A stretch of DNA of 64,000 bases from assembly GCF_003583405.1 (NCBI RefSeq), contig NZ_QXEC01000005.1:124001-188000 (forward strand), given 5' to 3'. The position numbers were made by a program, and so were the translations under genes. Source of the stretch: Micromonospora radicis. GTDB taxonomy: Bacteria > Actinomycetota > Actinomycetes > Mycobacteriales > Micromonosporaceae. This document shows positions 1 through 64,000 of the stretch, one piece after another. The notes below the pieces were generated by a model. The model had not been told where the DNA came from. It saw nothing but the letters and a program-made list of their open reading frames with translations, and ran no database searches. Numbering within the stretch: position 1 is the stretch's first letter; the number at the start of each line of letters is the position of its first letter.

Positions 1-2048
1 ATGGCGTCGCGGTCGACACGGTCGGCGGAGTTGATCAGCCAGTTGCGGCGCGGCTCGACCTTCTCCCCCATCAGCAGGTCGAGGATCCGCTCGGCGGCCT
101 CGACGTCGTCGAGGGTGATCCGGCGCACCGCGCGGGTCGCCGGGTTCATGGTGGTGTCCCACAACTCGTCGGCGTCCATCTCGCCGAGCCCCTTGAACCG
201 GGGAATCGGGGTGACGATCTGCTTGCCGGCCTGCTCGAACTTGCGGACCGTCGCCTCCATCTCCACCTGCGTGTAGGTGTAGACGGTCTGCGGGTTGCGC
301 CCCTTGGTGGTGATCTTGTGCAGGGGCGGCATCGCGGCGTAGAGCCGACCGGCCTCGATCAGCGGACGCATGTAGCGGGCGAAGAGGGTGATCAGCAGCG
401 TCCGGATGTGCGCGCCGTCGACATCGGCGTCAGCCATGATGAGTACGCGGCCGTACCGCATCGCGGAGAGATCGAACGTACGCCCCGAGCCGGCCCCCAG
501 CACCTGCACGATCGCCGCGCACTCGGCATTGTCCAGCACCTGCTGAAGGTTGGCCTTCTGCACGTTGAGGATCTTGCCTCGAATCGGGAGAAGCGCCTGG
601 TACTCGGCAGACCGGGCGAGTCGCCCGGTGCCCAGGGCGCTGTCCCCCTCCACGATGAACAGCTCACTCCTGTCGATGCCAGAGGCGCGGCAGTCGACCA
701 GTTTGGCCGGCATGGCGGCGCCTTCGAGGGCGGTCTTGCGCCGTGCGGCGTCCTTCTGCTGCTTCTGGGTGAGCCGGACCCGGGCGGCGTCGACGATCTT
801 CTGGAGGATGGTCCGCGCCTCGGTCTTGGTTTTCCGGTCGTCCAGCCAGGACTTGAGGTGCTGCTCGACCAGGCCCTGCACGACCTTGGTGACCCCGGCG
901 GTGGAGAGTTCGTCCTTGGTCTGCGAGGTGAACTGCGGTTCGGGCACCCGGACGTGCACCACCGCGGTCATGCCCTCCAGGACGTCGTCCAGGGTGGGCG
1001 CGTCCTCCTTGGCCTTGAGCAGGCCGCGGGTGTTGCGTACGGCGTCGGCCATGGTGCGGGCCAGGGCCCGCTCGAAGCCCTTGCGGTGGGTGCCGCCGTG
1101 CGCGTTGCGGATGGTGTTGGTGAAGCACTCGACGGTGCGCTCGTAGCCGGTGCCCCAGCGGAAGGCCACCTCGATCTCGGCGCGCCGCTGCACGTTGGAC
1201 TGCATCACGCCGTTGGCGTCGGCGGCGTTCTCCCGGTAGGTGCCCTCGCCGGTGACCAGTAGCGTGCCGGAGACCGGTCGGTCGCCGGAGGGGGCGAGGA
1301 ACTCCACCATGTCGGTGAGCCCGTCGGGATAGTGGAACTGCTCCTCGGTCGGTTCCTCGGCGGTGCGGTCGCGCAGGGTGTAGCTGACCCCGGGCACCAG
1401 GAAGGCGGTGTTGCGCAGCTTGGCGCGTACGGCGTCGTGGTCGAGCGTGGCGCCGGTTTCGAAGTAGCGGGGGTCGTACCAGTAGCGAATCGAGGTGCCG
1501 GTGCGCTGGCCGCGCTTCATCGCGCCGACGACCTGCAGGCCGGGGCCGGGGGTGAACGGGGCGTCCGGTCCGTCGCCGTCGAAGATGCCGGGTGCGCCGT
1601 GCCGGAACGACATGGTGTGCACCTTGCCGCCCCGGCGGACGGTGACGTCGAAGCGGCGGGAGAGTGCGTTGACCGCCGAGGCGCCGACGCCGTGCAGGCC
1701 GCCGGAGGTCTTGTAGCCGGAGCCGCCGAACTTGCCGCCGGCGTGCAGGCGGGTGAGCACGAGTTCGACGCCGGAGATGCCGGAGCGGGCGTGCACGTCG
1801 GTGGGGATGCCCCGGCCGTCGTCGTCGACCTGCACCGAGCCGTCGGCGTGCAGGGTGACCTCGATCTTCTTGGCGTGGCCGGCGACGCCCTCGTCGGTGG
1901 AGTTGTCGAGGATCTCGTTGACGAGGTGACCCACGCCACGGCTGTCGGTGGAGCCGATGTACATGCCGGGCCGTTTGCGGACGGCGTCCAGCCCCTCGAG
2001 GTGCGTGAGGTCGTCGGCCCCGTACAGGGTCTCAGGCTCTGCGGTCAA
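1..2048 (-). CDS. Type IIA DNA topoisomerase subunit B (ParE/GyrB-type), 3' end off left edge
   Basis: ATPase and TOPRIM subunit of a type IIA topoisomerase, which pairs with a GyrA/ParC-type subunit to pass duplex DNA at the cost of ATP. On the minus strand the protein shows the GHKL ATPase motifs (RPGMYIGSTDSRG, EILDNSTDE, DGRGIP, GGLHGVGASAVNALS), then TOPRIM motifs EGDSALG and DADVDGAHI, and the C-terminal RFKGLGEMD block. About 683 residues are visible and only the last few are missing. The compact length without long insertions fits the second, ParE-like B subunit that actinomycetes carry besides GyrB. No ATG fits: the first in-frame start is a TTG at 2048, preceded by GGGAG with 9-nt spacing, giving a protein that begins M-T-A-E-P-E-T-L-Y-G. 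ParE rather than GyrB is inference. Confidence 0.93.
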   Translation of the reverse strand, partial: MTAEPETLYGADDLTHLEGLDAVRKRPGMYIGSTDSRGVGHLVNEILDNSTDEGVAGHAKKIEVTLHADGSVQVDDDGRGIPTDVHARSGISGVELVLTRLHAGGKFGGSGYKTSGGLHGVGASAVNALSRRFDVTVRRGGKVHTMSFRHGAPGIFDGDGPDAPFTPGPGLQVVGAMKRGQRTGTSIRYWYDPRYFETGATLDHDAVRAKLRNTAFLVPGVSYTLRDRTAEEPTEEQFHYPDGLTDMVEFLAPSGDRPVSGTLLVTGEGTYRENAADANGVMQSNVQRRAEIEVAFRWGTGYERTVECFTNTIRNAHGGTHRKGFERALARTMADAVRNTRGLLKAKEDAPTLDDVLEGMTAVVHVRVPEPQFTSQTKDELSTAGVTKVVQGLVEQHLKSWLDDRKTKTEARTILQKIVDAARVRLTQKQQKDAARRKTALEGAAMPAKLVDCRASGIDRSELFIVEGDSALGTGRLARSAEYQALLPIRGKILNVQKANLQQVLDNAECAAIVQVLGAGSGRTFDLSAMRYGRVLIMADADVDGAHIRTLLITLFARYMRPLIEAGRLYAAMPPLHKITTKGRNPQTVYTYTQVEMEATVRKFEQAGKQIVTPIPRFKGLGEMDADELWDTTMNPATRAVRRITLDDVEAAERILDLLMGEKVEPRRNWLINSADRVDRDA

Positions 2049-2372
2049 CTGGTCGTACTCCCGGTCTCGGCGATGTGCTGCTCCGCACCGTCGGCGGTCG
2101 GCCCCGGCATGGGCACGGCCGCAGCGAGCGTAGCCGTACGCCCCGACACGTGATGCGGACACCCGTTCGGCGCGCCGTGGGCGGTCGCTGCTGGTGGACC
2201 TGCCGGGGGCAACGCCCCGGTGTCCGGCCTTATGCCCGGTGGGTGGCGGCCCGCGGGGTTCGGGGTGTGGATTTAACACCCTTCTGACCCACGTATCACA
2301 TGCGTTTCCCCCTGTTGACGTGCGTCACACCTGCGTGATGTCATCACACCTCAGAGGATCTTTCATATTTCT
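2049..2372. promoter_or_regulatory. Divergent intergenic region with repeated TCACA boxes and a palindrome
   Basis: 324 bp between the leftward topoisomerase gene and the rightward SGNH hydrolase, with no gene. Its right half is much less GC-rich than the coding DNA. It contains three direct TCACA boxes (2296-2300, 2325-2329, 2344-2348) and a perfect 6-1-6 inverted repeat, GTGATG-T-CATCAC, at 2335-2347. A TTGACG hexamer at 2315-2320 could be a -35 element for the hydrolase, but I do not see a convincing -10. AGAGGA at about 2353 is the only SD-like string before the ATG at 2373. Assignment to a particular regulator is not possible from the sequence. Confidence 0.5.
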
Positions 2373-3647
2373 ATGAACGGATGGGATGCCGTGTCCGGGT
2401 TACGTCGTACCGCCGCCGCGTTGGCCCTGGCCGTCGCCGCGGCGACCCTCTCCACCACCGTGCCGAGCGCACCAGCGGGGGCGGCGCTGCCCACCGCGGC
2501 GGTCGCCCTCGGTGACAGCTTCATCAGCGGCGAGGGCGCCGGGGCGTACCAACCGGTGGCCGACGCCGCCGGGGCGGCGCAGGGCTTCCCGGGCTGGACC
2601 GCGCCGAACAGCAACGCCTTCTTCTGCCACCGCTCGGCCAACGCCTCGCTGCACCGGGCGACACTCCCCGGCATCCAGGACCGGTTCAACCTGGCCTGCT
2701 CCGGCGGCCAACCGCACGACATCGCCGCCGCCTCGTCCGCGCGGGCCAACGGCCGGCAGGTCGCCGCCCAGTTGGACCAGCTGCGCGCGGTGGCCCGGAC
2801 CCACGACATCGACCTGGTGCTGGTCGGCCTGGGTTCCAACAACAGCTCGTTCACCTTCGGCGGGGTCGCCGAGAAGTGCGCCAACCGGTTCATCGCCGAC
2901 GCCTGGACCGGCTGGTGGGAGTTCTGGGCGTACCTGAACGGTCCGGTGGAGCAGAAGCCGTGCAGCGACGCCGACCTGGCCACCGCCGCGCAGATCAGCG
3001 CCGCGACCGCCGAGACCACGGCGGCGGTACGCCAGATCCTGACCACGCTGCGCGAGGTGGACGCCGACGGCCAGCACCGGGTGGTGTTGCAGGACTACAC
3101 CAACCCGCTGCCGCTGGAGTTGGCGGCGCCGTACCACTCGGAGGACAGCCGCGACGACACCCGGGACAAGTTCCGCGCCCTCGGTGCCGAACGGTACGCG
3201 GCCGGCTGCCCGATCCACCGGGCCAGCCTCGCCCCCGGCCACCGGTTCTCCCAGGGGCTCGGCACCATCGTGCGGTCGACCCGGGACAGCCTGGCCGCCG
3301 AGTTCCCCGGCGCCGACCTGGTCTACCTGAACGTGCAACGGGCCTTCGACGGTGCCCGGCTCTGCGAGAACTCCGACAGCCCGACCGGCACCCTGGCCAC
3401 CCCGATCCGGCTGATGGACAACCCGCCCAACGGCACCTTCGTGACCAGCCTGTCGGGTAAGGACAAGATCGCCATCCAGCGGATCGCGAACACCTGCGTG
3501 AGCTACTTCCAGACCTGCCAGGAGTCGTGGCACCCGAACGCGGCCGGACACCAGGTGCTCGGCCAGTGCCTGTCCGGCGCCGCCGGCACCGCCGCCCGTT
3601 CGGTGGCCTGCGTACGCGCTTCGAACGGCGCCATCAGCGTCTCCTGA
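2373..3647 (+). CDS. Secreted SGNH/GDSL-family hydrolase (esterase/lipase type)
   Basis: Predicted exported serine ester hydrolase, 424 residues. The N-terminus has basic residues followed by an Ala/Leu/Val-rich segment and a small-residue cleavage region near residue 35, a typical signal peptide. Block I is GDSFISGEGAG with the nucleophile at about Ser49, block III is VGLGSNN, and block V is SWHPNAAGH with His near 387. The residue three before that His is Glu rather than the usual Asp. The SWHPN form is also found in the Streptomyces scabies esterase, which works with a Ser-His dyad, so a dyad is possible here. Six or more Cys residues suggest disulfides, as in secreted actinomycete lipases. 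An alternative GTG start at 2391 would keep the signal peptide. Substrate unknown. Confidence 0.85.
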   Translation: MNGWDAVSGLRRTAAALALAVAAATLSTTVPSAPAGAALPTAAVALGDSFISGEGAGAYQPVADAAGAAQGFPGWTAPNSNAFFCHRSANASLHRATLPGIQDRFNLACSGGQPHDIAAASSARANGRQVAAQLDQLRAVARTHDIDLVLVGLGSNNSSFTFGGVAEKCANRFIADAWTGWWEFWAYLNGPVEQKPCSDADLATAAQISAATAETTAAVRQILTTLREVDADGQHRVVLQDYTNPLPLELAAPYHSEDSRDDTRDKFRALGAERYAAGCPIHRASLAPGHRFSQGLGTIVRSTRDSLAAEFPGADLVYLNVQRAFDGARLCENSDSPTGTLATPIRLMDNPPNGTFVTSLSGKDKIAIQRIANTCVSYFQTCQESWHPNAAGHQVLGQCLSGAAGTAARSVACVRASNGAISVS

Positions 3648-3665
3648 CCTCCGACGCGCACCGCC

Positions 3666-3700
3666 GCGGCGCCCGATCCCGGTAGCGGGTCGGGCGCCGC
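3666..3700 (+). terminator. GC hairpin after the SGNH hydrolase
   Basis: An 11-bp perfect inverted repeat (3666-3676 with 3690-3700) encloses a 13-nt loop that can pair further. It lies 18 bp beyond the hydrolase stop codon and before the next gene. There is no U-tract, as is common for actinomycete terminators, so function is inferred from position. Confidence 0.55.
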
Positions 3701-3754
3701 CGACCGTCCGGGGCCGCACCCGGCCGCATCCCTACCCACCGGTAACCTGTCCGG

Positions 3755-4618
3755 GTGAGTGCGACGGTGGAATACGTGCAGGACTTCGTCCAGGTCGACG
3801 ACGCCCGCCTCGGCATCCAGGTCTACCCGGAGCCGGAGGGCTCGGTGCGGGCCCCGGTGGTGCTGGTCGTGCCGGCGATGGGCGTCCGAGCCCGGTACTA
3901 CCGTCCGCTGGCCGCCGCGCTCCGCGCCGCCGGGCTGGCCGTGGTGGTGGCCGACCTGCGGGGCACCGGCGAGAGCACGCCCCGGCCGAGCCGGGCCTGC
4001 CGGTACGGCTACGCCGAACTGGCCGCCGACATCGGCGCGGTACGGGCGGCGCTCAAGGACCGGCTCGACGGGCGGCGCACCCTGCTGCTGGGGCACTCCC
4101 TCGGCGGGCAGGCCGCCGTGCTGCACCTGGCCCTGCACGGCGGCCACGAGGTCGACGGGCTGGCGCTGGTGGCCGTCGGCATCCCGCACTGGCGTGACTT
4201 CGCCGCGCCCCGGCGCTACGGGGTCCTGCCGTACACCCAGGGCATCGCCGCCACGGCCCGGCTGCTCGGGGTCTGGCCGGGGTGGGGCTTCGGCGGCCGG
4301 CAGGCGCACGGGGTGATCCGCGACTGGGCGTACACCGCCCGGACCGGCCGGTTCCCGCAGCTGGGTGGGGTGGACGTCGAGGCCGCGGTACGACGGATCA
4401 GCACACCGGTGCTGGCGGTCAGCGTCGACGGCGACCAGTACACCCCGCACCCGACGCTGGACCGGCTCTGCGCCAAGCTCACCGCGGCCCCGGTGGTACG
4501 CGAGCGGCAGGCCCCGGCCGACGGCACCGCGCTCGACCACTTCACCTGGGTACGGCACGCCGCCGGGCCGCTGGCCGCGCGGATCGCCGAGTTCGCCGCC
4601 ACCCTGCCCCCGCGCTGA
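3755..4618 (+). CDS. Alpha/beta-fold hydrolase
   Basis: Cytosolic alpha/beta hydrolase of 287 residues from a GTG start. The nucleophile elbow is GHSLGG with Ser115. An Asp in the segment SVDGDQYTP (about Asp227) and a late His in ALDHFTWV (about His262) complete a plausible catalytic triad. The oxyanion-strand region reads VLVVPAMGV and is followed by ADLRGTGES, typical of serine-hydrolase/S33-like folds acting on small esters or acyl substrates. There is no signal peptide or membrane segment. It stands alone between an exported hydrolase and a small membrane protein, so context does not name a substrate. Confidence 0.85.
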   Translation: MSATVEYVQDFVQVDDARLGIQVYPEPEGSVRAPVVLVVPAMGVRARYYRPLAAALRAAGLAVVVADLRGTGESTPRPSRACRYGYAELAADIGAVRAALKDRLDGRRTLLLGHSLGGQAAVLHLALHGGHEVDGLALVAVGIPHWRDFAAPRRYGVLPYTQGIAATARLLGVWPGWGFGGRQAHGVIRDWAYTARTGRFPQLGGVDVEAAVRRISTPVLAVSVDGDQYTPHPTLDRLCAKLTAAPVVRERQAPADGTALDHFTWVRHAAGPLAARIAEFAATLPPR

Positions 4619-4688
4619 TCCGGTCCCGCGATTAGCGCCGCGCATCGGGGGTAAGCCGCAGCGCTCGATACGGCGGAGGGGGACCGAC

Positions 4689-5339
4689 ATGTCTGACAGT
4701 CACACCGCACTGCGTTCCATGCACGACCTGGGCCTGGCGGCCTGGTTCGGCGGCTCCCTGATGGGAGCCTTCGGCGTCAACGGCGCCGCGGCCCGGGTCA
4801 GTGACTCGACCCAGCGGCTTCCGGTGGCCTCGGCCGGTTGGTCCCGGTGGACCCCGGTCAACGCGGCGGCGATCGGCGCACACCTCGCAGGCGCGGTCGG
4901 TGAGCTGGTGACCGAGAGCCCGCGGATGATCGCCCAGAAGGGCGTGGGCCGGGCGAGCACCGTGAAGACGGCGCTGACCCTGGGCGCCCTCGCGGTGACC
5001 GGGTACAGCCGGCTGCTCGGTATGCGCCTGGACAAGGCGGGCGGGCCGTCCGTACGGGGCGCCACCGAACCGAACCCGCAGACCCCGGCGAAGGTGGCCG
5101 CCAGCCAGCGGCAGCTGAAGATGCTCCAGTGGACGATCCCGGCACTGACCGGGGCGCTGATCGTGGTCACCGCGTACATGGGTGAGCAGCAGAAGCCCGG
5201 TCAGGTGTTGCGCGGCATGTTCGGTCGGGCCACCGGCCTGATGCACGCGTCGAAGTCCATGGGCAAGGGCATCGGGATGATGCACCTGTCGAAGTCGATG
5301 GGCAACGGTGCCCGCCGGATGGCGATGTCGGGCCGCTGA
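4689..5339 (+). CDS. Conserved membrane-associated protein of unknown function
   Basis: 216 residues, not assigned to a named family. The ATG at 4689 follows a strong GGAGGGGG ribosome site about 7 nt upstream. The protein has moderately hydrophobic stretches near residues 14-32 (GLAAWFGGSLMGAFGV), 95-110 (TALTLGALAVTGY) and 145-165 (IPALTGALIVVTAYM), consistent with a small integral or peripheral membrane protein. The C-terminal 40 residues contain a near-duplicate, MH-(A/L)-SKSMG-(K/N)-G, in a basic Met-rich tail. It is followed 62 bp later by the acidic disordered protein at 5402 and may be co-transcribed with it. Function unknown. Confidence 0.7.
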   Translation: MSDSHTALRSMHDLGLAAWFGGSLMGAFGVNGAAARVSDSTQRLPVASAGWSRWTPVNAAAIGAHLAGAVGELVTESPRMIAQKGVGRASTVKTALTLGALAVTGYSRLLGMRLDKAGGPSVRGATEPNPQTPAKVAASQRQLKMLQWTIPALTGALIVVTAYMGEQQKPGQVLRGMFGRATGLMHASKSMGKGIGMMHLSKSMGNGARRMAMSGR

Positions 5340-5401
5340 GGCCGGACGGCAGCACCCCGACCGCCGGCTTGCGTACCGACGCACCGACCAGCGAGGTGGC
5401 C

Positions 5402-5779
5402 ATGAGCGACAGCGACAGGCAGGAACGGGGGCCCGAGGGCGTCGCGCCCTGGGGCACCACGGACGGGTTCGACGCCGATCCGCCCTGGGGGGTGGGCGCG
5501 GACTCGCCGATGAACGAGGGCAGTGAGGAGACCGCCGTACCCGGGGGGCGGCGCGGTGAGCGGCGCGCGGGACAACAGCCGGCGGAGCATCCGGACGCCG
5601 GGCGGCACGGGTTCGGGTCGGTCGAGCCGACCCGGACACCGGCCGCCGGGCCCGGCGCGCCACCGGACCCGGCACCGGCGCGGCGTCCGTTCCCCGACGA
5701 CGTGGCCGGCGAGGATCTGCCGGACAACTCGCTCGAGGAGACGACCGGGATGCACCCGGAGGGGATCACCCGGGGCTGA
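5402..5779 (+). CDS. Small, probably disordered hypothetical protein
   Basis: 125 residues, very rich in Gly, Pro, Glu, Asp, Ala and Arg with almost no hydrophobic clusters, so largely disordered. I recognise no domain. The ATG at 5402 follows GAGGTGG, and coding bias (third-position GC) supports a real gene. An upstream TTG at 5369 would add 11 residues but has a weaker ribosome site. It lies downstream of the small membrane protein at 4689 on the same strand. Confidence 0.55.
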   Translation: MSDSDRQERGPEGVAPWGTTDGFDADPPWGVGADSPMNEGSEETAVPGGRRGERRAGQQPAEHPDAGRHGFGSVEPTRTPAAGPGAPPDPAPARRPFPDDVAGEDLPDNSLEETTGMHPEGITRG

Positions 5780-5828
5780 GTCGCCGACCCGGCGGCGGGC
5801 CGTGCCCGGCGGGGGTCCCGCCGCCGAG

Positions 5829-6710
5829 TCAGGACGGCACCGGCACCGTGAGCAGCCCGGCCAGCTTCTCCGCGTCCCGTTGTGCCTGACCGGCGCAGCA
5901 GTTGTTGAACAGCACGTGCAGTTCGTCGGCCTGCTCGGCGAGTTCGGTCAGCAGCTGCGCCCAGCAGCGCAGTTCCCGGTCGGCGTAGGCGTAGCGGAAC
6001 CGATCTTCCTTGCTTCCGCCGTCCCAGTCGGCGCTGTGCCCGTGCATCCGCACCATCGCCAGGTCCGCGGTGGCCACCAGGATCGGTGGCACCGACTCGG
6101 CATGGTCCTGCGGCATGTCCACGCCGCAGTTGGTCAGCTCGTGCGCGCGCAGGAAGGCCAGCGTCTCCACCGCCGCCGGACCGTCGAACCAGGACCCGTG
6201 ACGCAGCTCGACGGCGACCCGCGCGGGCCGGCAGCGGTCGGCCAGCTCCGCGATCCGCCGCCGGGCCGCGTCGCCGCGGGCCAGCCAGGGCGGAAACTGC
6301 AACAACACCGCGCCGAGCCGGTCGGCCGCCGCGACCGGGGCCAGCGCCGCGTGGAACCGGCGCCACAGTTCGTCGTACGCCGGCCGCGGCAGGTCACGGC
6401 GTCGGATCCGGTCCGACCCGCCGGTGGGGCGCAGGTCGGCGGGGAGGGTCGCCACCGGGGTCGGGTGGCCGGTGAAGAGGCTGAACGCCTTGACGTTGAA
6501 GGTGAAGCCGTCCGGGGTGGCGTCGACCCAGCCCTGCGTCGTCTCGGGGGCCGGTATCGCGTGGTACGACGTGTCCACCTCGACCAGCCCGAACCGGCCG
6601 GCGTAGTAGCCCAGCCGCCCGGCCGGGGTGTTCACCTCACGCGGGTACCAGCCGGAGCGCAGCAGCGTCCGGTCGGCCCACGAGCACGTGCCCACCTTGA
6701 TGACACTCAT
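5829..6710 (-). CDS. DUF72 (YecE-like) family protein
   Basis: 293 residues. The sequence starts IKVGTCSWADRTLL and continues with GWYP, LGYYAGRFGLVEVDTSYHA, FTFNVKAF, LLQFPPWLARG, VELRHGSWF and the C-terminal LHVLFNNCCAGQAQRDA. This order is the hallmark of the DUF72 TIM-barrel family (E. coli YecE), whose activity is not established. No signal peptide. The ATG at 6710 was chosen because the family begins directly with the strand containing VGTCSW; in-frame upstream starts would add unrelated sequence. It is transcribed away from the alcohol dehydrogenase at 6909. Confidence 0.9.
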   Translation of the reverse strand: MSVIKVGTCSWADRTLLRSGWYPREVNTPAGRLGYYAGRFGLVEVDTSYHAIPAPETTQGWVDATPDGFTFNVKAFSLFTGHPTPVATLPADLRPTGGSDRIRRRDLPRPAYDELWRRFHAALAPVAAADRLGAVLLQFPPWLARGDAARRRIAELADRCRPARVAVELRHGSWFDGPAAVETLAFLRAHELTNCGVDMPQDHAESVPPILVATADLAMVRMHGHSADWDGGSKEDRFRYAYADRELRCWAQLLTELAEQADELHVLFNNCCAGQAQRDAEKLAGLLTVPVPS

Positions 6711-6908
6711 GTAGTTAAGTGCACCGCCGCCGGTCCGGATCGGCAACCGCTGGGCGGTGCCGGGCCGGGTCCGGCAGGTGGCGCCGGGCCCCGGCGGGCG
6801 GCAGCGGGTCCAGGGCGGGTGGCGGCGCCGCGCGGCCGGGGTCGGGTTTGCACCGGTGCTCAGCGGGGACACCGTCCGGCAGGCGACACCAGACCCTGGG
6901 AGGCAAGG

Positions 6909-7955
6909 ATGCGCGCGCTACGGCTGCCCGCCTGGAAGACCGAGCCGGAGCTGGTCGAGGTCGACGAGCCGACTCCCGGCACCGGCCAGGTGGTGGTGAA
7001 GATCGGTGGCGCCGGTGCCTGCCACTCCGACCTGCACCTGATGCACGACTTCGAGGCCGGCGCCGTACCGTGGAATCCGCCGTTCACGCTCGGCCACGAG
7101 AACGCCGGCTGGGTGCACACCATCGGCGCCGGGGTGACCGGGCTGGAGGTGGGCCAGCCGGTGGCCGTGTACGGCCCGTGGGGCTGTGGTGTCTGCGCTC
7201 GCTGCCGGGTCGGTGCCGACAACTACTGCGAGAACCCGGCCGCCGCACCGGTGCCCGGGGGCGGCGGCGGTCTCGGTCTGGACGGTGGTATGGCCGCGTA
7301 CCTGCTGGTGCCGGCCGCCCGGCACCTGGTACCGCTGCCCGAAGGGCTGGACCCGGTCGCCGCGGCGCCGCTGACCGACGCGGGCCTCACCCCGTACCAC
7401 GCGATCCGCCGGTCCTGGTCGAAGTTGCCACCCGGCAGCACCGCCGTGGTGATCGGCGTCGGCGGGCTCGGGCACCTCGGCGTGCAGATCCTCAAGGCCA
7501 CCACCGCGGCCCGGATCATCGCCGTGGACAACCGCGACGAGGCGCTGCGGCTCGCCGAGGAGTACGGTGCCGACCTGACGCTGCGCTCGGGCGAGCGCAC
7601 CGCCGAGGAGATCCGGGCGGCCACCGGCGGTCGGGGCGCCGACCTGGTGCTGGACTTCGTCGGCGTCGACGCCACGCTGCGCACCGGCGCCGCCGCCGCT
7701 CGCACCCTGGGCGATCTGACCATCGTCGGGATCGGCGGCGGCTCACTGTCGGTCGGCTTCTTCTCGGTCCCGTACGAGGTCAGCATCCAGACCACCTACT
7801 GGGGCACCCGGCCCGAACTTGTCGAGGTGCTCGACCTGGGCGCCCGGGGGCTGCTGCGGCCGAAGACCACCACGTTCACGCTGGACAACGCGATGGACGC
7901 GTACCACCGGTTGCAGGACGGCACGCTGGAGGGCCGCGCGGTCATCGTGCCCTGA
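6909..7955 (+). CDS. Zinc-dependent NAD(P) alcohol dehydrogenase (MDR family)
   Basis: 348 residues, a medium-chain dehydrogenase that would oxidise or reduce alcohol/aldehyde substrates in the cytosol. Catalytic-zinc ligands are Cys38 (GACHSDLH) with the GHE motif at His63-Glu64. The four structural-zinc cysteines 93, 96, 99 and 107 are all present in C-x2-C-x2-C-x7-C spacing. The Rossmann nucleotide-binding loop reads GVGGLGHLG, and the Asp in IAVDNRD at the end of the second strand favours NAD(H) over NADP(H). Start ATG 6909 follows GAGGCAAGG. Substrate class cannot be read from the sequence. Confidence 0.92.
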   Translation: MRALRLPAWKTEPELVEVDEPTPGTGQVVVKIGGAGACHSDLHLMHDFEAGAVPWNPPFTLGHENAGWVHTIGAGVTGLEVGQPVAVYGPWGCGVCARCRVGADNYCENPAAAPVPGGGGGLGLDGGMAAYLLVPAARHLVPLPEGLDPVAAAPLTDAGLTPYHAIRRSWSKLPPGSTAVVIGVGGLGHLGVQILKATTAARIIAVDNRDEALRLAEEYGADLTLRSGERTAEEIRAATGGRGADLVLDFVGVDATLRTGAAAARTLGDLTIVGIGGGSLSVGFFSVPYEVSIQTTYWGTRPELVEVLDLGARGLLRPKTTTFTLDNAMDAYHRLQDGTLEGRAVIVP

Positions 7956-7987
7956 GCGAGCCGGGCACGGCCACCTAGAATGATCAC

Positions 7988-8503
7988 GTGGTCGCCGCGT
8001 TGGAGCTGTATCTGGACACCGTCGCCACCCGCCGGATCCGGGTGCTCTGGGACGCTTTGGAGGCCGAGGGCGTGCAGAGCCTGCGGTCGCTGTTGGAGCA
8101 GCGGCACCGGCCCCACGTCTCCCTCGCGGTCGCGCCCCGGTTCGACCCGGAGCAGGTCGCGGCAGCGCTGGCCGGCACCACGGTGGCCGCACCGCTGCGG
8201 CTGTCGTTCCAGCACGCCGGGCAGTTCGTCGGCCGGGTGCTCTGGCTGGGCCCGGCACCCACGGTGGAGTTGCTGGCGCACCACCGGCTCGTCCACGATC
8301 GGCTCACCGCGGCCGGCGTCGGGCTGGCCGAGCACTACCGTCCGGGGTGCTGGGTGCCGCACTGCACGCTGTCCATGCGGGTACCGAACCCGCTGATGGC
8401 CATCGCCGTACGCCGCTGCCTGGAGATGCTTCCGTTGGAGGCCACAGTGGTCGGTGCCGCTCTCACCGACCACGCCCGAGGCATCTCCCACCCGCTGCCC
8501 TAA
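7988..8503 (+). CDS. 2'-5' RNA ligase/phosphoesterase superfamily protein
   Basis: 171 residues from a GTG start. The two HxS/T motifs of the 2H phosphoesterase fold are present: H43-V-S45 in RPHVSLAV and H125-C-T127 in WVPHCTLSM. Members hydrolyse or ligate 2'-5' or cyclic phosphodiester bonds in RNA or small nucleotides; the substrate here is unknown. The length matches single-domain members of the family. It is 32 bp downstream of the alcohol dehydrogenase and may be on the same transcript. Confidence 0.8.
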   Translation: MVAALELYLDTVATRRIRVLWDALEAEGVQSLRSLLEQRHRPHVSLAVAPRFDPEQVAAALAGTTVAAPLRLSFQHAGQFVGRVLWLGPAPTVELLAHHRLVHDRLTAAGVGLAEHYRPGCWVPHCTLSMRVPNPLMAIAVRRCLEMLPLEATVVGAALTDHARGISHPLP

Positions 8504-8576
8504 CCCCCCGCTCCTCCCGCCCCGCCCCTCGCCCCACCCCCACCCCCGCACCAGCGGTCGGCTGGTGTGAACCTCA

Positions 8577-8643
8577 GATCTTGCACTTTCGGTCGCAGAC
8601 TCGCCGCCTTTGCCGCTTTTGTCGCGACAGAAAGTGCAAGATC
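8577..8643. repeat. Long imperfect inverted repeat between convergent genes
   Basis: Arms at 8577-8590 and 8630-8643 are perfect 14-bp complements (GATCTTGCACTTTC and its reverse complement). The pairing extends inward to 20 bp with one mismatch around a 27-nt centre. It sits between the convergent RNA-ligase-like gene and the siderophore-interacting-protein gene in a C-rich, otherwise empty 200-bp spacer. It could act as a bidirectional terminator. The arm is less GC-rich than its surroundings and resembles dispersed intergenic repeats I recall from Micromonosporaceae genomes; that resemblance is from memory. Confidence 0.7.
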
Positions 8644-8704
8644 GCGGGGCCGGGTGAAGGGCGGGGCGGGGGCGGGAGAGTGAGGGGTGGGGTAACGGGG
8701 TGGG

Positions 8705-9730
8705 TTAGGTGGAGGGGTCGGGGCGGCCTTGGCGCCAGTAGCCCATGAAGGCGACAGCGCGGCGGTCCAGACCGCAGTCGCTGACAAGGTGTCGACGTAG
8801 GGTCCGGATGACGCCCGCCTCCCCCGCCAGCCAGGCGTAGAGCGGGGCCGACGGGAGTGCGTCGGGCACCTCCCAGAGGATCGCCCGATCCACGTCCACG
8901 TCGTCGACCGGCGCAACCGTGCCCGCACGAGCCGGCGCCGCCACGTCGACCGGCGCAACCGTGCCCGCACGAGTCGGCGCCGCCACGTCGACCGGCGCAG
9001 CAGCGCCCGGGCTGGTCGGCGCGGTGACGCCGAGCGGCAGGTCCGCCCGGCCGCGGAGCAGTTCGTGCGCGGCGGCGGCGACGGCGTCGACCAGCCGGTC
9101 GCCGTGCCGGCTGCCGTCGCGGGGAAGCCAGGTCACCTCGACACCGGGCGGCGCGAGCAGCGGCAGCACGTCCGCCGCTGCCGGCACCTCCAGCAGCACC
9201 CGGCCCTGCGCGTCGAGCGGCAGCCGTTCGCAGATGCCGCTGATCGCCGGCACCGCCGTCTCGTCCCCGGCCAGCAGCAGCCGTCCGGCCGCCGGTGGTC
9301 GGAACTCCAAGCCGCCGTGGTCGCCGTCGTATCCGGCGTCCGGGCCGGCGATGGCGATCTCGTCGCCGGGGCGTACCCGGTGGGCCCACCGGGAGGCCGG
9401 ACCGCCGTCGCCGTGCAGCACCAGGTCGACGTCGAGTTCGTTGCGGTAGGGCCGGACCGCCCGCGCGGTGTAGGTGCGGATCGGGTTGCGTCGATGCTCC
9501 GGCAGGGCTCGCCACTGCGCGTACCAGTCGGGGCCCTGCGGCAGGTACACCCCGCGCTGGCCGGGCAGCGGCAGGGCCAGCTTGATCCGCTGGTCGTAGC
9601 CGTTGTCGGCGAAACGGTCCAGGTCCGGCCCGGTGAAGGTGACCCGGACGAAGGACGGGCTGAGCCGGCGTACCGCGCGCACCTCGACGGCGAACAGCCG
9701 CCAGGGCGCGACGGGCAGGGTGTGGGTCAT
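8705..9730 (-). CDS. Siderophore-interacting protein (FAD-dependent ferric-siderophore reductase family)
   Basis: 341 residues. An N-terminal FAD-binding beta-barrel ([23 protein letters not shown]) is followed by a C-terminal NAD(P)H-binding-like domain ([45 protein letters not shown]). This is the SIP family, which reduces ferric siderophores in the cytosol to release iron. Between the two conserved halves of the C-terminal domain lies an Ala/Pro/Val-rich insert encoded by a 42-bp tandem repeat (8903-9028), absent from typical family members. It is the last gene of the leftward iron-uptake operon, 38 bp after the permease. The start ATG 9730 matches the family N-terminus. Confidence 0.9.
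8903..9028. repeat. 42-bp in-frame tandem repeat (3 copies) inside the SIP gene
   Basis: Two nearly identical 42-bp copies (8903-8944 and 8945-8986, one difference) are followed by a diverged third copy (8987-9028). The unit is a multiple of three and encodes a 14-residue block containing VAPVDVAAP, so copy number can change without a frameshift. Confidence 0.9.
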
Positions 9731-9768
9731 GCTGCCTCTCCTTGTGCGGACCGGGTCGCGGCGGCGCG

Positions 9769-11880
9769 CTACCGGGCTTGCGTCGCCGTGGCGCGGGAGC
9801 GCCACAGCAGCCAGACGAAGTACGGGGTGCCGATCATGGCGGTGACCAGGCCGGCCGGGATCTGGGCCGGCGCGATGACGGTGCGGCCCAGGGTGTCGGC
9901 GAGACTGACCAGGGCCGCGCCGAGCAGCGCGGCGACCGGCAGTACCCGGGCGTGCCGGCCGCCGACGAGGGCCCGGGCGGCGTGCGGGGCGACCAGGCCG
10001 ACGAAGCCGATCACGCCGACGGCGGAGACCGCGGTCGAGGTGAGCAGGGCCGCGGCGCCGAGCGCGACCAGTCGGGTGCGTTCCAGCCGGACGCCGAGCA
10101 CCCGGGGGGTGTCGTCGTCCAGGGCGAGCAGGTCCAGTTCACGGCGGGCCGCGACCACGGCCGGGGTGAGCACCAGCAGGGCGATCGCCACCGGCAGCAC
10201 CTGGGTGGCGGTGCGGCCGTAGGTGGAACCGGAGAGCCAGGTCAGGGCCTTGCCGGTGTTCCAGGGATCGAAGGCCACGATCATGAAGGTGATCATCGCC
10301 ATGCCGCCCTGCCAGGCACCGAAGCCGATCAGGACCAGCCGGTCGGAGCTGAGCCCGCCGCGCCAGGCGGCGCCGTAGACCAGGGCGAAGGCCAGCATCG
10401 CGCCGAGCCCGGCCACCCCCGAGACGGCCCAGACACCGGCCAGCGGTACGAAGGTGAGCAGCGAGACCGCGCCCAGCCCGGCACCGGCGGTGATGCCGAG
10501 GATGCCGGGTTCGGCCAACGGGTTGCGGCAGACCGCCTGCACGGTGGTGCCGGCGACCGCGAGGGCCGCGCCGGCCAGCAGCGCGGCGGCCACCCGCGGC
10601 CACCGCTGGTCCAGCACGAAGGTGTACGCCGGCCCGGTGGCGCCGTTGACCCAGTTGACGATGTCGCCGAGCAGCACCCAGGTGTCGCCGAGCAGCATGC
10701 CGACCAGTACCGCGGCGGCGGTGACGGTGGCCGCCACGGTGACCACGGTGCGGTGGAAGGCGGCCGTCCGGACGGCGGCGTGGCCGCCCGGCGGGCGGCG
10801 GGTGGGGCCGGCGTCGCGGTGCCGCCGGGCCAGCCAGATCAGGATGGCCGCGCCGAGCAGGGTGGTGACCACACCGGTGGGGATGTCGACGCCGGCCTGG
10901 CCGCCCATGACGGCCCGCAGCAGCACGTCGGCGCCGAGCACGATGATCACTCCGGCGATGCCGGAGAGCGGCAGCAGGATCCGGTGCCGGTGTACGCCGG
11001 GCACCAGCGGTCCGAGCAGCCGGACGATCACCGGTGCGCAGAGGCCGACGAAGCCGACCGGCCCGGTGAGGGTCACCGCGGCGGCGGAAAGCAGCACGGC
11101 CAGCACCGTGACCATCAGCCGGGTCCGCCGCACGTCGAGACCGAGCACGGTGGCGGTGTCGTCACCGAGGGCGAGGATGTCGAGGCGGTGACCGAGCAGT
11201 ATCAGGGCCACGACGGCGAGACCGATGACCGGGGCGAGCTGACGCAGCGCGTTCAGGTCGCTCTGCACCAGCGAACCGTTGCCCCAGGCGAACAGGCCGA
11301 TGGTGGCCTGTTCGAAGAGCAGGAGCAGAAGCATGGTCACCGAGCTGAGGGCCAGTGCCGTGGCGGAGCCGGCGAGGATCAGCCGGGTGGTGCCGGCCTG
11401 CCCACCGGCCGACATCGCCATCACCAGTCCGGCGGCGGCGAGCCCGCCGCCGAAGGCGAGACCACCGGCCGGCAGCGCGGGCAGCGCGATGCCGAACGCG
11501 GCGACCGAGACGATGGCCAGGTGGGCACCGGCGTTGACGGCGAGGGTGTCCGGCGAGGCGAGCGGGTTGCGGGCGATCGACTGCAGGGCCGCACCGGCGA
11601 AGCCGAGGGCGACACCGATGGCCAGCCCGGCGAGCAGCCGGGGCAGCCGGGAGGCGATCAGTACCCGGACGGTCTCGTCGTCGCCCCCGGTGAGCAGCCG
11701 CAGCAGGTCGGACGCGCCCACCGCCGAGGTGCCCTGGGTGAGGTGCACGGCGGCGACCACCAGCAGCAGCGCGATGGCCGCGACGAAGGCCCCGACGACG
11801 CGGGGGGCGGAGAGCCGCCCGGCGTCCGGAGCCGACCCGAGGGCCGGCTCCGGGCGCGGGGGCGCGGTCAGCGTGGTCAC
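9769..11880 (-). CDS. Fused FecCD-type iron-siderophore ABC transporter permease (FhuB-like)
   Basis: 703 residues, about twice the usual length, because two FecCD permease units are fused head to tail. The first unit contains [19 protein letters not shown] and [17 protein letters not shown]. The second repeats the pattern with [19 protein letters not shown] and [19 protein letters not shown]. About 18-20 hydrophobic segments are expected. A single fused chain replaces the permease dimer, as in E. coli FhuB. The GTG start at 11880 overlaps the stop of the binding-protein gene by 4 bp (GTGA), indicating translational coupling. It partners with the ATPase at 12918 and the lipoprotein at 11877. 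Confidence 0.93.
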
Positions 11881-12860
11881 ACCGCGTAGGTGTTGACGAG
11901 CTGGTCGATGTACTGCTTGCCGGAGAGCGGGCCGCCGAAGGTCCACACGCCGTCCGGCATCCGGTGCAGGTTGCCCTGCTGGACGAAGGGCAGCGACTTC
12001 CAGATGGCGTTGTCGGCGAGGCCGTCGGCGAAGACGTCGGTGCCGTCCGAGGCGTTGTAGAAGAAGTGCAGGTCCGGGCTCTTCAGCACGGTGAGCCCCT
12101 CGACGTCGGTCTGGCCCAGCCCCCACGCCTCGTCGGTCTTGCCCTGCCAGGCGTTGGTCAGGCCCAGCTGGATGCCGATCTGGGAGACCAGGGCGCCCTG
12201 GCCGAACATCCGGATGCTGACCGTGCTGCCCTCCTTCCAGCCGTCGGCGATGGCGAAGGGCTTACCGGCGGCACCGGCGTCGGCGATCTTCTGCTTGCCG
12301 TCGGCGATCGCGGCGTCGAAGTCGGCGAGCAACTTCTCTGCCTCGGCGGTCTTGCCGACCGCGGTGGCGATCATGTCGAGGTCGGCGCGCATCCGGCCGA
12401 TGTTGTCCGTGGCGTCGCTGCTCTTGGTGACCAGGACCGGGACGTACTTCTCCAGCTGCGCGATCGTGCCGGCGCCACGGTCGTCCGTCATCACCACCAG
12501 TTCGGGCTGCAGCGCGACGATCGAGTCGACGCTCGGTTCTCCCCGGGTGCCGACGTCCTTGACGTCCGCGTCGAGCTTCGCGGCGGTCACCCAGGTGGCG
12601 TAGCCCTTGGGGTCGGCGACACCGACCGGCATGACGCCGAGGCTGACCAGCATCTCGACCTCACCCCACTCCAGGCCGACGACCTTGGTGGCGGGGGCGT
12701 CGAGCTTGATCTCCTTACCGCGGCTGTCGGTCACGGTGACCGGGCCGCCGGTCGGCGCGGCAGAGGGCTCGGCGGAGGTGTTCTCGGTGGTTCCACAGGC
12801 AGCCAGCAGCAGCACGGTGGCAGCGGCGGCGACCAGGGCGGTGACACGGGTACGTGACAT
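11877..12860 (-). CDS. Iron-siderophore ABC transporter substrate-binding lipoprotein
   Basis: 327 residues. The signal peptide ends in a lipobox (LLLAAC) with Cys22, so the protein should be lipid-anchored outside the membrane. The mature part is a FepB/FhuD-like class III binding protein (periplasmic-binding PF01497 type): VVGLEWGEVEMLVSLGVMPVG, PSVDSIVALQPELVV, then a long alpha-helical linker and the second lobe. It would capture a ferric siderophore and deliver it to the fused permease encoded immediately downstream with a 4-bp overlap. The siderophore type is not evident. Confidence 0.92.
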   Translation of the reverse strand: MSRTRVTALVAAAATVLLLAACGTTENTSAEPSAAPTGGPVTVTDSRGKEIKLDAPATKVVGLEWGEVEMLVSLGVMPVGVADPKGYATWVTAAKLDADVKDVGTRGEPSVDSIVALQPELVVMTDDRGAGTIAQLEKYVPVLVTKSSDATDNIGRMRADLDMIATAVGKTAEAEKLLADFDAAIADGKQKIADAGAAGKPFAIADGWKEGSTVSIRMFGQGALVSQIGIQLGLTNAWQGKTDEAWGLGQTDVEGLTVLKSPDLHFFYNASDGTDVFADGLADNAIWKSLPFVQQGNLHRMPDGVWTFGGPLSGKQYIDQLVNTYAV

Positions 12861-12917
12861 GACGCTCTTTCTCGGGTTCGGTTCTGCGGGTGGCCTGGTT
12901 GAGATCGGGATGCGGGT

Positions 12918-13751
12918 TCAGACCGGGATGCGGGTCAGGTGCCGACCCACCGGACGGGTGGTCACCAGGCCGCTGACCGGATCGGTGTGGACCTCGATGC
13001 GGATGCCGTAGGTCTCGGTCAGGTCCGCCTCGGTGAAGACCTCGGCCGGGGTGCCGGTGGCCCGGACCCGGCCGCCGTGCAGCAGGACCACCTCGTCGGC
13101 CACCGCGGCGGCCTGGTTGAGGTCGTGCAGCACGACGCCGACCGCGACACCGTGGTCGTCGGCGAGGTCACGCATCAGGTCGAGGATCTCGACCTGATAG
13201 CGCAGGTCGAGGAAGGTGGTGGGCTCGTCGAGCAGCAGCACCGGGGTGTCCTGGGCCAGACAGGTGGCCAGCCAGACGCGCTGGAGTTCGCCGCCGGAGA
13301 GTTCGTCGACCGGACGGTCGGCCATCGCGGTGACCCCGGTGACCGCCATCGCGCGGGCGACGGCGGCGGGCCCGTCCGGGTCGTCGGCCCGCCACCGCCC
13401 CCGGTAGGGGTGGCGGCCGTAGCCGACCACGTCCCGGACGGTGACGCCACTGGGGACCGGTCGGCTCTGCGCGAGCAGGGTGACCCGGCGGGCGAACTCC
13501 TTGGCCGGCAGGCCGGCGGCGGCGGTCCCGTCGGCGCAGCGCACCGTGCCGCTGTCGATGGGGTGCAACCGGGCCAGGGCGCGCAGCAGGGTGGACTTGC
13601 CGCTGCCATTCGGCCCGACCAGAGCCGTCACCGCACCAGCACGTAGCGTTATCGATGCCTCGTGGACCACCGTCGTGCCGTGATAGCCCAGGCAGAGGTC
13701 GGCACCACAAAGCCGCTGCTCAGCGTCGTCCGACGCCAGTCCGCTCGACAT
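12918..13751 (-). CDS. Iron-siderophore ABC transporter ATP-binding protein
   Basis: 277 residues, FecE/FepC-type ATPase. Walker A is GPNGSGKST (about 46-54), the Q-loop region reads LLAQSRPVPSGVTVRDVV, the ABC signature is LSGGELQRV, Walker B is VLLLDEPT, and the H-loop is VLHDLNQAAA, which is highly typical for ferric-siderophore importers. It is the first gene of the operon. The start ATG at 13751 directly abuts the iron-box palindrome, leaving no classical ribosome site, so the mRNA may be leaderless or nearly so. The binding protein follows after 57 bp. Confidence 0.93.
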   Translation of the reverse strand: MSSGLASDDAEQRLCGADLCLGYHGTTVVHEASITLRAGAVTALVGPNGSGKSTLLRALARLHPIDSGTVRCADGTAAAGLPAKEFARRVTLLAQSRPVPSGVTVRDVVGYGRHPYRGRWRADDPDGPAAVARAMAVTGVTAMADRPVDELSGGELQRVWLATCLAQDTPVLLLDEPTTFLDLRYQVEILDLMRDLADDHGVAVGVVLHDLNQAAAVADEVVLLHGGRVRATGTPAEVFTEADLTETYGIRIEVHTDPVSGLVTTRPVGRHLTRIPV

Positions 13752-13769
13752 GTGGTTAGGCTAACCTAA
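13751..13769 (-). promoter_or_regulatory. IdeR/DtxR iron box
   Basis: The 19-bp site TGTGGTTAGGCTAACCTAA matches the IdeR/DtxR consensus (TTAGGTTAGSCTAACCTAA) at 17 of 19 positions. It touches the start codon of the iron-siderophore ATPase gene. The known role of IdeR is Fe2+-dependent repression of siderophore uptake genes, which fits the operon exactly. Additional TAACC repeats to 13774 suggest a second overlapping register. Confidence 0.88.
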
Positions 13770-14016
13770 CCTAACTCCGTGTCAAGACGCGGGTTCCACT
13801 CACACCCCCGCACGGCGCATCCGGTCGACGCCCCTCGATGTCATGGGCGCCCGGTCGTGACCCGGCCGCGGCGGTCGGGCAGCCCCGACACCGGCCTTTG
13901 GCAGCGCGAAACCGTACCGGGGTGGGAGGACAGATCGGCCCGGGCAGCGGTAGCGTTGCGCGTCATCGCCGCCGGGTCGCCGGTGTGCCGACCCGCGATC
14001 GTACGGAGGATGAGGC

Positions 14017-15726
14017 ATGTCCATCGGCGAGGAGCCGTTCGCAATGCGCGACGACCTGGCCTCGCGGCCGACTTTCGAGGTGACCCTGCGCGGTTACGAG
14101 AAGAAGCAGGTCGACCGCTATGTGGAGCAGTTGGACGGTCGACTCACCACGGTCTCGACCGAGCGCGACCGGGCGCTCGGCCGGATCCGCGAGCTGACCG
14201 CCAAGCTCCAGACGGTCCAGGCCGAGGCCACCGAACTGCGGCAACGTCCGGCGCAGTTGGACCGGGCCACGTTCCAGGATCTGGGCCCGACGGTCACGCA
14301 GATCATCGCCCTGGCGGAGAAGCAGGCCGGGGAGATCGTCGAGCGGGCCACCGAGACCGCCACCGCGTTGCAGAGCGAGGCGGAGAAGACGCTCGCCAAC
14401 GCCCGCGAACGCACGGTCAAGGCCCTCGCGGACCTGGACGAGGAGTTGGCCGCCCGGCGCGCCGAGCACCACAAGAAGTACGAGGAGCTGAAGGCCGCCG
14501 CCGACGCCGAGTTGGCGGAGAGTCGGGAACGGGCCGACAAGCTGCACGCCGACGGTGAGGCCGCGCACGAGCGCGCCCAGCAGGAGGCCAAGCGGATCGG
14601 CGCGCAGTGCCGGGAACAGATCGAACAGGCTCGTGCCGCCGCCGAGGCGCTGACCACCTCCGCGCGTACCCAGATCCACCAGGAGATCCAGGCGGCCCGC
14701 TCGAAGAGCCAGCAGGAGCTGGCCCAGTGGCGTACGCAGGTCGAGGAGGAGTTGGCGGAGCGTCGCGCCGTCGCCGACGAGGACCTGGCCGAGCAGCGGG
14801 CGGCCGTCGAACGCGAGTTGGCGGCCCAGCGTGCCGCCGCCGAGCAGCGGGTCAGCTCCATGATCGCGGACGCCCAGCAGTACTCCGCGGAGATCCGCAA
14901 GCGCGCCGACGACCAGGCCGCCGAGGTCCGGGAGCACAGCGACGAGCAGGCCGCCGCCGCCGAGGAGCAGCTGCACGCGGTGCAGTTGGAGGTCGGCACG
15001 CAGCAGGACGCGCTGGCCCAGCTGCGACAGGAGCTCGACGAGGCCCGTCAGCAGCTCGACGAGACCCGGCGGGAGCGGGAGACCACGGACACCGAGCTGA
15101 CCCGGCTGCGCCAGCAGTTGGAGGAGACCGGTCGGGAACTCAACGCGGAGAGCCAGCGGTTGGACGAGGTGCGCCGGGCCGCCGATGCGGCCGAGCGGCA
15201 GGCCAAGGAGACCCGGGCCCGGGTGCAACGGGAGGCCAAGCGGGTCGCCGACCTGGCCGCCGCAGCGGTGATGGCCGCCGCGGCCGGCGGCAGCGAGACC
15301 GCCGAGTACCCGGTGGTCGCGGCCCGGGGCGGCAGCCACCGGGCCGACCCGGAGCCGGGCAGCGGCGAGGCCGCACCGACCGCCGGTCCACCCGACCCGG
15401 CGGCGGCGACCCCGGAGCCCGAGCAGGTCACGCAGGATCCCGAGCGGGTCACGCCGGACGCCGAACGCCCGGTCGACGGCAGCCTCGACCAGGCGACCCG
15501 GGAGAGTGCCGTCATCCCGGCCCCCCGATCCGGTCAGCCGCAGCCGGAGAACGACGGCCGCGCGCTGCCCGACCCGGTGGCCCGGGCGGCCGCGGCGGTG
15601 GCGGCCGGCGGCCCCGGTGGTATCGACTGGTTCGCCGGTCAGGCGGCGGCGCGGGCCGAGGAGGCCGAGCGGGCGGCGGCCGGTTCGACCGATGTCGACC
15701 GGGCTCCGGAGCCGGCGACGAACTGA
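14017..15726 (+). CDS. DivIVA-like N-terminus plus long coiled-coil cytoskeletal-type protein
   Basis: 569 residues. Residues about 15-45 contain FEVTLRGYEKKQVDRYVEQL, the DivIVA membrane-targeting signature. Residues about 45-420 form a nearly continuous coiled coil rich in Glu, Arg, Ala and Gln with heptad spacing (LAEQRAAVERELAAQRAAA and similar). The C-terminal 150 residues are a disordered Pro/Glu/Ala tail ending with a short conserved-looking GGIDWFAGQAAARAEEAE segment. The layout resembles actinomycete polarity proteins of the DivIVA/Scy/FilP group, which organise tip growth and cell division; exact orthology is not certain. Start ATG 14017 follows GGAGG. A strong hairpin terminator follows. 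Confidence 0.8.
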   Translation: MSIGEEPFAMRDDLASRPTFEVTLRGYEKKQVDRYVEQLDGRLTTVSTERDRALGRIRELTAKLQTVQAEATELRQRPAQLDRATFQDLGPTVTQIIALAEKQAGEIVERATETATALQSEAEKTLANARERTVKALADLDEELAARRAEHHKKYEELKAAADAELAESRERADKLHADGEAAHERAQQEAKRIGAQCREQIEQARAAAEALTTSARTQIHQEIQAARSKSQQELAQWRTQVEEELAERRAVADEDLAEQRAAVERELAAQRAAAEQRVSSMIADAQQYSAEIRKRADDQAAEVREHSDEQAAAAEEQLHAVQLEVGTQQDALAQLRQELDEARQQLDETRRERETTDTELTRLRQQLEETGRELNAESQRLDEVRRAADAAERQAKETRARVQREAKRVADLAAAAVMAAAAGGSETAEYPVVAARGGSHRADPEPGSGEAAPTAGPPDPAAATPEPEQVTQDPERVTPDAERPVDGSLDQATRESAVIPAPRSGQPQPENDGRALPDPVARAAAAVAAGGPGGIDWFAGQAAARAEEAERAAAGSTDVDRAPEPATN

Positions 15727-15753
15727 TCCCGGCTCCGCCGGGTTCGACGAACG

Positions 15754-15788
15754 ACGGCTGCCCCACCCGACCGGGGTGGGGCAGCCGT
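15754..15788. terminator. Strong bidirectional hairpin between convergent genes
   Basis: A perfect 15-bp inverted repeat, 15754-15768 with 15774-15788, encloses a 5-nt loop. It lies exactly in the 69-bp gap between the coiled-coil gene (ends 15726) and the convergent antiporter gene (ends 15796), so it can terminate both. Confidence 0.8.
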
Positions 15789-15795
15789 TGCCGGC

Positions 15796-17163
15796 TCAGG
15801 TGCGGGTGCCCACCAGTTCGGTGGGTTGCGCGGTCGGATCCGGTACCAGGCCGGACGGTCCGTAGACCAGACCGGCGCGGCGGACTCCCCGCTCGAACAT
15901 CCGGTGCAGCGGGGTCGCCGCGAACGTGGTCACGATGGCCATGATCGCCAGCACCGTGTAGAGCTGCTGGGTGAGTAGCCCGGCGGAGAGCCCGATGTTG
16001 AGCAGGATCAGCTCCATCAGGCCACGGGCGTTGGCCAGTGCCCCCATGGATCCGGCCTCCCGCCAGGTCATGCCCTGCCAGCGGGCGGCCAGACCGACGG
16101 CACCGAACTTGCCGGCGAAGGACGCCACCAGCACCACGACGGCCACCAGCAGCACGGACGGTTCGAAGATGAGGCTGAGCTTGGTGTTCAGTCCGGAGTA
16201 GATGAAGAACGCCGGCAGCAGCAGGTAGGCGGCGAGGGGTTCGACGCGGTCCCGCAGGGCGGTCACGAAGGCACCACGCGGCATGGCCGCACCGGCGACG
16301 AAGGCGCCGAAGACCGAGTAGATCCCGACGAAGTCGGTGAACCACGCAGCGCCCAGCACCACGATCAGCGTGACGGTGAGTGGCCCCACCGGCAGCGCAG
16401 CGGTCTCCCCACTGCTGCGTTGCCGTGCGGCCCAACCGTCCAGCCGACTCAGCAGCGGCCGACCGACGAACATCATCAGCAGCAGGAACGCCAGCCCACC
16501 GCCGAGCGCCACCACACCACCGGCGATGCCGCCACTGGCCGTGGCCACCACGATCGCCAACAGGATCCAGGCGCAGGCGTCATCCGAGGCCGCGCAGGCC
16601 AGCGCCATGGTGCCCAGCCGGGTCTTCAGCAGGCCGGAGTCGTACACGATCCAGGCGAGCATGGGGAAGGCGGTGATGGCGATGGCCGAGCCGATGAAGA
16701 GCGCGCCCTGCCACGGCGCGACCTCGGCGGTGAAGTAGTCGTCGCTGGCCTGCGTCAACCACCAGCCGAGCACGCCGCCGATCAGCAACGGTACGACCAG
16801 GCCGGCCGAGGCGGTGGCGCCCGCGGTGCGTACGTGTTCCCGAAGGATGCCCAGGTTGAACGAGCAGCCGACGAGGAACATGTACACGACCAGCCCGAGC
16901 TGACCGATGACGTAGATGGCGGTCAGCGACGGGTGGGGCATGGATTCGCCGCCGACCTCAAGTGTCAGCGGAAACATCCACTCCTGGGCCTGCGGCCACA
17001 CGAGTCCGAAAAGCGACGGTCCCAACAGAAACCCGGCGACCATGATCGCAACTACCTGGACCTGCCCGAGCCTACGGAAGAGCGGCCAGAGCAGGCGGTA
17101 CACGGCTAGGATCACCGCCATTTGAAGAAAGAGATGCATAGCGATTTCGAGCATCGATGGCAT
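15796..17163 (-). CDS. Cation:proton antiporter (CPA2/NhaP-like, Na+/H+ exchanger family)
   Basis: 455 residues with about 12-13 hydrophobic segments and no soluble RCK/TrkA-N domain. Family features are the FLLGPSLFGLVWP first-half motif, FIGSAIAITAFPMLAWIVYD, LACAASDDACAWILLA (paired acidic residues in the ion-binding helix), and PAFFIYSGLNTKLSLI. It should exchange Na+ or K+ for protons across the membrane. Homologues are often found in natural-product clusters, but no biosynthetic genes are present here. Starts at 17163 or 17154 are both possible. A good promoter lies upstream at 17240-17268. Confidence 0.88.
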   Translation of the reverse strand: MPSMLEIAMHLFLQMAVILAVYRLLWPLFRRLGQVQVVAIMVAGFLLGPSLFGLVWPQAQEWMFPLTLEVGGESMPHPSLTAIYVIGQLGLVVYMFLVGCSFNLGILREHVRTAGATASAGLVVPLLIGGVLGWWLTQASDDYFTAEVAPWQGALFIGSAIAITAFPMLAWIVYDSGLLKTRLGTMALACAASDDACAWILLAIVVATASGGIAGGVVALGGGLAFLLLMMFVGRPLLSRLDGWAARQRSSGETAALPVGPLTVTLIVVLGAAWFTDFVGIYSVFGAFVAGAAMPRGAFVTALRDRVEPLAAYLLLPAFFIYSGLNTKLSLIFEPSVLLVAVVVLVASFAGKFGAVGLAARWQGMTWREAGSMGALANARGLMELILLNIGLSAGLLTQQLYTVLAIMAIVTTFAATPLHRMFERGVRRAGLVYGPSGLVPDPTAQPTELVGTRT

Positions 17164-17229
17164 GCGCCGTCCATTTCTCGATCGACACGAAACCGGGGAC
17201 AGTATTCGGCCGAAATTCCCCCCCAGAGA

Positions 17230-17268
17230 ATTATCGACGATAATAGATCCCACGATGGGTCGACACAA
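17230..17268 (-). promoter_or_regulatory. Promoter with overlapping palindrome upstream of the antiporter
   Basis: On the minus strand TTGTGT (17263-17268) is separated by 17 bp from TATTAT (17240-17245), a close sigma-70-type match in an unusually AT-rich patch. A perfect 7-1-7 palindrome, ATTATCG-A-CGATAAT, at 17230-17244 overlaps the -10 box and the expected start site, where a repressor could bind. The leader to the antiporter ATG is about 70 nt. Confidence 0.6.
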
Positions 17269-17330
17269 GTACAACCCTTGGTGATCAAGCGTCCCGCCGC
17301 GCCCCGGCGCCCTCCGAGCCGGGTACGCGG

Positions 17331-17990
17331 TCAGTTCGGTCGGCGCGGCAGCCAGCCGAGGAACCGGTTCCGGACGCGGGCCAGCGGCAGCCCGGGCAGG
17401 TCCCGAGCGGCAGCCAGCAGGCACGATCCCAGGTAGACGGCGAGCGCCGCACGTGCCCCGCCGAACTCGGCCAGCAACTGGCTCTGCTTCACCGCGCACG
17501 GCCACTCCCGACCACAGCCGGTGCAGGTCCAGTCCGGCGGCGACGGCAGGTGCTCCGGCGGCCGCACCGCGCGGTAGCGGGCCGTCGCGCTGTTGGACCT
17601 GGCGGTCCGGGCGCGGCCGCGGAGCGGTTCGCGGGGCACCTGCCGCCTGGGGCTGAACAGGTTCCGGCGGGCGAGCCCGAGCGCGCCGCCGACCCGTACC
17701 AGCACGTCGGGGCCCGGCCGGTAGCCGACCAGGCTGCCCAGTACGTGGTGACCCATCAGGTCGAAGGCCTCCGGGCCGAGGTCCATTTCCCGACACAACG
17801 CGATCAGCCGCGCCGGCGCCGTCACCCGCTGCGCCACCAGGGCGGTACGCAGCACCTCCCGCAGGCCCTCGCCGAAGGCCGCCAGCCGGGTACCCATGAT
17901 TCCGGTCAGGAGTGTCTCTCCGGCGATCCGCCGGAGCGCTTCGGCCGTCGCCAGGCGGACGATGTCAGCCGGATCCTTGATCTCCAACAC
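17331..17990 (-). CDS. Actinobacterial protein of unknown function with C-terminal Cys motif
   Basis: 219 residues. The N-terminal half is helical without a recognised domain. The C-terminal part carries DWTCTGCGREWPC (Cys156, 159, 165; C-x2-C-x5-C) followed by LLAEFGGARAALAVYLGSCL. This is a recurrent actinomycete motif in short proteins of unknown function, some annotated only as hypothetical; a small zinc site is plausible but unproven. The GTG start at 17990 follows AAAGGAG. The arginine-rich middle (RGRARTARSNSATARYR) looks like a flexible linker. It is transcribed toward the antiporter but has its own upstream region shared with the AraC gene. Confidence 0.65.
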   Translation of the reverse strand: MLEIKDPADIVRLATAEALRRIAGETLLTGIMGTRLAAFGEGLREVLRTALVAQRVTAPARLIALCREMDLGPEAFDLMGHHVLGSLVGYRPGPDVLVRVGGALGLARRNLFSPRRQVPREPLRGRARTARSNSATARYRAVRPPEHLPSPPDWTCTGCGREWPCAVKQSQLLAEFGGARAALAVYLGSCLLAAARDLPGLPLARVRNRFLGWLPRRPN

Positions 17991-18326
17991 CCACTCCTTT
18001 GTCCGTTCGGTCGATCAGCTACCTCTCGTTCGACACCCTTCGCATGATCATGGCCACCCTCGGTTGCCGGCTAGCTCGAAGTACGCAACGGGCGGTGCCC
18101 GGCTAGCCCGAAAACGAAGCCTCTAGCCGTCGCAACGAGTGACAATCCTCCCACGAGACGCATATGCCGCGGAAAACTCGTAGGATTTGCCACCACTGTG
18201 GATACCATCGACGGGAATCCCGGCTATCGATCCGAGATCGCACCTAGATCGTCCGCTTAAGACATCATTCGGGCACTGACCGCCAAGACAACGCACTCCG
18301 TCCATGTCGATGGAGACGCATTGAAC
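17991..18326. promoter_or_regulatory. Divergent intergenic region with a repeated 14-bp element
   Basis: 336 bp without a gene between the leftward Cys-motif gene and the rightward AraC gene. Two direct copies of CCGGCTAGCYCGAA (18067-18080 and 18099-18112, 13 of 14 identical) lie 32 bp apart, close to three helical turns, so a regulator could bind the same DNA face. The stretch from about 18150 to 18300 is relatively AT-rich and probably holds the AraC promoter, although no clear -35/-10 pair stands out. Confidence 0.5.
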
Positions 18327-19277
18327 ATGAACGTTCCGACCGCCCACCGATTCGACAGCCGCGACCCGGGTACCATCCACGACTTCCTGACCAACGCCTA
18401 CGGCACCGGGATGACGATCCGGGCGACAGAGCGCTACCGGTTCCGCCATCACCGCGTCGACGCCGGACCGTTCTGGTTGGAGACGGTGGAACAGTCCACC
18501 CGCCTGGAGGTCGATGTCGGACGGGTCAATGCCCTGGTGGTCGTACAGGTCGTCAACGGTCGAGTCGACCGCGCCTGCGCCGGGACGGCCGGCCGGTTCG
18601 GGCCCGGGGACGTCTTCCTCGCCGCCGCGCCCGGCCTGCCGTACTCGGTCCGCTGGTGGCCCGGCAAGATCACGTGCTGCCTGCTCGATCTCTCCGTGCT
18701 CGCCCGGGTCGCCGGTGGCCCCGACCGACCGGGAACGGTCAAGTTCACCGGGTTGGCGCCGGTCTCGTCGGCACTGGCCCGGCTGTGGCGACACACCACG
18801 AGCTACCTCAACCACGTGGTGCTGGGCAATCCGCACGCCTACCGGCAGCCGCTGGTGATCGCCAACGCCGCCCGGATGCTCGCCGCATCGGCCCTGGCGG
18901 TCTTCCCCAACACCAGTACCGCCTGGCCGACCGCGACGCAACGGCGCGACGCGACCACCGCGACGCTGCGTCGGGCGACGGCGTTCATCGAGGAACACGC
19001 CGACCGGGACATCGGCGCGGCGGACATCGCCGCCGCGGCCCAGGTCTCGCTGCGGGCCCTGCAACTGGCGTTCCGCCGGCACCTCGACACCACCCCGATG
19101 GCACACCTGCGCCGTGTCCGGCTCGACCGCGCCCACCGCGACCTGCTCAGCGCCGACCCGCGTCAGGCAACGGTCTCCGCCATCGCCTCCCGCTGGGGTT
19201 TCCTCAGCCACAGCCGGTTCACCGCGCGATACCACGCCACCTACGGGTTCCCGCCCAGCCGGACCCTGCACACCTGA
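18327..19277 (+). CDS. AraC-family transcriptional regulator
   Basis: 316 residues. The N-terminal about 200 residues are a cupin-like AraC_binding_2-type sensor region (FGPGDVFLAAAPGLPYSVRW). The last about 100 residues are the double helix-turn-helix: FIEEHADRDIGAADIAAAA, then SLRALQLAFRRHLDTTPMAHLRRVRLDRAH, and the second HTH ATVSAIASRWGFLSHSRFTARYHATYGFPPS. Such regulators usually activate adjacent genes. The ATG at 18327 was preferred to the TTG six bases earlier because GGAG sits 11 nt upstream. The large LuxR regulator begins 82 bp downstream. Confidence 0.9.
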   Translation: MNVPTAHRFDSRDPGTIHDFLTNAYGTGMTIRATERYRFRHHRVDAGPFWLETVEQSTRLEVDVGRVNALVVVQVVNGRVDRACAGTAGRFGPGDVFLAAAPGLPYSVRWWPGKITCCLLDLSVLARVAGGPDRPGTVKFTGLAPVSSALARLWRHTTSYLNHVVLGNPHAYRQPLVIANAARMLAASALAVFPNTSTAWPTATQRRDATTATLRRATAFIEEHADRDIGAADIAAAAQVSLRALQLAFRRHLDTTPMAHLRRVRLDRAHRDLLSADPRQATVSAIASRWGFLSHSRFTARYHATYGFPPSRTLHT

Positions 19278-19359
19278 CCACGATCTGTCGGCGAACCGCC
19301 GACCGCCGGTCACCGTACGCATGATGGTCCCGACGGGCGTGCGGTGCCAGAATCGGCCC

Positions 19360-22137
19360 ATGCGGGGTGTGCTCGTCGGCCGGGACGAGGTGTTCGACCA
19401 GGCCTGGCACGCACTGTGCGAGCACGGGCCGGTGCTGCTGGAGGGACCGGCCGGGATCGGCAAGACCGCCCTGCTCCGGGCACTGGTCAGCAAGGCGACC
19501 CAGGCCGGTTGGTGGGTGCTGTCCTGCGCCCCGACCGAGTGCGAGGCCGAGTTGCCGTTCGCCGCCCTCGCCGACCTGCTACGCCCGGTCGCCCACCTCG
19601 CCGCGGACCTGCCGCGCCCACAGCGCGTCGCCGCGGAGATGGTGCTGGTCACCCGCGACGGCAACGAGACCATCGAAGACCGGGTGGTTGCCGCGGCGAC
19701 CCGGTCGCTACTGGAGGCCGCCCTCGCCTCGGGCCGGCGGGTGCTGGTCGCCGTGGACGACGCACCATGGCTGGACCGGCCGAGCCAACGCGCCCTGCGG
19801 TTCGCCCTGCGTCGGGTCGGCCCGGGACTGGCCACCCTGGTCAGCAGCCGCAGCACCGGCGGCCCGGCGCTGCCGGCCGCGCCGCTCGGCCTCGACGCCG
19901 ACCCCGGCCAGCCGACCCGGTTGGCACTCACCCCGCTCGGCGTCAGCGCGCTGCACCACGTACTGCGGGAACGGCTCGGCGCCACGCTCAGCCGCCCGCT
20001 GCTCGCCCGGATCGCCCGCGAGTCCGGGGGCAACCCGCTGGTCGCCATCGAGGTGGCCCGTGCGGTACAGCGCCTGCCGGAACCCCCGGAGCCAGCGCAG
20101 GACCTACCGGTCGCCTCCTCGATGCACCAACTCCTCGGCGAGGTGCTCGCCGGGCTACCGGCCTGGTGCCGGGACGCCGTACGGCTGGCCGCGCTGCTCA
20201 GCGTCCCGCTGCTGGCGGATCTGGCCGCCGCCGGGGTACCACCCCAGGCGTTCGACGCCGCGGAGGAGGCGGGACTGCTGACGGTACAACCGACCCGCGT
20301 CGAGTTCGCCCACCCGGTGTACGCGGCGGCGGTCCGGGCCGGCATCCCGCCCGGGGTACGGCGTGGCCTGCACCGCAGGCTCGCCGAGGTCGTCGCCGAC
20401 CCGGACGAACGGGTACGCCACCTCGCCCTGTGCACCACCGTCGCCGACGCGGTGGCGGCCGACGCCCTCGCCGCGGCCGCCGTACGGCAGCACGCCCGGG
20501 GCGCGCCGGAGGCCGCGGCGAACCTCTACGAGGCGGCGGCGCGGCTCACCCCCGGCGACGAGCGGGCGGCCCGTGGGCAACGGCTGCTGGCCGCGGCCCG
20601 GTGCCGGTTCGACTGCGGGGACCATCCGGGGGCGCGCGCCGCCGCCGAGGACGTCGCCGCCGGTTACACCGGCGACATCCGCGCCGAGGCGCTGCTGCTG
20701 CGGGCCGTGGTCGCGTGGAGCGCCGACGAGCCGGGCGGCACCGCGGTGGCCGCCGCCGGACGGGCGCTGACCGCGGCCCAGCCCGACTCCCCGCTCGCCG
20801 GCCGGATCCACGCCCACCTGGCCCTCTTCGTGGACCTGCCGGATCCGGCCCGCACGCACGCGGAAGCGGCCGTCGCCCTGCTCACCGGCCCCGGCGGTGA
20901 CCGCTCGCTGCTGGCCGCGGCGCTGCTGCAGTTGTTCTACAGCGAGGTACGTGCCGGTGAGCCGCCCCGCAGCGAGCTGCTCGAACGGGCGCTTCGGATG
21001 GAAGGAGCGCAACCGTCGTGGCTCGCCGGCACCATCCCGGCGGTCTGGTGGAAGGCCATCGACGACCCGGACCGGGCCCGCAACCGCCTGACCGGCCTGC
21101 TCGACCAGGCGGCGACCCGCGGCGACGAACCCTCGCAGTACGAACTGCTCAAGCACCTCGGCGAGACCGAACTGCTCGCCGGACGCTGGTCGGCGGCGGA
21201 ACGGCACATCGCGGCGGCCCGCGACCTCGGCGAGTTGCTGGGCACCGAGCTGACCGCGGAGACCTGGCTGGGCGGGCTGCTCGACGCGCTGCGCGGCCGG
21301 CTCGACGCGGCGACGCGGGTGGCCGAGGCCGGCGTACGGCTGGGCGACCAGCTCGACGACGACTGGTGCCGGCGAATCCACCTGCAACTGGGCGCGTTCA
21401 CCGCGCTCAGCGCGGGACGGATCACCGAGGCGGCGGCCGGGTACGGCCGGCTCGCCGCGACGGTCGACCGGATGGGTCTGACCGAGCCGCTGGCGCAGCG
21501 CTTCGAGCCGGACTGGATCGAGGCCTGTGTGGGCGCCGGTGACCTCACCACCGCCCGCGCCGCCCTGTACCGGCTGACGCAGCGGCACCGACGGTTGCCC
21601 CGACCCTGGACGCTGCTGGGGCTGGCCCGCAGCCGCGCCCTGCTGGACAGCGCCGGTGGTGCCGACCCGTCGGCGGCGCTGGCCGAACTCGACGCCGCCC
21701 GGGCCGCCGTGGCACCGGACGTCCTGCCGCTGGATCGGGCACGTTGTCTGCTGGTCGCCGGCGTGGTGCAGCGCCGGTTGCGCCGCAAGCGACCGGCCCG
21801 GGAGGCGCTGCAGGCCGCGGCGGCCGAGTTCGACGCGCTCGGCGCGGTGGCGTTCGCCGAGCGCGCCCGGGCCGAGGCGGCGCGGCTGGGCGGGCGGCCG
21901 CCGGCACCGTCGGGACTGACCGCGACCGAGGAGCGGGTGGCCCGGCTCGCCGCCCAGGGCCGGACCAGCCGCGCCATCGCCGACGAGCTGTTCGTCAGCC
22001 CCAAGACGGTCGAGACGAACCTCTCCCGGGTGTACCGCAAGCTGGGCATCTCCCGGCGGGCGGAGTTGAACGCGGCGCTGGCCCGGGCCGGGGCGGAGGT
22101 CGACGCCGAGCCGGCCGGCGGGGGCCGCAAAGGCTAG
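19360..22137 (+). CDS. Large ATP-binding LuxR-family regulator (LAL/MalT-like)
   Basis: 925 residues. The N-terminal AAA/NACHT-like ATPase has LVGRDEVF, Walker A GPAGIGKT (29-36) and Walker B VLVAVDD (128-134). A long helical tetratricopeptide-like sensor region follows (about 400-840). The C-terminus is a LuxR/GerE HTH, LTATEERVARLAAQGRTSRA with FVSPKTVETNLSRVYRKLGI. LAL regulators are usually pathway activators for secondary metabolism or sugar use. The start is uncertain: the ATG at 19360 begins directly at the conserved LVGRD block but has no clear ribosome site, and an in-frame ATG at 19321 would add 13 residues. No obvious target operon adjoins it. Confidence 0.9.
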   Translation: MRGVLVGRDEVFDQAWHALCEHGPVLLEGPAGIGKTALLRALVSKATQAGWWVLSCAPTECEAELPFAALADLLRPVAHLAADLPRPQRVAAEMVLVTRDGNETIEDRVVAAATRSLLEAALASGRRVLVAVDDAPWLDRPSQRALRFALRRVGPGLATLVSSRSTGGPALPAAPLGLDADPGQPTRLALTPLGVSALHHVLRERLGATLSRPLLARIARESGGNPLVAIEVARAVQRLPEPPEPAQDLPVASSMHQLLGEVLAGLPAWCRDAVRLAALLSVPLLADLAAAGVPPQAFDAAEEAGLLTVQPTRVEFAHPVYAAAVRAGIPPGVRRGLHRRLAEVVADPDERVRHLALCTTVADAVAADALAAAAVRQHARGAPEAAANLYEAAARLTPGDERAARGQRLLAAARCRFDCGDHPGARAAAEDVAAGYTGDIRAEALLLRAVVAWSADEPGGTAVAAAGRALTAAQPDSPLAGRIHAHLALFVDLPDPARTHAEAAVALLTGPGGDRSLLAAALLQLFYSEVRAGEPPRSELLERALRMEGAQPSWLAGTIPAVWWKAIDDPDRARNRLTGLLDQAATRGDEPSQYELLKHLGETELLAGRWSAAERHIAAARDLGELLGTELTAETWLGGLLDALRGRLDAATRVAEAGVRLGDQLDDDWCRRIHLQLGAFTALSAGRITEAAAGYGRLAATVDRMGLTEPLAQRFEPDWIEACVGAGDLTTARAALYRLTQRHRRLPRPWTLLGLARSRALLDSAGGADPSAALAELDAARAAVAPDVLPLDRARCLLVAGVVQRRLRRKRPAREALQAAAAEFDALGAVAFAERARAEAARLGGRPPAPSGLTATEERVARLAAQGRTSRAIADELFVSPKTVETNLSRVYRKLGISRRAELNAALARAGAEVDAEPAGGGRKG

Positions 22138-22345
22138 GGAAACACCGGATTCCTTCCCCGGCCCCGGCCCGTAGCGTCGTGGCTGGTACGCCGAGAGCGG
22201 TACGCCACCGCGCGCGCCCGCGCGAACGGGCCGGCTGCGGACCACGAACGTCATCATCCGCCACCGACGCGCCGACGACGCCGCGCCGATGCTGGTCGGA
22301 CGGGACGGACAGCGGTCGGGCCGGCGGGAAGAAGGGAACCAGAAC

Positions 22346-22870
22346 GTGCGGCGACTGATCCTGCCCGCGCTCCTCGCGGCGGTCCTCGCGTTGACCGGCT
22401 GCGGCGGCAGCGAACGCGCCACGCCCGGCACCGGCTCCGGCCCGGGCGCCGACGCGGACGTCGACCTCGACCTGCCCGGTGACGGTGCCGGTACGGTCGC
22501 CCCGCCCTGCCCGTTCACCGCCGACCAGATCTCCGGGTTCGTCGGGCAGCCGATGGTGGACCAGGGCACCTGCAGTTTCGGTGACGGTAAGGGCGTCGCC
22601 CAGCTCACCGTGACGACGGCCTCCCGACTCGCCGGTGAGACGACCTACGACTACCAGCGCCAGCAGGCCGACCAGATCTACCAGGAGGTGACCGATCTCG
22701 ATGGCGTCGGCAAGGGCTACCTGGCCGTCAAGGACATCGGGGCGGAAGCCGTGGTGATCAACAACGTGGGCAGTTTCACGGTGACGCTGAGCAGCTTCCA
22801 GCGACTCGGTGGCCAGCCCGACGGTTACCTCCGGGCGGTGCGTCAACTACTCGACGCCCTGCCCCGCTGA
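22346..22870 (+). CDS. Putative lipoprotein, DUF3558-like
   Basis: 174 residues. The signal peptide ends in LTGC (lipobox Cys19), followed by a Gly/Asp-rich tether. The mature domain has PCPFTADQISGFVGQPM with a second Cys in GTCSFGDG and an alternating strand pattern ending QLLDALPR, like small actinobacterial DUF3558-type lipoproteins; function unknown. GTG start 22346 follows GAAGGGAA. The paralogue-like lipoprotein at 22896 starts 25 bp downstream, so the two are probably co-transcribed and may form a pair. Confidence 0.7.
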   Translation: MRRLILPALLAAVLALTGCGGSERATPGTGSGPGADADVDLDLPGDGAGTVAPPCPFTADQISGFVGQPMVDQGTCSFGDGKGVAQLTVTTASRLAGETTYDYQRQQADQIYQEVTDLDGVGKGYLAVKDIGAEAVVINNVGSFTVTLSSFQRLGGQPDGYLRAVRQLLDALPR

Positions 22871-22895
22871 GTCCCGCGACGAAGGAGACGAACCC

Positions 22896-23438
22896 GTGCG
22901 CTACCTGACCTCGGCCACCCGGCTCGCCGTGACGGCGGTCGCCGTGGCCGCCCTCGCCGCCTGCGGTGGCGCGGAACCCGCGGCGGCGCCGCCGGCCCCG
23001 GTCGAGACGACGGTGACCGAACCGGCGACCGAGCCCACCGAGGCGGCCGAGCCGACACCGGCGGCACAGCTCCAGGCCTGCGCCCTGGTCACCAAGGAGG
23101 AGGCCGAGAAGTTGGCCGGCACGCCCCTGGAGGATCCGACGCCCAGCGGGCAGAACCAGGAGAGCTGCTGGTACACCGGGCCCGTCTCGGGGCCGACGGC
23201 GCAGGTGGAGGTCCACGTCGGCGACGGGGCGAAGAAGTTCTACGAGATCGACCGCGACCTCGGGCACGAGTTCGAGACGCTCACCGGGATCGGGGACGAG
23301 GCGTACCTGGAGGACGGGACGGTCTTCGTCAGCGTCGCCGGGGTCTGGGTGGCGATCCGCCTGGTCCGGCTCGACGACATGGCGAGGTACGCCGACCGGA
23401 TGACCGAGCTGGCGCGTATGGTGGCCGGTCGGCTCTGA
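22896..23438 (+). CDS. DUF3558-type lipoprotein
   Basis: 180 residues. Signal peptide with lipobox LAAC (Cys23), then an Ala/Pro/Thr/Glu-rich tether to about residue 60. The domain begins ACALVTKEEAEKLAGTPLED, with a second cysteine in ESCWYTG, which is the DUF3558 pattern (one disulfide, open beta-sheet fold). Extracytoplasmic, membrane-anchored, function unknown. GTG start 22896 follows GAAGGAG. It pairs with the lipoprotein just upstream. Confidence 0.75.
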   Translation: MRYLTSATRLAVTAVAVAALAACGGAEPAAAPPAPVETTVTEPATEPTEAAEPTPAAQLQACALVTKEEAEKLAGTPLEDPTPSGQNQESCWYTGPVSGPTAQVEVHVGDGAKKFYEIDRDLGHEFETLTGIGDEAYLEDGTVFVSVAGVWVAIRLVRLDDMARYADRMTELARMVAGRL

Positions 23439-23446
23439 GATCCGCG

Positions 23447-24661
23447 TCAGGGGCGTCCCGGCGCGGCGGAGTCCTCCGCCGCGCCGTCACCCTGCCGCCG
23501 GTCGAATCGCTCCCGGACCCGGGCGCTGGCCTCCTGCTCGGTACGGCCGATGACACGCAGCAGGTCGGTGGCGACGGTACGGATCTGCGCCACCACGACG
23601 TTGCCGGAGAAGCCGACTCCCTCCCGGTACGCCTCGGCGGCCCGGTCGACCGCGGTGAGGATCAACCGCTCGGACCGGTCCGGTTCGTGCCGGCTCTCCA
23701 TCTCGATCTGCAACAGCGCCAGGGCGTCGCCGAAGTAGTGCACCGCGGACGGGAGCCCGGACGGGATGGGCTCGCCGTCGCGCACCGCGGTGGCCGCCCG
23801 GCGCAGCAGTTCCTGACCGCCCTGGATACTCAGGCCCAGGTAGCGGGTGCCCCGCCGGTAGTGGTCGAACTCGCGGCGCCGGTGCCAGCGGGCCGGTGAC
23901 ACGGCCACCGCCTCCTCGGCCCCCGACACCGCGTCGTGCAGCAGCTTCAGCGGGGCGTCCAGTTCGGCCAGCCCGTCGCGGGCCGCGGCCAGCTTGTCGG
24001 CGTCACCGCTGGACAGCCCTTCCGCCGCCTCGTGCAGCTGTTCGATCAGGGCCGCGAAGAGCGGACGGGCGGCCCGCTGGATGAGCCGGGTCGGGTTGAC
24101 CGGCAGCACCGCCACGACGAGCACGGCGATCACCCCGCCGACGACCGCGTCGATGATCCGCGGCACCTCCAGGCCGCGCTGTACCGGGGCGAGGGTGACG
24201 ATCAGCACCGCCGTACCGCCGGCCTGGGTCACCACCTGCCCGCCCCGGCTGAGCGTGAGGGCGAGCAGGATGGCCAGGGTGACCACGGTGCCGGTCTGCC
24301 ACGGGCCGGTGCCGATGACCCAGACCAGGGCGTCGCCGACCACGATCCCGGCCAGCACGCCGATCAGCAGTTCGACGGTACGGCGGGTCCGTCTGCCGAT
24401 CGCGGCGGCGATGGTGCCCACGGCGGCGCTCGGGGCGAAGACCGGTGACGGGTGGCCCAGCACGGTGTGCGCCACGAACCAGGCGAGCGCGGCGGCGACT
24501 CCGGCCTGCACGGCGAGGATGGCGTACAGCTCCAGGGTGCGGCGCCGTTCCGGCCACCCGATCCACCGGCTGACGCCGCTGACCGTCCGGGCCACCACGG
24601 CGACCAGCCGATTCGACGCACCACGCGGCCGCCCGCCGTCCTGCCCGTCCGCCGTGATCAC
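23447..24661 (-). CDS. FUSC/aromatic-acid-exporter-like membrane protein
   Basis: 404 residues. The N-terminal about 190 residues contain five to six hydrophobic segments with the diagnostic HTVLGHPSPVFAPSAAVGTIAAA and RRTRRTVELLIGVLAGIVVGDALVW blocks of the FUSC/ArAE family. The rest is a soluble helical domain (DADKLAAARDGLAELDAPLK and following). Family members are proposed to export aromatic acids or to act in envelope stress. The GTG start at 24661 leaves a basic N-terminus. It converges on the DUF3558 lipoprotein gene with an 8-bp gap. Confidence 0.8.
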   Translation of the reverse strand: MITADGQDGGRPRGASNRLVAVVARTVSGVSRWIGWPERRRTLELYAILAVQAGVAAALAWFVAHTVLGHPSPVFAPSAAVGTIAAAIGRRTRRTVELLIGVLAGIVVGDALVWVIGTGPWQTGTVVTLAILLALTLSRGGQVVTQAGGTAVLIVTLAPVQRGLEVPRIIDAVVGGVIAVLVVAVLPVNPTRLIQRAARPLFAALIEQLHEAAEGLSSGDADKLAAARDGLAELDAPLKLLHDAVSGAEEAVAVSPARWHRRREFDHYRRGTRYLGLSIQGGQELLRRAATAVRDGEPIPSGLPSAVHYFGDALALLQIEMESRHEPDRSERLILTAVDRAAEAYREGVGFSGNVVVAQIRTVATDLLRVIGRTEQEASARVRERFDRRQGDGAAEDSAAPGRP

Positions 24662-24797
24662 TCCGCCGACTACCCGCCCGGGCAGCGGTCATTCACCTAC
24701 CGGCGGTGACTGTGGAGTTGGACGACCGGGCACCGGGGCCACTTCACCCGACGGGACAGCTACCTGCATGGATACCGCCAAGATAGCAGTACGTCGA

Positions 24798-24827
24798 TTG
24801 ACAAAGTTCATGATCCCAACTTATTGT
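24798..24827 (+). promoter_or_regulatory. Candidate promoter for the GH5 cellulase
   Basis: TTGACA (24798-24803, perfect -35) is separated by 18 bp from TATTGT (24822-24827), in a locally AT-rich part of the 245-bp divergent region. The predicted leader is about 70 nt. I do not see a CebR-type TGGGAGCGCTCCCA operator. Confidence 0.6.
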
Positions 24828-24906
24828 GCGAGCCGGCCGGACGTTTCCGGTTCCCCGGCGGCGCCCGGCCAGCCACCCGTCGACACCACACCACACGAGG
24901 AGCACC

Positions 24907-27006
24907 ATGGCCGGGCTGAGCGGCACCCTAAGACGGACACGATGGCGGTTGGGCCTGGTCGGCGGCGGCATCGCCGCGCTGCTGGCCGGGGTCGGCCTGA
25001 TCGGCGCCGGCCCCGCCAACGCGGCGGCCGGCTGCCGGGTGGTCTACTCCGCGCCCAGCCAGTGGCCGGGCGGCTTCACCGCGAACGTGGACGTGACCAA
25101 CCTCGGCGACCCGCTCAACGGCTGGCGGCTGACCTGGACGTTCCCCTCCGGGCAGCGGGTCACCCAGGCGTGGAACGCCAACGTCACCTCGTCGGGCAAC
25201 GACGTCACCGCCACCAACGTCGGCTACAACGCGGCGCTGGGCACCAACCAGACGGTCTCCTTCGGGTTCAACGGCTCGTGGTCCGGCAGCAACCCGGCAC
25301 CGACCTCGTTCACGCTCAACGGGACGGTCTGCACCGGCAGCGTCGGCCCGACCACTCCGCCCCCCACCACCCCACCGCCCACCACGCCACCGCCGACCAG
25401 CCCACCGCCGGCCGGTGACGCGATGGCCTACGTGGCCGCGATGCAGCCCGGCTGGAACCTCGGCAACACCTTCGACGCCGTCGGCGCCGACGAGACCGCC
25501 TGGGGCAACCCGCGCGTCACCCAGGCCCAGCTGGACGCCATCCGGGCCCAGGGCTTCAACAGCATCCGGATCCCAGTGACCTGGAGCAACCGGCACGGCC
25601 CGGCCCCGTCGTACACCATCGACCCGGCCTGGCTGAACCGGATCAAGGAAGTCGTCGGCTGGGCGCTGGACGACGGCTTCTACGTGATGATCAACCTGCA
25701 TCACGACTCGTGGCAGTGGATCCACGAGATGCCGACCAACCGGACCACCGTGCTCAACCGCTACAACGCGCTCTGGACCCAGATCGCCGCGGCGTTCCGG
25801 GACGCCTCACCCCGCCTGCACTTCGAGAGCGTCAACGAACCGCAGTTCGCCAACAGCTCCGGGGACGCCCAGAACGCCCAGCTGCTGCACGAACTCAACG
25901 TCAACTTCCACCGGATCGTCCGCGCCTCCGGCGGCGCCAACGCCACCCGGATGCTGGTCCTGCCGACCCTGCACACCTCCTCCGAGCAGGCCCGGATCAA
26001 CGAACTGACCACGACGATCAACCAGCTCAACGACCGCAACCTGATCGCCACCGTGCACTTCTACGGCTACTGGCCGTTCAGCGTGAACGTCGCCGGCGGC
26101 ACCCGCTTCGACGCCACCACCCAGCAGGACCTCGTCGACTCCTTCGACCGGGTGTACAACGCCTTCGTCACCCGGGGCATCCCGGTCGTCATCGGCGAGT
26201 ACGGGCTGCTCGGCTTCGACCGGCACACCGGCACCATCCAGCAGGGCGAGAAGCTGAAGTTCTTCGAGTACTTCGGCTACTACGCCCGCCACCGACAGCT
26301 CACCACCCAGCTCTGGGACAACGGCCAACACTTCAACCGGACCACCTTCGGCTGGCGCGACACGGAGCTGATCAACCAGATCAAGTCGAGCTGGACGACC
26401 CGCTCCGGCACCGCCTCGGCCGACCAGGTGTACGTGCCGCGTACCGGCACGATCACCGCCAAGTCGCTGACCCTCAACCTCAACGGCACCACCTTCTCGG
26501 GGTTGCGACAGGGCAGCACCGAACTGGTCCGGGGCACCGACTACACCGTCTCCGGCAACCAGCTGACGCTGACCGCCAGCGCGTTGACCCGGCTGGTGGG
26601 CAACCGGGCGTACGGCGTCAACGCCACCCTGCAGGCCCGGTTCTCGGCCGGCGTGCCCTGGCGGATCGACGTGATCAGCCACGACCCGCCGGTGTTGTCC
26701 AACGCCACCGGATCCACCGCCTCCTTCGCCATCGGAACCCAGTTCCGCGGTGACCAGCTCGCCACCATGGAGGCGAGGTACGCCGACGGCAGCAACGCCG
26801 GTCCGCACGACTGGACCTCGTACAAGGAGTTCGACGTCACCTTCGCCCCCGACTACACCGGCAACCGGATCACGCTGACCGACACCTTCTTCGGCGAGGT
26901 ACGCGACGGCGCCCCGGTCACCCTCACCTTCCACTTCTGGAGTGGTGCCCAGGTGACCTACCGCGTCACCCGCTCCGGCGGCAGCGTCACCGGTGTGACC
27001 GGCTGA
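24907..27006 (+). CDS. Secreted modular cellulase: CBM2 - GH5 - X2 (Ig-like) - CBM46
   Basis: 699 residues, an extracellular beta-1,4-glucanase. Signal peptide to about residue 39 (GPANA). CBM2 at about 43-142, bounded by Cys43 and Cys142 with surface Trp residues. A Pro/Thr linker of repeated TTPPP follows to about 170. The GH5 catalytic domain runs from about 171 to 500, with acid/base Glu311 in ESVNEPQF and nucleophile Glu431 in VIGEYGLLG. The X2 Ig-like module is at about 505-590 (VRGTDYTVSGNQLTL), and the C-terminal CBM46-like module is at about 591-695. The GH5-X2-CBM46 order is that of Bacillus Cel5B-type GH5_4 enzymes, which act on cellulose and xyloglucan. ATG 24907 follows GAGGAG. 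Confidence 0.93.
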   Translation: MAGLSGTLRRTRWRLGLVGGGIAALLAGVGLIGAGPANAAAGCRVVYSAPSQWPGGFTANVDVTNLGDPLNGWRLTWTFPSGQRVTQAWNANVTSSGNDVTATNVGYNAALGTNQTVSFGFNGSWSGSNPAPTSFTLNGTVCTGSVGPTTPPPTTPPPTTPPPTSPPPAGDAMAYVAAMQPGWNLGNTFDAVGADETAWGNPRVTQAQLDAIRAQGFNSIRIPVTWSNRHGPAPSYTIDPAWLNRIKEVVGWALDDGFYVMINLHHDSWQWIHEMPTNRTTVLNRYNALWTQIAAAFRDASPRLHFESVNEPQFANSSGDAQNAQLLHELNVNFHRIVRASGGANATRMLVLPTLHTSSEQARINELTTTINQLNDRNLIATVHFYGYWPFSVNVAGGTRFDATTQQDLVDSFDRVYNAFVTRGIPVVIGEYGLLGFDRHTGTIQQGEKLKFFEYFGYYARHRQLTTQLWDNGQHFNRTTFGWRDTELINQIKSSWTTRSGTASADQVYVPRTGTITAKSLTLNLNGTTFSGLRQGSTELVRGTDYTVSGNQLTLTASALTRLVGNRAYGVNATLQARFSAGVPWRIDVISHDPPVLSNATGSTASFAIGTQFRGDQLATMEARYADGSNAGPHDWTSYKEFDVTFAPDYTGNRITLTDTFFGEVRDGAPVTLTFHFWSGAQVTYRVTRSGGSVTGVTG

Positions 27007-27013
27007 CCCATCC

Positions 27014-27049
27014 GGGCGCCACCGACCGCGTCGGCGGCCGGTGGCGCCC
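27014..27049 (+). terminator. Hairpin after the cellulase gene
   Basis: An 11-bp perfect inverted repeat (27014-27024 with 27039-27049) and 14-nt loop begin 8 bp past the cellulase stop and precede the next gene at 27068. No U-tract; called from position and stem strength. Confidence 0.6.
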
Positions 27050-27067
27050 GCCGGTCATGATTGATTC

Positions 27068-27448
27068 ATGATCCGATTCGTACTGAACGTGCTCTGGCTC
27101 ATCTTCGGCGGCGGGCTCGTACTGGCGGTCGGCTACGGCATCGCGGCCCTGATCTGCTTCGTCCTGGTCGTCACCATCCCGTTCGGGGTGGCGTCGCTGC
27201 GGCTGGCCTCGTACTCGCTGTGGCCCTTCGGCCGCACCCTGGTGCCCAAGCCCGGCGTCGGCGTCGCCTCCGGCGTGGCCAACGTCATCTGGGTGGTGCT
27301 GGCCGGCTGGTGGCTCGCCCTGTCGCACATCGTCGCCGGCGTCAGCCTCTGCCTCACCATCATCGGCATCCCGTTCGGCGTGGCCAACTTCAAGCTCGTG
27401 CCGGCCGCGATCTGGCCGCTCGGCCAGGAGGTGGTCCCGGCGCCGTAG
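27068..27448 (+). CDS. YccF domain-containing membrane protein
   Basis: 126 residues, two tandem YccF (DUF307) units. The first reads LNVLWLIFGGG, then IPFGVASLRLASYSLWPFGR. The second repeats VANVIWVVLAGWWLALSHIVAGV and IGIPFGVANFKLVPAAIWPLG. Four hydrophobic segments are expected, with the IPFG-x-A-x(2-3)-L-x(5)-WP-x-G signature repeated. Inner-membrane protein of unknown biochemical role. It follows the cellulase terminator closely. Confidence 0.9.
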   Translation: MIRFVLNVLWLIFGGGLVLAVGYGIAALICFVLVVTIPFGVASLRLASYSLWPFGRTLVPKPGVGVASGVANVIWVVLAGWWLALSHIVAGVSLCLTIIGIPFGVANFKLVPAAIWPLGQEVVPAP

Positions 27449-27549
27449 CCCCGGCACCGCCGCGCGCCCGCGTCAAAGCCAGGCGGGCCGGGATCGGCAG
27501 CACCACCCACCGGACGTTTGACCGGCGCGCACCGGGTACCGAGAACGAC

Positions 27550-28973
27550 GTGCGCAGCGAACCGGAACCGAGCCGGCCCGCCGCCGGGAGCACCCCGCCC
27601 GGTGGCGCGGTGCTCGTACCGCCGGGCGGTGGGGTGCCGACGCCGCCACGGCGGGTCCACTGGGCGGGCGCGGTGGCGGCGCTCGGCTGCCGGCCGTTCC
27701 GGGCCTTCTGGGTCGGCGCGGTCTGCGCCAGCACCGCCACCTGGATGCTCAACCTGACCGTGCCGCTGCTGCTCTACCAGGCCACCGGGCGGGCACTGTG
27801 GGCCGGACTGGGGGCGTTCGCCCAGTTCGTACCAGCGATGCTCGGCTCACCGGTCGGCGGCGTACTGGCCGACCGGCTCCCCCGCCGGGGCGTACTGGCC
27901 GCCACCCAACTGGTCGCGCTCGTCGTGGCCGTGGTGCTGGCGCTGGTCAGTCGCGCCGGCACCACGGCACCCCTGGCGCTGCTGGCGCTGGTGGCCGCGG
28001 CCGGCGCGGCCAACGGGGTGCAGACTCCGGCCTGGCAGAGCCTGATCCCCCAACTGGTACCGGCCCGGCACCTGCTCAACGCGATCGCCCTGAACGCGAT
28101 GCAGGCCAACCTGGCCCGCGCGCTGGGACCGGTGCTGGCCACCGCGGTACTGGTCCGCTTCGGCGCCACCGCGGCCTTCCTGGTCGCCGCCGGGGCCAAC
28201 GTCCTGATGCTGCTCGCCCTCGTACTGGTCCGGCCCCGCCCGACCGGCGCCCGCGCGCCCGGGGAGTCGATGCTCGCCCGGCTGCGCGCCGGCATCCGGC
28301 ACACCCGCCGGGTACCGGGCTGCTGATGGCGGTGGTACTGGCCGGCTGCGTCTCCTTCGTCGGTACGCCGATCGTGCAGCTCGCCGCCGTCTTCGCCACC
28401 GACGTCTACCAGGCCGGCACCGGGGGCGCCGGCCTGCTCGCCTCGGGACTCGGCGTCGGCACCGTGCTGGGCGCCATCCTGCTCAGCGTCTACGGCCCGA
28501 CCCGGCGACGCGCCACGGTGGCGGGGGTGGCGCTGGCCGTACACGGTTTCGCGACGCTCGCCCTGGCCGCCGCGCCGACGCTCTGGACCGGCCTCGCCGC
28601 GGTGATCGTGCTCGGGATCAGTTACCTGGCGGTGCTCTCCACGGCGAACGTGACGGTGCAGGTGCTGGCACCCGACGCGCTGCGCGGCCGGGTCGCCTCG
28701 CTGTACTGGATGGCGTTCGCCGGCGGCTACCCCGCCGGTGCGCTGGTGCAGGGGTGGCTGGCCGACCTGATCGGGGTGCGCTGGGCGGTCGCGCTGACCG
28801 GGGTGGCGCTGAGCCTGGTGGTGGCCTGGTTGCGCCGCCGCCGACTGCTCGACGCCCTCGACGGCCCAGCCCGACCGGACAGCCCAGCCCGACCGGACAG
28901 TCCGGGCAGACCAGACGGCCCAGGCGGACCAGACGGTCCGGGCGGACCGGACGGTCCGGGCGCCGTCCGCTGA
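27550..28973 (+). pseudogene. MFS transporter interrupted by a single-base frameshift
   Basis: A major facilitator transporter split into two frames. The first frame (GTG 27550 to TGA 28324-28326, 258 aa) carries transmembrane segments 1-6 (VGAVCASTATWMLNLTVPL, GSPVGGVLADRLPRRGV, the MFS loop motif). The second frame (28326 to 28973) continues as LLMAVVLAGCVSFVGTP with segments 7-12. One base appears missing within CCGGGCTGCTGATG at about 28318-28328, joining RVPG to LLMAVV. The break produces an overlapping TGATG, so an ATG at 28326 could restart translation and yield a two-piece protein. The family resembles EntS/NreB-type exporters. The C-terminus is an 18-bp tandem repeat tail. Sequencing error, pseudogene and split gene are all possible. 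Confidence 0.75.
28867..28956. repeat. 18-bp tandem repeat (5 copies) at the end of the MFS gene
   Basis: Five diverged 18-bp units (28867, 28885, 28903, 28921, 28939) encode repeated PDSP/PDGPGG-type hexapeptides as a disordered tail. The unit keeps the frame, so copy number can vary without disrupting translation. Confidence 0.85.
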
Positions 28974-29039
28974 GCCGGTCTTGTTTGTGGGCGCGGGCCG
29001 TCGGGTAGCAGCGCAGGTCACCGAAGCAGTGCCCACCCC

Positions 29040-29735
29040 TCGGCGTTCCGGGGCGCTGCGGGACGCCTCACCCTGGACGTCCAGCCGCACTTCGAGGTGG
29101 TCCGCCGCACCTGGTGTGCGCCGCTGGACTGGACGCTCGAACACCACGACGAGATGCAGCAGCAGCACCGCAACCTCGACTTCTACTGGTACCCGCGCAG
29201 CAACCTGACCCAGGTACGCGCGCTGGACGACCACCGTGACCCGCCGCCACCGGTCTGGACCGGCCCGATCCGGGAACGGGAGACCGGCCCGCTGCACCAC
29301 AAGCTGCCGCAGGACCGCGACCTGCGCTTCGACGAGATCGAGTACATGCTGCCCAGCGAGGCGTTCGAGGAGTGCTTCGCCGAGGTGCGTCGACGCATCC
29401 TGGACCGCCACCGGGTGACGGTGGCCTGGCGGCTGCTGGTGCGTACCGTCGCCGCCGACGACAACTACCTGAGCAACGCCAACGGCCGGGCGACCACCAC
29501 CATCGCCTGCCTGCACAACGCCGGGCTGCCGCACGAGGAGTACTTCGCCGACATGGAGTCGGTCTTCCGGGACTTCGGCGGTCGCCCGCACTGGGGCAAG
29601 AAGCACACGCTGACCGCGAAGGAGCTGCGCGAGCTGTACCCCGACTGGGACACCTTCGCGCGGATCCGCCGCCGGCTCGACCCCGACGGGGTGCTGCTCA
29701 CGCCGGACCTGGCCCGCCTGCTGGAGGAGAGCTGA
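29040..29735 (+). pseudogene. 5'-truncated sugar-1,4-lactone oxidase (ALO C-terminal domain only)
   Basis: Similarity starts at about 29040 (SAFRGAAGRLTLDV) and runs through LDWTLEHHDEMQQQHRNLDF, VAWRLLVRTVAADDNYLS and the diagnostic RPHWGKKHTL to the stop at 29735, i.e. the D-arabinono-/L-gulono-lactone oxidase C-terminal domain. The whole N-terminal FAD-binding domain (about 200 residues, with the flavin site) is absent, and the transporter gene ends only about 65 bp upstream. The first usable start is a GTG at 29097, giving 212 residues without FAD-binding capacity. It is therefore probably non-functional. Its stop overlaps the ATG of the ASRT-like gene (TGATG). Confidence 0.8.
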
Positions 29736-30112
29736 TGGACCCGATCGGTGCGAAGACCTGGGTGGTGCCCGGCGGGCGGATCCCGTTCCCGAGTCACGGC
29801 GACGAACCGGAGTTCACCGGTTTCGACCAGCTGTGCGTGCTCAACACCGGCGACCGGCCCGCCGAACTGGAGTTGACCGTCTACTACGAGGACCAGGACC
29901 CGGTCGGCCCGTACCCGCTGACCGTGCCGCCGCGCCGGATCCGGCACGTACGCCTCAACGACCTCGTCGACCCCGAGGCGATCCGGCTGACCCGCCCGTA
30001 CGGTGCGGTGCTGACCGGCGCCGTACCGGTGGTGGTGCAGTTCCAGCGGCAGGACACCCGGCTGCCCGGAACGATCGCGCTGACCGACGTGATCGCCCAC
30101 CCGGCCGGGTGA
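29735..30112 (+). CDS. ASRT-family (sensory rhodopsin transducer-like) protein
   Basis: 125 residues, single-domain all-beta protein. IGAKTWVVPGGRIP, CVLNTGDRPAELELTVYYED, DPVGPYPLTVPPRRIRHVRLND and VPVVVQFQRQDTR match the Anabaena sensory rhodopsin transducer family (PF07100). ASRT itself is a tetrameric soluble partner of a photoreceptor. Many bacterial homologues occur without a rhodopsin and are thought to bind carbohydrates or DNA. No rhodopsin gene lies in this window. The ATG overlaps the stop of the truncated lactone oxidase (TGATG), suggesting the two were once translated in tandem and that the real role relates to sugar-acid metabolism. Confidence 0.82.
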   Translation: MDPIGAKTWVVPGGRIPFPSHGDEPEFTGFDQLCVLNTGDRPAELELTVYYEDQDPVGPYPLTVPPRRIRHVRLNDLVDPEAIRLTRPYGAVLTGAVPVVVQFQRQDTRLPGTIALTDVIAHPAG

Positions 30113-30207
30113 CGGACCGCCCGGCGACGGCCCGCTCGGGCCCGCACCGACCGGTCGAGGTCGCCGAACCCCCCGGTCGCCGGTGATCCGGCCGGTATAA
30201 AGAGGCT

Positions 30208-30936
30208 GTGCTGTCGCCCCGCGTCCTCGCCGGCGCCCTGCTCGCGCTGCACGCCGCGCCGGTGCTGACGTCGGTGCCGCCCCTTCGCCGGCACCTGTTT
30301 CCCGGGCTTTCCGGCATCGGCCGGCCCGGGCACCTGGCGCTGACCTTCGACGACGGGCCGGACCGCCGCTCCACGCCCCGCTTCCTGGGCCTGCTCGACC
30401 GGGCCGGGGTACGCGCCACCTTCTTCCTGCTCGGCGCGATGCTGGACCGGGATCCCGCCCTCGGCCGGGAGATCACCGCCGCCGGTCACGAGGTGGCCGT
30501 CCACGGCTGGGAGCACCGCAATCTGCTCTGCCGCCCACCCCACTCGACGTACGCCGACATCGCCCGTGCCCGCGACCGGGTCGCCGCGGAGACCGGGCGG
30601 GCACCCCGCTGGTACCGGCCCCCGTACGGGATCCTGACCACCGCGGCACTGGTGGCCTGCGCCCGGCTGGAGCTGCGGCCCCGGCTGTGGACCGCCTGGG
30701 GACGGGACTGGGAGGCGGGTGCCACGGGCCCGTCGGTCCGCCGCACCGTGCTGCGTACGCTGCGCCCCGGCGGCACCATCCTGCTGCACGACTCCGACCG
30801 GATGGCGGTCCCCGGCGCCTGGCGCTCCTCGTTGGCGGCGCTGCCGGCGCTGCTCGAGTGGGCCACCGAACGGCAGCTGACCGTCGGCCCACTCGGTGAA
30901 CACCACCCCTGCGACTCCCCGGATCTCGACTGGTGA
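30208..30936 (+). CDS. Polysaccharide deacetylase (NodB/CE4 family), first of trio
   Basis: 242 residues. CE4 motifs: TFDDGPD (catalytic base and first metal ligand), HGWEHRNL (H-x3-H metal ligands), RPPYG, and LLHDSD. It would remove acetyl groups from N-acetylhexosamine glycans. The N-terminus (MLSPRVLAGALLALHAAPV) is a hydrophobic anchor or signal without an obvious cleavage site, so membrane association is likely. GTG start 30208. The glycosyltransferase start overlaps its stop by 4 bp (GTGA), so the two are translationally coupled. Confidence 0.88.
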   Translation: MLSPRVLAGALLALHAAPVLTSVPPLRRHLFPGLSGIGRPGHLALTFDDGPDRRSTPRFLGLLDRAGVRATFFLLGAMLDRDPALGREITAAGHEVAVHGWEHRNLLCRPPHSTYADIARARDRVAAETGRAPRWYRPPYGILTTAALVACARLELRPRLWTAWGRDWEAGATGPSVRRTVLRTLRPGGTILLHDSDRMAVPGAWRSSLAALPALLEWATERQLTVGPLGEHHPCDSPDLDW

Positions 30937-32204
30937 CCGGGGCCCCTCCCGCACCGCAGGCGTGGGGCGGCCCCGCTTCCACCCGGCCGAGACCGCGCGC
31001 AGCGGGAGTGACCTGCGCCGCGACGGGTATGCGCGCCCGCGTGACGGAGTGCAGGCGGGCGGCGCAGTGGGCCGCTCCGGCAGACCCGGGGTGGGCGCCG
31101 GACCGACCCGGCGGCAGCCGAGCCGCCGGGCGGGTCGTGGTGGTCTCGGCCGACATCGGTGCCGGACACGACGCCGCGGCGGTCGAGCTGTCCGAACGCC
31201 TGGCCCGCCAGGGCCTCCAGGTGGACCAGCTGAACTTCCTGAGCCTGCTCCCCCGCCCCCTGGACAGCACCGTGCGGGAGGCCTACCGGGGGATGCTGCG
31301 CTGGCTGCCGTGGGGCTACCACGCGCTGTTCGATGCCACCGGCCGCACGCCGGGCTCGGCGCGACTGCTCCGCACCGCGTTGCGTCCGGTGGTGCGGCGC
31401 GTGCGCGACCGGCTGCCGCCGGACACCCGGGCCGTGGTCACCACCTTTCCGTTCGCCAACCAGTTGCTCGGGCCGATGCGCCGCGCCGGGCTGCTCGACG
31501 CGCCGCTGATCACCTACGTGACGGACTTCGCCGTACACCCGACCTGGATCTCCCCCGGCGTGGACCTGTACTGCGTCGTGCACGAACTCTCCCGCGAGCA
31601 GGCCGTGGCCGCCGGAGCGAACCCGGTACGGGTGGTCCGGCCGCTGGTCAACGCCCGCTTCGCCACACCGGTCGGGTTGAGCACCCGGGCCGCCCGGCAA
31701 CGCTTCGGGCTGCCGGAACGGTCCCGCCTCGCGTTGATCGTCGCCGGTTCCTGGGGCATGGGCGACGTGGCCCGGACCGCGACCGAGGTGCTGGTCACCG
31801 GCTGCGCCGTGCCGGTGGTGGTGTGCGGGCGCAACCGACGCCTGTTCCGGCGGCTGCGTCGCTTCCCCGGACACGTGCTCGGCTGGGTCGACGACATGCC
31901 CACCCTGATGCGGGCGGCGGACGTGGTGGTGGAGAACGCCGGCGGCCTGACCTGTCAGGAGGCCCTCGCCGCCGGCCGCCCCACGATCACCTACCGGCCG
32001 CTGCCCGGGCACGGCCGGGCCAACGCGGCGCTGTTGCGCCGCTCGGCGTTGACCAGCTACATCGCCTCCCCGCAGCGGTTACGGGCGGCGCTGACCACAC
32101 TCGTGGCCCACGGGGGCGACGCGACCGGCGACGACCCCCGGGCCGACATGGCGGCCGTGGTCGCCGAGGTGGCATCCCCGGTGAGGCGGGGATGGCCCGA
32201 CTGA
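30933..32204 (+). CDS. GT28-like glycosyltransferase (MurG/MGDG-synthase type)
   Basis: 423 residues. The N-terminal domain begins in earnest at VVVVSADIGAGHDAAAVEL (the G-x-GH motif of MGDG synthase/MurG-like enzymes). The acceptor domain contains TYVTDFAVHPTWISPGVDLY. The C-terminal nucleotide-sugar domain contains GSWGMGDVARTA, VLGWVDDMPTLMRAADVVV and ENAGGLTCQEALAAGRP. This type transfers a hexose or HexNAc to a lipid acceptor on the cytosolic membrane face. The first 60 residues are low-complexity and may not be translated; an ATG near 31029 is an alternative. It is sandwiched by overlaps between two polysaccharide deacetylases. Confidence 0.85.
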   Translation: MTGAPPAPQAWGGPASTRPRPRAAGVTCAATGMRARVTECRRAAQWAAPADPGWAPDRPGGSRAAGRVVVVSADIGAGHDAAAVELSERLARQGLQVDQLNFLSLLPRPLDSTVREAYRGMLRWLPWGYHALFDATGRTPGSARLLRTALRPVVRRVRDRLPPDTRAVVTTFPFANQLLGPMRRAGLLDAPLITYVTDFAVHPTWISPGVDLYCVVHELSREQAVAAGANPVRVVRPLVNARFATPVGLSTRAARQRFGLPERSRLALIVAGSWGMGDVARTATEVLVTGCAVPVVVCGRNRRLFRRLRRFPGHVLGWVDDMPTLMRAADVVVENAGGLTCQEALAAGRPTITYRPLPGHGRANAALLRRSALTSYIASPQRLRAALTTLVAHGGDATGDDPRADMAAVVAEVASPVRRGWPD

Positions 32205-32995
32205 GCCGCAGCCGGCGGCGGGATCTGCTCCGGGGCGGTGCGCTGGTCACCTTCGGGGCCGGACTCGGGGTGGTCGGCTTCGCCGAGGCGGCGGACGTGA
32301 CCGACCGGAAGCTGCCGATCCGGGGCGGAGCCGCCAGCGCGGTGCTGCCCGAGCGACCGGACCTGCTCGGCGGCGGACAGCTCGGGGTGCACTGGTGCAC
32401 CCGTACCGACCGCAAGCTCGTCGCGCTGACGTTCGACGACGGACCGGGGCCCCGCTGGACCCCGATGGTGCTGGACATCCTGCACCGGCACGGGGTACCG
32501 GCCACCTTCTTCATGGTCGGCGAGCGGGCCCGCCGGCACGCCGCGCTGGTGGCCGACCGGCTGGCCGGGCACGAGGTGGGCAACCACAGCTGGGCACACC
32601 ACGACCTGACCCGGATGTCGGCCGAGCAGGCGTACCAGGATCTGGCGCGTACCCATCGGGAACTGGTGGCGGTGACCGGTCAGCAGCCGACCCTGCTGCG
32701 CCCCCCGTACGGTCACCTGGCCGGCAGCACGACGGTGGCGGCGGTCCGGCTGGATTACCAGGTGGTGCTCTGGTCGCGGCAGATGCGGGAGGCGGAGTTC
32801 CCCGACGACCCCGACGGGCACGCCCGGCAGATCAGCGCCGACGTGCAGCCCGGCACCATCCTGCTCGCGCACGACGTGGGCGACCATCGCCGGCTGGTGT
32901 CGTTGCACGGGTTGCCGCAGATCATCGAGCGGCTACAGGCCGACGGATACCGGTTCGTCACGGTGTCGCAGCTGCTGGCGGTCCGGTCCAGCTGA
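32192..32995 (+). CDS. Polysaccharide deacetylase with TAT-type signal, third of trio
   Basis: 267 residues. The N-terminus SRRRDLLRGGALVTFGAGLG is a twin-arginine-like signal sequence, so export in folded form is likely. CE4 motifs: TFDDGPG, HSWAHHDL (H-S-x2-H), RPPYG and LLAHDVG, all intact. It would deacetylate an N-acetylated glycan outside the membrane. It overlaps the glycosyltransferase gene by 13 bp. Together with 30208 and 30933 it forms a deacetylase-transferase-deacetylase operon. It converges with the PAP2-kinase fusion with only 1 bp between stop codons. Confidence 0.88.
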   Translation: MARLSRSRRRDLLRGGALVTFGAGLGVVGFAEAADVTDRKLPIRGGAASAVLPERPDLLGGGQLGVHWCTRTDRKLVALTFDDGPGPRWTPMVLDILHRHGVPATFFMVGERARRHAALVADRLAGHEVGNHSWAHHDLTRMSAEQAYQDLARTHRELVAVTGQQPTLLRPPYGHLAGSTTVAAVRLDYQVVLWSRQMREAEFPDDPDGHARQISADVQPGTILLAHDVGDHRRLVSLHGLPQIIERLQADGYRFVTVSQLLAVRSS

Positions 32996-32996
32996 G

Positions 32997-35342
32997 TCAG
33001 ACCAACTCCCGCCGGGCCAGCATCCGCAGCGCGACGTAGCCGACCGGGGCGGGCAGCCAGAACGTCGCGAACCGGTAGACCAGCACGCCGGCGACCGCGG
33101 TGTCCACGGGTACGCCGTAGAGCAGCAGCCCGGACACCAGGGCCGCCTCGGTGGCGCCCAGCCCGCCGGGGGTGGGCGCGGCGGAGGCCACCCCCTCGCC
33201 GACCACACACACCAGGATGACCGGCGGCAACAGGGCCAGGCTGATCGGCTGACCGACCGCCAGCAGCCCGAAGTACAGGCTCGACCCGTACGCCAGGGTG
33301 AGTGCCACCGCCGCCGCGAGCAGCCGGGACAGCCGGTGCCGGCGGGGCAGCGCGCGCAGCGTGCCAAGGCTCTGCCGGGCCACCGTCCGGCCCCGGTGCC
33401 GCAGCCGCGGCAGGGCGAGCAGCGCCGCGCCGGCCAGCAGCACCGCCAGCACGCCGAGCAGCAGCGGCAGCGCCCGGCCCAGCACGGCGTGTTCGAGCGT
33501 ACGGACCGGCTGCCGCGCGAACGGCAGCAGCACGGGCAGCAGCAACGCGACCGACACCACGCCCGCAGCTCGGGAGATCGCCACCGCGGTCGCCGACTCG
33601 GCGGTGCCGAAGCCCTTCTGGTGCAGGTAGCGCAGGTTCAACGCGGCACCACCGACGCTGCCCGGTGCCAACCGGTTGGCGAACGACCCGGCCACCTGCA
33701 TCAGGGTGACCTCGCCCAACGGCACCCGGTTGGCGGTGGACAGCCGCAGGACGACCGCGCTGAGCAGGTAGGTGGCGGCCGAGCCGAGCAGCGTCGCGGC
33801 GAGAGCCGGCGGATGCGCGTGCAACATCAGCCGCAGCGCGGTACGTACCTCACCGAGCTGCGGCAGCAGCACGTGCACCAGCAGGCCGAGCACGAGCAGC
33901 AGCAGGAGACCACGCGGGGTGATCCGCACCACCCGGGCCAGTCGTCGTTCCCGCTGCGGGCAGCGGCGCAGGATCTGCGCCCGCAACTGCTCCAGCAGCT
34001 CGGGGCGGCGCCGCAGCAGGTTCCGGCCGGCTCGGGAGAGCACCGGCCGCTGCAGGTACGGCAGGCTGCCGGCGACCTGGTCGACGCCGAGTTCGGCCAT
34101 CGCGACGTCGACCACCGTCGCCGGATCCACCCGGCCGGCGAGGGTGACGAGCAGTTCGACGACGTCCCGGTCCCGTTGGTCGGCCGGCGCGTCGTCGAGC
34201 CCGAACCCCAGGTCGACCAGGTGGGCGCCGCCACCGCCGACCAGGATGTTGGCCGCCCGCAGGTCGCGGTGCGCGATGCCGGCCCGGTGCAGCAACGCCA
34301 CCTGCCGGCACACGTCGGCCACCGCGGCCACCGGCAGCGGCCCGACGGGGTGGTCCCAGGCGACCGCGTCCACGAACTCCTGCACCAGCACGGCGTCGCC
34401 GCCGGGCAGGGTGGCGGTGGTGACGACCGCCGGAACCCGGACGCCGGCCCGCTCGGCCAGCAGCGTCAGACACGCCTCGTGTTCGCTCTGCTGCTTGGCA
34501 CTGAGGTAGGGCGGCTCGTCGGCGACGCGCCGGTAGCGCAGCCGCCGGTACAGCTTGTATGCCCAGTCCGCGTCGCGCTGCTGACCGCCGGTCACCTTGA
34601 CGAACAGCCGCCGCCGGTCGGTGGTGACCACCTGCCAGGGCCACGACCCACGGGCGTCGCCGGTCACCGGCGTCAGCTCCACCACCTCGAAGCCGCGGTG
34701 CCGCAGTGCCCGACGCAGCGCGGCAGCGGAGCGCTGCGGCCCGACCTCGCCGACGACCAGCCGGGTGAGGCACACCGCGAGCCAGCCGACCAGGAACCCG
34801 CCGACGACGTCCACGGGCAGGTGCGCGCCGACGTGTATCCGCGCCACCGCGACCAGGACGACGACCAGCCAGAGCAGGCGCCGCCAACGGACACCGCCCG
34901 CCCGGGCGGCCACCAGGGCCAACGCGGTGGCGACCGCGACGTGCCCGGAGGGATAGCCCAGCGCGCCGGTGACCGTGTCGTGCAGGGCCACGTCGGCCAG
35001 CAGGGCCGCCGGCCGCTGCCGGGCCACCGCGACCTTGTTGACGATCGCCAGCCAGTAGGCCAGGTTGCCGGCCAGCAGCAGATCCCGGGCGAGCGCGGGC
35101 CGCCGCAGCAGGGCGGCGAGCAGGGCCGCGCCGAAGACCGTGAGGTACGAGCCGACCTGCATGATCACGACCAGTACCGGTGTCAGCCCGGCCGGCGCGC
35201 GGTTGAGCAGGGTGAACACGTCCCGTTCCCAGGCCGCGACCGGATACCTGCGCACCAGCAGGCTCGCCACGACCACCAGGACGGCCGAGCCGGCCAGGCT
35301 GACCAGCAGCGCCGGTGACGGTCGATGTGTCCGGGATGCCAC
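32997..35342 (-). CDS. PAP2 phosphatase - protein-kinase-like - LPG-synthase membrane domain fusion
   Basis: 781 residues in three modules. (1) A six-helix PAP2 lipid-phosphate phosphatase with the complete K-x6-RP (Lys103), PSGH (131-134) and R-x5-H-x3-D (Arg168, His174, Asp178) motifs. (2) A soluble kinase-like domain at about 215-465 with VK at Lys249, a Glu-bearing helix, HRDLRAAN (358-365) and DLG (377-379), i.e. all catalytic elements of a RIO/ABC1-like fold. (3) A C-terminal LPG_synthase_TM/UPF0104 domain (about 475-781) with GSFANRLAPGSVGGAALNLRY and SAAPTPGGLGATEAALV. A GTG at 35342 with AGGAGG only 3 nt upstream is the best start. It probably handles polyprenyl or lipid phosphates and lipid flipping. 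Confidence 0.87.
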   Translation of the reverse strand: MASRTHRPSPALLVSLAGSAVLVVVASLLVRRYPVAAWERDVFTLLNRAPAGLTPVLVVIMQVGSYLTVFGAALLAALLRRPALARDLLLAGNLAYWLAIVNKVAVARQRPAALLADVALHDTVTGALGYPSGHVAVATALALVAARAGGVRWRRLLWLVVVLVAVARIHVGAHLPVDVVGGFLVGWLAVCLTRLVVGEVGPQRSAAALRRALRHRGFEVVELTPVTGDARGSWPWQVVTTDRRRLFVKVTGGQQRDADWAYKLYRRLRYRRVADEPPYLSAKQQSEHEACLTLLAERAGVRVPAVVTTATLPGGDAVLVQEFVDAVAWDHPVGPLPVAAVADVCRQVALLHRAGIAHRDLRAANILVGGGGAHLVDLGFGLDDAPADQRDRDVVELLVTLAGRVDPATVVDVAMAELGVDQVAGSLPYLQRPVLSRAGRNLLRRRPELLEQLRAQILRRCPQRERRLARVVRITPRGLLLLLVLGLLVHVLLPQLGEVRTALRLMLHAHPPALAATLLGSAATYLLSAVVLRLSTANRVPLGEVTLMQVAGSFANRLAPGSVGGAALNLRYLHQKGFGTAESATAVAISRAAGVVSVALLLPVLLPFARQPVRTLEHAVLGRALPLLLGVLAVLLAGAALLALPRLRHRGRTVARQSLGTLRALPRRHRLSRLLAAAVALTLAYGSSLYFGLLAVGQPISLALLPPVILVCVVGEGVASAAPTPGGLGATEAALVSGLLLYGVPVDTAVAGVLVYRFATFWLPAPVGYVALRMLARRELV

Positions 35343-35457
35343 GGTCCTCCTGTCGGTTTCGAACCTACGGCCTCGTCGCGGCTGCTTCGGTCGTTTCCGC
35401 TGCTCCGATCGCCCGGATCCCGGCCGGTGCGGCGGCCACAATCAGGAGGTGGACCGG

Positions 35458-36072
35458 GTGTTGGCCGTACTCGCCGCGCTGCCGCCGGTGGCGGTGTTGG
35501 CGCTGGTGTTCCTGCTGCCGGCGCTGGAGTCCTCGACGTTGCTGGGGTTGTTCGTGCCCGGCGAGACCGCCGTCCTGGTCGGCGGCGTGGTGGCGCACCT
35601 CGGCGGGCTACCGCTGTGGGCGGTGATCGTCGTCGCGGCGGCCGGAGCATGCCTCGGCGACCAGGTCGGCTACCTGCTCGGCCGGCGCTACGGCCCGGCG
35701 GTGCTGGCTCGCGCGCCGGCGGTGGCCCGGCGGCATCTGGACCTGGACCGGGCCCGGCGGCTGGTGGCGACCCGGGGCGCGGCGGCGGTGGTGATCGGCC
35801 GGTGGGTGGCGGTGCTGCGGGTGCTGGTGCCGCTCTTCTCCGGCGCCAGCGGGATGTCCCGGTCCACCTTCGGCTGGGCGAACGTGGCCGGTGGGTCGGT
35901 GTGGGCGACGACGGTGGTCCTGTTGGGCTACCTCGGCTCGGCGTCGTACCGCTATCTGGAGCACGAGTTGGGCATCGGCACCCACGTCCTGCTCGCCCTG
36001 CTCGTGGTCGGGGCGCTGCTGGCGCTCTGGCGGCACCACCGTCGGCGGCGACCCACCGGACCGGCCCGCTGA
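35458..36072 (+). CDS. DedA-family membrane protein
   Basis: 204 residues. Motifs: LLPALESSTLLGLFVPGETAV (E-x5-F-x-PGE), GACLGDQVGYLLGRRYG, and the C-terminal amphipathic GRWVAVLRVLVPLFSGASGM (RF/W-x3-R...G). This is the DedA/VTT family, recently linked to recycling of undecaprenyl phosphate and phospholipid scrambling. The GTG at 35458 has AGGAGG at the optimal 8 nt; a GTG at 35449 lies within that ribosome site and is rejected. It is divergently transcribed from the PAP2-kinase-flippase gene, with the two starts 115 bp apart, suggesting shared control. Confidence 0.9.
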   Translation: MLAVLAALPPVAVLALVFLLPALESSTLLGLFVPGETAVLVGGVVAHLGGLPLWAVIVVAAAGACLGDQVGYLLGRRYGPAVLARAPAVARRHLDLDRARRLVATRGAAAVVIGRWVAVLRVLVPLFSGASGMSRSTFGWANVAGGSVWATTVVLLGYLGSASYRYLEHELGIGTHVLLALLVVGALLALWRHHRRRRPTGPAR

Positions 36073-36167
36073 CCGATGCCGCCAACCGGCTTCGCGGCCG
36101 GTGCCGGATCGGTAGCGTCGGAGCTGCGCCGGGCGTGCCGGTGCCGCCGCGAGGCTGCGGAGGACGG

Positions 36168-38726
36168 GTGGGGGCACAGACCGGCCGGCACGGCCGCACC
36201 GGGGCCTTCTGGGCCGGTCAGCTACCCGAGGCGCTGGCCGCCGTCGGCGCACCGGCACAGGGGCTGACGGGTGAACGGGCCACCCGGTTGCTGGCCGAGC
36301 ACGGACCCAACCGGATCGCCCTGGCCCGTCGCCACGGCTGGCGGCTGCTGTCGAGCCAGTTCAGCAGCCCCATCATCCTGATCCTCGTCGCCGCCACGGT
36401 GCTGTCGATGATCGTCGGCGACCTCGTCGACGGCGTCATCATCCTGGCCATCGTCGCCGCCAGCGGCGGGCTCGGGTACTGGCAGGAACGCGCGGCGGGG
36501 CGCGCGGTCGACGCGTTGCAGGCCCGGGTACGGGTCGGCGTCGAGGTGCTCCGGGACGGCCGTGAGGTCTCCGTGCCGGTCGAGGAGGTGGTCCTCGGCG
36601 ACCTGGTGGTGTTGCGCGCCGGTGACGTGGTCCCCGCCGACTGCCGGTTGGTCGACGCGCAGCGGCTACAGGTCGACCAGGCCGCGCTGACCGGGGAGTC
36701 GTTCCCGGTACCGAAGACCACGGATCCCACGCCCGCGGAGGCGGACCTGGCGGGCCGCACCAACGCCCTGTGGATGGGCACGCACGTGGTCAGCGGCACC
36801 GGCCGGGCGGTGGTCATGCGGACCGGTCGGGACACCGCGTTCGCCGAGGTCGCCGCCCGGGTCGGCACCCGGGCCACGGCCACCGGTTTCCAGCGCGGAC
36901 TGACCCGGTTCGGGCTGCTGCTGGTACGGATCATGGTGGTACTGCTCGTCGGTATCGCGGTCGCGAACCTGCTGATGGGCCGGCCGGTCATCGACTCGCT
37001 GTTGTTCTCCCTGGCCCTCGCCGTCGGCGTGACCCCGCAGATGCTGCCGGCGATCGTCGCGGTCAGCCTCTCCGCGGGGGCGCGGGCGATGGCCGCGCAC
37101 CGGGTCATCGTCAAGCGCCTGGAGGCCATCGAGGACTTCGGTGCGATGACCGTGCTGCTGACGGACAAGACCGGAACCCTCACCGCCGGAACCGTCACGC
37201 TGGCCGCCGGCCTCGATGTCGACGGCGCGCCGGATCCCGAGGTGGCCCGCCTGGCCCGGCTCAACGCCGGCCTGCAGCAGGGCTTCGGCAACCCGATGGA
37301 CGCCGCGATCATGTCCGGGCAGCCGCCGGCCGATCCGGCCCGACGGATCGCCGAGGTTCCGTACGACTTCAGCCGGCAGCGGCTGTCGTTGCTGGTCGAC
37401 GAGGGTGGCACCGCCACGCTGATCACCAAGGGGTCGCTCGCCTCGATGTTGACGGTCTGCACGGCGGCCCGCACCGGTGCCGGTGTGCGGCCGCTCGACG
37501 CCGTCCGGGACCGGGTCGAACGGCGGTTCGCCGAACTCAGCGGCGAGGGCCACCGGGTACTCGGGCTGGCCGTGCGGGCCCTTCCCGGCGCCCGCACGGC
37601 CAGCGTGGCCGACGAGGCGGAGATGACCCTGGTCGGCCTGCTCACCTTCCAGGATCCGGCCAAGCCCGACGCCGCCGAGGCGATCGACCGGCTCGGCACC
37701 ATGGGCATCTCCGTCCGGCTGGTCACCGGCGACAACCGGCACTCGGCGGCGCACGTGGCCCGGCAGGTCGGGCTCGCCGGTGAGCCGATGCTCGGCGCCG
37801 ACATCGCCGCCTGTTCCGACGCGGACCTGCCTGGTCGGGTCGCCGGTACCACCGTGTTCGCCGAGGTCGACCCGGTGCAGAAGGAACGGGTGCTGACCGC
37901 GCTGCGTTCCGGTGGCGCGGTGGTCGGGTTCATCGGCGACGGGATCAACGACTCCCCCGCCCTGCACGCCGCCGACGTCGGCATCTCCGTCGACACCGCC
38001 GTCGACGTCGCCAAGCAGGCCGCCGCGATCGTGCTGCTGGAGAAGAACCTCGACGTCGTCGCCGACGGGGTCCGGCTGGGCCGGCGGACGTTCACCAACA
38101 CCCTGAAGTACATCCGGGTCAACACCAGCGCGTCCTTCGGCAACGTGGTCAGCATGAGCGTGGCCACCCTGCTGCTGCCGTTCCTGCCGCTGCTGCCCCG
38201 TCAGGTGTTGCTGCTGAACTTCCTCTCCGACATCCCGTACACCACCATCTCCACCGACCACACCGATCCGGAGCAGCTGCACCGCCCCCGCACCGTCGAC
38301 GTCCCGGCGATCCGCCGGTTCATGCTGGTCTACGGCTCCATCAGCATCGCCGTGGACCTGGGCGCGCTCGCGGTGCTGCACTGGTGGTGGCACACCCCCA
38401 CCGACGTCTTCCGTTCGGCGTGGTTCATCCAGTTCACCGCGACCGAGATCATCGTCCTGATGGTGCTGCGCACCAACCGCGGTTTCCTGCGCAGCCGGCC
38501 GTCCACGCCGCTGCTGGTGACCGGGGCTCTGCTGGTGGCGGTCACCGTCGCGCTGCCGTTCGGTCCGCTGGCCGCGCCGCTGGGGCTCGGCCGGCCGCCG
38601 CTGCCGGTCCTGGCCACCCTGGCCGCGCTGACCGTCGCCTACGTCGCCGCCAACGAGCTGGCCAAACGGTTCGTGCCACCGGACCCGTTGACCGCCGCGC
38701 GCCCGCTCAGTCGGCGACGACGGTGA
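36168..38726 (+). CDS. mgtA: Magnesium-translocating-type P-type ATPase (MgtA/MgtB family)
   Basis: 852 residues. Actuator motif TGES (about 175-178), SLALAVGVTPQMLPAIV in membrane helix 4 (the PxML form typical of P3B Mg2+ ATPases), phosphorylation site DKTGTLT (Asp333), RLVTGDN, and GDGINDSPALHAADVGISVD (about 590-609). The C-terminal membrane region contains LLLNFLSDIPYTTISTDH, strongly diagnostic of MgtA/MgtB. It should import Mg2+ into the cytosol at the cost of ATP. The GTG at 36168 follows GGAGGA. No M-box-like leader is recognisable in the 95-bp gap after the DedA gene. Confidence 0.93.
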   Translation: MGAQTGRHGRTGAFWAGQLPEALAAVGAPAQGLTGERATRLLAEHGPNRIALARRHGWRLLSSQFSSPIILILVAATVLSMIVGDLVDGVIILAIVAASGGLGYWQERAAGRAVDALQARVRVGVEVLRDGREVSVPVEEVVLGDLVVLRAGDVVPADCRLVDAQRLQVDQAALTGESFPVPKTTDPTPAEADLAGRTNALWMGTHVVSGTGRAVVMRTGRDTAFAEVAARVGTRATATGFQRGLTRFGLLLVRIMVVLLVGIAVANLLMGRPVIDSLLFSLALAVGVTPQMLPAIVAVSLSAGARAMAAHRVIVKRLEAIEDFGAMTVLLTDKTGTLTAGTVTLAAGLDVDGAPDPEVARLARLNAGLQQGFGNPMDAAIMSGQPPADPARRIAEVPYDFSRQRLSLLVDEGGTATLITKGSLASMLTVCTAARTGAGVRPLDAVRDRVERRFAELSGEGHRVLGLAVRALPGARTASVADEAEMTLVGLLTFQDPAKPDAAEAIDRLGTMGISVRLVTGDNRHSAAHVARQVGLAGEPMLGADIAACSDADLPGRVAGTTVFAEVDPVQKERVLTALRSGGAVVGFIGDGINDSPALHAADVGISVDTAVDVAKQAAAIVLLEKNLDVVADGVRLGRRTFTNTLKYIRVNTSASFGNVVSMSVATLLLPFLPLLPRQVLLLNFLSDIPYTTISTDHTDPEQLHRPRTVDVPAIRRFMLVYGSISIAVDLGALAVLHWWWHTPTDVFRSAWFIQFTATEIIVLMVLRTNRGFLRSRPSTPLLVTGALLVAVTVALPFGPLAAPLGLGRPPLPVLATLAALTVAYVAANELAKRFVPPDPLTAARPLSRRRR

Positions 38727-38769
38727 AGGTCGCGGCGGCACCCCCCGTGACGACATCGGCAGCTTCCGC

Positions 38770-39393
38770 TCAGCCCAGCGTGGACCAGTAGTCCCAGAAC
38801 CGCACCAGGATGGCCAGCAGGATCACCACGTACCAGGCGACCAGGATGACGCTGTGGTAGCCGGCGAGCCCGGCCAGTCGGGACAGCGGCGACGAGGACG
38901 GGAGTTCACGCAGGTTGCGCAGCGTGGTGTAGAGGAAGATCGCGATGGTGACGACCCAGACCACCATGCAGTACGGGCAGAGCGCCGAGATGACGTACAG
39001 GCTCTGGTAGATCAGCCAGTGCACGAAGACCACGCCGAAGGTGGCGCCGGCCTGCAGGCCGAGCCACGCCCAGCGGGGCAGGCGTACGCCGCCGAGCAGC
39101 AGCACACCGAGGGTGGTGACCACGGCGAAGCCGGCGATGCCGAGCAGCGGGTTGGGGATGCCGAAGGCGGCGGCCTGCGGCGTGGTCATCACCGAACCGC
39201 AGGACAGGATCGGGTTGATGCTGCACGTCGGCACGTAGTCGGCGTCGGCCAGCAGGTTGATCTTCTCGACGGTGAGGGTGCCGGCGGCCAGCAGGCCGAC
39301 GCCGCCGCCGAGGGCGAGCACCCAGGCGGTCACCCGGGCGAGGAATCCGGCTGGCGCCGTGGTGTCCCCGCGACGCTCGGCGGTGGCGGTCAT
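38770..39393 (-). CDS. Vitamin K epoxide reductase (VKOR) family disulfide-generating protein
   Basis: 207 residues with four to five membrane helices. The shuttle cysteines are C57/C65 (CSINPILSC) and the quinone-site pair is C139-P-Y-C142, the pattern of bacterial VKOR, which substitutes for DsbB in actinobacteria. It would reoxidise a periplasmic DsbA-like protein using menaquinone. Its ATG overlaps the stop of the DsbA-like gene by 4 bp (ATGA), which pairs the two functionally. It converges with the MgtA gene. Confidence 0.93.
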   Translation of the reverse strand: MTATAERRGDTTAPAGFLARVTAWVLALGGGVGLLAAGTLTVEKINLLADADYVPTCSINPILSCGSVMTTPQAAAFGIPNPLLGIAGFAVVTTLGVLLLGGVRLPRWAWLGLQAGATFGVVFVHWLIYQSLYVISALCPYCMVVWVVTIAIFLYTTLRNLRELPSSSPLSRLAGLAGYHSVILVAWYVVILLAILVRFWDYWSTLG

Positions 39394-40052
39394 CGGGCGA
39401 GCGCGGCGTCGATGGCGGCGATCATGTCCGCCTGGGTTCGGATCTCGGTCAGCTGCCGACCGTTGAGGAAGAACGTCGGGGTGCCCTGCACTCCGGCGGT
39501 CTCGCCGTCGGCGCGGTCGCTGGCCACCCGGGCGGCGACGGCCGGGTCGTCCAGGTCACGCCGGAACCGGTCGACGTCCAGGCCGAGGGTGCGCGCGTAC
39601 TCGACGAACGTCTCGGTCTGCGGGGTGCGCTGGTGCCCCCACGCCTCCTGGTTCTCGAAGAGCACGGTGTACATCTCGGCGAACCGGCCCTGCTCGGCGG
39701 CGGCCTGCGCGGCCCGTGCGGCCAGCTCCGCGTTGGGGTGGCTGGGGATCGGGAAGTAGCGCACCACGAAGGTGAGCCGATCCTGGTAGGTGTCCAGGAT
39801 CTCCTTGATCGCCGGATAGACGGCGCCGCACGCCTCGCACTCGAAGTCGAGGAACTCGACCAGGGTGACCTTGCCATCGGGGGCGGTGGAGAGCCGGTGG
39901 CTGTCCTCGCGGACCAGCACCGCCGGGTCGACCTCCGCGCCGGCACCGCTGGTCGGGCGCGGGCCGCTGTTACGGTTGACGGCGGTCAGGCCGAGCAGGG
40001 CGAGGATCACCACCAGGATCATCGCCAACGTCAGCCGGGTGTTCCTCGTCAT
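39390..40052 (-). CDS. Membrane-anchored DsbA-like thioredoxin-fold protein
   Basis: 220 residues. A single N-terminal hydrophobic segment (LTLAMILVVILALLGLTAV) acts as anchor or signal. The thioredoxin/DsbA fold carries the active site C72-E-A-C75 in DFECEACGAVYP and the cis-Pro loop GVQGTPTFFLNGR. It would introduce disulfides into exported proteins and be reoxidised by the coupled VKOR protein. The ATG at 40052 leaves the positive N-terminus before the anchor; the in-frame extension upstream is not hydrophobic. Confidence 0.92.
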   Translation of the reverse strand: MTRNTRLTLAMILVVILALLGLTAVNRNSGPRPTSGAGAEVDPAVLVREDSHRLSTAPDGKVTLVEFLDFECEACGAVYPAIKEILDTYQDRLTFVVRYFPIPSHPNAELAARAAQAAAEQGRFAEMYTVLFENQEAWGHQRTPQTETFVEYARTLGLDVDRFRRDLDDPAVAARVASDRADGETAGVQGTPTFFLNGRQLTEIRTQADMIAAIDAALAR

Positions 40053-40179
40053 GCGGGTGCCAACCTTCCCTGTGGATGCCGCCAATGCTGTACGCGTTTC
40101 CTGCCAGCCAGCTGAGAGCCGACGACGCGGCAGGGCCGGACCCGTACCCGGGTCCGGCCCTGCCGGTTGTCGGTGTCGG

Positions 40180-40866
40180 TCATGCGGAGTAGCCGCGGGA
40201 GGCGATCCAGTTGGCCAGCTTGTCGGTGCTGATCCAGTACTGGCCCTTCTCCGACCAGGAGTCACCGATCTTCACGGTGTCCCCGCCGTCGCGGTAGCCG
40301 ACCACGGTCACGTAGTGCCCGCCCGGGTAGGAGTGGGCGTCGCCGTCGGTGTCGACCCCGGTGCCGATGATGTTGGCCACCACCGGGCGCCGGTCGTCGA
40401 TGGCCCGTACCGCGTCCTCGCGCAGCTTATCGATCTCGGCCTTGTCGGCCTTCTCGCCACGGATCTCGACCGTGCGGTAGTCCTTGCCGCTGACGTCCTT
40501 GAGCACCCGGGTGGTCTCCAGGGCGGAGTTCGTACCCGCCTCGGTGGTGCCCAGCTTCTTCGCCAGCTCGTCCTGGCTGAGATCCTTGCCGAGCGCGGAC
40601 AGGGCCATCTTGGTGGCCGCCGGCGCGCAGTAGAAGTAGGTCTCCTGGTAGCCGTACCGGAAGTCGAGTTCCTTGCCGGCGGATCGCTTGCCGGCGTCCC
40701 GGTCGGCGACGGTCGCCTTGTCCGGCGATACCGGCGCGGCGTGCGCCGCGACGGCCGGGCCGGCTAGCGCGCCGCCGGCCACGGCCAGGCCGGCGACCGC
40801 GAGGGCGGTCTTGCGCAGCAGCGGGGTGCGGGTGAGGTCCGGCAGCCAACGGGTGTTCGTGGTCAT
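40180..40866 (-). CDS. Secreted C39-like papain-fold peptidase
   Basis: 228 residues. Signal peptide with Ala-rich core and AHA cleavage near residue 43. The catalytic Cys80 lies in YFYCAPAATKMAL, His184 in GGHYVTVVGY and Asp202 in KIGDSWSEKGQYW, the arrangement of the peptidase C39-like_2 family (PF13529). Probably an extracellular cysteine protease or peptide-processing enzyme. The start ATG 40866 follows GAGGTGAG; a GTG nine bases earlier is possible. A 4-residue YGYQ segment before the Cys is a family feature. It lies next to the DsbA/VKOR pair, which could supply its folding environment. Confidence 0.88.
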   Translation of the reverse strand: MTTNTRWLPDLTRTPLLRKTALAVAGLAVAGGALAGPAVAAHAAPVSPDKATVADRDAGKRSAGKELDFRYGYQETYFYCAPAATKMALSALGKDLSQDELAKKLGTTEAGTNSALETTRVLKDVSGKDYRTVEIRGEKADKAEIDKLREDAVRAIDDRRPVVANIIGTGVDTDGDAHSYPGGHYVTVVGYRDGGDTVKIGDSWSEKGQYWISTDKLANWIASRGYSA

Positions 40867-41081
40867 CGTGCTCACCTCTCGTCCGGGGGATGGCAGCGCG
40901 CACCGGCCGGGGGGCCGGCGGCGTGCGTCAGGGAGGATCCCGAGCGGCCGGGGATGGCGCTGCTCGGGGCGTCGGCTGGTTACAACGACCCCGCCCCGCC
41001 GGCCATTCCCCCGGCGTGGCTCACGAATCCGGACTTCAGGTAACAAACCGGTCAGGTCATCGCAGGGCGGGACGGGAGGGT
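40867..41081. other. Non-coding gap upstream of the C39-like peptidase
   Basis: 215 bp between the peptidase start and the end of the CopD-CtaG gene. I see no gene, no clear sigma-70 promoter and no recognisable riboswitch; the C39 promoter must lie here. Confidence 0.4.
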
Positions 41082-43094
41082 TCATCGCCCCACTCGGCGA
41101 TCCCGCTCGGCCAACTCGGCCAGCATCCGGTTGTACGCGGCGAGTTCGGGATCCTCGCGCCCCTGCGCCTCGGCCCGGTCGGCGACCCGGTCCCGGCGGC
41201 GGGCCTCCCGCTGATCAGCCTTGATCCACTGATACAGCAGCGCGCCCATCACGATCACCGTGGGCAGCTCACCGAAGGACCAGGCGATCCCGCCCGCCGC
41301 CCACTGGTCCTGCAACGGGGTCGGCCCCCACGGCCGGTCCAGCGCGGCCCACCAGTCGGCCGCGAGCACGGTGGCCGACTGCATGAGCGCGACACCGAGG
41401 AAGGCGTGCAACACCATGCTGATCAGCACCAGCACCATCTTCAGCGGATGCGGGATCCGGCGCGGCGCCGGATCGACGCCGATGACGGCCCAGAAGAAGA
41501 GGTACCCGACGCCGAGGAAGTGGACGACCATCGCCAGGTGGGCGGCGTGCGAGCGGACCGCCAGTTCGTACAGGCCGGTGAAGTAGAGCAGGTACAGACT
41601 GGCCACGTAGAGGGCGAGCGCCACCACCGGATGGGTCAACGCCCGGGACACCGGGGAGTGCAGGGCCACCGACAGCCACTCGCGGGGGCCGGGCCAGCGC
41701 GGGTCCGCCGACGGGCGCAGCGCCCGCAACGCGAGGGTGACCGGACCGGCCAGGACGAGCAGGATCGGCGCGACCATCATCAACAGCAGGTGCTGCACCA
41801 TGTGCACGGAGAACAGCACCGGCCCGTACCGGGCCAACCCGCTGGAGGTGGCGACGACGATCACCGCGCAGCCGGCCAGCCACAGCGCGGTACGGGCGAT
41901 CGGCCAGGCGTCACCGCGACGGTGCAGCCGCCACGCCCCGGCCAGGTAGAGCCCGGCCGCAGCCAGGGCGACCGCGATGATCAGCGGTTCGGGCAGCCAG
42001 AGTCGGGCCACCGTCTCGACGCTCAGCGGCGGGGGCATCGGGAAACCGAGCAGCGCGGTGGCCACGTCCTCCTCGGTCCCGCCGAGCGGGGCGGGCGTAC
42101 GCGACAGCGCCACGGCGGTGCCGAGCGCGGCGCCGAACAGCAGCGTCTCCACGACCGCGACCCGCCGGAACGGGCGTCGCCGGCCGGCGAGCAGGGCGGG
42201 GACGGCCCGGCGGCGGTGCAGCAGCCCGAGCACCGCGACCGCGGCCAACACGGCGATCTTGACCAGCAGCAGTTGCCCGTAGCGGGTGCCGGTCAGGTCG
42301 CCCGGGCCGGTCAGCCGCACGGCCGCCGACACCACCCCGGAGGCGCCGACGGCGACCAGGCAGCTCAGTGCCAGCGGGGAGAACCGGCGGACCGCGACGG
42401 CGAGATCCGCCGCGCTGCCCCGGGCGGTGACCGCCAGCGCGAGCAGACCACCGGCCCAGAGCGTGGTCGGCACGACGTGCAGAAGCAGGCCGGAGACGGC
42501 CAGCTGGTGGTTGCTGGCCGAGGCGGCGTGCCCGGTGAAGACCGGCGGCAGCACCGCCGCCAGCGCGGTCGCCAACGCCACCCAGGCTCCCGCCGGGCGC
42601 AGGCTACGGGCCGCGATCACCGCCGTGAGCAGGGCGAGCGCCGTGCTGGTCGCCAACGCCTGCCCCAGCGGCAGGGTACCGACGAAGTTGAGCACCGCCC
42701 GGACCGAGAGCACCTGCGACGCGGGCAACCCGAACAGGTCGACCAGGGTGTAGCAGACCGCGACCGCGGCGCAGACCGCCCACAGGGCCGCCGTCGACGC
42801 CGCGGCGCGCAGCCGGCGGTAGCCCAGCACGGAGAGCCGACCGCCCTCGTCACGCGGAGAGAGCACGGCGGCGGCGAGCAACAGGCCGACGGTGCTCACC
42901 GCGCCGAGTTGCATGCCGAGCCGGGCGGCCGGCAGCAGCCACGCGGCGGTGCGGTCCGGCTCGGGCAGCCCGGGTGGGGTCGGCGGGGTGCTGCCCCCGC
43001 CCCAGCGCAGCAGCAGCGCCCCGACCCCGGCGGCGAGCAGGACCGTGGCGGCGGGCAGCAGTACCGGCCGGCGCAGCACGGCGGGCCGGCTCAT
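41082..43094 (-). CDS. CopD - CtaG fusion, cytochrome oxidase assembly/copper handling membrane protein
   Basis: 670 residues with about 14-16 membrane segments. The N-terminal half (about 1-320) is a CopD-like copper domain (PVFTGHAASASNHQLAVSGL, LLHVVPTTLWAGGLLAL). The C-terminal half is a Caa3-type CtaG domain (GPVLFSVHMVQHLLLMMVAP, HPVVALALYVASLYLLYFTG, HLAMVVHFLGVGYLFFW). This two-domain form is common in actinobacteria and is thought to deliver copper to the terminal oxidase. The ATG at 43094 was chosen because the upstream in-frame stretch is Arg/Pro-rich and not hydrophobic. No strong ribosome site is visible. Confidence 0.88.
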   Translation of the reverse strand: MSRPAVLRRPVLLPAATVLLAAGVGALLLRWGGGSTPPTPPGLPEPDRTAAWLLPAARLGMQLGAVSTVGLLLAAAVLSPRDEGGRLSVLGYRRLRAAASTAALWAVCAAVAVCYTLVDLFGLPASQVLSVRAVLNFVGTLPLGQALATSTALALLTAVIAARSLRPAGAWVALATALAAVLPPVFTGHAASASNHQLAVSGLLLHVVPTTLWAGGLLALAVTARGSAADLAVAVRRFSPLALSCLVAVGASGVVSAAVRLTGPGDLTGTRYGQLLLVKIAVLAAVAVLGLLHRRRAVPALLAGRRRPFRRVAVVETLLFGAALGTAVALSRTPAPLGGTEEDVATALLGFPMPPPLSVETVARLWLPEPLIIAVALAAAGLYLAGAWRLHRRGDAWPIARTALWLAGCAVIVVATSSGLARYGPVLFSVHMVQHLLLMMVAPILLVLAGPVTLALRALRPSADPRWPGPREWLSVALHSPVSRALTHPVVALALYVASLYLLYFTGLYELAVRSHAAHLAMVVHFLGVGYLFFWAVIGVDPAPRRIPHPLKMVLVLISMVLHAFLGVALMQSATVLAADWWAALDRPWGPTPLQDQWAAGGIAWSFGELPTVIVMGALLYQWIKADQREARRRDRVADRAEAQGREDPELAAYNRMLAELAERDRRVGR

Positions 43095-43248
43095 CGCCGG
43101 GCCACCGGCGGTACGGCGGCCGACGCGGACGCCTCGCCCACGGGCAGCGGGGCGGGACGGTGCGGCGGGCGGTTCACGAAGTTCTCCCGGTAGGCGGGCG
43201 GTTTCCCTGGTAGTCGGCGCAGGATAGCCGGTGGTTCCATCCGGAATG

Positions 43249-44163
43249 TCACCAATGAGCCCCGTCACAGACGCCGTCGGCGCCCTGCGGTTCCACCTGC
43301 AACGTGGCGTGTTCGATCTCGAAGCGGTCGTGCAGCAGTTGCCGGGCGGCGCCCAACACCGTGGCCAGGTCCGCGCCGGAGGTCAGGGTCAGGTGCGCCG
43401 AGGCGACCTCCATGCCCGAGGTCAGGGTCCACACGTGCAGGTCGTGGACGTCGGCCACACCGGCCACCCCGTGCAGCCCCTCACGGACCTCGGCGACGTC
43501 CACGTGCGGCGGCGCGGCCTGCACCAGCACCCGTAGGGCGGCCCGGCCCAGCCGGTAGGTACGGGGCAGGATGAACACGCCCACCGCCACGGCGACGATC
43601 GGGTCGGCGTACCACCAGCCGGTCAGTGCGATCACCCCAGCGGCGACGATCACGCCGACCGAGGCCAGCAGGTCGCCGAGGACCTCGAGGTACGCCCCGC
43701 GCACGTTCAGGCTCTCCTGCGCGCCGGAACGCAGCAGCAGGAAGGCCACGATGTTGGCCAGCAACCCGGCCACGGCGACGGCCAGCATCGGGCCGACCAG
43801 CACCTCCGGCGGTTCGCCGAGCCGGCGGACCGCCTCGACGACCACGTAGACGGCGACGCCGAACAGCAGTACCGCGTTCGCCAGGGCGGCCAGGACCTCC
43901 ATCCGGTACAGCCCGAAGGTGCGCTGGCCGTCCCGGGCGGCGCGGCTGGCCGCGGTGATCGCGGCCAGCGCCATCCCGATGCCGAGCACGTCGGTGAACA
44001 TGTGCCCGGCGTCGGAGAGCAACGCCAGCGAGCCCGTCACCCAGGCCCCGATCGCCTCCACCACCATGAACACGGCCAGCAGGGCGAAGGCCGCCCACAA
44101 CCGTCCGCGATGCTTCTCCCCCGCGCGCAGCACCTGCTGCCCGTGGTCGTGCCCGGCACCCAT
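43249..44163 (-). CDS. CDF-family heavy-metal exporter (CzcD-like)
   Basis: 304 residues, six membrane helices and a C-terminal metallochaperone-like domain. Metal-site motifs: DAGHMFTD in helix 2 (His54, Asp58) and, in helix 5, YLEVLGDLLAS, where the position often occupied by His is Glu. The cytosolic domain reads HVDVAEVREGL, DVHDLHVWTLTSGM and HATLQVEP. It exports Zn2+, Co2+ or Cd2+ in exchange for protons. The promoter lies immediately upstream (44196-44224). The HMA chaperone and small membrane protein farther upstream form a metal-handling group with it. Confidence 0.92.
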   Translation of the reverse strand: MGAGHDHGQQVLRAGEKHRGRLWAAFALLAVFMVVEAIGAWVTGSLALLSDAGHMFTDVLGIGMALAAITAASRAARDGQRTFGLYRMEVLAALANAVLLFGVAVYVVVEAVRRLGEPPEVLVGPMLAVAVAGLLANIVAFLLLRSGAQESLNVRGAYLEVLGDLLASVGVIVAAGVIALTGWWYADPIVAVAVGVFILPRTYRLGRAALRVLVQAAPPHVDVAEVREGLHGVAGVADVHDLHVWTLTSGMEVASAHLTLTSGADLATVLGAARQLLHDRFEIEHATLQVEPQGADGVCDGAHW

Positions 44164-44195
44164 CCCGCGCCCCTTCCACCGAAGCCGTCGCCGAC

Positions 44196-44224
44196 AACAT
44201 ATGCTGACATTGCAATGAGTGCAA
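44196..44224 (-). promoter_or_regulatory. Promoter with overlapping inverted repeat upstream of the CDF exporter
   Basis: On the minus strand TTGCAC (44219-44224) and TATGTT (44196-44201) have a 17-bp spacer. A 5-5-5 inverted repeat TTGCA-ATGAG-TGCAA (44210-44224) covers the -35 element, where a metal sensor such as an ArsR/SmtB-type repressor could bind. The regulator gene is not in the window. Confidence 0.6.
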
Positions 44225-44280
44225 CTATCCCGGTCGGCTCGACGGGATCGCCACCCCGTCGAACGTCGCTGTCGAGTCGG

Positions 44281-44508
44281 TCAGAGCCGTTCCAACCGGG
44301 CCGGATAGCCGGCCGCACCGAGCGCCGTGGCCAGGAGCGCGGCGGTCACCCGCACCGGATCGGCGTCCACCACGGCGCGACCGGCCGCGACGGAGACGTG
44401 GGCCCGGTGCACCCCCGGCAGGGCCTCCAGGATCCGGCGCACCGCCGACTCGCACCGATCACAGCAGATGCCGGGCACGGCCAACATGTAGGTGATCGTG
44501 TCGTTCAC
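44281..44508 (-). CDS. Heavy-metal-associated (HMA) domain metallochaperone
   Basis: 75 residues, a single ferredoxin-like HMA fold: ITYMLAVPGICCDRCESAVRRIL, with the metal-binding pair C16-D-R-C19 (plus Cys15), then HVSVAAGRAVVDADPVRV. Typically a cytosolic copper chaperone (CopZ-like); the GICCDRC variant differs from the usual GMTCxxC, so specificity could deviate. The GTG start at 44508 follows GAGGA, and in-frame sequence upstream lacks the fold. It probably feeds a P-type ATPase located elsewhere, since none lies adjacent. Confidence 0.82.
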   Translation of the reverse strand: MNDTITYMLAVPGICCDRCESAVRRILEALPGVHRAHVSVAAGRAVVDADPVRVTAALLATALGAAGYPARLERL

Positions 44509-44667
44509 ATGGTCCTCTGACGACGAGACTGCCGCGACCCTGCCGCCACCGACGCCGAGGCCGGTCAGGGGCACCGGAAGGACGGCACCGACCAGGACAC
44601 CGACCAGCCGACCCCGTTCACCTACCGACGTCGGCCCGGAGTGCTGGTCGCGAAGCTCGGCGTCGGC

Positions 44668-45168
44668 CTACGTACGCAGCACGCACAGCCGGGACAGATC
44701 CCACCCGGCCCACGGGCGGTCCGGCGCCCGGTCAGCCGGTGCCCGGTGCACCGGGGCACGCAGCATCCATCGCCGCAGGGCGCCGAGCGAGAGCACGGTG
44801 GCCACGGTCAGCAGGACCAGACAGGCCCCCCGCACGACCTCGCCGAGCACCGGCGCAACCGGCCCGTCGCCCACCGCCGACATCGGGTCGGCCGGCGACG
44901 GCACCACCGCGACGGTCGCGACGGACCGATCGACGGGCGCCGGGCCGGACACAGCGGACCACTGGGCGTCGACGGTCACCATGGTTCCGGACGCCGCCGC
45001 GGCGAGTGGACGCGGCAGGTCGGCGCCGGCCACGCACTGCCAGACGTGCAGCACGAACAGCACGACCAGCAGTGCCACGGCGGCCACCCGCGCCGCCACC
45101 GGCTCCGTCGCACCGACCCTGACCACGAGGGCAGCGTACGACACCCGCCGGCCGGCTCGGTCCGCCAC
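44668..45168 (-). CDS. Small membrane protein of unknown function
   Basis: 166 residues with two hydrophobic segments: about 27-47 (VAAVALLVVLFVLHVWQCVAG) and about 113-133 (GACLVLLTVATVLSLGAL), separated by a Ser/Pro/Val-rich extracytoplasmic loop. The HVWQC at the end of the first segment recalls small actinobacterial membrane proteins found near metal-transport genes (DUF6153-like), but the match is weak. Start uncertain: GTG 45168 or GTG 45126. Lies between the HMA chaperone and the SMR pump on the same strand. Confidence 0.55.
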   Translation of the reverse strand: MADRAGRRVSYAALVVRVGATEPVAARVAAVALLVVLFVLHVWQCVAGADLPRPLAAAASGTMVTVDAQWSAVSGPAPVDRSVATVAVVPSPADPMSAVGDGPVAPVLGEVVRGACLVLLTVATVLSLGALRRWMLRAPVHRAPADRAPDRPWAGWDLSRLCVLRT

Positions 45169-45197
45169 CGGCCCACTGCCCCCCCCGGGCGGGCGGG

Positions 45198-45521
45198 TCA
45201 GTGGGCCGCCCGCAGGTTGAGCAGCACGACACCGGCGATGACCAGGCCGACACCGACCACCTTGGTGACCGTCAACGGTTCACCGAGCACCGCCGCGCCG
45301 ATGGCCACGATGGCGGCGGTGCCCAGCCCCGACCAGACGGCGTACGCGACGCCGACCTCGATCCCCTTGACCGCCTGCGCCAGCAGCGCGAACGCCGTCA
45401 GGTAGGCCACGACCAGCCCGACGGTGGGCCACAGCCGGGTGAACCCCTCGGTGGCCTTGAGCAGGCTCGTGCCGGTGACCTCGGCCGCGATGGCGAGCAG
45501 CAGGAAGACGTACGCCACCAT
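45198..45521 (-). CDS. Small multidrug resistance (SMR) efflux protein
   Basis: 107 residues, four membrane helices. The essential proton/drug-binding Glu14 lies in LAIAAEVTGTSLLK, followed by FTRLWPTVGLVVAYLTAFALL and AYAVWSGLGTAAI, closely paralleling EmrE. It should export quaternary-ammonium-type cations in exchange for protons as a dimer. The resemblance is to the EmrE/Qac branch and not to the guanidinium exporter (Gdx) branch. ATG 45521 follows GGAG. Confidence 0.92.
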   Translation of the reverse strand: MVAYVFLLLAIAAEVTGTSLLKATEGFTRLWPTVGLVVAYLTAFALLAQAVKGIEVGVAYAVWSGLGTAAIVAIGAAVLGEPLTVTKVVGVGLVIAGVVLLNLRAAH

Positions 45522-45616
45522 GCACTCCGTTCCACTGGAGAGTCGACGGGAGTAACTCTGCCCGCCGGTCGGACCGAGCACCAGCCGTGGCCGGGCGCCC
45601 CCGGCCGCGATGCCGG

Positions 45617-46993
45617 TCAGCGCGCCCGGAGGTTCGCCCGCAGGGCACCCAGCAGGACACCGGGGGTGGCCAGCGAACTCGGGTGCGCACGCATGGAGAC
45701 CACGTCGTTGAACCGCCGGGCGATCGCCACGTCGGTGACGGTCGCCGCGACGATCTGCCGACTGACCCAGCTGGAGAGCCGGTAGCCGCGCGGGTAGGGA
45801 CCGGTCACGTGCGGCAGCGCCAGGTCGGCGGAGGTCGAGATCGACCAGGCGGCGTCGACGACGACCCGCTGCAGGGCCAGGAACTCACGGGCCGGCATCC
45901 GCAGGTCCGGCCCCGGCCGCAGATACCACGACAGGCAGGCCGCGTGCAGCGCCGCCGCGGTGATGCCCTGCCCGTACACCGGATTGAACGAGGCGACCGC
46001 GTCGCCGATCGGCACCAGCCCGGCCGGGAACCGCGGCAACTCGTGGAAGTCGCGCCGCCGGCTGTCGGCGTGCCGGTAGGTCTGCACGTCGCCGAGCAGC
46101 TCGCTGTCGGCCACCTCCCGGAACTCGGGTGGGAACTGCTCACGCAGTCGGCGTACGAAGTCCTCGGCGGTACGTCCCGGCCGGTTCTCCGCGTAGCCGG
46201 CCATCATCGCCATCCACCGGCCGTCCTCGATCGCGAAGAACGCCGCGCCGGCCACGTCCGAGGACATCCGCGGGCTGTGCAGCGCCAGGACCACGGTGTG
46301 CTCCGGGTTCGCCTCCCGGCGGCGGAACAGGGCGGTGGCGTAGTTGAGGTGTACGGGCATCCGCCGCATCGGGGGACGCTCCCAGCCGGCCTGCGCCAAC
46401 CAGTCCGACAGCCGGCTCGACCGGCCCATCGCGTCCACCACCAGGTCGGCGTGCTCGACGCCGGCCGCACCACCGACGTCGTAGCGCACCCCGGTGGTCA
46501 CCGCGCCGTCGAAGACCAGTCCGGTGGCGCGGGCGGTGACCGTCTTGACGTTGGGCAGCCGCAGTACCTGCTGCCGGATCAGCCCCTCCAGCAGCGGCCG
46601 GCTGCCGGCCAGGCTGTCCGCGTCGTCGGGCACGCCGACCTTCAGCCGGCCGTCGAGGTAGTTCCGGCGGGCCGCGGGCGGCGCCTCGACCGCCCCCTGC
46701 GCCACGGCCTGCTCCCGGAAGCCGGGGAAGAGCCGTTCCAACTGGAGGAAGCCGCCGGGCAGCAACGCGTGCAGCTGGGTGCCCTGCGGGACACCGAGAC
46801 GCTGGCCGGTCACATGCAGGTCGTCCCGGTCGATGACCACCACGCTCTGCGCGTGGTCGGCCAGCACCCGGGCGGCGAGCATCCCGGCGATGCTGCCGCC
46901 GATCACGACGGCCTTGTCCATGACCGGAGACGCCTGGTCGGGGGGTCGCACCGCGTTCAGCGCGGCGAGGACCCGAGCCGGAGAGAGGGGCAT
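45617..46993 (-). CDS. FAD-dependent monooxygenase (UbiH/PHBH superfamily)
   Basis: 458 residues. N-terminal FAD-binding VVIGGSIAGMLAARVLAD with a Gly-rich loop (GGSIAG), then the VVVIDRDDL strand end, DLVVDAMGRSSRL and the second flavin motif VPIGDAVASFNPVYGQGITAA (GD motif). Class A flavoprotein hydroxylase; such enzymes oxidise aromatic or polyketide-like small molecules. The substrate is unknown, and no biosynthetic genes are adjacent. ATG 46993 follows GGAG with an 8-nt spacer. A 31-bp tandem repeat occupies part of the 245-bp region upstream. Confidence 0.85.
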   Translation of the reverse strand: MPLSPARVLAALNAVRPPDQASPVMDKAVVIGGSIAGMLAARVLADHAQSVVVIDRDDLHVTGQRLGVPQGTQLHALLPGGFLQLERLFPGFREQAVAQGAVEAPPAARRNYLDGRLKVGVPDDADSLAGSRPLLEGLIRQQVLRLPNVKTVTARATGLVFDGAVTTGVRYDVGGAAGVEHADLVVDAMGRSSRLSDWLAQAGWERPPMRRMPVHLNYATALFRRREANPEHTVVLALHSPRMSSDVAGAAFFAIEDGRWMAMMAGYAENRPGRTAEDFVRRLREQFPPEFREVADSELLGDVQTYRHADSRRRDFHELPRFPAGLVPIGDAVASFNPVYGQGITAAALHAACLSWYLRPGPDLRMPAREFLALQRVVVDAAWSISTSADLALPHVTGPYPRGYRLSSWVSRQIVAATVTDVAIARRFNDVVSMRAHPSSLATPGVLLGALRANLRAR

Positions 46994-47172
46994 CGTGCTC
47001 TCCAAAGGGGTACGAGGTGGGGTGCCATTCCGCGTCTGCCCGTACTCGGGACGCAGCGCTGGCCGGCGGAGCCGGGCGGTCGGCATGACGCTCAACGATC
47101 GTTGCACAGGCAGGGCACGCCACCCGACCCACCGGTGGGTGTCCGCGTCACGACAGTCGGTGTCTGGCCCGG

Positions 47173-47260
47173 GGTCTCAGGTCACGGCCGGGGTGGATGG
47201 CCCGGTCTCAGGTCACGGCCGGGGTGGATGGCCCGGTCTCAGGTCGCGGCCGGCTCGCCG
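47173..47260. repeat. 31-bp tandem repeat (about 2.8 copies)
   Basis: Identical copies begin at 47173 and 47204; a partial third copy from 47235 with one early mismatch runs into the 3' end of the symporter gene (stop at 47239). The unit starts GGTCTCAGGTCACGGCCGGG. It lies in the upstream region of the leftward FAD monooxygenase and just past the symporter stop. Confidence 0.92.
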
Positions 47261-48135
47261 GAGGTGGTGGCGGACCGGGCACCCCACCGGTTGACCAGGT
47301 AGCCGAAGGCGGCGGCGGTGAAGAACATGACGATGCCGTAGACGGCCGCCGGTACCGCCATCTGGGTGTCGTCGAGCAGCGCCGGGCTGAGCGCGATCGT
47401 GATGGCCAGGGTGCTGTTGTGGATGCCGATCTCGAATCCGGCCGCCTTGGCGGCGCTGCGCTCGACGCCGGCCAGCCGGGGCACCCCGTAGCCGATGGCG
47501 AGGCTGAGTACGTTGAAGGCCAACACCGCCAGGCCGACCGAGACGAAGTAGTCGGCGAGGTTGTCCCGGTCACCGAGCACGGCACCGGCGATCACCGCGA
47601 CCAGCACCACGACCGACAGGATCCGTACCGGCCGGTTCAGGTTCTCGGCCACCCGCGGCCACCGGGACCGGATCAGCATGCCGACGACCACCGGTACCAG
47701 CACGATGGCGAAGACCTGCAACACCTTGTCGAACTGCAGGCCGAGGCTCCGGCCGTCACCGAGGAAGTAGCCGGCCGACAGGTTGACCACGATCGGCAGG
47801 GTGAACACGGCCAGCACCGAGTTGATCGCGGTCAGGGTGATGTTGAGGGCCACGTGCCCGCCGAACAGGTGGCTGTAGAGGTTGGCGGTGGTGCCGCCGG
47901 GTGATGCCGCGAGCAGCATCATCCCGACGGCCAACGCCGGCGGCAGGCCGAAGGCGAGTACCAGGCCGAAGCAGAGCGCCGGCAGCAGCAGGATCTGGCA
48001 CACCAGCGCGATGACGGCGGCCTTCGGGTGGTGGGCCACCCGGCGGAAGTCGGCGACGGTCAGGCCGAGACCCAGACCGAGCATGATGATGCCGAGTGCG
48101 ACGGGTAGTCCGATCAAGGTCAGGGCGGAGTCCAT
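47239..48135 (-). CDS. Bile acid:sodium symporter (BASS/SBF) family transporter
   Basis: 298 residues, nine to ten membrane segments. Family blocks: GLGLTVADFRRVAHHPKAAV near the N-terminus, LLAASPGGTTANLYSHLFGG with the family-typical SPGG, and the crossover GFEIGIHNSTLAITIAL (E-x-G-x-(H/Q)-N). Imports organic anions with Na+. Bacterial substrates vary (bile acids, pantoate, keto acids) and the substrate is unknown here. ATG 48135 is only 12 bp from the palindrome at 48147, implying a very short leader. Confidence 0.9.
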   Translation of the reverse strand: MDSALTLIGLPVALGIIMLGLGLGLTVADFRRVAHHPKAAVIALVCQILLLPALCFGLVLAFGLPPALAVGMMLLAASPGGTTANLYSHLFGGHVALNITLTAINSVLAVFTLPIVVNLSAGYFLGDGRSLGLQFDKVLQVFAIVLVPVVVGMLIRSRWPRVAENLNRPVRILSVVVLVAVIAGAVLGDRDNLADYFVSVGLAVLAFNVLSLAIGYGVPRLAGVERSAAKAAGFEIGIHNSTLAITIALSPALLDDTQMAVPAAVYGIVMFFTAAAFGYLVNRWGARSATTSGEPAAT

Positions 48136-48146
48136 GACACGACATC

Positions 48147-48162
48147 GTTACCACCGGGTAAC
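48147..48162 (-). promoter_or_regulatory. Palindromic operator candidate upstream of the BASS transporter
   Basis: A perfect 6-4-6 inverted repeat, GTTACC-ACCG-GGTAAC, ends 12 bp before the symporter ATG. On the minus strand TTGTGA upstream with a 16-17-bp spacer to TAACGA/AACGAT gives a plausible promoter whose spacer and -10 overlap the palindrome, which suits a GntR-like repressor. No regulator gene is adjacent. Confidence 0.6.
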
Positions 48163-48205
48163 GCATTCACAATCCCCCATGCGGCCGGATGCGCCGCCGG
48201 GTGCG

Positions 48206-48952
48206 TCAGGACGAGCCCGCACAGGTGAGCGCGAGAGCCGCCGGCACGCTGCTGGTCGCCGCCAGCAGCCCGAAGGTGGTCGAGCCGCCCGGAGCGAGCG
48301 AGCCGTTGTACCCGGCGTGCCCGGCCGTCACGTCCGCTGCCGTGGTCTGCACCACCGCGTTCCAGACCGACTGGATGCGCTCGTCGCCGGACCAGCGCCA
48401 CTGCACGCGCCAGCCGTCGAGTTGCCCACCGCTGGTGTTGCGTACGGTGACCGTGGCGACGAAGCCGCTGCCCCACGCGCTGTCGATCGTGGCCGTGGCG
48501 GTGCACGGCGGTTGCCCTCCGGTCCGCGCCGGTCCACCGATCACGTACGGATCGCGGATGCCGGTGGCGTCGCTGATCCGGAACCAGTAGTCGGTGTCCG
48601 GGGTCAGCCCGCCGACGGTGACCGTGCCGAAGCGCTCCGGCCCGGAGGTGCCGTCGGCCACCGGATCCTGCCACCCGACGGCGTCGTCGCGGCTGCCGAA
48701 CAGGTGGACCGTGATCGGCAGGTCGTAGCCGCAGGGCGGGATCATGAACGCGCTGTAGGTGATGGTCACGCTGGTGGCGGTCGCTCCGGTCACCAATGCG
48801 CTGAGCGGCAGCGCGGGCGGGCAGACCGGGGTCGGTGACGGTGCCGGTGCCGGGGTCGCCGCGGGTGCGGGCCCGGCGGCGGCGGGCGAGGCGAGCGCCG
48901 CGGCCAGGGTCAAGGTCGCGGCGGCCAGCACCACGCCGAACGTGCGATTCAT
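48206..48952 (-). CDS. Secreted fibronectin-III-like plus CBM2 cellulose-binding protein
   Basis: 248 residues with no catalytic domain. Signal peptide to about residue 29, then a Pro/Ala linker. An FnIII-like domain (SVTITYSAFMI, GLTPDTDYWFRISD) is followed by a CBM2 at about 155-248, bounded by Cys in PPCTATATI and LTCAG, with Trp residues in SAWGSGF and QLDGWRVQWRWSG. Probably binds cellulose or chitin outside the cell as a standalone adhesin or as a remnant of a modular hydrolase. ATG 48952 follows AGGAGG, a strong site, so the gene is likely expressed. Confidence 0.85.
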   Translation of the reverse strand: MNRTFGVVLAAATLTLAAALASPAAAGPAPAATPAPAPSPTPVCPPALPLSALVTGATATSVTITYSAFMIPPCGYDLPITVHLFGSRDDAVGWQDPVADGTSGPERFGTVTVGGLTPDTDYWFRISDATGIRDPYVIGGPARTGGQPPCTATATIDSAWGSGFVATVTVRNTSGGQLDGWRVQWRWSGDERIQSVWNAVVQTTAADVTAGHAGYNGSLAPGGSTTFGLLAATSSVPAALALTCAGSS

Positions 48953-49183
48953 CCGTGCCTCCTGAGGGGACGGGCACCGCCGCGCGGCGCCCGGTCGGAT
49001 CTGCCGGAGGAGGACGGCCCGGCGCGGGGTGTGCCCGCGCGTCCCCTTGCGCTGCAACGAGTCGCGCCGGCTCCGAGCGCGACTCGAACCAAGTCTTTCA
49101 TTCGATCACGGTCGATGCAACGGGCGCACCGGCAGCAGCACCGGCCGGGCGGCCGAGACCCACGCGGCGGCACGGGCCGTGGC

Positions 49184-49786
49184 TCAGGACAGCAGGACGA
49201 CGTGCAGGGTCCGGGGGCCGTGTACGCCCTCGACCCGGTTGAGTTCGATGTCGCTGGTGGCCGACGGGCCGCTGATCCAGGTCAGCGGCCGGTGGGGGAC
49301 GAGTCGGGTGAGCGCCTCGGGCACGGTGGCCACCACCTGCCCGGCGCGGACTACGCAGACGTGCCGGTCCGGCAGCAGGCTGATCACCCGGCGCCCCTGG
49401 TCGGGCGAGCCGTCGAGGACGACCGTGCCGGTCTCGGCGACCGCGACCGCCGCGGCGGTGACCACCGCGTCCGCCGCGCCGATCTGTCGGTTGTCCAGCC
49501 CGGTGTCGGGCAGCACGGTCACCGTCGGCGGCAGCCAGCCGGCGGGCAGACCCGGCGGTACGACGACGGTGGCCCCCGACGGCAGGAGAGCGGCGATCGT
49601 CTCGGCGACGGTGTCCTCGGCCGCCCGGTGCACCTGGGCACGGTAGTCGGTCAACCGCTGCACCAGCCGGTCGAGGTCGAGCGCACCGGACTGCCGGTAG
49701 TCGCGCGGCACCGCCCCGGTCGTGGTCGGCGGGTCGGCGGCGAGGGCGGCGCGGAGCCGGCCCAGCACCAGATCGCGGGAGTTCAT
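49184..49786 (-). CDS. lutC: LutC: lactate utilization protein C (YkgG family)
   Basis: 200 residues, LUD domain. Signatures: IGAADAVVTAAAVAVAETGTVVLDG, LLPDRHVCVVRAGQVVATVPEAL and the C-terminal SGPSATSDIELNRVEGVHGP. It is the third subunit of the LutABC complex that oxidises L-lactate to pyruvate. The ATG overlaps the lutB stop by 4 bp. In B. subtilis all three genes are required for lactate use; the complex is cytosolic. Confidence 0.93.
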   Translation of the reverse strand: MNSRDLVLGRLRAALAADPPTTTGAVPRDYRQSGALDLDRLVQRLTDYRAQVHRAAEDTVAETIAALLPSGATVVVPPGLPAGWLPPTVTVLPDTGLDNRQIGAADAVVTAAAVAVAETGTVVLDGSPDQGRRVISLLPDRHVCVVRAGQVVATVPEALTRLVPHRPLTWISGPSATSDIELNRVEGVHGPRTLHVVLLS

Positions 49787-51213
49787 CGTTGCGCCCACCA
49801 CTGCCGGAACGTCTGCTCCGGCGGTTCCGGCAGGTCCCGGCTGGCGGTCCAGCCGGTCAGCGGTGGCGGCAGTCCACGCCCACGTCGTCCGGCGAGCCGG
49901 CCGAGCCGGGTGGCCCGCTGCGCCGCCTCGTAGAGCCGAGGCCGGTCCATCGTGTACCCGGCGGCCGCCATCGCCGTCGCCTCGGCCCGCGGGTGCGGCA
50001 CCTGGTCGCGCAGGTGCACGAGCAGTTCCGGAATGTTGATCCCGACCGGGCAGGCGTCGTAGCAGGCACCGCAGAGCGAGGAGGCGTACGGCAGGGAGGC
50101 GTTGTCCGCCACCCCGGTCAGCTGTGGCGACAGCACCGCGCCGATCGGCCCCGGATACACCGACCCGTACGCGTGCCCGCCGGTGCGCTCGTACACCGGG
50201 CAGACGTTGAGGCAGGCCGAGCAGCGGATGCAGTGCAGCGCCTGCCGGCCCGTCCGGTCGGCCAGCACCGCGCTGCGCCCGTTGTCCAGCAGCACCAGGT
50301 GGAACGCCTGCGGCCCGTCACCGGAGGTGACGCCGGTCCACATCGAGGTGTAGGGGTTCATCCGCTCCCCGGTCGAGGCCCGGGGCAGCAACTGGAGGAA
50401 CACCTCCAGGTCCTGCCAGGTCGGGACCACCTTCTCGATCCCCATCACGGTGATCAGCGTTTCCGGCAGGGTCAGGCACATCCGGCCGTTGCCCTCGGAC
50501 TCCACCACGGCGAGGGTGCCGGTCTGCGCCACGGCGAAGTTCGCGCCGGAGACCGCCACCCTCGTGCTGAGGAAGGTCTGCCGCAGGTAGCGGCGGGCGA
50601 CCGCGGCGAGGGCGGCGGGCTCGTCGGTCAGCGCGGGATCCACCCCCGGCATGGCCCGCAGGAAGATCTCCCGGATCTCGGCCCGGTTGCGGTGGATGGC
50701 CGGGACCAGGATGTGGCTGGGCCGGTCGTCGCCGAGTTGGACGATCAGCTCGGCCAGGTCGGTCTCCACCGGTTCGATCCCGGCGGCGGCGAGGGCCTCG
50801 TTGAGCCCGATCTCCTGGGTGGCCATCGACTTGACCTTGATGACCCGATCGCTGCCGGTGGCGCGGACCAGGTCGGTGACGATCCGGTTGGCGTCGTTGG
50901 CGTCGGCGGCCCAGTGCACCACCCCGCCGGCCTCGGTCACCTTCGCCTCGAGCTGCACGAGCAGCTCCGGCAGGCGGGCCAGCACGTCGGTCTTGATCGC
51001 GCTGCCGGCCGCCCGCAGCTGCGCCCAGTCCGGCAGCTCGTCGATCACCGCGGCCGACTTGGCCCGGATCGTGGTGGTGGCGTGGCCGAGGTTGCGGCGC
51101 AGCTGCGGGTCGGCCAGGGCGCGCCGCGCGGCGCGCGGGAAGGACTCCGTACCGCGTAGGTGTCCCACGCCGGCCGGCGCGGTCGCCGGCATCCCGAGGA
51201 AGACCTGGCTCAC
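49783..51213 (-). CDS. lutB: LutB: lactate utilization iron-sulfur protein B
   Basis: 476 residues. LUD domain in the first about 300 residues (KVKSMATQEIGLNEALAAAG, GANFAVAQTGTLAVVESEGN), followed by two 4Fe-4S ferredoxin motifs: CIRCSACLNVCPV and CGACYDACPVGINIPELL. This is the electron-transfer subunit of the LutABC lactate dehydrogenase. The GTG at 51213 overlaps the lutA stop (GTGA) by 4 bp, as expected for coupled complex subunits. Confidence 0.95.
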   Translation of the reverse strand: MSQVFLGMPATAPAGVGHLRGTESFPRAARRALADPQLRRNLGHATTTIRAKSAAVIDELPDWAQLRAAGSAIKTDVLARLPELLVQLEAKVTEAGGVVHWAADANDANRIVTDLVRATGSDRVIKVKSMATQEIGLNEALAAAGIEPVETDLAELIVQLGDDRPSHILVPAIHRNRAEIREIFLRAMPGVDPALTDEPAALAAVARRYLRQTFLSTRVAVSGANFAVAQTGTLAVVESEGNGRMCLTLPETLITVMGIEKVVPTWQDLEVFLQLLPRASTGERMNPYTSMWTGVTSGDGPQAFHLVLLDNGRSAVLADRTGRQALHCIRCSACLNVCPVYERTGGHAYGSVYPGPIGAVLSPQLTGVADNASLPYASSLCGACYDACPVGINIPELLVHLRDQVPHPRAEATAMAAAGYTMDRPRLYEAAQRATRLGRLAGRRGRGLPPPLTGWTASRDLPEPPEQTFRQWWAQR

Positions 51214-51983
51214 GGCCCCACCCCCAATCGGTTCCGCCCGTCGGCGGTATCGCGGTGCTCGGTCGCGGCCAGGATCTCCGCCAGGTGCACCGTCCGGACC
51301 CCGGTACGCAGCCGGGACAGCCCACCGCCGAGGTGCATCAGGCACGAGGCGTCCCCCGCCGTGCAGACGTCCGCGCCGGTGGCGAGGACGTGTCGCATCT
51401 TGTCCGCCAGCATCGCCGTCGAGGTGTCGGCGTTCTTCACCGCGAACGTCCCACCGAACCCGCAGCACTGCTCGGCGGCCGGCAGCGCGACCAGGTCGAG
51501 TCCGCGCACCGCGCGCAGCAGCCGCAGCGGCCGGTCACCCACCCGCAGCATCCGCAGCGAGTGGCAGGTCGGGTGGTAGGTGACCCGGTGCGGGAAGTAG
51601 GCGCCCACGTCGGTGACCCCGAGCACGTCGACCAGCAACTCGGACAGCTCGTACGTCCGCCGCGCCACGTCCTCGGCCCGGCCGGCCAGCCGCTCGTCGC
51701 CCGCCCGTCGGGCCACCATCGGATGCTGGTGCCGCACCGATCCGACGCACGAGCCCGACGGCGCCACGATCACGTCGTACGGGTCGAAGGTCCGCACGTG
51801 CCGGCGCACCAACGGCAGTGCCTCGCGCTGATACCCGGTGTTGACGTGCATCTGCCCGCAGCAGGTCTGCTCCGCCGGGAAGACCACCTCGTGACCGAGG
51901 CGCTCCAGCAGCCGCACGGTGGCCTTCGCCGCCTCGGGAAACATGGTGTCGGCCAGGCAGGTCACGAACAGCGCGATGCGCAC
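51210..51983 (-). CDS. lutA: LutA: lactate utilization protein A (YkgE, CCG-domain)
   Basis: 257 residues. Two CCG (DUF224) Cys-rich motifs: first FPAEQTCCGQMHVNTGY, second LPAAEQCCGFGGTFAVK, with associated Cys in GSCVGSVRHQHP and HPTCHSL. These bind 4Fe-4S or a noncubane cluster as in GlcF/HdrB-type subunits. First gene of lutABC; the GTG start at 51983 opens the family-typical MRIALFVTC. A FadR-type regulator often precedes this operon but is absent here. Confidence 0.95.
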   Translation of the reverse strand: MRIALFVTCLADTMFPEAAKATVRLLERLGHEVVFPAEQTCCGQMHVNTGYQREALPLVRRHVRTFDPYDVIVAPSGSCVGSVRHQHPMVARRAGDERLAGRAEDVARRTYELSELLVDVLGVTDVGAYFPHRVTYHPTCHSLRMLRVGDRPLRLLRAVRGLDLVALPAAEQCCGFGGTFAVKNADTSTAMLADKMRHVLATGADVCTAGDASCLMHLGGGLSRLRTGVRTVHLAEILAATEHRDTADGRNRLGVGP

Positions 51984-52119
51984 TTCTCACCTCCACCCGC
52001 CGGATCGACCGACGCCCGCGCGGTCGACGGTCCGCCCGCGTGATCCCCGAGTCTGCCGTACCGATCGCCGCAGGGCGAGACGCGGCTGTTGACCGCGGCC
52101 CGTGGTCCGCTTGGCTTCA

Positions 52120-52290
52120 TCGATCGCCACCGCACCGGCTACCACCCGGGTCGGCTACTTCACCCAGCCCGGAGGACCGGGGGAACTTCACCGCGCTGCT
52201 TGCCGAGTTCCGCCGGCAGCTCGACGCGTACGGCCGGACGACCCCCGCTGACCGCCGTCCTGCGCGCGGCGGGGCGAGCCGGGCGCCCGC
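52120..52290 (+). pseudogene. Remnant of a GH18 chitinase
   Basis: Between lutA and the nucleosidase gene (319-bp gap) two fragments typical of family 18 chitinase lie out of frame: TTRVGYFTQ at about 52141-52167, the start of the GH18 barrel, then after a junction near 52170, EDRGNFTALLAEFRRQLDAY (52172-52231), normally found more than 100 residues later. A further LTAVL-like piece follows in the third frame (about 52250). An internal deletion and frameshifts have destroyed the gene. No other gene is seen in this gap. Confidence 0.55.
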
Positions 52291-52302
52291 TACCATCGCC
52301 GG

Positions 52303-52869
52303 ATGGATCTTCGAGGGACGATCAGCACCGACCGACCGCTACTCGTCCTGGCCCTCGCGGAGGAGGCCGCCCACCTCGACTCGGACCTGCCGGTGCTGCT
52401 CACCGGGATGGGGAAGGTCAACGCGGCGGCCGCCCTCGCGGCGACGCTGGCCGGGGGCCCGGCGCCGTCGACGGTGGTCAACCTCGGCACCGCCGGCGCC
52501 CTGCACCCCGGCTGGACCGGCACCCACGAGGTGGGCACCGTCCTGCAGCACGACCTGGACACGGAGTTCATCCGCCGGCTGACCGGGCAGACCGTCGGGG
52601 CGCCGCTCGCTCTCGGTGACGGGCCGGTGCTCGCCACCGGCGACCAGTTCATCGCCGACGACGCCGCCCGCGCCGCGCTGGCCGCGCGGGCCCAACTGGT
52701 GGACATGGAGGGCTACGCGGTGGCCTCGACCGCCCGCCGGTTCGGCCTACCGGTCCGCCTGGTCAAGCAGGTCAGCGACGAGGCCGGCGCCGGCGCCGAC
52801 CGCACCTGGCAGGAGTCCGTGGACGACTGCGCCCGGCTGCTCGCCGGCTGGGTCCGCGACCACCTCTGA
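52303..52869 (+). CDS. Nucleosidase-like protein (MTA/SAH nucleosidase/PNP_UDP fold)
   Basis: 188 residues. LLTGMGKVNAAAALAATLAG, VVNLGTAGALHPG, ATGDQFIADDA, VDMEGYAVASTARRFGLPVR and VKQVSDEAG follow the MTA/SAH nucleosidase pattern. VDMEGYAVA contains the ribose-binding Met-Glu pair, and the Asp in KQVSDEA is the purine-protonating catalytic acid. Shorter than MTAN (about 230) at the N-terminus, where the catalytic Glu normally lies; here ALAEEAAHL could supply it. Probably cleaves an adenosine derivative or futalosine-type nucleoside; substrate not certain. Confidence 0.8.
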   Translation: MDLRGTISTDRPLLVLALAEEAAHLDSDLPVLLTGMGKVNAAAALAATLAGGPAPSTVVNLGTAGALHPGWTGTHEVGTVLQHDLDTEFIRRLTGQTVGAPLALGDGPVLATGDQFIADDAARAALAARAQLVDMEGYAVASTARRFGLPVRLVKQVSDEAGAGADRTWQESVDDCARLLAGWVRDHL

Positions 52870-52940
52870 GGCCCGCGCACGCCGGCCGCCGGATCCCGGG
52901 GCGCGCGTCCGCGCTCTCCCCGCCGAGGCGGCCGGCTTCC

Positions 52941-52986
52941 TTGCGCGCTCCTGATACCTAGAACTACGATGCATCAAGGTTCTAGG
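52941..52986 (+). promoter_or_regulatory. PadR operator overlapping a promoter
   Basis: A perfect 8-bp inverted repeat, CCTAGAAC (52957-52964) and GTTCTAGG (52979-52986), has 22-bp centre-to-centre spacing, i.e. two helical turns. A promoter TTGCGC (52941-52946) - 18 bp - TACGAT (52965-52970) places the -10 between the half-sites. Directly upstream of a PadR gene, this is the classical layout for an autorepressor. The ribosome site GGGAGG follows at about 52990. Confidence 0.75.
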
Positions 52987-53006
52987 CATGGGAGGCGACG
53001 AGCCTC

Positions 53007-53381
53007 ATGAAGGTCACCAAGGATCTCGTGGCAGCGTCGGCGACGCCGATGGTGCTCGGCATCCTGGCCGAGGGCGAGAGCTACGGCTACGCCATCCTCA
53101 GACGGATCAACGAGCTGTCCGGCGGCGAGCTGGACTGGACGGAGGGACTGCTCTACCCACTGCTGCACCGGCTGGAACGGCTCGGGCACGTCGAGTCGAC
53201 CTGGCAGTCACCCCCCGGCGAACGACGACGCAAGTACTACCGGATCACCGACAGCGGACTGGCCGAACTCGCCGAGCAACGCCGCCAGTGGGACACCGTC
53301 GTCGGCACGCTCAAGGAGATCTGGCTCGGCACCGGCGAGGCACGCCGGTTCACCCCGATCCCGCTGGAGGGTCCGGCATGA
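53007..53381 (+). CDS. PadR-family transcriptional repressor
   Basis: 124 residues. Winged HTH: VLGILAEGESYGYAILRRINELSGGELDWTEG, LLYPLLHRLERLGHVES, RRRKYYRITDSGLAELAE (wing and recognition elements of PadR), and a short C-terminal helix for dimerisation. It probably represses its own operon through the inverted repeat at 52957-52986 and responds to a small hydrophobic ligand. The stop overlaps the ATG of the membrane protein by 4 bp (ATGA), so regulator and target are co-translated. Confidence 0.92.
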   Translation: MKVTKDLVAASATPMVLGILAEGESYGYAILRRINELSGGELDWTEGLLYPLLHRLERLGHVESTWQSPPGERRRKYYRITDSGLAELAEQRRQWDTVVGTLKEIWLGTGEARRFTPIPLEGPA

Positions 53382-54751
53382 CCACCGCCGACGACCCCGA
53401 TCAGCTGGAGGTCCAGTTCGCGCAGTGGCGTCAGTACGTACGGCGCCGCCCGGAACTACGGCGGTCCGACGCCGACGAACTCGAAGACCACCTGCGCGGC
53501 TCCGTCGACGAACTCGTCGCCACCGGCCTGCGCCCGGACGAGGCGTTCCTGATCGCGGTCAAGCGGCTGGGCCGCCTCGACGACCTGTCCCGCGAGTTCG
53601 CCCGGGAGCACTCGGACCGGCTGTGGAAGCAACTGGTGCTGACTGGCGGCAGCGACGACCCGGTCGTCGACGAGCGGTCCCGGCGGGATCTGGTCGCGAT
53701 GGTCGTCTGCGCCCTCGGCGCGGCGGTGTCGATCAAGCTGCCGGAGCTGTTCGGGCTGCGGTTCGACCAGGACTTCGCCTTCTACGCACCCAACCTCAGC
53801 CTGTTCGCGCTGCCCTGGCTGGCGGCCTTCCTGGCCTGGCGCCGACGGGCCGGACCGACGCTGATCGGGGCACTCGTCGCGCTGTTCACGCTCGGCGCGG
53901 TGGCCGCCAACGGCTATCCGCTCGCCGCCGACTCGCAGTCGTACGTACTGACCAACATCCACCTGCCGATCGCCCTGTGGATCGTGGTCGGCCTGGCGTA
54001 CCTGGCCGACGACCTGCGCTCGACGCGTCGGCGGATGGACTTCATCCGGTTCACCGGGGAGTGGTTCGTCTACTTCGTCCTCATCGCCCTCGGCGGCGGC
54101 GTGCTGATCGCGTTCACCGTCGGCACCTTCCAGGCCATCGGGATCGATGCCGAGGACGCCGTCACCCAGTGGGTGCTGCCCGGCGGGATGGTGGCCGCGG
54201 TGGTGGTCGCCGGGTGGCTCGTCGAGGCCAAGCAGAGCGTGGTGGAGAACATCGCGCCCATCCTCACCCGGATCTTCACTCCCCTGTTCACCGCCGTACT
54301 GCTGGTGTTCCTCGCCGTCCTCGTCTGGACCCGGGCCGGCATCGACGTCGAACGGGAGGCGCTGATCCTGTTCGACCTGCTGCTGGTCGTGGTGCTGGGT
54401 CTGCTGCTCTACTCGATCTCGGCCCGCGATCCGCTGGCCCCGCCCGGCCCGTTCGACAAGCTGCAACTCGCCCTGGTGGTCAGCGCACTCGTCATCGACG
54501 TGCTGGTGCTGGCCGAGATCACCCACCGGATCAGTGAGTACGGCACCACTGCCAACAAGGCGGCGGCGCTCGGTGAGAACGTCATCCTGCTGGTCAACCT
54601 CGCCTGGTCGGCGTGGCTGATGCTGGGGTTCGTCCGGCGGCGTAACCCGTTCGCGGCGCTGGAACGCTGGCAGACCGGCTACCTTCCGGTCTACGCGGTG
54701 TGGGCCTGGATCGTGGTCCTGGTCTTCCCACCGTTGTTCCAACATCTCTGA
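53378..54751 (+). CDS. PadR-linked multi-spanning membrane protein with permease-prefix domain
   Basis: 457 residues. The N-terminal about 80 residues (LEVQFAQWRQYVRRRPEL, DELEDHLRGSVDELVATGL, FLIAVKRLGRLDDLSREFA) resemble the soluble permease prefix domain found with PadR regulators. The rest comprises 9-10 hydrophobic segments (about 105-450) without motifs of a known transporter. PadR-membrane-protein pairs of this type are widespread and usually uncharacterised; drug or stress response is likely. It converges with the GGDEF gene, with a 23-bp gap. Confidence 0.75.
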   Translation: MTTADDPDQLEVQFAQWRQYVRRRPELRRSDADELEDHLRGSVDELVATGLRPDEAFLIAVKRLGRLDDLSREFAREHSDRLWKQLVLTGGSDDPVVDERSRRDLVAMVVCALGAAVSIKLPELFGLRFDQDFAFYAPNLSLFALPWLAAFLAWRRRAGPTLIGALVALFTLGAVAANGYPLAADSQSYVLTNIHLPIALWIVVGLAYLADDLRSTRRRMDFIRFTGEWFVYFVLIALGGGVLIAFTVGTFQAIGIDAEDAVTQWVLPGGMVAAVVVAGWLVEAKQSVVENIAPILTRIFTPLFTAVLLVFLAVLVWTRAGIDVEREALILFDLLLVVVLGLLLYSISARDPLAPPGPFDKLQLALVVSALVIDVLVLAEITHRISEYGTTANKAAALGENVILLVNLAWSAWLMLGFVRRRNPFAALERWQTGYLPVYAVWAWIVVLVFPPLFQHL

Positions 54752-54774
54752 CCGGGCGGCCGGCGCGACCCCGG

Positions 54775-56361
54775 CTACCGCACCAGGCAGCTCGCCCGGT
54801 TGCCACCCGCGCGTTTGGCCGCGTACATCGCGCGGTCGGCGTGGGTGAGGGCCTCCTGCACCGCGTACGCCGGGCCGCCGGCCACCCCGACGCTGAGCTG
54901 TGCCCGCCAGTCCGTCAGACCGGCGACGGCGTCCACCACCCGCTGCGCCACCGCCCGGGCCATCGTGGCGTCGGCGCCGGGCAGGATGGCGACGAACTCG
55001 TCCCCGCCCAGCCGGGCCACGAAGTCGCCCCTGCGGACGTTGACCGTGAGCAGCCGCGCCACGGCACGCAGCACCTCGTCGCCGGTGGAGTGGCCCAGCG
55101 AGTCGTTGATGTGCTTGAACCGGTCGATGTCCACGACCAGCACCGCCACCGGATCGTCGACGGCGGCGTCGGCCAGTGCCAACTCCCGCAGGAAGCGGTC
55201 CAGACCGCGACGGTTCGCCACCCCGGTGAGCGGGTCGGTCTGCGCCGCCCGTTCGGCCTGCTCGTGCCGCCATCGCAGGACGTCGTACGACTGCATCGTC
55301 ATCGCCGTGTGCAGCCAGCGCTGCCGCTGCCGCCACAGCAGTTCGGCGAGGGCGTCACCGTAGGTGAGCCCCGGCACCGCGTCGGTCGACCCGTGGATCG
55401 ACAGCAGCACCGCGTGCGTACGGTGCAGGGCCGCCGAGATCAGCCAGTCCACCTCCGGTGCCAGGGCGGCGACGGCGTCCTCGATCACTCGCAGCGCCTC
55501 GTCCGGCCGTCCCGAGCGGCGCAGGGCAACGGCGTGGAACGGCCGGCAGAGCAGGGTCTCCCGCCGCCACTCCTCCAGTCCGTACCGGCCCAACAGCGCG
55601 GCGTACCGGGGGATGTCGGCCGCCGCGGCGGCCGGATCCTGGCGGTCCGCCCGCGAACACGCCGCGAACAGCAACGCCGAGAGCCGCCACACCTCGGCCT
55701 TCGGGCCAGAGGCCTCCCGCACCGCCCGGGTCGCGTACCCCTCGGCGGTGGTGGTGTGCCGTTCCGCCGCCACCACCTGCCCGACCTGGTACAGCTCCAG
55801 CGCCCACATCAGGTGCAGTTCGGCGAGATTGCACAGCCACATCGCGCGGTTGCCGTTGTCCGGGTAGCCCGCCTGGCACGCCGCGTCGTACGCCGCCTCG
55901 AACTGCGGCGCGGCCAGCTCGTAGAGGCGCAGCTGGGCGTAGCCGATGGCGATCCCGGTACGGGCGTTGCCGATGATCACCGGATCCGGTTCGTCGACCA
56001 GCAGCGCCGTCTCCGCGCTGACCAGGTCGCGCAGCACCGCGTCGAGGTCGTACTCGGCGATGTCCTGGTCGCCCAGGCGCAGCCGCCGGGTCGCGCGCAG
56101 CGACAACGCACAGGAGCGCCAGCCGGCGCTGTTCTCGCGCTCGGCGGCGGCCAGCATCAGATCGGCGGCGGCGATCGCGGCGGGCAGGTCGCCGAGCCGG
56201 GTCAACGCCACCACACGGGCGAAGTGCATGGCGGCCGGGCCGTCGGGTACCTCGCCGGTGGCCGCCCGAAGCGCCGACTCGGCGACCGTCAACACCTGCG
56301 CGGCCGCACCGGCCTGGGCCTCTTCGATCAGGCCCAGGGCCCGGAGGGTGACCTCGTCCAT
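54775..56361 (-). CDS. Diguanylate cyclase with N-terminal TPR-like sensor
   Basis: 528 residues. A helical repeat region (about 1-345, Ala/Arg-rich 34-residue-like units such as AVREASGPKAEVWRLSALLF) is followed by a GGDEF domain (about 355-525) with DPLTGVANRRGLDRFL, DIDRFKHINDSLGH and the intact active site LGGDEFVAIL (452-456). The inhibitory I-site RRGD lies exactly five residues before GGDEF, so product feedback by c-di-GMP is expected. No EAL domain and no membrane segment. Makes c-di-GMP from two GTP; in actinomycetes this controls development via BldD. Confidence 0.93.
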   Translation of the reverse strand: MDEVTLRALGLIEEAQAGAAAQVLTVAESALRAATGEVPDGPAAMHFARVVALTRLGDLPAAIAAADLMLAAAERENSAGWRSCALSLRATRRLRLGDQDIAEYDLDAVLRDLVSAETALLVDEPDPVIIGNARTGIAIGYAQLRLYELAAPQFEAAYDAACQAGYPDNGNRAMWLCNLAELHLMWALELYQVGQVVAAERHTTTAEGYATRAVREASGPKAEVWRLSALLFAACSRADRQDPAAAAADIPRYAALLGRYGLEEWRRETLLCRPFHAVALRRSGRPDEALRVIEDAVAALAPEVDWLISAALHRTHAVLLSIHGSTDAVPGLTYGDALAELLWRQRQRWLHTAMTMQSYDVLRWRHEQAERAAQTDPLTGVANRRGLDRFLRELALADAAVDDPVAVLVVDIDRFKHINDSLGHSTGDEVLRAVARLLTVNVRRGDFVARLGGDEFVAILPGADATMARAVAQRVVDAVAGLTDWRAQLSVGVAGGPAYAVQEALTHADRAMYAAKRAGGNRASCLVR

Positions 56362-56445
56362 GCGGCCTCCGCACCGCCCGGGTAAGAATCAGCCTGATGG
56401 TACGTCAGTGGCCTGACTTCGGGGAGGTGCCGAGGGCCGCCGGGT

Positions 56446-56856
56446 TCAGCGACGCTGCTGGATCCGGATCAGGTTGCCGGCCGGGTCGCGGACCGCACAG
56501 TCGCGCAGCCCGTACGGCTGCTCGGTCGGCTCCTGGACCACCTCGACCCCACCGGCCTGGAGCTTGTCGAAGGTGCCGTCCAGATCGGCGGTGGCCAGCA
56601 GGATGCCGGCGTAGGTGCCCTTGGCCATCATCTCGGCGATGGTCCGGCGCTCCGCGTCGGTGATGCCGGGATCCACCGCCGGTGGGGTCAGGACGATGGA
56701 GGTGTCGGGCTGGTCCACGGGCCCGACGGTGAGCCAGCGCATGGCACCGTGCCCCACGTCGAGCCGGACCTCGAAGCCGAGGACATCGCGGTAGAAGACC
56801 AGCGAGGCCTCCGGGTCGTCGTGCGGCAGGAAACTGGCGTGAATGGTGACGTTCAT
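56446..56856 (-). CDS. VOC (glyoxalase/bleomycin-resistance) family protein
   Basis: 136 residues. Two beta-alpha-beta-beta-beta modules: HASFLPHDDPEASLVFYRDVLGFEVRLD, then TYAGILLATADLDGTFDKLQAGGVEV and EQPYGLRDCAVRDPAGNLIRI with the C-terminal metal-ligand-type region. Acts as a binding protein or enzyme on small electrophiles or antibiotics. ATG 56856. It is about 60 bp downstream of the UvrA-like gene in the same direction, consistent with a resistance operon. Confidence 0.88.
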   Translation of the reverse strand: MNVTIHASFLPHDDPEASLVFYRDVLGFEVRLDVGHGAMRWLTVGPVDQPDTSIVLTPPAVDPGITDAERRTIAEMMAKGTYAGILLATADLDGTFDKLQAGGVEVVQEPTEQPYGLRDCAVRDPAGNLIRIQQRR

Positions 56857-56914
56857 GCTGGTCACGCTAGTCGCGGCGGGACGGTGGGCGCTTCTTGAAT
56901 CCTGACCGGTCCGC

Positions 56915-59299
<2,385 letters not shown>

Positions 59300-59338
59300 C
59301 GTGTCTCCATCCGTACGGGTGCGGCCGGCCCGGTCACG

Positions 59339-59782
59339 CTAGCCGCGCCGGCCGCGCGATGCTTCTCGATTCCTGACCGGGCGGGTCACCTGCTTCGACA
59401 CACACGAGGGCAGCTCCGCCGCCGCCCCCGACAGCCGGCTGCGGTAGACGCTCGGCGCGACGCCGACCAACTCGGTGAACCGGGTGCTGAAAGTGCCCAG
59501 CGAACCGCAACCGACCGCGAAGCAGACCTGGGTGACGCTGAGGTCCCCCTGGCGCAGCAACGCCATCGCCCGCTCGATCCGCCGGGTCATCAGGTAGGCG
59601 TACGGCGACTCGCCGTAGGCGAGCCGGAACTGGCGGCTGAGGTGTCCGGCCGACATGTTCACCCCACGGGCGAGTGCCTCGACGTCGAGCGGCTGCGCGT
59701 ACTCCCGGTCGATCCGGTCCCGGACCCGGCGCAGCCGGGCCAGGTCCCGCAGTTGCTCCTCGGCGGCGGCTCTGCTCGTCAC
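59339..59782 (-). CDS. AraC-family HTH regulator (DNA-binding domain only)
   Basis: 147 residues, almost entirely the double HTH: VRDRIDREYAQPLDVEALAR, GHLSRQFRLAYGESPYAYLM, RRIERAMALLRQGDLSVTQV and CFAVGCGSLGTFSTRFTELVG. Short single-domain AraC proteins of this kind often sit next to and control VOC or UvrA-like resistance genes, both encoded just downstream. GTG 59782 was preferred; a GTG at 59800 would add 6 residues. The gene lies 39 bp upstream of the UvrA-like start and is probably in the same operon. Confidence 0.88.
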   Translation of the reverse strand: MTSRAAAEEQLRDLARLRRVRDRIDREYAQPLDVEALARGVNMSAGHLSRQFRLAYGESPYAYLMTRRIERAMALLRQGDLSVTQVCFAVGCGSLGTFSTRFTELVGVAPSVYRSRLSGAAAELPSCVSKQVTRPVRNREASRGRRG

Positions 59783-59821
59783 TGCGGAATCGTGCCACAC
59801 TCAGCCCGGCGGTTGCCCAGC

Positions 59822-59932
59822 TCAGAGCTGCCGCAGGCGGACCACCTCGCCGTACCGCACGGCCACGGCGTCCGGTTTGCCGTCTCCGGTGACGTCACCG
59901 ACGGCGACGCCCGGCCGTCCCCGGTCAACGCT
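59822..59932 (-). pseudogene. C-terminal fragment of an FG-GAP/VCBS repeat protein
   Basis: The last 36 codons of a minus-strand reading frame give RPGVAVGDVTGDGKPDAVAV, an excellent FG-GAP repeat, ending RYGEVVRLRQL and a stop at 59822. Beyond about 59932 the frame loses all similarity, and no start or earlier FG-GAP unit is present. This looks like the tail of a deleted surface/lytic-type beta-propeller gene. It occupies part of the 462-bp gap before the carboxylase; the rest holds a 31-bp repeat and a less GC-rich leader. Confidence 0.6.
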
Positions 59933-59962
59933 TCGATGCCCGTACGCGCCCTGCGCCCGGAC

Positions 59963-60024
59963 GGGCGACACCGCGAACCTGGCCGAGCGATACGGGCGAC
60001 ACCGGGAACCTGGCCGAGCGATCA
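59963..60024. repeat. 31-bp tandem duplication upstream of the carboxylase
   Basis: Two copies of a 31-bp unit starting GGGCGACACCGCGAACCTGG (59963-59993 and 59994-60024) differ at only a few positions. They lie in the non-coding gap between the FG-GAP remnant and the carboxylase start. Confidence 0.88.
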
Positions 60025-60244
60025 CGAAGAAGGTCGATGGCGGACCGCCGACAGCCACCACGGCAGAGAAGACAGCCAAAAGGTTTTGTTCAGTCTCTAC
60101 AAACCGGGTGTGCAGGCTTCGGCGGTTACGACATGGCGCGGCCGGCCGGCAGGCAGAAAGGTGTTCAGTGCCGAGGGCTGTCGCCCCACGGCAACGTTGC
60201 TCCAGGGCAGCGCTCGTCACAGGTCTACCGGAGGGGTCGCTCGG

Positions 60245-63200
60245 GTGTTCAGCCGTATCGCCATCGTCAACCGTGGTGAGGCCGCGATGCGGCTCATTCA
60301 CGCGGCCCGAGAACTGGCTGCGCAGACCGGGACGCGGATCGAGACCGTCGCGCTGTACACCGACGTCGACCGCAACGCCACCTTCGTCCGGGAGGCGGAC
60401 GTCGCCTACGACCTCGGTCCCGCCTCCGCGCGCCCGTACCTCAACCTGGCCACGCTGGAACGCGCGCTGGTGGCGACCCGAGCTGATGCGGCCTGGGTCG
60501 GCTGGGGCTTCGTCGCCGAGGATCCGGCCTTCGCGGAGCTGTGCGAGAAGATCGGGGTCACCTTCATCGGGCCGAGCCCGGACGCCATGCGGCAGCTGGG
60601 CGACAAGATCGGCGCCAAGTTGATCGCCGAGGAGGTCGGCGTACCGGTCGCACCCTGGAGCCGGGGCGCGGTCGAGAACCTGGCCGCCGCGAAGACGGCC
60701 GCGGCCGAGATCGGCTACCCGCTGATGCTGAAGGCGACCGCGGGTGGCGGCGGACGCGGCATCCGCGTGATCACCAACGAGGCGGAACTCGCCGACGCGT
60801 ACGAACGCACCAGCCAGGAGGCGGCGCGGGCGTTCGGCAGCGGCATCGTGTTCCTGGAGCGCCTGGTCACCGGCGCCCGCCACGTCGAGGTCCAGGTGAT
60901 CGCGGACGGCCAGGGCACCGCCTGGGCCCTCGGGGTACGGGACTGTTCGGTGCAGCGGCGCAACCAGAAGATCATCGAGGAGTCCGCCTCGCCGGTGCTC
61001 AGCGCGGCGCAGGCCGCCGAGCTCAAGACCTCCGCCGAGCGGCTCGCGGTCGCCGTCGGCTACCGTGGCGCGGCGACCGTCGAGTTCCTCTACCACCCGG
61101 GCGACCGGCTGTTCGCCTTCCTGGAGGTCAACACCCGCCTGCAGGTCGAGCACCCGATCACCGAGTCGACCACCGGTTTCGACCTGGTCAAGGCCCAGTT
61201 GTGGGTCGCCGCGGGCGGCCGGCTGGAGGGTGCGCCGCCGGTGGAGCGCGGGCATGCCATCGAGGCCCGGCTGAACGCGGAGGATCCCGACCGCGACTTC
61301 GCACCGGCCCCGGGCCGGATCGCCCGGCTGGACCTGCCCGCCGGGCCCGGCATCCGGGTGGACACCGGCGTCAGCGAGGGCGACACCATCCCCGCCGACT
61401 TCGACTCGATGATCGCGAAGATCATCGCGTACGGCCGGGACCGGGACGAGGCGCTCGGCCGGCTGCGCCGGGCGATGGCCGAGACCACCGTGATCATCGA
61501 CGGCGGCGCCACGAACAAGAGCTTCGTGCTCGACCTGCTCGACCAGCCCGAGGTGATCGAGGCGACCGCCGACACCGGGTGGATCGACCGGGTCCGGGGT
61601 GCCGGCGGACTCGTCGGACACCGGCACTCCGCGGTGGCGCTGGCCGCCGCCGCCATCGAGGCGTACGAGGAGGAGGAGCGCGTCGAGCGGCAGCGGCTGC
61701 TGGGTACCGCGGCCGGCGGACGTCCCCAGGTGCAGCACGCCAGCGGCCGTCCGCTGGATCTCAAGCTGCGCGGCGTCGCCTACCGCACCCGGGTGGCCCG
61801 CACCGGCGCGCACCGGTTCCGGGTCGGCATCGAGGCCGGTGGCGAGATCAGCACCGCCGACGTGGAACTCGACCGGTTCGACCGGCACACCGGTCAGATC
61901 GTCGTCAACAGCGCCCGGTACCGCCTGCTCACCGGCACCCACGGCGCGGTCCACCTGGTCGAGGTCGACGGCGTGACGCACCGGATCAGCCGGGACGAGG
62001 GCGGCGTCGTCCGCGCGCCCATGCCCGCCCTGGTCGTCGCCACGCCGCTGGAGGTCGGGGCCGAGGTCGAGCCGGGCACCCCGGTGCTGGTCCTGGAGGC
62101 GATGAAGATGGAGACGGTGCTCCGGGCACCGTTCCGGGCCCGGTTGAAGGAGTGCGCCGTCTCGGTGGGCAGCCAGGTCGAGGCCGGCGCGCCGCTGCTG
62201 CGCCTGGAGCCGGTCGCCGACGGCGACGCCGAGGCCGTCGACGACCCGGCCGGGCCGGGCATCGAGCTCGACCTGCCGGCCGCGCCCCGGGAGGTCCCCA
62301 CCGGGCAGCGCATCCGACGGGGCCAGGAGGATCTGCGGGGCCTGCTGCTCGGCTTCGACGTCGACCCGCACGACGACCGGCGGGTGCTCGACGACTACCT
62401 CGCCGCACGGCGGGTCGCCATCGAGGAGGGGCAACGGCCGCTGGCCGAGGAGATCGACCTCGTCGACGTCTTCGCCGACCTCGCCGAGCTGAGCCGCAAC
62501 CGACCCACCGGTGAGGACGGCGGCGGCGCACACGTGCACAGTGACCGCGAGTACTTCCACACCTACCTGCAGAGCCTCGACGTCGAGCGGGCCGCGCTGC
62601 CGGCCAGCTTCCAGGCGAAGCTGGGCCGGGCTCTCGCGCACTACGGCGTCACCGAACTCGACCGCTCGCCCGAGCTGGAAGCCGCCGTCTTCCGGATCTT
62701 CCTGGCCCAGCAACGCGCCGCCGCCGAGGCCACGGTCATCGCCACCCTGCTGCGCGCCTGGCTGCGTGAACTGCCGCCCGAGGAGGCGTTGCGGGAGCCG
62801 GCTGGTCTCGCCCTGGAACGGCTGCTGGCCGCCACCCAGGTCCGTTTCCCGGTGGTCGCCGACCTCGCCCGGGGGGTGGTCTTCGCCTGGTTCGCCCAGC
62901 CGCTGCTGCGCCGCAACCGGGCCCGCGTCTACGCCGAGGTACGCAAGCACCTGCGGTACCTGGACGCCCAGCCGGACGCGCCGGACCGCGCCGAGCGGGT
63001 CGCGGCGATGGTCCGCAGCACCGAGCCGCTGGTCCGGCTGCTCGGCCAGCGGCTGCTGCGTGACTACCTCGACAACACGGTCATGTTGGAGGTGCTGACC
63101 CGGCGCTACTACGGCAACAAGCAGCTTCGGGCGGTCACCACCCGGCAGGTCGCCGACTGTTCCTTCGTGGTCGCCGACCGCGCGGACTCCAGTCTGGTCT

Positions 63201-64000
63201 CGGCCGCGGTGGGCTTCGACGCCCTGGCCGGCGCGCTGCGCGGGCTCGCCGAGCTGGCCGCCACCGAGGAAGCCGTCGACGCCGACATCTACCTCGCCTG
63301 GGAGAACCAGCCGGAGGACTTCGACGCGATGGCGGCGGCGCTACTCGCCGTGGTCAACGCGCAGCCGCTGCCGCCGCAGCTGCGCCGGCTCACCACCACC
63401 GTCGCGGGCAGCGGCGGAGCGGTGATGCACCACCACTTCACGTTCCGTCCGGCCGACACCGGGATGGCCGAGGAGCGGCTGATCCGCGGCCTGCACCCGT
63501 ACATCGCCCAGCGGATGCAGTTGGAGCGCCTGCACAAGTTCGACCTGACCCGGCTGCCCTCGTCCGACGAGGAGGTCTACCTCTTCCGGTGCGTGGCCCG
63601 GGAGAACCCGTCCGACGAACGGCTCGTCGCGTTCGCCCAGGTACGTGACCTGACCGAGCTGCGCGAGCAGGACGGCCGACTGGTCGCGCTGCCGACCACC
63701 GAGGACACCATCGCCGCCTGCCTCGACTCGCTGCGCCGCGCCCAGTCCCAGCGCTCGTCGAAGACCCGCTTCAACACCAACCGGATCGTGATCTACGTCT
63801 GGCCGCCGAGCGGCCTGACCCGGCAGGAGATGGCGAATCTCGCGGCGCGGGTGCGGCCGACGACCGCGGGCGCGGGGCTGGAGGAGATCCTGTTCATCGC
63901 GCGCCAGCGCGACCGGGCCACCGGCGAACTGACCAAGATCGGCGTACGGATCTCCTTCGACGCCACCGGCGGCGCCGAGCTGACCATCGGTGCCCCGCCG
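60245..64000 (+). CDS. Large multidomain biotin-dependent acyl-CoA carboxylase (BC-BCCP-central region), 3' end off right edge
   Basis: 1252 codons are visible without a stop. Biotin carboxylase (about 1-450): RIAIVNRGEAAMRLIHAAREL, GPSPDAMRQLGDK, LKATAGGGGRGIRVI (ATP-grasp) and FLEVNTRLQVEHPITEST. The biotinyl site is VLEAMKMET, with the biotinylated Lys at about 621. After it comes a long helical region resembling the central region of single-chain eukaryotic-type acetyl-CoA carboxylases (ACC_central; RRYYGNKQLRAVTT, LHPYIAQRMQLERL). A carboxyltransferase domain is expected beyond the window. GTG 60245 follows GGAGGGG with about 9-nt spacing. It would carboxylate acetyl- or propionyl-CoA for fatty-acid or polyketide building blocks. 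Confidence 0.93.
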   Translation, partial: MFSRIAIVNRGEAAMRLIHAARELAAQTGTRIETVALYTDVDRNATFVREADVAYDLGPASARPYLNLATLERALVATRADAAWVGWGFVAEDPAFAELCEKIGVTFIGPSPDAMRQLGDKIGAKLIAEEVGVPVAPWSRGAVENLAAAKTAAAEIGYPLMLKATAGGGGRGIRVITNEAELADAYERTSQEAARAFGSGIVFLERLVTGARHVEVQVIADGQGTAWALGVRDCSVQRRNQKIIEESASPVLSAAQAAELKTSAERLAVAVGYRGAATVEFLYHPGDRLFAFLEVNTRLQVEHPITESTTGFDLVKAQLWVAAGGRLEGAPPVERGHAIEARLNAEDPDRDFAPAPGRIARLDLPAGPGIRVDTGVSEGDTIPADFDSMIAKIIAYGRDRDEALGRLRRAMAETTVIIDGGATNKSFVLDLLDQPEVIEATADTGWIDRVRGAGGLVGHRHSAVALAAAAIEAYEEEERVERQRLLGTAAGGRPQVQHASGRPLDLKLRGVAYRTRVARTGAHRFRVGIEAGGEISTADVELDRFDRHTGQIVVNSARYRLLTGTHGAVHLVEVDGVTHRISRDEGGVVRAPMPALVVATPLEVGAEVEPGTPVLVLEAMKMETVLRAPFRARLKECAVSVGSQVEAGAPLLRLEPVADGDAEAVDDPAGPGIELDLPAAPREVPTGQRIRRGQEDLRGLLLGFDVDPHDDRRVLDDYLAARRVAIEEGQRPLAEEIDLVDVFADLAELSRNRPTGEDGGGAHVHSDREYFHTYLQSLDVERAALPASFQAKLGRALAHYGVTELDRSPELEAAVFRIFLAQQRAAAEATVIATLLRAWLRELPPEEALREPAGLALERLLAATQVRFPVVADLARGVVFAWFAQPLLRRNRARVYAEVRKHLRYLDAQPDAPDRAERVAAMVRSTEPLVRLLGQRLLRDYLDNTVMLEVLTRRYYGNKQLRAVTTRQVADCSFVVADRADSSLVSAAVGFDALAGALRGLAELAATEEAVDADIYLAWENQPEDFDAMAAALLAVVNAQPLPPQLRRLTTTVAGSGGAVMHHHFTFRPADTGMAEERLIRGLHPYIAQRMQLERLHKFDLTRLPSSDEEVYLFRCVARENPSDERLVAFAQVRDLTELREQDGRLVALPTTEDTIAACLDSLRRAQSQRSSKTRFNTNRIVIYVWPPSGLTRQEMANLAARVRPTTAGAGLEEILFIARQRDRATGELTKIGVRISFDATGGAELTIGAPP

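Follow-up and report, generated by a model that had tools for sequence, protein, structure and literature searches.

A glycosyltransferase gene (GT) and an adjoining CE4 deacetylase gene (DAC1) constitute the conserved unit of a gene array in the window (i.e. the whole 64,000-nucleotide stretch of Micromonospora radicis DNA that was analysed). By analogy to the published hexSDF and gpgSDF systems, we consider it rather probable that GT adds an N-acetylhexosamine to a lipid, that DAC1 deacetylates the product, and that a protein with an LPG_synthase_TM (LPG_TM) domain flips it. The array comprises the following features:

30208-30936, + strand: DAC1, N-deacetylase of family CE4 whose N-terminal segment is hydrophobic (Pfam PF01522, Polysacc_deac_1, E 6.8e-30)
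30933-32204 (ORF), + strand: GT, glycosyltransferase of the MGDG-synthase/UgtP family (Pfam MGDG_synth, Glyco_tran_28_C)
32201-32995, or from ATG 32192, + strand: DAC2, second deacetylase of family CE4, its leader Tat-like (Polysacc_deac_1, E 8.8e-36)
32997-35441 (ORF; probable gene 32997-35342), - strand: FUS, fusion of a PAP2 phosphatase, a Bud32/Kdo-like kinase and an LPG_synthase_TM flippase (Pfam, NCBIfam)
35449-36072, + strand, GTG start: DedA-family membrane protein, divergent from FUS (VTT domain PF09335, E 2.6e-18)

The row DAC1-GT-DAC2 with a convergent FUS 1 bp away, as described in the sequence-only reading, was borne out by the ORF coordinates (DAC2 stop at 32995, FUS ORF from 32997, hence 1 bp in between) and by the Pfam matches, and so was DedA as the divergent neighbour of FUS, by strand, position and VTT domain match. 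Start candidates for GT include GTG 30933 (4-bp overlap with DAC1), ATG 31029, GTG 31137, and others. FUS probably starts at GTG 35342, which is favoured since the resulting length (781 aa) is like that of near relatives.

The gene order was compared across 81 loci of Actinomycetota, i.e. 80 named loci and the window, divided into a set of 19 (L066-L083 and the window) and a set of 62 (L084-L145, other actinobacteria). GT and DAC1 are adjacent in 71 of these loci, in 70 on the same strand and in 39 with a 4-bp overlap, as based on the gene calls of this analysis. The proximity of CE4 genes to GT exceeds chance (75 of 471 genes within three places of GT, 1 of 613 genes six or more places away), and the distance matrices of GT and DAC1 are correlated (r 0.92, 16 pairs of the first set; r 0.90, 55 pairs of the second), with 0 of 1,000 permutations as high for either set. 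Residues D48, D49, H99, H103, R137, P138, P139, H194 and D195, which we take to be those of the CE4 motifs, are intact in all 71 GT-adjacent DAC1 proteins. The GT-adjacent DAC1 proteins form one clade (support 100/100; 39 rows) and the five other CE4 proteins of the genome fall outside it; DAC1 is predicted to be the dedicated partner of GT. The DAC1 of locus L082 (M. mirobrigensis) represents a separate DAC1 lineage. In a wider phylum set (20 stretches examined; 14 with a called GT counted and six dropped), a CE4 gene lies within three genes of GT in only eight of the 14 loci. In locus L044, a called GT is absent, yet GT and DAC1 are located there by tblastn.

GT matches the Pfam families MGDG_synth (PF06925; E 2.3e-12, 47.8 bits, cut-off 25) and Glyco_tran_28_C (E 2.5e-5, above cut-off), and GT4-type models remain under their cut-offs (Glyco_trans_1_4, 21.9/27 bits; Glycos_transf_1, 19.1/26.4 bits). 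The nearest solved structures by profile are a UgtP-type enzyme (9wde, 6.8e-39) and MGD1 (4wyi, 5.8e-30). The predicted model of GT (pLDDT 86.6) retrieved MGD1 as the top PDB row in a fold search (4x1t, Z 27.0, rmsd 3.4 over 290 residues), and MurG with a Z of 24.0. Scores were under the NCBIfam equivalog cut-offs both for the UgtP-type diglucosyl diacylglycerol synthases (104/500 and 58.7/557 bits) and for murG (25.4/250.25 bits). By family and predicted fold, GT is thus placed nearer to MGDG/UgtP than to MurG. UgtP and MGDG enzymes act on diacylglycerol lipids; GT shares family and fold with these diacylglycerol glycosyltransferases (UgtP, MGD1), but differs from UgtP in scoring below its equivalog cut-off and in the deacetylase adjoining it in 71 of 81 loci, the latter suggesting an N-acetylhexosamine as its sugar.

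For DAC1 and DAC2, PF01522 is the sole Pfam family matched, and both are under every PgdA/PdaA/NodB equivalog cut-off matched in NCBIfam (e.g. NodB, 114.6/240 for DAC1; PdaB, 142.5/237.4 for DAC2); many of the nearest solved CE4 enzymes are peptidoglycan (including GlcNAc) or chitin deacetylases. A hydrophobic segment is found in 57 of 73 proteins (71 DAC1 and two DAC2) with no charge excess on its N-side; for DAC1 with longest starts (n=71), the charge bias is N>C in 19, equal in 22 and N<C in 30. DAC2 read from ATG 32192 begins with MARLSRSRRRDLLRGG, and its leader SRRRDLL is Tat-like by eye, a motif that we presume to be of the Tat type; DAC2 is probably exported. DAC2 falls outside the DAC1 clade and groups (100/100) with a CE4 protein encoded beside FUS and DedA in a relative, G001, which assigns it to a putative FUS-linked CE4 lineage other than that of DAC1. 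The remark that two deacetylases flanking a single transferase are unusual was right, but DAC2 comes from a different lineage, one associated with FUS.

FUS matches LPG_synthase_TM (1.2e-28) and PAP2 (7.2e-16) above the Pfam cut-offs, and the NCBIfam flippase-like family TIGR00374 (47.4 bits, cut-off 43.2); its kinase-type Pfam matches are below cut-off (Pkinase, 20.9/31.7 bits; Kdo, 20.3/21.3 bits). Putative kinase motifs (FVK, HRDLRAAN, DLG) and PAP2 motifs (KVAVARQRP, GYPSGH, ARIHVGAHLPVD) were read in the window protein, the roles of which we assume to be those usual for these motifs. The solved chains nearest by sequence are LpxE for the PAP2 part (6ebu, 1.6e-10) and PknB for the kinase part (4e-6); the predicted model of FUS, from a five-sequence alignment, is too poor for use (pLDDT 45.6, pTM 0.30). 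FUS has the LPG_synthase_TM flippase region in common with MprF, but does not match its synthase-plus-flippase architecture (45.6/600 bits; profile positions 47-294 of 841, i.e. the flippase region only).

The sequence-only reading had proposed a survey of the five-gene order in Micromonosporaceae; within the genus, the exact order was found in two of 37 sampled genomes. In G001, a homologue of window positions 24791-27452 is joined almost directly to DAC2-FUS-DedA and DAC1-GT is on another contig; since DAC2-FUS-DedA thus occupies the same site without DAC1-GT, which is kept elsewhere, it represents a second, separable module. Full-length FUS is frequently apart from GT and spread over the phylum with no GT nearby, and neither GT nor CE4 genes were found near FUS in 20 of 20 neighbourhoods examined outside the genus; within the genus, FUS and GT co-occur with p 0.026, a value that ignores kinship. 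The proposed link of FUS and DedA to GT-DAC1 stands weakened by these observations, and is supported by others. In L082, genes for S11, a PAP2-LPG fusion, GT, DAC1 and a DMT-like protein follow each other on one strand, with 4-bp overlaps of GT/DAC1 and DAC1/DMT; in genome G010 (L045), as in L082, a gene for an LPG or PAP2+LPG protein directly precedes GT-DAC1 on the same strand; two Streptomyces loci have an LPG gene two places away from GT; and an operator-like motif (see below) stands upstream of GT and, in three loci, also before DedA.

Across the 81 loci, LPG_TM genes occur within three genes of GT in six loci and genes for DMT-like proteins in 13 (each 0 of 613 far genes), DedA genes in ten (3 of 613) and PAP2 genes in nine (2 of 613). 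An LPG or DMT protein gene is this near in 18 loci only, so that most loci have no recognised flippase nearby. In loci from other actinobacterial lineages (L244, L247), GT, CE4 and DMT-like genes are lined up (DMT scores of 44 and 73 bits). Established for the window system are the protein families, the intact catalytic motifs, the conserved GT-DAC1 coupling, and flippase-like neighbours of two families in part of the loci.

In Clostridioides difficile, hexSDF (CDR20291_2612-2614) encodes an MGDG-synthase-type glycosyltransferase, a polysaccharide deacetylase and an MprF-like flippase for an aminohexosyl glycolipid (PMC10128005, PMC11898633), and gpgSDF of Pseudomonas aeruginosa leads to glucosaminyl phosphatidylglycerol, an acetylated intermediate building up without the deacetylase (PMC12713373); the products of both were proven by lipidomics (PMC10128005, PMC12713373, PMC11898633). 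As compared by published gene roles, the window shares with hexSDF a glycosyltransferase of the MGDG-synthase family and an adjoining CE4 protein with intact catalytic residues, but its predicted flippase is convergent, lies apart from the operon and forms a fusion with PAP2 and kinase parts (an LPG gene is on the strand of GT in L082 and L045), and it has a second, Tat-type deacetylase. A DMT-like protein takes the place of the flippase in some actinobacterial loci. With gpgSDF the window shares the three predicted roles of GT, DAC1 and flippase; the gpgSDF enzymes are listed in a table of the paper as GT4 (cd03814) and COG3233 (PMC12713373), whereas GT matches MGDG_synth/GT28, with GT4 models below cut-off, and the window deacetylases match PF01522. 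A C. difficile glycosyltransferase encoded beside recR and dnaX was rejected as HexS, with no deacetylase among its listed neighbours. In C. difficile this lipid modification is linked to daptomycin and bacitracin resistance, and hexSDF is controlled by a two-component system; among the neighbours of GT, response regulators (near 12 of 471, far 18 of 613) and histidine kinases (near 11 of 471, far 16 of 613) are not enriched. No actinobacterial version of hexSDF or gpgSDF was recognised, by title or opening of the abstract, among the literature matches listed, nor was a product or phenotype in any actinobacterium, subscription journals being mostly outside the scope of the search.

These published counterparts suggest a mechanism for the window system. 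A cytoplasmic GT would move an N-acetylhexosamine, probably GlcNAc from UDP-GlcNAc, onto a membrane lipid, and DAC1 would strip the acetyl group, so that the amino sugar of the lipid carries a positive charge. Transport of this lipid to the outer leaflet would fall to the LPG_synthase_TM part of FUS, as extrapolated from HexF and GpgF, themselves putative flippases; elsewhere than in the window, a DMT-like protein might flip it. DAC2, if exported via Tat, may complete the deacetylation on the outer side or have the wall as its target. DedA proteins are reported to recycle undecaprenyl phosphate in a paper that also mentions three major subfamilies (PMC10127716). The PAP2 part of FUS and DedA, judged by family, probably help to free and recycle a lipid phosphate carrier, which would help against carrier-trapping drugs. 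The amino-sugar glycolipid system proposed from the sequence is supported in its GT-deacetylase core, by gene order in Actinomycetota and by hexSDF and gpgSDF, and less so in the connection with FUS and DedA.

The main biochemical rival is modification of peptidoglycan, with a MurG-like GT, PgdA-like DAC1 and DAC2 that alter glycan strands or lipid II, and S11 carboxypeptidases and BlaI/M56 as parts of the same wall response. An S11 D,D-carboxypeptidase gene lies within three genes of GT in four of 19 loci (L066-L083 and the window) and a BlaI gene in 34 of the 62 other loci (identities by Pfam match of one representative each). The BlaI/M56 genes beside GT-DAC1 would also agree with a role in peptidoglycan, as would the S11 carboxypeptidase genes found there in some Micromonospora; peptidoglycan GlcNAc deacetylases are among the nearest solved CE4 enzymes. 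We regard this role as unlikely: GT matches MGDG_synth well above cut-off and scores higher against the UgtP-type than the murG model (104 and 25.4 bits, both under cut-offs of 500 and 250), its predicted fold ranks MGD1 above MurG, DAC1 and DAC2 fail all PgdA/PdaA equivalog cut-offs matched, and LPG_TM and DMT proteins are, to our knowledge, not peptidoglycan enzymes. Alternatively, following the logic of the Arn pathway, GT could load undecaprenyl phosphate with an N-acetylhexosamine, DAC1 deacetylate the product, a flippase export it and an unknown transferase decorate a wall polymer, with PAP2 and DedA recycling the carrier. The DedA, PAP2 and DMT-like neighbours of GT would fit such a donor, as would a Streptomyces plasmid on which GT-CE4 is followed by a gene annotated as undecaprenyl-diphosphate phosphatase and by a GT4; we consider it quite improbable, however, given the diacylglycerol substrates of UgtP/MGDG enzymes and the general envelope maintenance that DedA and PAP2 genes also serve.

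A further possibility, which we find doubtful, is that GT-DAC1 alone is the system and that DAC2, FUS and DedA are chance neighbours with a job of their own. It is compatible with the glycolipid explanation for GT-DAC1, and the probabilities of the two overlap. The arrangement in G001, full-length FUS across the phylum with no GT nearby and the rarity of the exact order argue for it; the LPG or PAP2+LPG genes directly before GT-DAC1 in G010 and L082, and the LPG genes near GT in two Streptomyces loci, argue against it.

With respect to regulation, an operator-like dyad is present in 22 of 24 gaps between BlaI and GT genes, and a stricter form of the motif is found upstream of DedA as well in three loci. 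Within the window there was no match to the strict operator pattern of Streptomyces, and BlaI control is therefore not claimed for the window.

The system is probably of the known hexSDF/gpgSDF kind, to which the window adds the predicted PAP2-kinase-flippase fusion, the second deacetylase and DedA. More speculatively, and in our estimate rather unlikely as a whole, actinomycetes might possess a widespread, stress-switched system for cationic glycolipids, in which BlaI and an M56 receptor of Streptomyces would control GT-DAC1 and DedA via one operator, flippases of the unrelated LPG_TM and DMT families would be interchangeable, and the Micromonospora fusion would prepare and export the lipid, one of the two deacetylases working within the cell and the other beyond the membrane. 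If so, the system would confer intrinsic resistance against antibiotics that bind carrier lipids, and might account for early descriptions of actinomycete phospholipids that contain glucosamine and are of unsolved structure, such as GluNU in Saccharomonospora (PMC4585250); a link of GluNU to genes of the GT-DAC1 type is a guess. If GT and DAC1 act as proposed above, a lipid modification shown so far in C. difficile and P. aeruginosa would extend to antibiotic-producing actinomycetes, and candidate genes for actinomycete amino-sugar lipids would be named, along with testable predictions about the operator, the exchange of flippases and the role of the kinase-flippase fusion.

The five genes named in the sequence-only reading were confirmed at their positions by gene coordinates and family matches:

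30208-30936, DAC1, CE4 deacetylase with a hydrophobic segment at the N-terminus
30933-32204 (ORF), GT, glycosyltransferase with MGDG_synth and Glyco_tran_28_C domains, above Pfam cut-offs
32192 or 32201 to 32995, DAC2, CE4 deacetylase with a Tat-like leader
32997-35342, minus strand, FUS, PAP2-kinase-LPG_synthase_TM fusion (ORF extends to 35441)
35449-36072, DedA, VTT-domain membrane protein

One base separates the DAC2 stop from the FUS stop; DAC2 is likely exported, given its leader. The kinase part of FUS lies under the Pfam cut-offs and shows a resemblance to Bud32 that is likewise under its cut-off; as read from the protein, the kinase motifs (K, HRD..N, D-L-G) and three PAP2 motifs appear intact. 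A comparison of 27 full-length FUS proteins showed seemingly intact motifs in the Micromonospora group and in a small number of others (loci L203-L206), and degenerate ones in many; relatives at L211-L214 and elsewhere have apparently lost the PAP2 and kinase catalytic motifs and retain the three-domain fusion. The window also holds an MFS-like gene (27673-28973; named by eye) split over two frames (27673-28326 and 28326-28973), and therefore broken or a sequencing error, and a D-arabinono-1,4-lactone oxidase reduced to its C-terminal part (29097-29735; profile 114-253 of 258), probably a remnant.

A GT profile built from 18 relatives and compared with solved chains matched UgtP-type 9wde (6.8e-39) and plant MGD1 4wyi (5.8e-30), against 3.8e-5 for the best MurG. 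The predicted GT structure (30 sequences; pLDDT 86.6, pTM 0.85) matched MGD1 4x1t best among 1000 aligned chains (Z 27.0, rmsd 3.4 over 290 residues), followed by MurG 3s2u (Z 24.0, rmsd 3.3 over 286 residues). The curated UgtP cut-offs were not reached (104 of 500 bits), hence GT is assigned to the UgtP family but not regarded as a UgtP enzyme.

At least 243 GT loci were confirmed when one genome per species was scanned; the best 80 of these, plus the window, are the 81 best loci counted below. A DAC1-type CE4 gene adjoins GT in 71 of them and is lacking in ten, one at a contig edge. The two genes are co-oriented in 70 (DAC1 after GT in 58, before it in 12), with a 4-bp overlap in 39 of the 70 by our own gene caller. 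CE4 genes make up 75 of 471 genes near GT and 1 of 613 genes six or more places off in the same loci, and active-site residues are retained in all 71 DAC1 proteins. GT and DAC1 distances are correlated (r 0.92 for 16 pairs, L066-L083 plus window; r 0.90 for 55 pairs, L084-L145; none of 1000 permutations reached the observed value in either set), to which common descent of the host genomes contributes. A tree was built from 50 CE4 proteins, with only every third locus number kept above L086. In it the 39 DAC1 rows formed one clade (100/100) separate from the five other CE4s of the window genome, and DAC2 paired (100/100) with the CE4 adjoining FUS in the relative genome G001; only these two groupings were used, because the tool warned that the remaining CE4s have long branches.

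The GT system is accessory and patchy: GT was matched (E < 1e-30) in 24 of 61 relatives, including 21 of 37 genus genomes, 15 of which carry a copy at least 56% identical and the others more distant types. Across the phylum, 23 of 246 genomes matched a GT profile at 1e-20; of the 14 loci counted in the wider phylum set, 8 have a CE4 gene no more than three genes from GT. Three copies occur in G005 and two each in G013 and G010. At L230 (G011) a 150-aa GT piece, its match containing one stop, lies by a gene of the S11 D,D-carboxypeptidase family, which points to loss of the system. At L061-L065, with DMT-like and SDR genes nearby, GT of a more distant type forms part of fused proteins of ~810-940 aa. 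UgtP-type GTs occur on C. difficile records labelled plasmids (L231, hits H10-H19); one of these records carries dnaX and recR, so it may be a mislabelled chromosomal piece.

The five-gene order, offered earlier for a conservation survey, recurs in M. zingiberis (G003, L066) and was thus seen in 2 of 37 genus genomes, window included; in G010 it is visible only up to a contig end within the LPG_synthase_TM (LPG) gene. G005 keeps GT-DAC2-FUS-DedA, with DAC1 absent at that site and an extra gene between DAC2 and FUS. G001 matches the window at 24791-27452 and, 56 bases on, at 32201-35994 (DAC2-FUS-DedA); the DAC1-GT stretch is missing there and present on another contig. DAC1-GT and DAC2-FUS-DedA are therefore separable modules. 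Their link is nevertheless not mere chance, since M. mirobrigensis (L082) carries S11, PAP2-LPG, GT, DAC1 and DMT (a DMT-like candidate flippase) on a single strand, with 4-bp overlaps at GT/DAC1 and DAC1/DMT, G010 carries LPG, GT and DAC1 on a single strand, and in Streptomyces L105 and L110 an LPG gene lies two places from GT on the opposite strand. Ten of 12 FUS/LPG-positive genus genomes are GT-positive, against 21 of 37 overall (p 0.026, kinship uncorrected). Outside the genus, our models found no GT or CE4 beside FUS in 20 fetched neighbourhoods, and DedA in one (L205). An LPG gene is flanked by two S11 genes at L228 and L229 (G009, G033), and a GT-DAC1 pair lies between two S11-cluster genes at L048, L049, L051 and L053, as if the two had been swapped into one slot.

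Within three genes of GT, an LPG gene was found in 6 of the 81 best loci, a DMT-like gene in 13 (far genes, 0 of 613 for each), and either in 18; most of the 81 thus lack a recognised flippase at this distance. Loci L066-L083 and the window, 19 in all, contain 11 of the 13 DMT-like cases. By Pfam the DMT label is weak (EamA 0.051 and 0.00064, under cut-off), but in S. fungicidicus a relative scored at 219 bits by our DMT model is named 'DMT family transporter' in RefSeq, its neighbours being a polysaccharide deacetylase on one side and a 'galactosyldiacylglycerol synthase' on the other. GT-CE4-DMT also occurs in other lineages (L244, L247; DMT scores 44 and 73 bits).

Within three genes of GT, a BlaI-type repressor gene is found in 34 of the 81 best loci and an M56/M48-type membrane peptidase in 31 (families assigned by Pfam of one representative). 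All 34 BlaI loci lie outside Micromonospora, in the set of 62 loci L084-L145, in which Streptomyces is frequent. RefSeq annotation gives both names, M56 and BlaI, for a copy carried by a Streptomyces plasmid; at L234 (Streptomyces sp. NBC_01454, 639-kb plasmid) BlaI/M56 face GT, CE4, GT4 and an undecaprenyl-diphosphate phosphatase. The dyad TAC[AT]..[AT]GTA was present in 22 of 24 divergent BlaI-GT gaps (single-base shuffles: mean 0.3, maximum 2 of 24), as was the word CTACTACA (22 of 24). A stricter motif was located at 27 distinct sites, spread over 26 of the 81 best loci (1.54 Mb): 20 in BlaI-GT gaps, three upstream of DedA (DedA genes being 16 of 1455), two upstream of a BlaI-less GT, one within a called GT start and one upstream of another BlaI. 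The exact 16-mer CTACTACANNTTGTAG occurs once per genome in six genomes (~62 Mb combined; reversed control, one occurrence); four of these sites lie upstream of GT, the other two upstream of a DedA gene that is itself two or three places away from GT. The looser CTACANNTTGTAG gave eight distinct sites there against 37 reversed-control matches. Since the six genomes were chosen for motif-bearing loci, their scans are informative only in showing no further sites. The motif counts are not independent, the loci being related. A scan of the window gave no strict match.

Published counterparts supply a mechanism by analogy, the likeness to HexSDF being drawn from described roles. In the excerpted text of PMC10128005, C. 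difficile HexS is annotated as MGDG synthase, HexD as polysaccharide deacetylase and HexF as MprF-like flippase; deletion of hexSDF abolishes aminohexosyl-hexosyldiradylglycerol and reduces daptomycin and bacitracin resistance, the acetylated form builds up without HexD, and HexSD still produce the lipid without HexF. A B. subtilis ugtP mutant with hexSDF makes this lipid only when ugtA is co-expressed (excerpt of PMC11898633), and the product of P. aeruginosa gpgSDF is glucosaminyl-PG (excerpt of PMC12713373); actinobacteria are not described in the excerpts of these three papers.

Peptidoglycan modification is the main biochemical rival, kept alive by the S11 and BlaI/M56 neighbours. The most likely reading is that GT and DAC1 make a hexosaminyl lipid and that FUS serves as this lineage's flippase; for PAP2, kinase and DedA a part in carrier-lipid handling is predicted by family only. 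The sequence-only reading, in which the five genes together could build, deacetylate and flip an amino-sugar glycolipid and recycle its carrier, was right in outline. What is added to it are precise published counterparts, the separable modules, a candidate swap of flippase families, and a BlaI-type motif, a putative operator, that ties GT-DAC1 to DedA.
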